15,496 bases of DNA from Phycisphaerae bacterium (GTDB lineage Bacteria > Planctomycetota > Phycisphaerae > UBA1845 > UTPLA1): NCBI GenBank assembly GCA_016935885.1, contig JAFGQA010000006.1, forward strand, positions 1-15,496, given 5' to 3'. Under the pieces are notes generated by a model. The model made no database searches and had not been told where the DNA came from. It was given only the letters and a program-made list of their open reading frames with translations. Numbering within the stretch: the first letter of the stretch is position 1; every line of letters begins with the position of its first letter. Below are positions 1-15,496 of this stretch, piece after piece. The translations under genes were made by a program, and so were the position numbers.

Positions 1-282
1 CGCCACGCCAGCGACCGCACGCCTTATTGCCCAAGTTGCGACTACAACCTGACCGGCAACGTCAGCGGGCGCTGTCCCGAATGTGGAGAACTGATTCCGG
101 ATGAGGACCTCACGCGGAGCCGGAGGGGCCGTCTCTTTCGGAACCCGTTTGAAGCACTCCAGGATGCAGTGACGGGCCGCTCGCGAAGCACGAAATCCTT
201 CGTGGTCTACGTGGTGTACGCCCTTGTGATGGCCCTTTTCATCAATTGGTGTCTCTGTGTGGCCCGCAGCTTGCCTTGGTAG
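1..282 (+). CDS. Zinc-ribbon protein with C-terminal membrane segment (5' partial)
   Basis: The frame is open from base 1 to a TAG at 280-282, giving 93 residues; the start lies outside the window. Residues 10-28 form a zinc ribbon of two CXXC knuckles (CPSC and CPEC) around DYNLTGNVSGR. The C-terminal part, about residues 67-90, is hydrophobic (VVYVVYALVMALF and on) and likely spans the membrane. Zinc ribbons of the form CPxCxYxLxG...CPECG are very common in Planctomycetota, usually at the N-terminus of small membrane proteins of unknown role. No enzymatic motif is visible. The ribbon could bind nucleic acid or protein, but this fragment does not allow a choice. Confidence 0.75.
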   Translation, partial: RHASDRTPYCPSCDYNLTGNVSGRCPECGELIPDEDLTRSRRGRLFRNPFEALQDAVTGRSRSTKSFVVYVVYALVMALFINWCLCVARSLPW

Positions 283-315
283 GATCAAGAGGAGAAAAAG
301 CGGGGCAGGCCTTCA

Positions 316-447
316 CTAGTACGGCGTTTCACGAATAGAACGACTGCACGCTCTGCCGAGAGTCCTTTCTCGGCACCGGCTTCAAGACCGAGAAGGGATT
401 CTCGGTCCAGCAATCGTAGTCGCGTTTCTTATGAAACGCGGTACTAG
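316..447. repeat. Palindromic double-hairpin element (MITE-like)
   Basis: Terminal arms at 316-331 and 432-447 are inverted repeats of 16 bp with one mismatch (CTAGTACGGCGTTTCA against CTAGTACCGCGTTTCA). Inside lie two perfect 8-bp hairpins, 354-361/368-375 (TGCCGAGA) and 387-394/399-406 (ACCGAGAA). The right arm can also fold on itself, 421-428/433-440 (CGCGTTTC). No ORF is present. The element lies between the convergent 3' ends of the zinc-ribbon gene and truD, so it could act as a two-way terminator or be a small non-autonomous mobile element. Confidence 0.6.
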
Positions 448-464
448 CGCGCGGCCGCCCGGGA

Positions 465-1742
465 CTACATCCGCTGCTCATCATCCTCGGCCAAGCCCTC
501 TTCGAGGTCTTGCTTGCACGCCTCCCGCAGGATCATCGTTGCGTAGCAGCCGGCCGGGAGGGTGAAGGTCAGCTCGATGTAGGCGCCGTGCTCGTCCACG
601 CCCGGGTCGACGTCGAGGTCTTGCGGGCGGAAGCGGAGCGGGCGCCGAGCGCCGTGCAGCTTCATCCCCTTCATCGCCCGGAAGGAATCGAGGTCGACGT
701 GCTCGGCGTCGAGGATGGCCTGTTCGAGCCGGCCGGTCTCGCCTTCGGCACGCGTCATCTTGTAGCCGAAGATGGGCCCCGTGGGCGAGATTTCAAAGGC
801 CGCCACCCGTGGGGCTTCGGCAGCTTCGTCCTCGACGCGGAAGACGCCGCCGGTGTCGTGCTTGTAGGCCAGATCGCCGACGCGCACGCGGTCGATCTCT
901 CCGATCCGCTCGGCAAGGACGAGGTTGAACAGGTGCGACTGGAAGGCGTTGACGAACAGCTTCTGGAGGCGGTTGTCCACGGCATGGTAGGCGCGGCGGT
1001 GATTGCCCTTGGACCGGGCCATCGCCTTGCAGGCGTGGACGTTGTCACGGGATCCGTAGGGCCAGGTCTTCGCCGCCAAGTGATAATCGCCGGCCTCGTA
1101 GAGTTGCCTGGCCCTGAGCACTTCACCCGTGTCGAACGGCCCGGGCCGACCGAGCATGAGATCCATGGCGGTGACGTAATCGCCCTCCAGGATGGCCCGG
1201 CCGATCCACCAGGTATCGCCGCGAGAACCGAAGCGTTGTTGGCCGAAGTAGTTGGGCACGCCGCGTTTGACGAGGACGTCGCAGGCCGCGCGGACGTCCG
1301 GCACACGATCGAGATCAACCTCGCGGAGCTTGATGCGAAAGCGATTGCCTCGCAGGTGCCCGATCCTGAGCTTGTTTCCGTGTTGCGAGACGGACAGGAC
1401 GCGGATGCGCGGGATGTCGAGTTGCCTGATACGTTCCGGGTCGACGTGCTCGAGGCTGAGGGTCTGTATCGTGACGGCCCGCGCGTCCTTGAGCCCCGCC
1501 CGACCGAAGTCGCGAGAAGGCCTGCCGAGCTTTCGGGCGATGTCGTTGATGGCCCGCATGGTGGCCAGGCCGGTCTTCTCGATCGTGAAGAAGCAATGCT
1601 CGCCCGATCCGCACGGCTGATACGCGGGGATCTCCTCGACGACGAAGTCCTCGTAGCGGCGTTTGATCGCGGCCTTGACCGGCGGGATATCGGTCGTCAG
1701 GTACGGGAGTTTGTCCAACATAGAAGGGGATGATTCTGCCAT
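465..1742 (-). CDS. truD: tRNA pseudouridine(13) synthase TruD
   Basis: TruD isomerises U13 of certain tRNAs to pseudouridine. The family's conserved blocks are present in order, numbered from the chosen start: the N-terminal YEDFVVEEIP (about 30-39), the catalytic block GLKDARAVTIQ with the nucleophile Asp at about 86, NYFGQQRFG (about 164-172) and QSHLFN (about 269-274). The product is 425 residues, within the usual range for the family. The start at 1740-1742 was chosen because GGGAG sits 7-8 nt upstream. The frame stays open to an ATG at 2003, but those 87 extra residues are low-complexity, cross the promoter region and match nothing in the family. ATG codons at 1752-1754 and 1719-1721 are poorer alternatives without a good ribosome binding site. 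The gene diverges from rnc. Confidence 0.95.
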   Translation of the reverse strand: MAESSPSMLDKLPYLTTDIPPVKAAIKRRYEDFVVEEIPAYQPCGSGEHCFFTIEKTGLATMRAINDIARKLGRPSRDFGRAGLKDARAVTIQTLSLEHVDPERIRQLDIPRIRVLSVSQHGNKLRIGHLRGNRFRIKLREVDLDRVPDVRAACDVLVKRGVPNYFGQQRFGSRGDTWWIGRAILEGDYVTAMDLMLGRPGPFDTGEVLRARQLYEAGDYHLAAKTWPYGSRDNVHACKAMARSKGNHRRAYHAVDNRLQKLFVNAFQSHLFNLVLAERIGEIDRVRVGDLAYKHDTGGVFRVEDEAAEAPRVAAFEISPTGPIFGYKMTRAEGETGRLEQAILDAEHVDLDSFRAMKGMKLHGARRPLRFRPQDLDVDPGVDEHGAYIELTFTLPAGCYATMILREACKQDLEEGLAEDDEQRM

Positions 1743-1858
1743 GCTTTCTCCCATGGTAGGCGTGCGTTTTGAGGCTTCCGCGGCACGGGTGCCAGGCCCT
1801 GTGTCGACACGGACCCTGGCGCCCGTTTCACACGCTTCATTAGAACTCCGAAGTCGAT

Positions 1859-1887
1859 TTGACCTTGGCGGCGACCGATAGTATAGT
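1859..1887 (+). promoter_or_regulatory. Sigma70-type promoter for rnc
   Basis: TTGACC (1859-1864), a 17-nt spacer, then TATAGT (1882-1887) fit the -35/-10 consensus well. Transcription would start near 1894, leaving a leader of about 145 nt before rnc. The -10 region is nearly symmetrical (TATACT reads on the other strand at 1885-1880), so it may also fire towards truD, although I see no matching -35 on that side. Confidence 0.55.
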
Positions 1888-1952
1888 GGTAATCGTCGGC
1901 GCGTGTTGTTCTCGGCCGTTTTGTCGGCCGCGGCCGCCGGCGGGGCTTGTGA

Positions 1953-1999
1953 CGAAGGCCACCCAGACTGTCCGCGAGGTGGCCGTTGAGCGGCCTTCG
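1953..1999 (+). promoter_or_regulatory. rnc leader with two mutually exclusive hairpins
   Basis: In the untranslated leader of rnc, CGAAGGCC (1953-1960) can pair with GGCCTTCG (1992-1999). Alternatively GGCCACC (1957-1963) can pair with GGTGGCC (1978-1984). The two stems share bases 1957-1960 and cannot form together. RNase III genes of other bacteria are known to be autoregulated by cleavage of a leader stem. A similar role here is inference only. Confidence 0.3.
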
Positions 2000-2038
2000 C
2001 CATGGGCCTGAGGCAGTCTAAGCAACGGGTCCGGTCTT

Positions 2039-2743
2039 ATGAGCGACGAAGCGCTCGACCGCTGCCAGGAGGCGATCGGATACCAATTCCAGGATCGATC
2101 GCTGCTGACGGCAGCACTTACGCACGCCTCCATTGCGTCGAACCGCTTGGAAAGCAACGAGCGCCTGGAGTTCCTGGGCGACTCCATCCTCGGCATGGTG
2201 GTCTGTCAGTATCTCTATGACCACTACCCGAACTACCTTGAGGGCGAATTGACAAAGGTCAAGTCGGCGGTGGTGTCGCGCAAGACGTGCGCCGAAATCT
2301 CCGATAAGCTCAACTTATCGGAGTATCTGTTTCTGGGCAACGGGATCGCGTCTCGCGCGAAGCTGCCTACGTCGTTGCCCGCGGCGGTGTTGGAGTCGCT
2401 GATCGCCGCGATTGCCATCGACGGCGGGATCGATCGGGCGCGGGCGTTCATCCTCGAAAACACGGTGCCGCACATCGAGTTGGCCGTGGCCAGCGAGAAC
2501 CAGGAGAATTACAAGTCGCAACTCCAGCAGTACGCCCAGAAGGAACTTGGCGCGACGCCGGCCTACGAGTTCCTCGACGAGAAGGGGCCGGACCACAGCA
2601 AGTGCTTCGAGGTGGCGGTTCGGCTTCGCAATCAGCGTTTCCGCAGCGCGTGGGGCCCGAACAAGAAGGAGGCGGAGCAGAAGGCCGCCCTCAATGCACT
2701 GGTCGAACTCAAAGTGCTGCCCGCGGACAGCGAGACGGCGTGA
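2039..2743 (+). CDS. rnc: Ribonuclease III
   Basis: This double-strand-specific endoribonuclease would process rRNA precursors and other structured RNAs. It has 234 residues, normal for the family. Residues 1-150 form the nuclease domain with the signature ERLEFLGDSIL (41-51), which supplies catalytic Glu44 and Asp48. The second acidic motif reads AAVLESLIAAIAIDGG (115-130): Glu119 is kept, but the preceding acidic position, usually Asp, is Ala116. Residues 157-225 are a double-stranded-RNA-binding domain ending in the typical KKEAEQKAA (209-217). The ATG at 2039 is used because family homology starts right there. No strong Shine-Dalgarno sequence precedes it. The gene is driven by the 1859-1887 promoter and faces the small lipoprotein gene downstream. 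Confidence 0.95.
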   Translation: MSDEALDRCQEAIGYQFQDRSLLTAALTHASIASNRLESNERLEFLGDSILGMVVCQYLYDHYPNYLEGELTKVKSAVVSRKTCAEISDKLNLSEYLFLGNGIASRAKLPTSLPAAVLESLIAAIAIDGGIDRARAFILENTVPHIELAVASENQENYKSQLQQYAQKELGATPAYEFLDEKGPDHSKCFEVAVRLRNQRFRSAWGPNKKEAEQKAALNALVELKVLPADSETA

Positions 2744-2748
2744 CAACG

Positions 2749-2799
2749 CACCGTAGGATTGGCGAGCCCGCTGGACTGTGCGGATGGTCCCTACCGGTG
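2749..2799. terminator. Possible bidirectional terminator stem
   Basis: CACCGTAGG (2749-2757) can pair with CCTACCGGTG (2790-2799) with one bulged C. It lies in the 67-nt gap between the convergent ends of rnc and the small lipoprotein gene. There is no T-tract, so termination is a guess from position and pairing. Confidence 0.3.
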
Positions 2800-2810
2800 A
2801 CCGTGAGAAG

Positions 2811-3272
2811 TCAATGTAATGACAGCATGGACTTGCGCAGCTTGTCTATGTCCTCCGCGACGGCCCTGGCGGGGCCGGTCGCCTCGACGGTATGGATCTT
2901 CGTGGCGGTGACGTAGAGGGCGACGAGATACGTGATCTTGGCCTGGCCTTCGCCGCTGTCGAAATGAAACAACACGCCCTCCAGGCCGCTTGCGGACTGG
3001 AGGGACTCCTTTTTCACGAGCTTCATGCCGTCAATGTCGACCTTCTGATACTCCACGGCGTTGGACCAGAACTTGAGGTCGGCCGATCGGTCCTCGTTCG
3101 GTCGGGACTTCAGGGCGATCACGTTGCCGCGCGCGGAGACGGCCTTGAAATCATAGAGCCGGTGCTCCTTCACCTTGACGTAGCCTTCAGGCGGATCGAT
3201 CGCGGCACAGCCACAGGCCGCGAGGGCGGCGGTAAGGACGAGCAGGCAGCGAGGCGGGCGGATTCGCGGCAT
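2811..3272 (-). CDS. Small lipoprotein of unknown function
   Basis: The 153-residue product begins with a basic N-terminus and a hydrophobic stretch ending in a lipobox, LAAC, with Cys20 as the likely lipidated residue (a second Cys at 22 is possible). The mature part (about 130 residues) is soluble, with alternating strands and a closing helix (AVAEDIDKLRKSMLSL). I do not recognise the family. AGGGAG lies about 8 nt before the ATG, overlapping the end of the upstream DUF4349 gene, whose stop is only 16 nt away. The two genes are therefore almost certainly one transcript and both products would sit in the cell envelope. Confidence 0.8.
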   Translation of the reverse strand: MPRIRPPRCLLVLTAALAACGCAAIDPPEGYVKVKEHRLYDFKAVSARGNVIALKSRPNEDRSADLKFWSNAVEYQKVDIDGMKLVKKESLQSASGLEGVLFHFDSGEGQAKITYLVALYVTATKIHTVEATGPARAVAEDIDKLRKSMLSLH

Positions 3273-3288
3273 GGCTGTGTCTCCCTGG

Positions 3289-4116
3289 TTAGTTGGCCGC
3301 CGTGAGGCGGTTCGGGTCGAGTTCTCGCAGCCAGCCGAAGGGCAGCTTCATCAATTGCGGCGTCGGGACTGTGCGATACACACGCTCGAAGGTCACGGTG
3401 ATTGTGCTATAGGCGACGCGGTTCTTGATGAGTCCCAGCTTGGCCTGTAAGCGTTCGATCTCCTCACCGATGCGCTTCAGTTCCTTCTCGACCTCCAGGG
3501 CGGCCTTGACGTCCTCGGCCCTTTCCAGCAGAGCCTGGAGACGGTCGCGCACGGCCATGGCGTTTTTCAGGCGGGCTTGCAGGTCGACGTATTCCTCGGT
3601 GACGTCGGCGGCCTCCAGCTCCCGGTGGACGACGCGGCCGAGGCCCTCCACGCGAGCGGTGGCCTTTTGGTAGTTCGCCACCGGCACGCGGATGGTAATG
3701 GTCTCGCCACGGATCTCCTGGACCCAGCCGCCCAGCTCGGCGGCCAGGGCCTCGGTCTGCTTGATGGATTCCTCGATCTCCTTGACGACGATGCGCAAGC
3801 CGGCATTGTAAATGACGATGCGATCTTCAGCGGGCAAGGCCGGTGTGTCTTGTTGGTGGCTGACAAGCCTGACAGAGGGCATGGCCTCGGCTTCAGGGAG
3901 GCCCTCTGCAATCCTGGCAGGCGTGAACCGTTCGATGGGGCTGTTGGCCGCAGGCGCTCCTGCCGCGGCGCGGTCCACGTCGGAGAAGCCCCGGCTTCTG
4001 GAGCTTTCCACCCGTGGATGAACGCTCATACAGCCGGTCAGAGTCGTCAGTGCGGTGATGGCCAGCAGGCCGATGGAGAAGACGCCTTGGCCCTGTCGAG
4101 TTATCTGCCGGATCAT
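3289..4116 (-). CDS. DUF4349-type lipoprotein
   Basis: The product has 275 residues from the ATG at 4114-4116, chosen because GGGAGGAG lies 5-6 nt upstream and a signal peptide follows at once. A further in-frame ATG at 4206 lacks both. The signal peptide ends in the lipobox LTGC at residues 26-29. After a polar linker, a domain of about 150 residues (from about 95) matches the DUF4349 pattern: IVIYNAGLRIVV, then helices, ITIRVPVANY, the block VTEEYVDLQARL, a coiled-coil segment rich in E/K/R (about 175-225), and a closing strand, YSTITVTFER. Many DUF4349 proteins end in a membrane helix; this one does not. The role is unknown, probably envelope-associated. It is co-transcribed with the small lipoprotein downstream. 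Confidence 0.85.
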   Translation of the reverse strand: MIRQITRQGQGVFSIGLLAITALTTLTGCMSVHPRVESSRSRGFSDVDRAAAGAPAANSPIERFTPARIAEGLPEAEAMPSVRLVSHQQDTPALPAEDRIVIYNAGLRIVVKEIEESIKQTEALAAELGGWVQEIRGETITIRVPVANYQKATARVEGLGRVVHRELEAADVTEEYVDLQARLKNAMAVRDRLQALLERAEDVKAALEVEKELKRIGEEIERLQAKLGLIKNRVAYSTITVTFERVYRTVPTPQLMKLPFGWLRELDPNRLTAAN

Positions 4117-4224
4117 CGGACTCCTCCCGTCAAGCTTCCAAGTCAACTGGCATGATGACGACACGAGATGACAGCACAAGTATCCACCAGCAACGCAGGA
4201 TTCCAACCGTGTAGACAGTGTAAG

Positions 4225-4267
4225 TGTAAGATGGGCAATGGCGTAAGATGGGCAATCCTGCCCATCT
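4225..4267 (-). repeat. REP-like hairpin beside a RAYT remnant
   Basis: Read on the minus strand, AGATGGGCA (4267-4259), a GGAT loop and TGCCCATCT (4254-4246) form a perfect 9-bp hairpin. On the plus strand the block GTAAGATGGGCAAT occurs twice, at 4226 and 4243, so a half copy lies next to the full one. It sits 8 nt past the stop of the RAYT remnant, where REP sequences mobilised by such transposases are often found. A near-identical hairpin recurs at 12515-12535. Confidence 0.55.
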
Positions 4268-4274
4268 GTTGAAC

Positions 4275-4545
4275 CTATTCACCCGCAAGCCTGGCGACAT
4301 CGTAGAAATCAACTGCCTGCCGCCTGCGACCGTCGCAAACGCAATTCCAGCTCGCCTCGTAAAACCCTTCGCGCACGAAGCGATGGAAACTCGAATACGC
4401 CCACGCGTGCGGGCATGATGCGTGGCCGTGTTTCACCGGATTGTAGTGGACGTAGTCGCAGATCCGCTTGAAGTCCGCCTCATCGCGAACCACGTGTTCC
4501 CAGAACCGCCGGTGCCAGACGCCTCGCTCGCGCTTCGTCGTGCGG
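4275..4545 (-). pseudogene. REP-associated tyrosine transposase (RAYT/Y1 family), C-terminal remnant
   Basis: The reading frame, entered without a proper start, gives the conserved C-terminal half of the TnpA-REP family: RERGVWHRRFWEH, then VVRDEADFKR, ICDYVHYNPVKHG, WAYSSFHRFVREGFY and a closing tryptophan region. The N-terminal half, with the catalytic tyrosine and the paired histidines, is absent. Upstream DNA instead belongs to the neighbouring lipoprotein gene in another frame. This piece cannot be an active transposase. The left boundary near 4545 is approximate. The GTG at 4491-4493 could start a 72-residue product, but homology continues upstream of it, so I read this as a broken gene. 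Confidence 0.8.
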
Positions 4546-5338
4546 CGTTGGCTTCGTGCGGCTCCTCGGCGGCGTCTCGTGGAAGGATCGCTGAGATGGC
4601 CAGGCTCGTCACCGCGCCGGAGAACCTCATCTGGAAGCGCGCAACGGCTTCTGCCCGCGCTTGCTTCTCGGTCCGGCGTTTGGCAATGTCCACAGCGCCC
4701 GGCAGGACTTGTTCCTCGCGTTTGGACTCGCCCTCGATGGTCGCCAGAATCCCGCCCGTGCGCGTGTCTACCAGAACACCGTGGCAGACGCTATAGTATC
4801 CCACGGTGTTGCCCGGAACCAGGAACAGTCCAACGATCGTCCAATACGCCATCGCCGCGGAGTTGTAGCCGTCGTCCCGCGTGTCGGCCTGCGAGTAGAC
4901 GAGTAGCAACGGTGCGTGAAGCCTCGCCGCGGCGTCGCGAAGGTCCTTGAGAGTCGGCTTACGACTAACCAGTATTGGGTTGATGAACTGCACCTGGTTG
5001 ATCGGTGCCGCGCTGCCCTGATCGGAGGCCTCGGCCATCCGCCGCCAACCCGCCGCCTCGTCGCCCCCGATCACGTCCAACGACTGCGAATCGTTCCGAC
5101 TCCAGTAATCTGATGATGCCAGTCGCGCAACAGCCAGGACGCTGGGAAAGCTCGGCTGCGGATTGGCCTTCAGGTATTGTTCAATCTTGGCATCGGTGAG
5201 CTGGGCAAGCTCCGGTGACAAGGCTGTCATCTTCCCCACTGGCTTGACCAGACCCTTGTAGCTGGCGCACCCGCACAACAAGGCCATTCCCGCGAGTAGA
5301 ACGGCACGCACGACACCCGGGCATTTCCTGCTCAGCAT
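4433..5338 (-). CDS. Lipoprotein of unknown function with an aberrant C-terminus
   Basis: The product has about 301 residues from the ATG at 5336-5338, preferred over the ATG at 5344 because GGGAG lies 7 nt before it and almost touches the other. The signal peptide ends LLCGC with the lipidated Cys at about 24. The body has a hydrophobic strand PLLLVYSQAD, a near-membrane segment (MAYWTIVGLFLVPGNTVGYYSV), then GVLVDTRTGGILATIEG and a charged helix, suggesting a periplasmic-face domain. I do not recognise the family. From about residue 264 the sequence turns into Ser/Arg/Thr-rich filler because the frame runs through the RAYT remnant. The native C-terminus therefore seems lost. The gene starts 20 nt after pyrE and is likely co-transcribed with it. 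Confidence 0.75.
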   Translation of the reverse strand: MLSRKCPGVVRAVLLAGMALLCGCASYKGLVKPVGKMTALSPELAQLTDAKIEQYLKANPQPSFPSVLAVARLASSDYWSRNDSQSLDVIGGDEAAGWRRMAEASDQGSAAPINQVQFINPILVSRKPTLKDLRDAAARLHAPLLLVYSQADTRDDGYNSAAMAYWTIVGLFLVPGNTVGYYSVCHGVLVDTRTGGILATIEGESKREEQVLPGAVDIAKRRTEKQARAEAVARFQMRFSGAVTSLAISAILPRDAAEEPHEANAARRSASEASGTGGSGNTWFAMRRTSSGSATTSTTIR

Positions 5339-5358
5339 CACCATGCTCCCAGACGGGC

Positions 5359-5904
5359 TCAGTGAGGTTGACCCTTCTCGCCCTCAGGCAGCCTGAGGTC
5401 CTTCGAGTTCAGCAACGATTCGAAGGCGTAGCCGGCCTCAGTGATGTTTTCGGCGGCGCCTTCGCCACGGTCGACGACGGCGACGATCCGCTCGACGGTG
5501 GCGCCGGCTTCGGTGATCGCCCCGGCGGCCTCGACCACCTGGCCGCCGGTGGTGGCGATGTCCTCGACAAGCAGAATGCGGTCGCCAGGTTCGAGCGCGC
5601 CTTCGTACATCCTGCCGGTGCCGTAGTCCTTCCTGGCGTTTCGCATGATGACGAACGGCAGCCCGGCGGCCATGGCGGTGGCCGCGGCGAGGGGCACCCC
5701 GCCAAGCTCGGCACCGGCGATCCGCGTCGTCCGCGGCGTGACCTTCTCGGCCATGCGACGGCCCAACTCGGCCAGAATGTCCGGCTGCGTCTCAAATAGA
5801 TACTTGTCGATATAAAACGACGATTTGCGGCCGCTGCGGAGTGTGAACTCGCCCTCGATGTAAGCAACCGCACGGATCCGCTCGGCCAGTTCCTGCAGCG
5901 TCAT
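5359..5904 (-). CDS. pyrE: Orotate phosphoribosyltransferase
   Basis: PyrE transfers the phosphoribosyl group of PRPP to orotate, making OMP in de novo pyrimidine synthesis. The product has 181 residues, somewhat shorter than the E. coli enzyme. FTLRSGRKSSFYIDKYLFE (residues 20-38) is the typical N-terminal block. RKDYGTG (about 90-96) is the catalytic-loop region, and the PRPP-binding motif RILLVEDIATTGGQ lies at about 108-121. The ATG at 5902-5904 has GAGG about 8 nt upstream. A TATAAC at 5982-5977 (minus) could be a -10 box, but I see no -35 at the right distance. The lipoprotein gene follows after 20 nt. Confidence 0.95.
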   Translation of the reverse strand: MTLQELAERIRAVAYIEGEFTLRSGRKSSFYIDKYLFETQPDILAELGRRMAEKVTPRTTRIAGAELGGVPLAAATAMAAGLPFVIMRNARKDYGTGRMYEGALEPGDRILLVEDIATTGGQVVEAAGAITEAGATVERIVAVVDRGEGAAENITEAGYAFESLLNSKDLRLPEGEKGQPH

Positions 5905-6164
5905 GATCTGACCTCAGGCCAAAAACCAAAAGCGTCGTACGTCATCGCCACGCCCCCCCGGGTCTCCGCGCAAGTAGTTATAATCTGGAGCCTACAGCCC
6001 GGGCAAGGTGCAAACCATTTCAAGGTGACCGATGCCCGCTTTTCTCGAGGGAGGCTCGGTGATTCAAGTGCTTAGGATTCAAGAGGTTGGGAATCCGGGG
6101 CGTATGGATTCGTGATGGATCCTCCAAACAGCCACGTTGCGGCGGCCCCACACGTGATGGACGC

Positions 6165-6350
6165 ACGGGCAGGCAAGTACGTATTAGGCGGGGTGGCATG
6201 GGTAAGCGGAGCCGCCAGCGGAGGCGGAGCTTACCCGTGGGCATCCATTCGAGCCTGTTCTCACGGGTAATGAACGACCCGCCCCCGTGGGGCGTGTCGT
6301 TCGTTACCCATGCCACCCGGTTTGAACGCTGAACACGTACCCGGCCCGTG
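6165..6350. repeat. Large nested inverted-repeat element
   Basis: Three nested pairs of arms are visible: CACGGGC/GCCCGTG (6165-6171/6344-6350), TACGT/ACGTA (6179-6183/6335-6339) and a perfect 15-bp pair GGGTGGCATGGGTAA/TTACCCATGCCACCC (6192-6206/6304-6318). Inside are a GTAAGC...GCTTAC hairpin (6203-6235) and a second one with GAACGAC/GTCGTTC (6272-6278/6296-6302) around CGCCCC/GGGGCG (6280-6285/6289-6294). The core arm GGGTGGCATG is shared with the cloverleaf repeats at 11.2, 12.0 and 13.8 kb, so it is probably a relative. Confidence 0.65.
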
Positions 6351-6408
6351 ATAAGACACCAACCTCGGCGCCGGCGCCGCGGTTTAGGAACAGGCTCCAA
6401 ACGCGATT

Positions 6409-6512
6409 AGAAGCCGTTTCAGAACCCTATGTGGCACCGTCGCCAAAGCCAGTGGATTGGACGATTCACCGAGCACTCTCTCGCTTGTCTCCGCAGTTCT
6501 GAAACAGCTTCT
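6409..6512. repeat. Inverted repeat of 104 bp
   Basis: AGAAGCCGTTTCAGAAC (6409-6425) and its inverted partner at 6496-6512 match in 16 of 17 bases. The 70 bp between them show no clear hairpins or ORF. It could be a small non-autonomous element. Only one copy is seen in this window. Confidence 0.45.
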
Positions 6513-6533
6513 TGGCATCCGACGGTCTATTTG

Positions 6534-6573
6534 TCATTCCGCCCGAATCCCAGAGCACGGGATTCTGGATTCC
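6534..6573. repeat. GTCATTCC...GGATTCCA palindromic repeat
   Basis: A GAATCCC/GGGATTC stem (6545-6551/6559-6565) is enclosed by GTCATTCC on the left and GGATTCCA on the right. The outline resembles the dispersed GTCATTCC...GGAATCCA intergenic repeats seen in many bacteria. Single copy here. Confidence 0.35.
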
Positions 6574-6584
6574 ACCATCACCGC

Positions 6585-6600
6585 CGCTTGTAGACAAGCG
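6585..6600. promoter_or_regulatory. 16-bp palindrome, possible operator
   Basis: CGCTTGTAGACAAGCG has 7-bp arms and a 2-bp centre, the shape of a dimeric repressor site. It lies about 190 bp before the mini-dockerin ORF and the methyltransferase operon. No regulator is encoded nearby, so the role is only suggested by shape and place. Confidence 0.25.
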
Positions 6601-6788
6601 TAGTCATCATCGACTCGCGCCGGCATCCCATCAGCGGCAAGGCGGCAACAAGTGCATGCATGGATTCGCTTGAGCGTTCCCAGGGCGACCCTTGCTTCCT
6701 CGTCACCGGTGCGTGTACCATGGAAGGTGACATCCATCAGGCGAGCGGCCCTCGTGCGACGCGGGGCGAATCTGTGGAGGAGTTGGTT

Positions 6789-6941
6789 ATGGCGTATTCG
6801 CGTCTCATCCCGCCGACCATTGCCGTTGTCGCGTTCGCCGCGGCACTCCTTGGGCCCGAGCACGTGGCCAAGGCGGACATGAACAGTGTTGGAAAGACCG
6901 ATGGCGGGGATATCCAGTTGTTTGTGAATTGCCTGTTGTAA
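6789..6941 (+). CDS. Secreted mini-protein with degenerate dockerin/EF-hand motif
   Basis: A 50-residue ORF begins with ATG preceded by a strong GGAGGAG about 6 nt upstream. Residues 1-29 look like a signal peptide (AVVAFAAALLG, then a likely cut after AKA). The rest reads DMNSVGKTDGGDIQLFVNCLL, which matches the end of planctomycete dockerin-type repeats (DxNxDGxxDxxDIQxFVxxLL). The calcium-loop ligand at loop position 5 is Val instead of Asp. Secreted enzymes with this tail usually have a large catalytic part in between; here there is none. It is either a real small exported protein or what is left after an internal deletion. The methyltransferase gene starts 22 nt later, so they may share a transcript. 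Confidence 0.5.
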   Translation: MAYSRLIPPTIAVVAFAAALLGPEHVAKADMNSVGKTDGGDIQLFVNCLL

Positions 6942-6963
6942 GAAGACTCGAAGGAGCCTTGCG

Positions 6964-8424
6964 GTGAGACCCGTTGTCAGGTTTTTGAGTGATGAGCTGG
7001 TAAAGCACATTGTCGCGGAGGCGAGGACAATCCTCTGCGAGCTGGGCGTGGAAATCCATAACGACGGCATCCTTTCCATGCTCTCGGATCACGGCGCCAA
7101 CGTGGACGCTGGAAAAGGCCGTGTCTTCCTTGTGGACGACATCATCGACAGGGCACTGGCGGCGGCCCCACGATCGTTCAAGCTCTATGACGTACTCGGC
7201 CGCGAGACGCACGATCTGTCAGGGCACAACGTCCATTTCACGCCCGGCTCAGCGGCCATCAACGTGCTCGATCACGACACAAACAAGATCCGCCCGCCGA
7301 CGACGCGAGATTACGTCAAATACGCAAAACTCGTGAGCCGGCTCGACAACATCGCGTCGCAGAGCACCGCGTTTATCCCGGCCGACGTGCATCAGAACAT
7401 CTCCGACAGCTACAGGCTCTTCCTCAGCCTGATGTTCTGCGAGAAGCCGGTGGTCACCGGGGCGTTCACCGTTGACGCCTTCAACGTCATGAAGGACCTT
7501 CAGATCGCGGTGCGTGGGACGAAGGAGGAGCTGAAGGCCAAGCCCCTGGCGATCTTCTCGTGCTGCCCGACCGCGCCGCTTAGGTGGAGCGATGTCACGT
7601 CGCAAAACGTCGTCGATTGCGCGAATCACTCCATCCCGGTGGAGTACATATCGATGCCGCTGTCTGGATTCGTGGCTCCGGTCACATTGGTGGGTACATT
7701 GGTGCAACACACCGCGGAGACCTTGAGCGGCGTCATCATCAGCCAGCTCGCCAACCCGGGCACGCCTGTCCTCTATGGCGGCTCACCGGCCATCTTCGAC
7801 GTCCGCTACGAGACGACGCCGATGGGCGCCGTGGAGACGATGATGATCGACTGCGCCTACAATGAAATCGGCAAACACCTGGGCCTCCCCACGCAGGCGT
7901 ACATCAGCCTCAGCGACGCAAAGCGACTCGACGCCCAGGCCGGTCTCGAAACATCCATGGGCGCGACGCTGGCCGCCCTCGCCGGCATCAACAACATCTC
8001 CGGGCCGGGCATGCTCGACTTCGAAAGCTGCATCAGCCTCGAGAAACTGGTCCTGGACAATGAAATCTGCGGCATGGCCTTGCGCCTGGTCAGGGGGATC
8101 GAGCCGAAGGAGGACTTCCCGGCCCTGCCGAGGTTCGAGGAGCTTCTCAAAGACCAGCACCTGCTGATATCGAAGCACACGCGGCGGTATCTCAAGGAGG
8201 AACACTTCTTCCCGGGGCCCGCGATCGACCGCGCTAACCGATCCCGGTGGCAGGAAGAAGGCGGCCTGACGTTGCGCGAGCGGGCACACGGGGAGGTCGA
8301 AAGGCTCGTCGCAGGTTATGAATCTTCACGGCTGCCTGATGATATCAAGGCAGAGTTGACCAGACTGATGCAAGGCGAGGCCCGCCGATACGGAATGGGC
8401 AGCCTTCCTCACAGCAGCTTATGA
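6964..8424 (+). CDS. MttB-family (trimethylamine/betaine-type) corrinoid methyltransferase
   Basis: The product has 486 residues, typical of the MttB superfamily, which moves a methyl group from a methylated amine to the Co(I) of a partner corrinoid protein. Family-like stretches include the N-terminal helix ending ILCELGVEIHND (24-35), GSAAINVLD, the repeated TIM-barrel strands (PVVTGAFTVDAF, PVEYISMPLSGFVAPVTLVGTLVQHTAE) and GTPVLYGGSPAIFDVR. There is no in-frame TAG, so this is the non-pyrrolysine branch. Characterised members of that branch use glycine betaine, proline betaine, carnitine or gamma-butyrobetaine; the substrate here cannot be told from sequence alone. The GTG start at 6964 has GGAG 7 nt upstream. 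The stop overlaps the next start (ATGA), so translation is probably coupled. Confidence 0.9.
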   Translation: MRPVVRFLSDELVKHIVAEARTILCELGVEIHNDGILSMLSDHGANVDAGKGRVFLVDDIIDRALAAAPRSFKLYDVLGRETHDLSGHNVHFTPGSAAINVLDHDTNKIRPPTTRDYVKYAKLVSRLDNIASQSTAFIPADVHQNISDSYRLFLSLMFCEKPVVTGAFTVDAFNVMKDLQIAVRGTKEELKAKPLAIFSCCPTAPLRWSDVTSQNVVDCANHSIPVEYISMPLSGFVAPVTLVGTLVQHTAETLSGVIISQLANPGTPVLYGGSPAIFDVRYETTPMGAVETMMIDCAYNEIGKHLGLPTQAYISLSDAKRLDAQAGLETSMGATLAALAGINNISGPGMLDFESCISLEKLVLDNEICGMALRLVRGIEPKEDFPALPRFEELLKDQHLLISKHTRRYLKEEHFFPGPAIDRANRSRWQEEGGLTLRERAHGEVERLVAGYESSRLPDDIKAELTRLMQGEARRYGMGSLPHSSL

Positions 8425-9116
8425 CCGAGATCATCACGCTCAGCGCCGATGAGGTTGTGCCCGACAGGGAGGCCGTTTTTCTGTCGCAGGGCATTCCCGC
8501 TGGGGCTGTTGTGCGGGAGGAGACCCTCGCGGTTTATGCCGCGGCGATCGATCGTTTCTCGGAGGTTGCTGCGCCCATAGGCCTCCTGCTGGAGGTATCC
8601 AAGCGGGACTTCGAGGTGGTTTTCCACGGCGAAGGACGGAACGAGCCGAGGACGCCCGTCGGGGATATCTTCCGCCATGCGGACCATCTGGCTCTTTTCG
8701 CGGCTACCCTCGGCGGACGAATCAGCCGGGAGATCGAGGATCGCTTTGCGACGAATTACTTTGCCCTGGGGGCCGTGTTGGACGCGGTGGCCTCGGTGGC
8801 GGCCGACGGACTGGCCAAGATGGCCGAACGGCGTTTTCTCGACATGCTCTTGGCGGCAGGACGAGCTACGCTTGCCACAACGGCGTTATGCTATAGTCCG
8901 GGTTATTGCGGATGGCACATGAGTGGCCAGAAGAAGCTTTTTGAGTTCCTGCGGCCGGAGCAAATCGGCATCACACTCCGAGACAGCTTCCTGATGGACC
9001 CGTTAAAATCCGTCTCAGGCGTCGTGATCGCCGGCGACAAGCGTCTTCACCGCTTCTCGGCTTCCTACCCGTTTTGCGACCGGTGCAAAACGCACGGTTG
9101 CCGTGACCGGTCTTGA
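8421..9116 (+). CDS. MetH activation-domain-like protein (corrinoid reactivation)
   Basis: The 231-residue product matches the vitamin-B12-dependent methionine synthase activation domain, which uses AdoMet and an electron donor to rescue oxidised cob(II)alamin. Evidence is the block YSPGYCGW (158-165), followed by SGQKKLFEFL and by SFLMDPLKSVSGVV (189-202), equivalent to the AdoMet-binding GY motif and the VSG motif of MetH. The Arg that precedes this motif in E. coli MetH (RxxxGY) is Cys157 here. The last residues carry three cysteines, C219, C222 and C227 (CxxCxxxxC), not part of the E. coli domain. It overlaps the methyltransferase gene by 4 nt and would serve as reactivase for the corrinoid protein encoded 257 nt downstream. 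A RamA-type ferredoxin-ATP reactivase is not present. Confidence 0.85.
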   Translation: MTEIITLSADEVVPDREAVFLSQGIPAGAVVREETLAVYAAAIDRFSEVAAPIGLLLEVSKRDFEVVFHGEGRNEPRTPVGDIFRHADHLALFAATLGGRISREIEDRFATNYFALGAVLDAVASVAADGLAKMAERRFLDMLLAAGRATLATTALCYSPGYCGWHMSGQKKLFEFLRPEQIGITLRDSFLMDPLKSVSGVVIAGDKRLHRFSASYPFCDRCKTHGCRDRS

Positions 9117-9206
9117 GAACCAGTGCCGCGCACAGGGCTCGCCGCGATCGGTCTCGACGACCAACGGCGCCCCGGACAGGGCTTGCCGGGTCCGTGACGT
9201 TTAGGC

Positions 9207-9295
9207 GGGTGCCACTGGCAGCTCGCCTGCCAGTGTGTATGCCCCATGCGCCCACCGGAGAGACCGCACGGGCGGACAAGCCGCCCGTGGCACCC
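9207..9295. repeat. Double-hairpin palindromic repeat inside the methyl-transfer operon
   Basis: Perfect 9-bp terminal inverted repeats, GGGTGCCAC (9207-9215) and GTGGCACCC (9287-9295), enclose two 8-bp hairpins, ACTGGCAG/CTGCCAGT (9214-9221/9227-9234) and ACGGGCGG/CCGCCCGT (9268-9275/9281-9288). The design matches the element at 316-447, with different sequence. It fills the gap between the reactivase and corrinoid genes and could reduce read-through or stabilise a processed mRNA end. Confidence 0.65.
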
Positions 9296-9373
9296 AGAAT
9301 CGAATGCCGCCGAAAGTGTCAGGGACCCGGGCTTGCCGTTTGGCGGACCGTAACGTAAGGAGAGTCAATCGAC

Positions 9374-10030
9374 ATGGATATACTGGCACAGATTTCGGAA
9401 AACCTGCAGCGCGGTGATGACGAGAAGGTCTCGGACCTCACCCGGCAGGCGATCGAACAGGGCATTCCGCCCAAACGGATATTGGATGCCGGCCTCATCG
9501 CCGGCATGGATGTGGTCGGTGGGCAGTTCAAGGCGCATGAAATCTTCCTGCCCGACGTGCTGATGGCGGCCAAGGCCATGTATGCCGGCATGGACCATCT
9601 CAAACCGCTCCTCATCAAGGAGGGCGTGCCGTCTTTGGGCAAGGTGGTCCTCGGCTCGGTTCAAGGTGACTTGCACGACATCGGCAAGAACCTCGTCGGC
9701 ATCATGCTCAAGGGGGCGGGCTTTGACGTCATCGACCTTGGAAACGACGTCGCCCCCGAGCGATTCGTGGAGACGGCAAAGTCGGAGAACGCCCGCGTCA
9801 TCGGCATGTCCGCACTGCTGACCACGACCATGCCCGCGATGAAGACCGTGATAGGCCTTGTCAAGGAGCAAGGCCTCGCCGGCAAGATCAAGACCGCGGT
9901 GGGTGGTGCGCCCGTGTCGCGGGAGTATGCCCGCGAGATCGGGGCGGATGCGTACGCTTTCGATGCCGCCAACGCGGTGGATTGCATGAAGGAACTGATC
10001 GGCGAGGATCGACATGAGGCCATTCCTTGA
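9374..10030 (+). CDS. Corrinoid protein (methyl carrier, MttC/MtgC type)
   Basis: This is a 218-residue methyl-carrier protein. Residues 1-85 are the helical cap domain (B12-binding-2 type) and 88-210 the Rossmann-like cobalamin-binding domain. The cobalt-ligating motif is GDLHDIGKN with His101 as lower axial ligand. SALLTTTM (about 146-153) and GGAPVS (about 177-182) are the other nucleotide-tail contacts of the family. It should accept a methyl group from the MttB-type enzyme and pass it on, here most simply to the homocysteine methyltransferase whose gene overlaps its end by 17 nt. AAGGAGAG stands about 10 nt before the ATG. The cofactor form would be base-off, His-on, as in methionine synthase. 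Confidence 0.95.
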   Translation: MDILAQISENLQRGDDEKVSDLTRQAIEQGIPPKRILDAGLIAGMDVVGGQFKAHEIFLPDVLMAAKAMYAGMDHLKPLLIKEGVPSLGKVVLGSVQGDLHDIGKNLVGIMLKGAGFDVIDLGNDVAPERFVETAKSENARVIGMSALLTTTMPAMKTVIGLVKEQGLAGKIKTAVGGAPVSREYAREIGADAYAFDAANAVDCMKELIGEDRHEAIP

Positions 10031-10919
10031 ACGGCTCGAGGCCGGAGACACGCTGGTCTGCGACGGCGCGATGGGCACGATGCTTTTGCAGCGGGACCTC
10101 AAACAGGGAGAATGCCCCGAAGCAGTGAATCTGACGCGCCCGGAGGTCCTGGAGGAGATTGCCCGCTCGTACTTCGATGCCGGGGCGGACATCATCGAGA
10201 CCAACACATTTGGCGCGTCTCCTTTGAAGCTAGCCCAGTACGGCCTCGACGCCAAGGTGGACGAAATCAACCGCGGCGCGGTCCACGCCATTCGCCGTGT
10301 CGTCGAGGATCGGGCATACGTGGCCGCATCCTGCGGGCCCACCGGCAGGCTGTTGAAGCCGTACGGAGACACCGAGCCTGAGGATGTGTACAACAGCTTT
10401 GCCAGACAAATCGAGTGCTTGATCGGCGCAGGCGTTGATGTGATATGCGTCGAGACCATGATCGACCTGGCGGAAGCGAGCTTGCTCATCAAGGCGGCAA
10501 AGGACGTCTCTCCGGCGACGCCGGTGACGGCGACCATGACATTCGACCCCACGCCGAGAGGCTTCTACACCATCATGGGCGTGAACATAGAGAAGGCTGC
10601 ATCGGGGCTTCGGGAGGCAGGGGCGGACGTGGTCGGCTCGAATTGCGGCAACGGCATCGAGAACATGGTGAAGATCGCCGCCGAGTTCCGCAGGTGCAGC
10701 GACCTCCCCATCATCATCCAATCCAATGCGGGTCTCCCACAAACGAAGGGCGGCGTGACGGTATACCCCGAGACGCCCGATTTCATGGCCGACAAGGCGA
10801 GGGCACTGGTCGCCGCCGGCGTGTCCATCATCGGCGGCTGCTGCGGGACCACGCCGGACCACATCCGAGCCATACGTAAGATGGTCGATTCCTCAACGAG
10901 CCGGCGGGGCACATCGTAA
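10014..10919 (+). CDS. Homocysteine S-methyltransferase (stand-alone MetH N-domain type)
   Basis: The 301-residue zinc-dependent TIM-barrel enzyme equals the first module of cobalamin methionine synthase. The N-terminal DGAMGTMLL (17-25) and ETNTFGAS (62-69) are family signatures. The zinc ligands are Cys211 in SNCGNG and the Cys276-Cys277 pair in GGCCGTTP. No folate-binding, cobalamin-binding or activation module follows; those roles are on separate genes, with the folate module missing. The start overlaps the corrinoid gene by 17 nt, in another frame, with GAGGATC upstream as a ribosome site, so the two proteins are made together. Expected reaction: methyl-corrinoid protein plus homocysteine to methionine. 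Mu/BHMT-type folate-free methylation without corrinoid is possible but less likely given the context. Confidence 0.92.
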   Translation: MRPFLERLEAGDTLVCDGAMGTMLLQRDLKQGECPEAVNLTRPEVLEEIARSYFDAGADIIETNTFGASPLKLAQYGLDAKVDEINRGAVHAIRRVVEDRAYVAASCGPTGRLLKPYGDTEPEDVYNSFARQIECLIGAGVDVICVETMIDLAEASLLIKAAKDVSPATPVTATMTFDPTPRGFYTIMGVNIEKAASGLREAGADVVGSNCGNGIENMVKIAAEFRRCSDLPIIIQSNAGLPQTKGGVTVYPETPDFMADKARALVAAGVSIIGGCCGTTPDHIRAIRKMVDSSTSRRGTS

Positions 10920-11157
10920 GCACGAAACCCCGCATGCCACCAGCGAGGATGCCACTGACGGCTGGATTGCGGTTTGCAGCAGGAGAAAAGTGCAATTGCC
11001 CGCAAATGCCCGCAAACTCCTGGGTGTCGTCATCGAGCCGCGCAACGCCCCTGTCGGCCGGTCGCCATCTTGAAGGACGCGACATCGGCCGGCGATCCGC
11101 CACTCTCGCCAACGTATACTCTTGCTCATTGCTCCGTAAGCCGGGGGGCGATGTCGG
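10920..11157. other. Gene-free interval after the homocysteine methyltransferase
   Basis: No supported ORF. A short tandem TGCCCGCAAA repeat is found near 10997-11017 and an isolated TATACT at 11115-11120 lacks a partner -35 box. With the cloverleaf repeat to its right, it makes a gene-free gap of 418 bp between convergent genes. Confidence 0.5.
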
Positions 11158-11329
11158 GTGGTCGGGTGGCATGCTTTCACGCGAAACTGGGTGGCATGCT
11201 TTCACGCGACGGAGTCGCGGGCAAGCATGTTTTGTTTGAGAGGAAACATGCCTACCCGGGCTGCGCCCGTGAGGGCATGGCACCCGGCTGCGCCCGTGAA
11301 GGCATGGCACCCGGCATGGCACCCGGCGA
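11158..11329. repeat. Cloverleaf repeat, copy 1, with duplicated arms
   Basis: The 97-bp core (11189-11285) begins GGGTGGCATGCTTTCACG and ends with its imperfect inverted partner, CGTGAGGGCATGGCACCC. Within it, CGCGAC/GTCGCG, GGGCAAGCATG/CATGCCTACCC and CGGGC/GCCCG can form three hairpins, giving a four-armed fold. A second left arm is repeated 25 bp upstream (11164) and the right arm is repeated downstream (11286-11312), followed by a third GGCATGGCACCC. GTGGTC (11158-11163) precedes the element as in the other copies. It lies between two convergent genes. Confidence 0.75.
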
Positions 11330-11337
11330 GTAGCCGC

Positions 11338-11751
11338 TCACTCGCAAGAGGCTGTTGCCTGCAGGTCCTGCTGAATCGTTCCGCCGAAGCCGACCAGCGC
11401 GCCTAGGCTGGCACCGTCGAAGGTGGTCTCTATAGCGTCGTTGCCGCACTCGGCGTAGTGGAGGGGACGAACCGTGGCCCCAAGCCGGTGCCACGAGAAT
11501 AAGTTGCCGGGCGAGACCGTGAGTGTGTACTCGCAGTGCCCGGTCGTTATGTCGCCTTGGGCTTGGGTCGTCACGCTGCCCGTCGGCACGCCATCGATGG
11601 TCTTTTCGACGCGCACGGTGATGTCGCTGCAAGAGCAGTCGTCGTTGAGCGTCAAGCCGGCGGGCATCAACAGGGAGCCGCTGACCACATAGTCACCGGT
11701 ACAGCCGGCTGACAACGCCACCAGGCAGCAGAGTTGTGCTCGTAGACGCAT
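11338..11751 (-). CDS. Small cysteine-containing lipoprotein of unknown function
   Basis: The product has 137 residues from the ATG at 11749-11751, chosen because GGGAGGA lies 8-9 nt upstream and a signal peptide follows; the frame is open 21 codons further up without such support. The lipobox is SAGC, with Cys17 lipidated. The mature part is a probable beta domain: GSLLMPAGLTLNDDCSCSDITVRVE, then strands and a C-terminal GGTIQQDL. Its remaining cysteines (a CSC pair, one before EYTL, one in AECGND, one near the end) may form disulfides, which fits an exported protein. I do not recognise the family. Both sides are bordered by cloverleaf repeats. Confidence 0.75.
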   Translation of the reverse strand: MRLRAQLCCLVALSAGCTGDYVVSGSLLMPAGLTLNDDCSCSDITVRVEKTIDGVPTGSVTTQAQGDITTGHCEYTLTVSPGNLFSWHRLGATVRPLHYAECGNDAIETTFDGASLGALVGFGGTIQQDLQATASCE

Positions 11752-11927
11752 GATGCTTGTCCTCCCGTGAAGAAAGATGGTGATCCGTGCCGCAGCCACG
11801 AGCCCTCTGGCCAAGCTGTTGGAAGCCGCGTGGGAATCATGGCAACAATCTCATTCATCGCACCACCTATATCATGGTGCCGTAGCGGAGGCAATCGTCT
11901 ATCCCAGAACCTATCCCAAAACCTCCT
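11752..11927. other. Upstream region of the Cys-containing lipoprotein gene
   Basis: Before repeat copy 2 there are about 175 bp without a supported ORF. It should hold the promoter of the minus-strand lipoprotein gene, but no clear pair of boxes is visible. CACCACC...GGTG near 11862-11880 forms only a weak stem. Confidence 0.35.
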
Positions 11928-12053
11928 GTGGTCGGCATGCTTTCACGCGACATTGGGTGGCATGCTTTCACGCGACGGAGTCGCGGGTAAGCATGTTGAT
12001 ATCAAGAAAGACATGCCTACCCGGGCTGCGCCCGTGAAGGCATGGCACCCGGC
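11928..12053. repeat. Cloverleaf repeat, copy 2
   Basis: The 96-bp core (11955-12050) is nearly identical to the other copies except for 17-18 nt in the loop of the middle hairpin. A partial second left arm (11934-11950) precedes it, and GTGGTC at 11928-11933 is the shared left flank. The right end abuts the first codons of the remnant membrane-protein frame. Confidence 0.75.
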
Positions 12054-12054
12054 G

Positions 12055-12279
12055 ATCGTTCTGGTGGTTTACAACGCGTTCCGAGCCGTCCTGACGTTGC
12101 AGGTCAGTGCCCTGCGCGACGCGGAGGAACGCTCACAGGTGACGCCGGCCTTGGAATCGTACTGGCCGCTGTTCCGATACCACCGAATCGCCAAGACTCT
12201 GATGTGGATTGCCATCGGGTCCGCGCTGTTTCATACCGGCTACTGGGCGTGGACGACGACGGTGTGGGTGGCTGTGTAG
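12055..12279 (+). pseudogene. 3' remnant of a membrane-protein gene
   Basis: The frame from 12055 to the stop at 12277-12279 gives about 74 residues with natural composition: IVLVVYNAFRAVLTLQ, a charged stretch DAEERSQVTPALESYWPLFRYHRIAK, then a membrane helix TLMWIAIGSALFHTGYWAW. Upstream, the same frame reads only through the repeat. A GTG at 12064-12066 could start translation, but no ribosome binding site is visible. The simplest reading is that the 5' part of the gene was lost or displaced where the repeat sits. A genuine short membrane protein is possible. Confidence 0.45.
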
Positions 12280-12307
12280 CCGCTTTCGCTCAATAGCGCC
12301 ATCGGCA

Positions 12308-12433
12308 GGGACGAGCTTCCTATCTCGTCCCCACTCTCGGCAGGATCCCTATCCTGCGTTGGTGCCCCGTTCTTTGCGTAGCAAAGGGTGAGGGATCACT
12401 CTCCCGCACAATCGAGGGATTCCACACCCTTTC
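12308..12433. repeat. Row of four hairpins
   Basis: Four perfect stems follow in sequence: GGGACGAG/CTCGTCCC (12308-12315/12324-12331), GCAGGAT/ATCCTGC (12340-12346/12351-12357), CTTTGC/GCAAAG (12372-12377/12381-12386) and AAAGGGTG/CACCCTTT (12383-12390/12425-12432). The third and fourth overlap and compete. The loops of the first two are pyrimidine-rich (CTTCCTAT, CCCT). Confidence 0.5.
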
Positions 12434-12514
12434 TCTCAGAAAGGACGTGGCACGCACGCCCACATGCCGGTTGCCCTCAGGATCAGAGTCTATCGCGTCT
12501 TGGAGCGTATCACC

Positions 12515-12535
12515 AGATGGGCAGGATTGCCCGTC
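12515..12535 (+). repeat. REP-like hairpin, second copy
   Basis: AGATGGGCAGGATTGCCC is identical over 18 nt to the minus-strand hairpin at 4250-4267 and has the same GGAT loop; the 8-bp stem here has one G-T wobble. No transposase lies nearby, as expected for a dispersed REP unit. Confidence 0.5.
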
Positions 12536-12692
12536 GTACGCCGTCTCCGTAACGTCAAGTGCGGCCTGACGGACGGGATTCTCTGAACAGCCATGACGGA
12601 GCGCTGGTCTTGGAGGCGAGGCGTACGCGGGCCATAATGGTCTTGACGAGCCAAGTGAGGCTGGCGGACGAGGACTCGGTGGAGCAGCCGTG

Positions 12693-13718
12693 ATGGACGA
12701 GGTCAAGTGGCTCCTGGAAGACGACGCGCCCGGCGTAGCGTATGTGGCAGGCCATCGGCTGCTCGGCGAGGATCCCGCCTCGCGCAAGATGAAGTCGCTC
12801 CGCAGGCGGTGCAACGAGTATCCACCTGTCGCCCGCATGCTGGACCGCCTCGATGAAGCTCTTGCCGCCGGCAACTACAAGAAGTACGAGGGGGCTTATT
12901 GGACGCTGATTTTTCTCGCGGAGATGCAGGCCGACGGCCGGGACAAGCGGACCTGCAAGCTGGCTGATCACGTTCTGAGCACTCAGTTGCCCAACGGCGG
13001 GTTCAGCGCCTCGGGTAAGCCGCGGTACGAGATCGTCTGCCTGACCGCGAACCTCCTCCGGTCCCTGGTGCATTTCGGATATGGCGAGGACGAGCGTGTC
13101 GTCCGCGGTTACAGGCGTTTGATCGAGCGCATCGTCCCCCACGGTGGCGTGCCCTGCGCGGTGATGGACTACACCCTGCACGCCTCGTGCAAGATGACCC
13201 TGCCGCAGACGCTGCGCTGCCTGGCCGTTGCTCCACCTAGCGTGCCCAAGAGATCGCTCAAGAAGGCCCGCGATCTTTTGGTCGATCAGCTTCTTGCCGT
13301 CCGCGTCTATCGCTACGTCCGACCCGATGCCAAGGCGTACTACGTCGCGTTGGACAAGCGGCCCAAAGGCATGAAGGTACGCGATTTCAAGGCCCGGTGG
13401 CTGGCCGAGCACAAAGTGTCGGACGAAGACTTGTTGCCCAAGCCTGGGTGGTTGCGGTTCGGATTCCCCCGCCACTACAACCCGGACCTGCTGGAAGCGA
13501 TGCTCGCGCTGGCAGAGCTGGGCGTCAAGCACACGCCGGTTCTTGACGATGCCCTGGACCACATCGAGACGAAACGTGGCAAGGACGGGCGCTGGAAACT
13601 GGCCGATTCGCTCAACGGCAAGATGCTGGCCGACATCGAGCGAAAGGGGAAGCCCTCTAAGTGGATCACGTTGCGGGCCCTGGTCGTGCTCAATCATTAT
13701 GGCCGCATTGATGTGTAA
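12693..13718 (+). CDS. Terpenoid-cyclase-like alpha/alpha-toroid protein of unknown function
   Basis: The product has 341 residues from the ATG at 12693, with GGAG 8 nt upstream; the GTG at 12690 is an equal-frame alternative. The sequence is all-helical, with repeated inner/outer helix pairs and glycine turns: GAYWTLIFLAEMQADGRD, LSTQLPNGGFSASG, then YNPDLLEAMLALAELG and DGRWKLADSLNGKML, ending KGKPSKWITLRALVVLNHYG. This pattern is that of the prenyltransferase/squalene-cyclase toroid superfamily. I see no DXDD cyclase motif, so hopene cyclase activity is unlikely. Several Cys residues lie in the central part (VPCAVMDYTLHASCK). No signal peptide. It stands alone, without a neighbour on its strand to suggest a pathway. 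Confidence 0.8.
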   Translation: MDEVKWLLEDDAPGVAYVAGHRLLGEDPASRKMKSLRRRCNEYPPVARMLDRLDEALAAGNYKKYEGAYWTLIFLAEMQADGRDKRTCKLADHVLSTQLPNGGFSASGKPRYEIVCLTANLLRSLVHFGYGEDERVVRGYRRLIERIVPHGGVPCAVMDYTLHASCKMTLPQTLRCLAVAPPSVPKRSLKKARDLLVDQLLAVRVYRYVRPDAKAYYVALDKRPKGMKVRDFKARWLAEHKVSDEDLLPKPGWLRFGFPRHYNPDLLEAMLALAELGVKHTPVLDDALDHIETKRGKDGRWKLADSLNGKMLADIERKGKPSKWITLRALVVLNHYGRIDV

Positions 13719-13827
13719 CGGACGATGCGGCCCGTCGTTGCGGAGACCACCTGGCCTCTGTGTCGTGGCAGATTGACGTGATGCTGCCCAAGCCTGGTCT
13801 GCTGGAATGTCGGATCGACGCGGGCGT

Positions 13828-13940
13828 GTGGTCGGGTGGCATGCTTTCACGCGACGGAGTCGCGGGTAAGCATGTGGATATCGGGGAAGATATGCCTACC
13901 CGGGCTGCGCCCGTGAAGGCATGGCACCCGGCACCCGGCC
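13828..13940. repeat. Cloverleaf repeat, copy 3
   Basis: The 96-bp core (13834-13929) has single arms, GTGGTC as left flank (13828-13833) and a short CACCCGG repeat at the right end. In the middle hairpin the base of the stem keeps pairing with a G-T wobble (CATGT against ATATG, where copy 2 has ACATG). It lies between the convergent ends of the toroid gene and dnaK. Confidence 0.75.
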
Positions 13941-13983
13941 GCTCCCTGACGGTCGCGGTTCTGATTGGGTGGATCTGCTCGCG

Positions 13984-15496
13984 TTATTCCTTCACTTCAA
14001 ACTCGGCGTCGATGACGTCTTCGTCTTTTTTCTTGTCGCCGTCGCCGCCGCGTTTGTCGCCGGGCGGGGGCGTGGCACCGGGCGCGCCGCCGGTTTGTTT
14101 GGCGGCTTGCTCGTACATGATCTTGCCGATGGCCTGGCTGGCGGTCATGACGTTTTCGATGGCCTTCCTGATCGCGCCGGTGTCGTCGCTCTTCATCACG
14201 TCCTTGAGGTTGCTGACCGACGACTCGACCTTCGAGCGTTCGTCGGCGGGGACCTTTTCGCCGTGCTCTTTCAGCGTCTTCTCCGTTTGGTAGACGACCT
14301 GGTCGGCCCGGTTCTTGGCGTCGATCAGGTCCTTCTTCTTCTTGTCCTCCTCGGCGAACTTCTCGGCGTCCTTGCGCATCTTCTCGACTTCGGTCTCGCT
14401 CAGGCCGCTGGAGCCTTCGATTCGGATGTTCTGCTCCTTGCCGGTGCCGATGTCCTTGGCGGAGACCTTGAGGATGCCGTTGGCGTCGATGTCAAATGTG
14501 ACCTCGATCTGCGGCACGCCGCGCGGGGCGGGCGGGATGCCCGTCAGGTTGAAGCGGCCGAGCGTTCGGTTGTCGCCGGCCATCTGTCGCTCGCCCTGGA
14601 GGACGTGGATGGTGACCTCGGGCTGACCGTCTGCGGCGGTGGAGTAGGTCTCCTTCTTGCTGGTGGGGATGGTCGTGTTGCGTGGGATCATGACGGTCAT
14701 GACGCTGCCGAGGGTCTCGACGCCGAGTGACAGGGGCGTGACATCGAGGACGAGGATGTCCTTGACGTCGCCGCCGATGATGCCGGCCTGGATGGCCGCG
14801 CCGACGCCGACGGCCTCGTCGGGGTTGACGCTCTTGTTCGGCTCCTTGCCGAAGATCTCCCGGCAGAGACTCTGCACGGCGGGGATGCGGGTCGAGCCGC
14901 CGACGAGGATGCACTCGGCGATGTCGCCGGGCGAGCACTTGGCGTCCTCGAGGGCCTTGAGGACCGGCCGGCGGCAGCGTTCAGTCAGGTGGTCGGTGAG
15001 CTGCTCGAACTTGGCCCTGGTGAGGGTCGTGTTCATGTGCTTGGGCCCGGACGCGTCGGCGGTGATGAACGGCAGATTGATCGTGGACTCCATCGACGTG
15101 GACAGCTCGCACTTGGCCTTCTCGCAGGCCTCCTTGAGTCGCTGGTGGGCCATTGGATCCGTGCGGAGATCGACGCCGTATTCCTTGCGGAACTCCTCGG
15201 CGACGTGGTTGATCAGCACCTCGTCATAGTCGTCGCCGCCGAGGTGGGTGTCGCCGTTGATGGAGAGGGTCTCGAAGACGCCCTCGCCGACGTCGAGGAC
15301 GGATATGTCGAAGGTGCCGCCGCCCAGGTCGAAGACGGCGATCTTGCCGCCTTTCTTCTTGTCCATTCCGTAGGCGAGGGCGGCGGCGGTCGGCTCGGGC
15401 AGGACGCGCTTGACGTCGAAGCCGGCGATGATGCCCGCCTCCTTCGTGGCCTTGCGTTGGGCGTCATTGAAGTACGCCGGGACGGTGATGACGGCG
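13984..15496 (-). CDS. dnaK: Chaperone protein DnaK (Hsp70), 5' partial
   Basis: About 504 C-terminal residues are present; roughly the first 140 lie beyond the right edge. The visible part enters at [20 protein letters not shown], continues with [13 protein letters not shown], the phosphate-binding loop [14 protein letters not shown], and [14 protein letters not shown] of the ATPase domain. The interdomain linker [18 protein letters not shown] follows, then the substrate-binding domain with [18 protein letters not shown] and [23 protein letters not shown], a helical lid, and the acidic end [14 protein letters not shown]. An ATG at 15364-15366 lies inside the ATPase domain and is not the start. 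DnaK is an ATP-driven folding chaperone of the cytoplasm working with DnaJ and GrpE; neither is in the window. Confidence 0.97.

What the first reader, a model, noticed from the sequence alone, without database searches (positions are those of the whole stretch)
6964..10919. Split, folate-free methionine synthase fed by an MttB-type methyltransferase
Four plus-strand genes encode an MttB-family enzyme, a MetH-type activation protein, a corrinoid carrier and a stand-alone homocysteine methyltransferase, with overlaps of 4 nt and 17 nt at two junctions. These are the modules of cobalamin methionine synthase on separate polypeptides, except that the folate-binding module is replaced by an enzyme taking methyl groups from a quaternary or tertiary amine. 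The inferred pathway is amine or betaine to Co(I) to homocysteine. This would be a corrinoid route to the job BHMT does with zinc alone. Split MetH proteins and non-pyrrolysine MttB systems are each known; this combination deserves a direct test.
Basis: partly seen in the sequence, partly recalled or inferred. Interest (0 to 1): 0.75.

Follow-up and report, generated by a model that had tools for sequence, protein, structure and literature searches.

The report
Methionine-making operon that skips folate
Four neighbouring genes look like a vitamin-B12 methionine factory in which the usual folate-binding part is replaced by an enzyme that takes methyl groups from another, still unknown, compound; relatives of the set occur in many poorly known bacterial groups and in some are the only methionine synthase that could be found.

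Summary
In detail: MttB-family enzyme (6964-8424), MetH-type activation protein (8421-9116), corrinoid protein (9374-10030) and homocysteine S-methyltransferase (10014-10919), with 4-nt and 17-nt overlaps. The same order follows MttB in 47 of 62 relatives with room for it, under more than ten phylum-level names. A second gene order with the same modules occurs in a sister MttB clade. Among 84 Zixibacteriota genomes all 37 with this MttB also have a stand-alone homocysteine methyltransferase, against 17 of 47 without it. In 21 of those 37, and in 3 WOR-3 chromosomes, no MetH, MetE-type protein or methylene-THF reductase was found, and no full pterin-binding protein but a DHPS-like one. A folate-free methionine synthase is the best reading. 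Three corrections: the window's nearest relatives also carry MetH, so here it is probably a second route; the four residues proposed to bind glycine betaine in MtgB are replaced, so the donor is open; and a pterin-containing cousin (MtgBCDE, PNAS 2025) is published. Novelty: new variant of a known kind.

The parts
6964..8424 (+). MttB-family (PF06253) methyltransferase without pyrrolysine, 486 aa, GTG start; proposed methyl-donor module
   Evidence: PF06253 260 bits; best solved relatives 9yce 'Glycine betaine methyltransferase' 189.5 bits and 2qne 188.8 bits; 80 loci kept at 69-85% identity; a single PF06253 match in 31 of 34 genomes
7909..7911 (+). Leu316 codon at the position that is pyrrolysine in Methanosarcina MttB
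   Evidence: alignment to 7xcl
8421..9116 (+). stand-alone MetH-type activation protein, 231 aa; overlaps MttB by 4 nt; proposed reactivation of the corrinoid
   Evidence: PF02965 34.9 bits; AlphaFold model mean pLDDT 87.4, best Foldseek match 1j6r (T. maritima TM0269) E 1.2e-11, then MetH activation domains
8907..8909 (+). Cys163 of the motif PGYCGW, invariant in 30 aligned relatives but Gly in the second gene-order clade
9075..9101 (+). C219-x2-C222-x4-C227 C-terminal motif of the activation protein, possible metal or Fe-S site (inference)
   Evidence: invariant in 30 aligned relatives and kept in the four second-type clusters examined; pLDDT is low here
9374..10030 (+). corrinoid (B12) carrier protein, 218 aa, cap domain plus B12-binding domain
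   Evidence: PF02607 and PF02310; 1y80 196.7 bits; below the curated cut-offs of both MtgC models
9668..9685 (+). DxHxxG cobalt-ligand motif (Asp99-His101-Gly104; role of the motif recalled)
   Evidence: sequence; at least 93% conserved in 66 rows and in the second-type clusters
10014..10919 (+). stand-alone homocysteine S-methyltransferase, 301 aa; overlaps the corrinoid gene by 17 nt; proposed acceptor module
   Evidence: PF02574 252 bits; closer to MetH of T. maritima (1q7m, 180.7 bits) than to human BHMT (1lt7, 75 bits)
10644..10646 (+). Cys211, first zinc ligand of the homocysteine module
   Evidence: aligned to Cys207 of 1q7m (that it binds zinc is recalled); conserved
10839..10844 (+). 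Cys276-Cys277, second and third zinc ligands
   Evidence: GGCC motif aligned to 1q7m (zinc role recalled); conserved

Best explanation
The four genes encode a dedicated, folate-free, B12-dependent methionine synthase on separate polypeptides. MttB binds a methylated donor (most likely a small tertiary or quaternary amine, identity unknown) and passes one methyl to Co(I) of the corrinoid protein. The methyl-Co(III) corrinoid protein then docks on the zinc homocysteine methyltransferase, which makes methionine. The activation protein restores Co(I) after accidental oxidation to Co(II), by a MetH-like reductive methylation, with electrons perhaps routed through its Cys cluster. Shown: gene content, order, conservation, motifs, co-occurrence, and genomes in which no other methionine synthase and no methyl-THF route was found. 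Inferred: each methyl transfer, the acceptor homocysteine, the donor class, the redox mechanism. In the window's own lineage it is most likely a second route beside MetH.
For: Cys211/276/277 of the HMT, the corrinoid motif DxHxxG and MttB core residues are kept in relatives. Order MttB-Act-Corr-HMT in 47 of 62 loci with room; the same modules in the order Corr-HMT-Act-MttB in a sister MttB clade about 50% identical. Of 84 Zixibacteriota genomes 37 carry the MttB; 37 of 37 also have a stand-alone HMT, against 17 of 47 without MttB (Fisher 5e-11). 21 of the 37 have no MetH-length HMT frame, no PF01717 and no MTHFR, and in each of the 21 the stand-alone HMT is the only PF02574 match, beside MttB in 20 of them (not in G093). 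PF00809 gave a DHPS-like hit in 20 of these 21, two of them with a further weak or partial hit, and none in one. G019, G021, G024 and G027, records titled chromosome, lack the same genes. Five of the pterin hits were checked and are dihydropteroate synthases by curated cut-off. S-adenosylhomocysteine hydrolase, a source of homocysteine, is in 19 of the 21 and in the three WOR-3 genomes. PF06253 is single in 31 of 34 genomes, which fits a dedicated rather than catabolic role.
Against: In the 84 genomes the operon is not anticorrelated with MetH (p 0.18), MetE-type (p 0.23) or MTHFR (p 0.38). 15 of 17 Planctomycetota-titled genomes have a MetH-type frame too. HMTs 60% and 65% identical to the window's stand without MttB, Act or Corr beside them in the MttB-free genomes G088 and G100, so this HMT type does not strictly need MttB. 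The WOR-3 chromosomes G019, G021 and G027 hold a second, weaker PF02574 protein or its fragments (67-109 bits) of unknown role. 15 of 62 loci lack one or more partners downstream. No SAM or cobalamin riboswitch was found in the window and 13 loci. Methionine import, or direct sulfhydrylation with methanethiol, was not tested. I have no activity data.
Confidence: 0.65

Rival explanations
1. Same chemistry, other purpose: the set is an osmolyte or amine demethylation and salvage route in which homocysteine is merely the methyl sink (as with BHMT), used when the amine is plentiful; MetH remains the house-keeping methionine synthase.
For: 15 of 17 Planctomycetota-titled genomes, the window's relatives, carry a MetH-type frame, and the genomes of L001-L004 carry MTHFR.
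Against: In 21 Zixibacteriota and 3 WOR-3 genomes no other methionine synthase of the kinds searched was found. PF06253 is single in 31 of 34 genomes, unlike the up to seven in marine bacteria with mtgC and mtgD (PMC12478193). Apart from antisense shadow frames, no further gene family lies at one fixed offset in more than about seven of the 80 loci (those families were not all annotated).
Confidence: 0.2
2. A hidden folate link: as in MtgBCDE, a pterin-binding protein encoded elsewhere charges or discharges the same corrinoid protein, so methyl-THF is the normal donor and MttB only feeds extra methyl groups.
For: That is the published model for MtgBCDE (PMC12478193). Short stand-alone pterin-binding frames that do not look like DHPS occur in at least 4 of 80 genomes (G026, G051, G068, G074), and further partial hits (G024, G053, G057, G064) are unclassified.
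Against: No clear stand-alone protein of that kind in the other 76, though many of these are incomplete drafts; where checked (5 genomes) the DHPS-like hit is DHPS; MTHFR is missing in 22 of 37 MttB-bearing Zixibacteriota.
Confidence: 0.13
3. The final acceptor is another thiol or selenol, so the HMT-like protein is not a methionine synthase.
For: The HMT scores below the curated cut-offs of all five NCBIfam models that it matches.
Against: The three Cys and other residues shared with T. maritima MetH are kept, and all five NCBIfam matches are homocysteine methyltransferase or MetH families.
Confidence: 0.07
4. Chance neighbourhood of unrelated methyltransferase genes in the window.
For: The 257-nt gap before the corrinoid gene.
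Against: The order recurs in 47 of 62 loci under more than ten phylum-level names, and a second permuted order exists.
Confidence: 0.01

Closest known systems
MtgBCDE of Ruegeria pomeroyi and split MetH of Phaeobacter inhibens (PMC12478193, PMC5764234)
   Same: MttB-family enzyme, corrinoid protein and homocysteine methyltransferase on separate polypeptides; demethylation and methionine synthesis joined through one corrinoid protein
   Different: There the pterin protein MtgD is essential for both tasks; proposed reactivation in P. inhibens is by RamA-like DUF4445 and DUF1638 proteins (PMC5764234). Here no pterin protein is in the operon and in many genomes none but a DHPS-like one was found; the reactivation protein is MetH-type; the plasmid-borne MttBs listed (25 of 194 records, mostly alphaproteobacterial) are at most about 30% identical
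MtgABC of Desulfitobacterium hafniense (glycine betaine to THF; described in PMC12478193)
   Same: non-pyrrolysine MttB plus corrinoid protein
   Different: acceptor is THF through MtgA; proposed betaine-binding residues Y94, N199, R309, H345 (docking, PMC6855144) are Ser96, Cys201, Gln311, Ser346 here
Core methionine synthases MesA-MesD (PMC7857596)
   Same: methionine without folate; MesA-C probably take the methyl from corrinoid proteins
   Different: those are MetE-related; this acceptor module is MetH-like (PF02574) and comes with its own corrinoid protein and donor enzyme
Split MetH of Thermotoga maritima (1q7m + 1j6r)
   Same: stand-alone activation protein and MetH-type homocysteine module; best sequence matches among solved structures for both
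   Different: its MetH keeps the folate domain (recalled); 1j6r has only 10 residues after the aligned part, so no room for the C-terminal Cys motif
Betaine-homocysteine methyltransferase (BHMT)
   Same: net job: methyl from a methylated compound to homocysteine
   Different: BHMT is one zinc enzyme of about 406 aa without corrinoid (recalled); the window HMT is 301 aa and scores 181 bits to MetH against 75 to BHMT

Membership tests
MttB superfamily (PF06253) | match over the curated cut-off across most of the length | tested here: met
   260.2 bits, cut-off 25, profile 29-491 of 500
Pyrrolysine MttB (TIGR02369) | in-frame TAG (pyrrolysine) and score over 525 bits | tested here: not met
   Leu316 at that place; 355 bits
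MtgB, glycine betaine-specific | residues proposed to bind glycine betaine (Y94, N199, R309, H345) | tested here: not met
   Ser96, Cys201, Gln311, Ser346 by sequence alignment (PMC6855144; chain numbering read as one ahead of the paper's); the residues themselves rest on docking
MtgC corrinoid protein (NF047995/NF047996) | score over 310 / 370 bits | tested here: not met
   198 / 210.5 bits
MetH-type homocysteine S-methyltransferase (PF02574) | full profile match with three zinc Cys | tested here: met
   251.9 bits, profile 1-283 of 283; C211, C276, C277
MetH activation domain (PF02965) | fold and sequence match | tested here: met
   34.9 bits, cut-off 25, partial; Foldseek 1j6r E 1.2e-11, 1msk, 6bdy, 6bm5
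MetH activation domain (PF02965) | AdoMet-dependent reactivation | not testable with these tools
   the Arg of the RxxPGY motif is Cys157 in the window, Arg in many relatives; that this Arg binds AdoMet in E. coli MetH is recalled
Classical MetH | pterin (methyl-THF) domain PF00809 | tested here: not met
   no PF00809 hit in the 12 window proteins scanned against Pfam
MtgBCDE split methionine synthase | dedicated pterin protein MtgD | tested here: not met
   none in the operon; in 25 operon-bearing genomes (chosen for lacking MetH) 24 have one DHPS-like hit, two of these a further partial or sub-cut-off hit, and one has none
Folate-independent methionine synthase (functional class) | methionine from homocysteine without folate | not testable with these tools
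   genomic inference only

The most novel reading that the evidence does not exclude
An undescribed class of methionine synthase: a pterin-free four-protein corrinoid enzyme, spread over many candidate phyla and the sole route to methionine in some, driven by a distinct MttB subfamily with an unknown and possibly non-betaine methyl donor, and serviced by an activation protein with a Cys-cluster redox site in place of, or beside, AdoMet/flavodoxin chemistry.
Probability: 0.4. Interest if true: 0.78.

Novelty: new variant of a known kind. Interest (0 to 1): 0.6.

Why it matters
Many genomes of uncultured bacteria appear unable to make methionine because no MetH, MetE or methylene-THF reductase is found (44 of the 84 Zixibacteriota genomes here). 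A folate-free route would explain part of that gap, add a methyl donor to central sulfur metabolism, tie B12 supply to amine or osmolyte supply, and give the annotation 'trimethylamine methyltransferase' in these phyla a biosynthetic rather than methanogenic meaning. It is directly testable with three or four small proteins.

Tried and rejected
The window's own genome is not held, so presence of MetH there is inferred from relatives. A riboswitch as regulatory proof: Rfam over the window and 13 loci gave no SAM or cobalamin riboswitch; five loci matched PYLIS_3 just over its cut-off inside mttB, near the codon where pyrrolysine sits in the Methanosarcina gene; I read this as mttB homology, not pyrrolysine use, since those frames are open there. 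Mutual exclusion with MetH/MetE/MTHFR as proof of function: tested on 84 genomes and not found. Promoter and terminator scans of the operon region were at chance level. Glycine betaine as the settled donor: rejected for lack of the proposed residues, though those rest on docking. BHMT-like direct transfer by the HMT alone: disfavoured. Three MttB-bearing plasmids were opened; no corrinoid or homocysteine methyltransferase gene is annotated within the stretches shown. Literature: eight searches. I found no paper describing this pterin-free operon; the library lacks most subscription journals, so this is no proof of absence. Papers seen: PMC12478193 (abstract, passages, whole Discussion); PMC7857596, PMC5764234, PMC6855144, PMC10418091, PMC12316311, PMC7495880 (passages only); all others in search listings only.
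Full report
WHAT IS THERE. The window encodes on the plus strand an MttB-family protein (6964-8424, 486 aa), a MetH-type activation protein (8421-9116, 231 aa), a corrinoid protein (9374-10030, 218 aa) and a homocysteine S-methyltransferase (HMT, 10014-10919, 301 aa). The 4-nt and 17-nt overlaps are as reported; a 257-nt gap separates the second and third genes. No genome is held for the window. MttB, the activation protein and their nearest relatives point to Phycisphaerae/Planctomycetota.

WHAT EACH PART IS. MttB: closest solved structures 9yce (Glycine betaine methyltransferase) and 2qne at 189 bits, trimethylamine methyltransferase 7xcl 181 bits, 4yyc 113 bits; Leu316 stands where the special residue stands in 7xcl. 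Corrinoid protein: 1y80 197 bits, then the MttB corrinoid partner 7xcn and, lower, MetH, with DxHxxG. HMT: T. maritima MetH 181 bits against 75 for human BHMT; the three cysteines that bind zinc in MetH (recalled) are kept. Activation protein: only part of PF02965 matches, but the AlphaFold model (mean pLDDT 87) is closest to 1j6r and then to MetH activation domains.

CONSERVATION. A scan of genome contigs with an alignment of 11 MttBs found 246 relatives, of which the best 80 were kept, 69-85% identical. Record titles name Phycisphaerae/Planctomycetota, WOR-3, Stahlbacteria, TA06, Zixiibacteriota, Gemmatimonadota, Fermentibacteria/Aegiribacteria, Cloacimonadota, Neomarinimicrobiota, Aminicenantes, Acidobacteriota, Myxococcota, Eisenbacteria, Bacteroidetes, Ignavibacteriae and Fischerbacteria. 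62 of the 80 have at least 2,600 nt after MttB, and in 47 of the 62 activation, corrinoid and HMT genes all follow in that order. Of the 15 exceptions five lack only the activation gene (L015, L016, L024, L071, L073), seven have one or two other partners, and three (L028, L029, L034) show none downstream. Apart from antisense shadow frames, no other gene family lies at one fixed offset in more than about seven of the 80 loci.

A SECOND GENE ORDER. More distant MttBs of Zixibacteriota (about 50% identical) lie in clusters with the order Corr-HMT-Act-MttB: all four genes seen in L081, L082 and L083; in L084 the HMT lies at the expected place but was masked by an opposite-strand frame in my ORF list. 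A tree of 35 MttBs groups both gene-order types on one well supported branch (100/99), apart from MttBs of Leisingera, Mesorhizobium, Halomicrococcus and one extra MttB of G014; the other extra G014 protein falls inside on a long branch, and long branches make outer placements unsure. Persistence of the same modules through a rearrangement argues for one function.

CO-OCCURRENCE. 84 Zixibacteriota genomes (90% completeness requested): 37 carry this MttB. A stand-alone HMT of about 300-390 aa is present in 37 of 37 of them and in 17 of 47 others. One of the 47 (G102) has an activation gene and HMT at a contig start, so its MttB may simply be missing from the assembly.

IS IT THE METHIONINE SYNTHASE? 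Among 34 operon-bearing genomes from several phyla, 15 have a MetH frame of 1,000 aa or more with PF00809 and PF02574, and 7 more have shorter MetH-type frames. Five (G019, G021, G024, G027, G033) have no MetH, no PF01717 protein and no MTHFR; the first four come from records titled chromosome. In the 84 Zixibacteriota, 21 of the 37 MttB-bearing genomes (G024 and G033 among them) lack all three; in each of the 21 the stand-alone HMT is the only PF02574 match, and it lies beside MttB in 20 (not in G093). Of those 21, 20 have a DHPS-like PF00809 hit and one (G128) has none; G024 and G136 have a second weak or partial hit. Five such hits (G019, G021, G024, G027, G033) were confirmed as dihydropteroate synthase. 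S-adenosylhomocysteine hydrolase is present in 19 of the 21 and in G019, G021 and G027. So in the 21 the operon is the only candidate found for remethylating homocysteine, and no methyl-THF source or methyl-THF-binding protein was found. In G019, G021 and G027 a second, weaker PF02574 protein or its fragments also exists (67-109 bits).

RESULTS AGAINST. Presence of the operon is not anticorrelated with MetH (10/37 against 7/47), PF01717 (8/37 against 16/47) or MTHFR (15/37 against 24/47). 23 MttB-free genomes also lack all three, and 15 of those have a short HMT frame. I opened nine of the 23: HMTs 60% and 65% identical to the window's stand alone in G088 and G100; G087 has a 59% one whose upstream side is cut by the contig end; G102 has an activation gene with it; in G090, G109, G115 and G146 the HMT is distant (28-36%), and in G101 none was matched by BLAST. 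Of 17 Planctomycetota-titled genomes among the loci, 15 have a MetH-type frame with PF00809, two only as 590- and 821-aa frames; the genomes of L001-L004 all have MTHFR. The window's organism therefore probably has MetH as well. Short pterin-binding frames that are not DHPS-like occur in at least 4 of 80 genomes (G026, G051, G068, G074), and partial hits in G024, G053, G057 and G064 are unclassified.

THE DONOR. PF06253 is single in 31 of 34 genomes. The residues proposed to hold glycine betaine in D. hafniense MtgB (Y94, N199, R309, H345; docking in PMC6855144) correspond to Ser96, Cys201, Gln311 and Ser346 (alignment; reading the chain as one residue ahead of the paper puts all four on the named letters). 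In the 13 MttBs compared, Ser96, Cys201 and Glu354 are constant, Gln311 is His in three of four second-type members, and one type-1 member (L099) has Ala for Ser346. So glycine betaine is not favoured, a methylated amine remains likely by family, and the donor is unknown.

REACTIVATION. In 30 aligned activation proteins Cys163, Cys219, Cys222 and Cys227 are invariant; the last three are also kept in the four second-type clusters, where Cys163 is Gly. T. maritima 1j6r has only 10 residues beyond the aligned part. The model is uncertain at these places, as could be expected if a metal is missing; that it is a Fe-S site is inference. The Arg of RxxPGY is Cys157 in the window but Arg in many relatives.

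AGAINST WHAT IS KNOWN. [quoted passage not shown] meliloti. PMC5764234 shows the three-part MetH of P. inhibens, with RamA-like and DUF1638 proteins proposed for reactivation. PMC7857596 describes folate-independent MetE-related synthases, three families of which probably take methyl groups from corrinoid proteins. The present operon differs by the absence of a pterin protein, a distinct MttB subfamily (at most about 30% identical to the 25 plasmid-borne ones listed of 194 records), a MetH-type activation protein and conservation as one dedicated unit. I call it a new variant of a known kind.

VERDICT. Observation confirmed; interpretation partly supported; folate-free methionine synthase 0.65; interest 0.6.

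Noticed in passing
window 11189-11287, 11955-12053, 13834-13932: Three dispersed direct copies of a 99-nt element downstream of the operon, two of them 95% alike and the first 62% without gaps, with further 30-34 nt pieces nearby; possibly a lineage-specific intergenic repeat.
   Followed up: partly
window 12690-13718 (+): 342-aa open frame with no Pfam match and only a sub-threshold NCBIfam match, lying between two copies of the repeat.
   Followed up: partly
L007, L018, L030, L043, L053 (about 945 nt into mttB): Rfam PYLIS_3 (pyrrolysine insertion element of mttB) is matched just over its cut-off in MttB genes whose frames are open there; the family may detect mttB homology rather than pyrrolysine use.
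   Followed up: no
L065 (G029) and L059 (G026), mttB: The genome search reports one in-frame TAG in the MttB of G029 and one TAA in that of G026; in L065 the open frame ends at about 430 codons, not at the pyrrolysine position. Sequencing error or decay not told apart.
   Followed up: no
L086:5615-6514 (G088) and L087:5590-6489 (G100): Homocysteine methyltransferases 60% and 65% identical to the window's stand alone with no MttB, corrinoid or activation gene beside them in MttB-free genomes; their methyl source is unknown.
   Followed up: partly
L100:2640-6624: In a genome where MttB lies elsewhere (L099), activation and HMT genes follow a BcrA/BadF-type ATPase and a 2Fe-2S ferredoxin-like protein, a possible electron supply for corrinoid reactivation.
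   Followed up: partly
L104:4989-8163: Gemmatimonadota genome G014 has two further MttB-family genes side by side, one 50% and one 26% identical to the window's, with no hit to the other three operon proteins among frames of 150 aa or more in the 12 kb fetched.
   Followed up: partly
G009, G013, G018, G023, G028 (774-798 aa frames): Five WOR-3/Caldifarciminota-type genomes with the operon also have a short MetH-like frame with a weak pterin match (E 6e-16 to 2.5e-19), and an MTHFR-like match within 2 kb of it.
   Followed up: no
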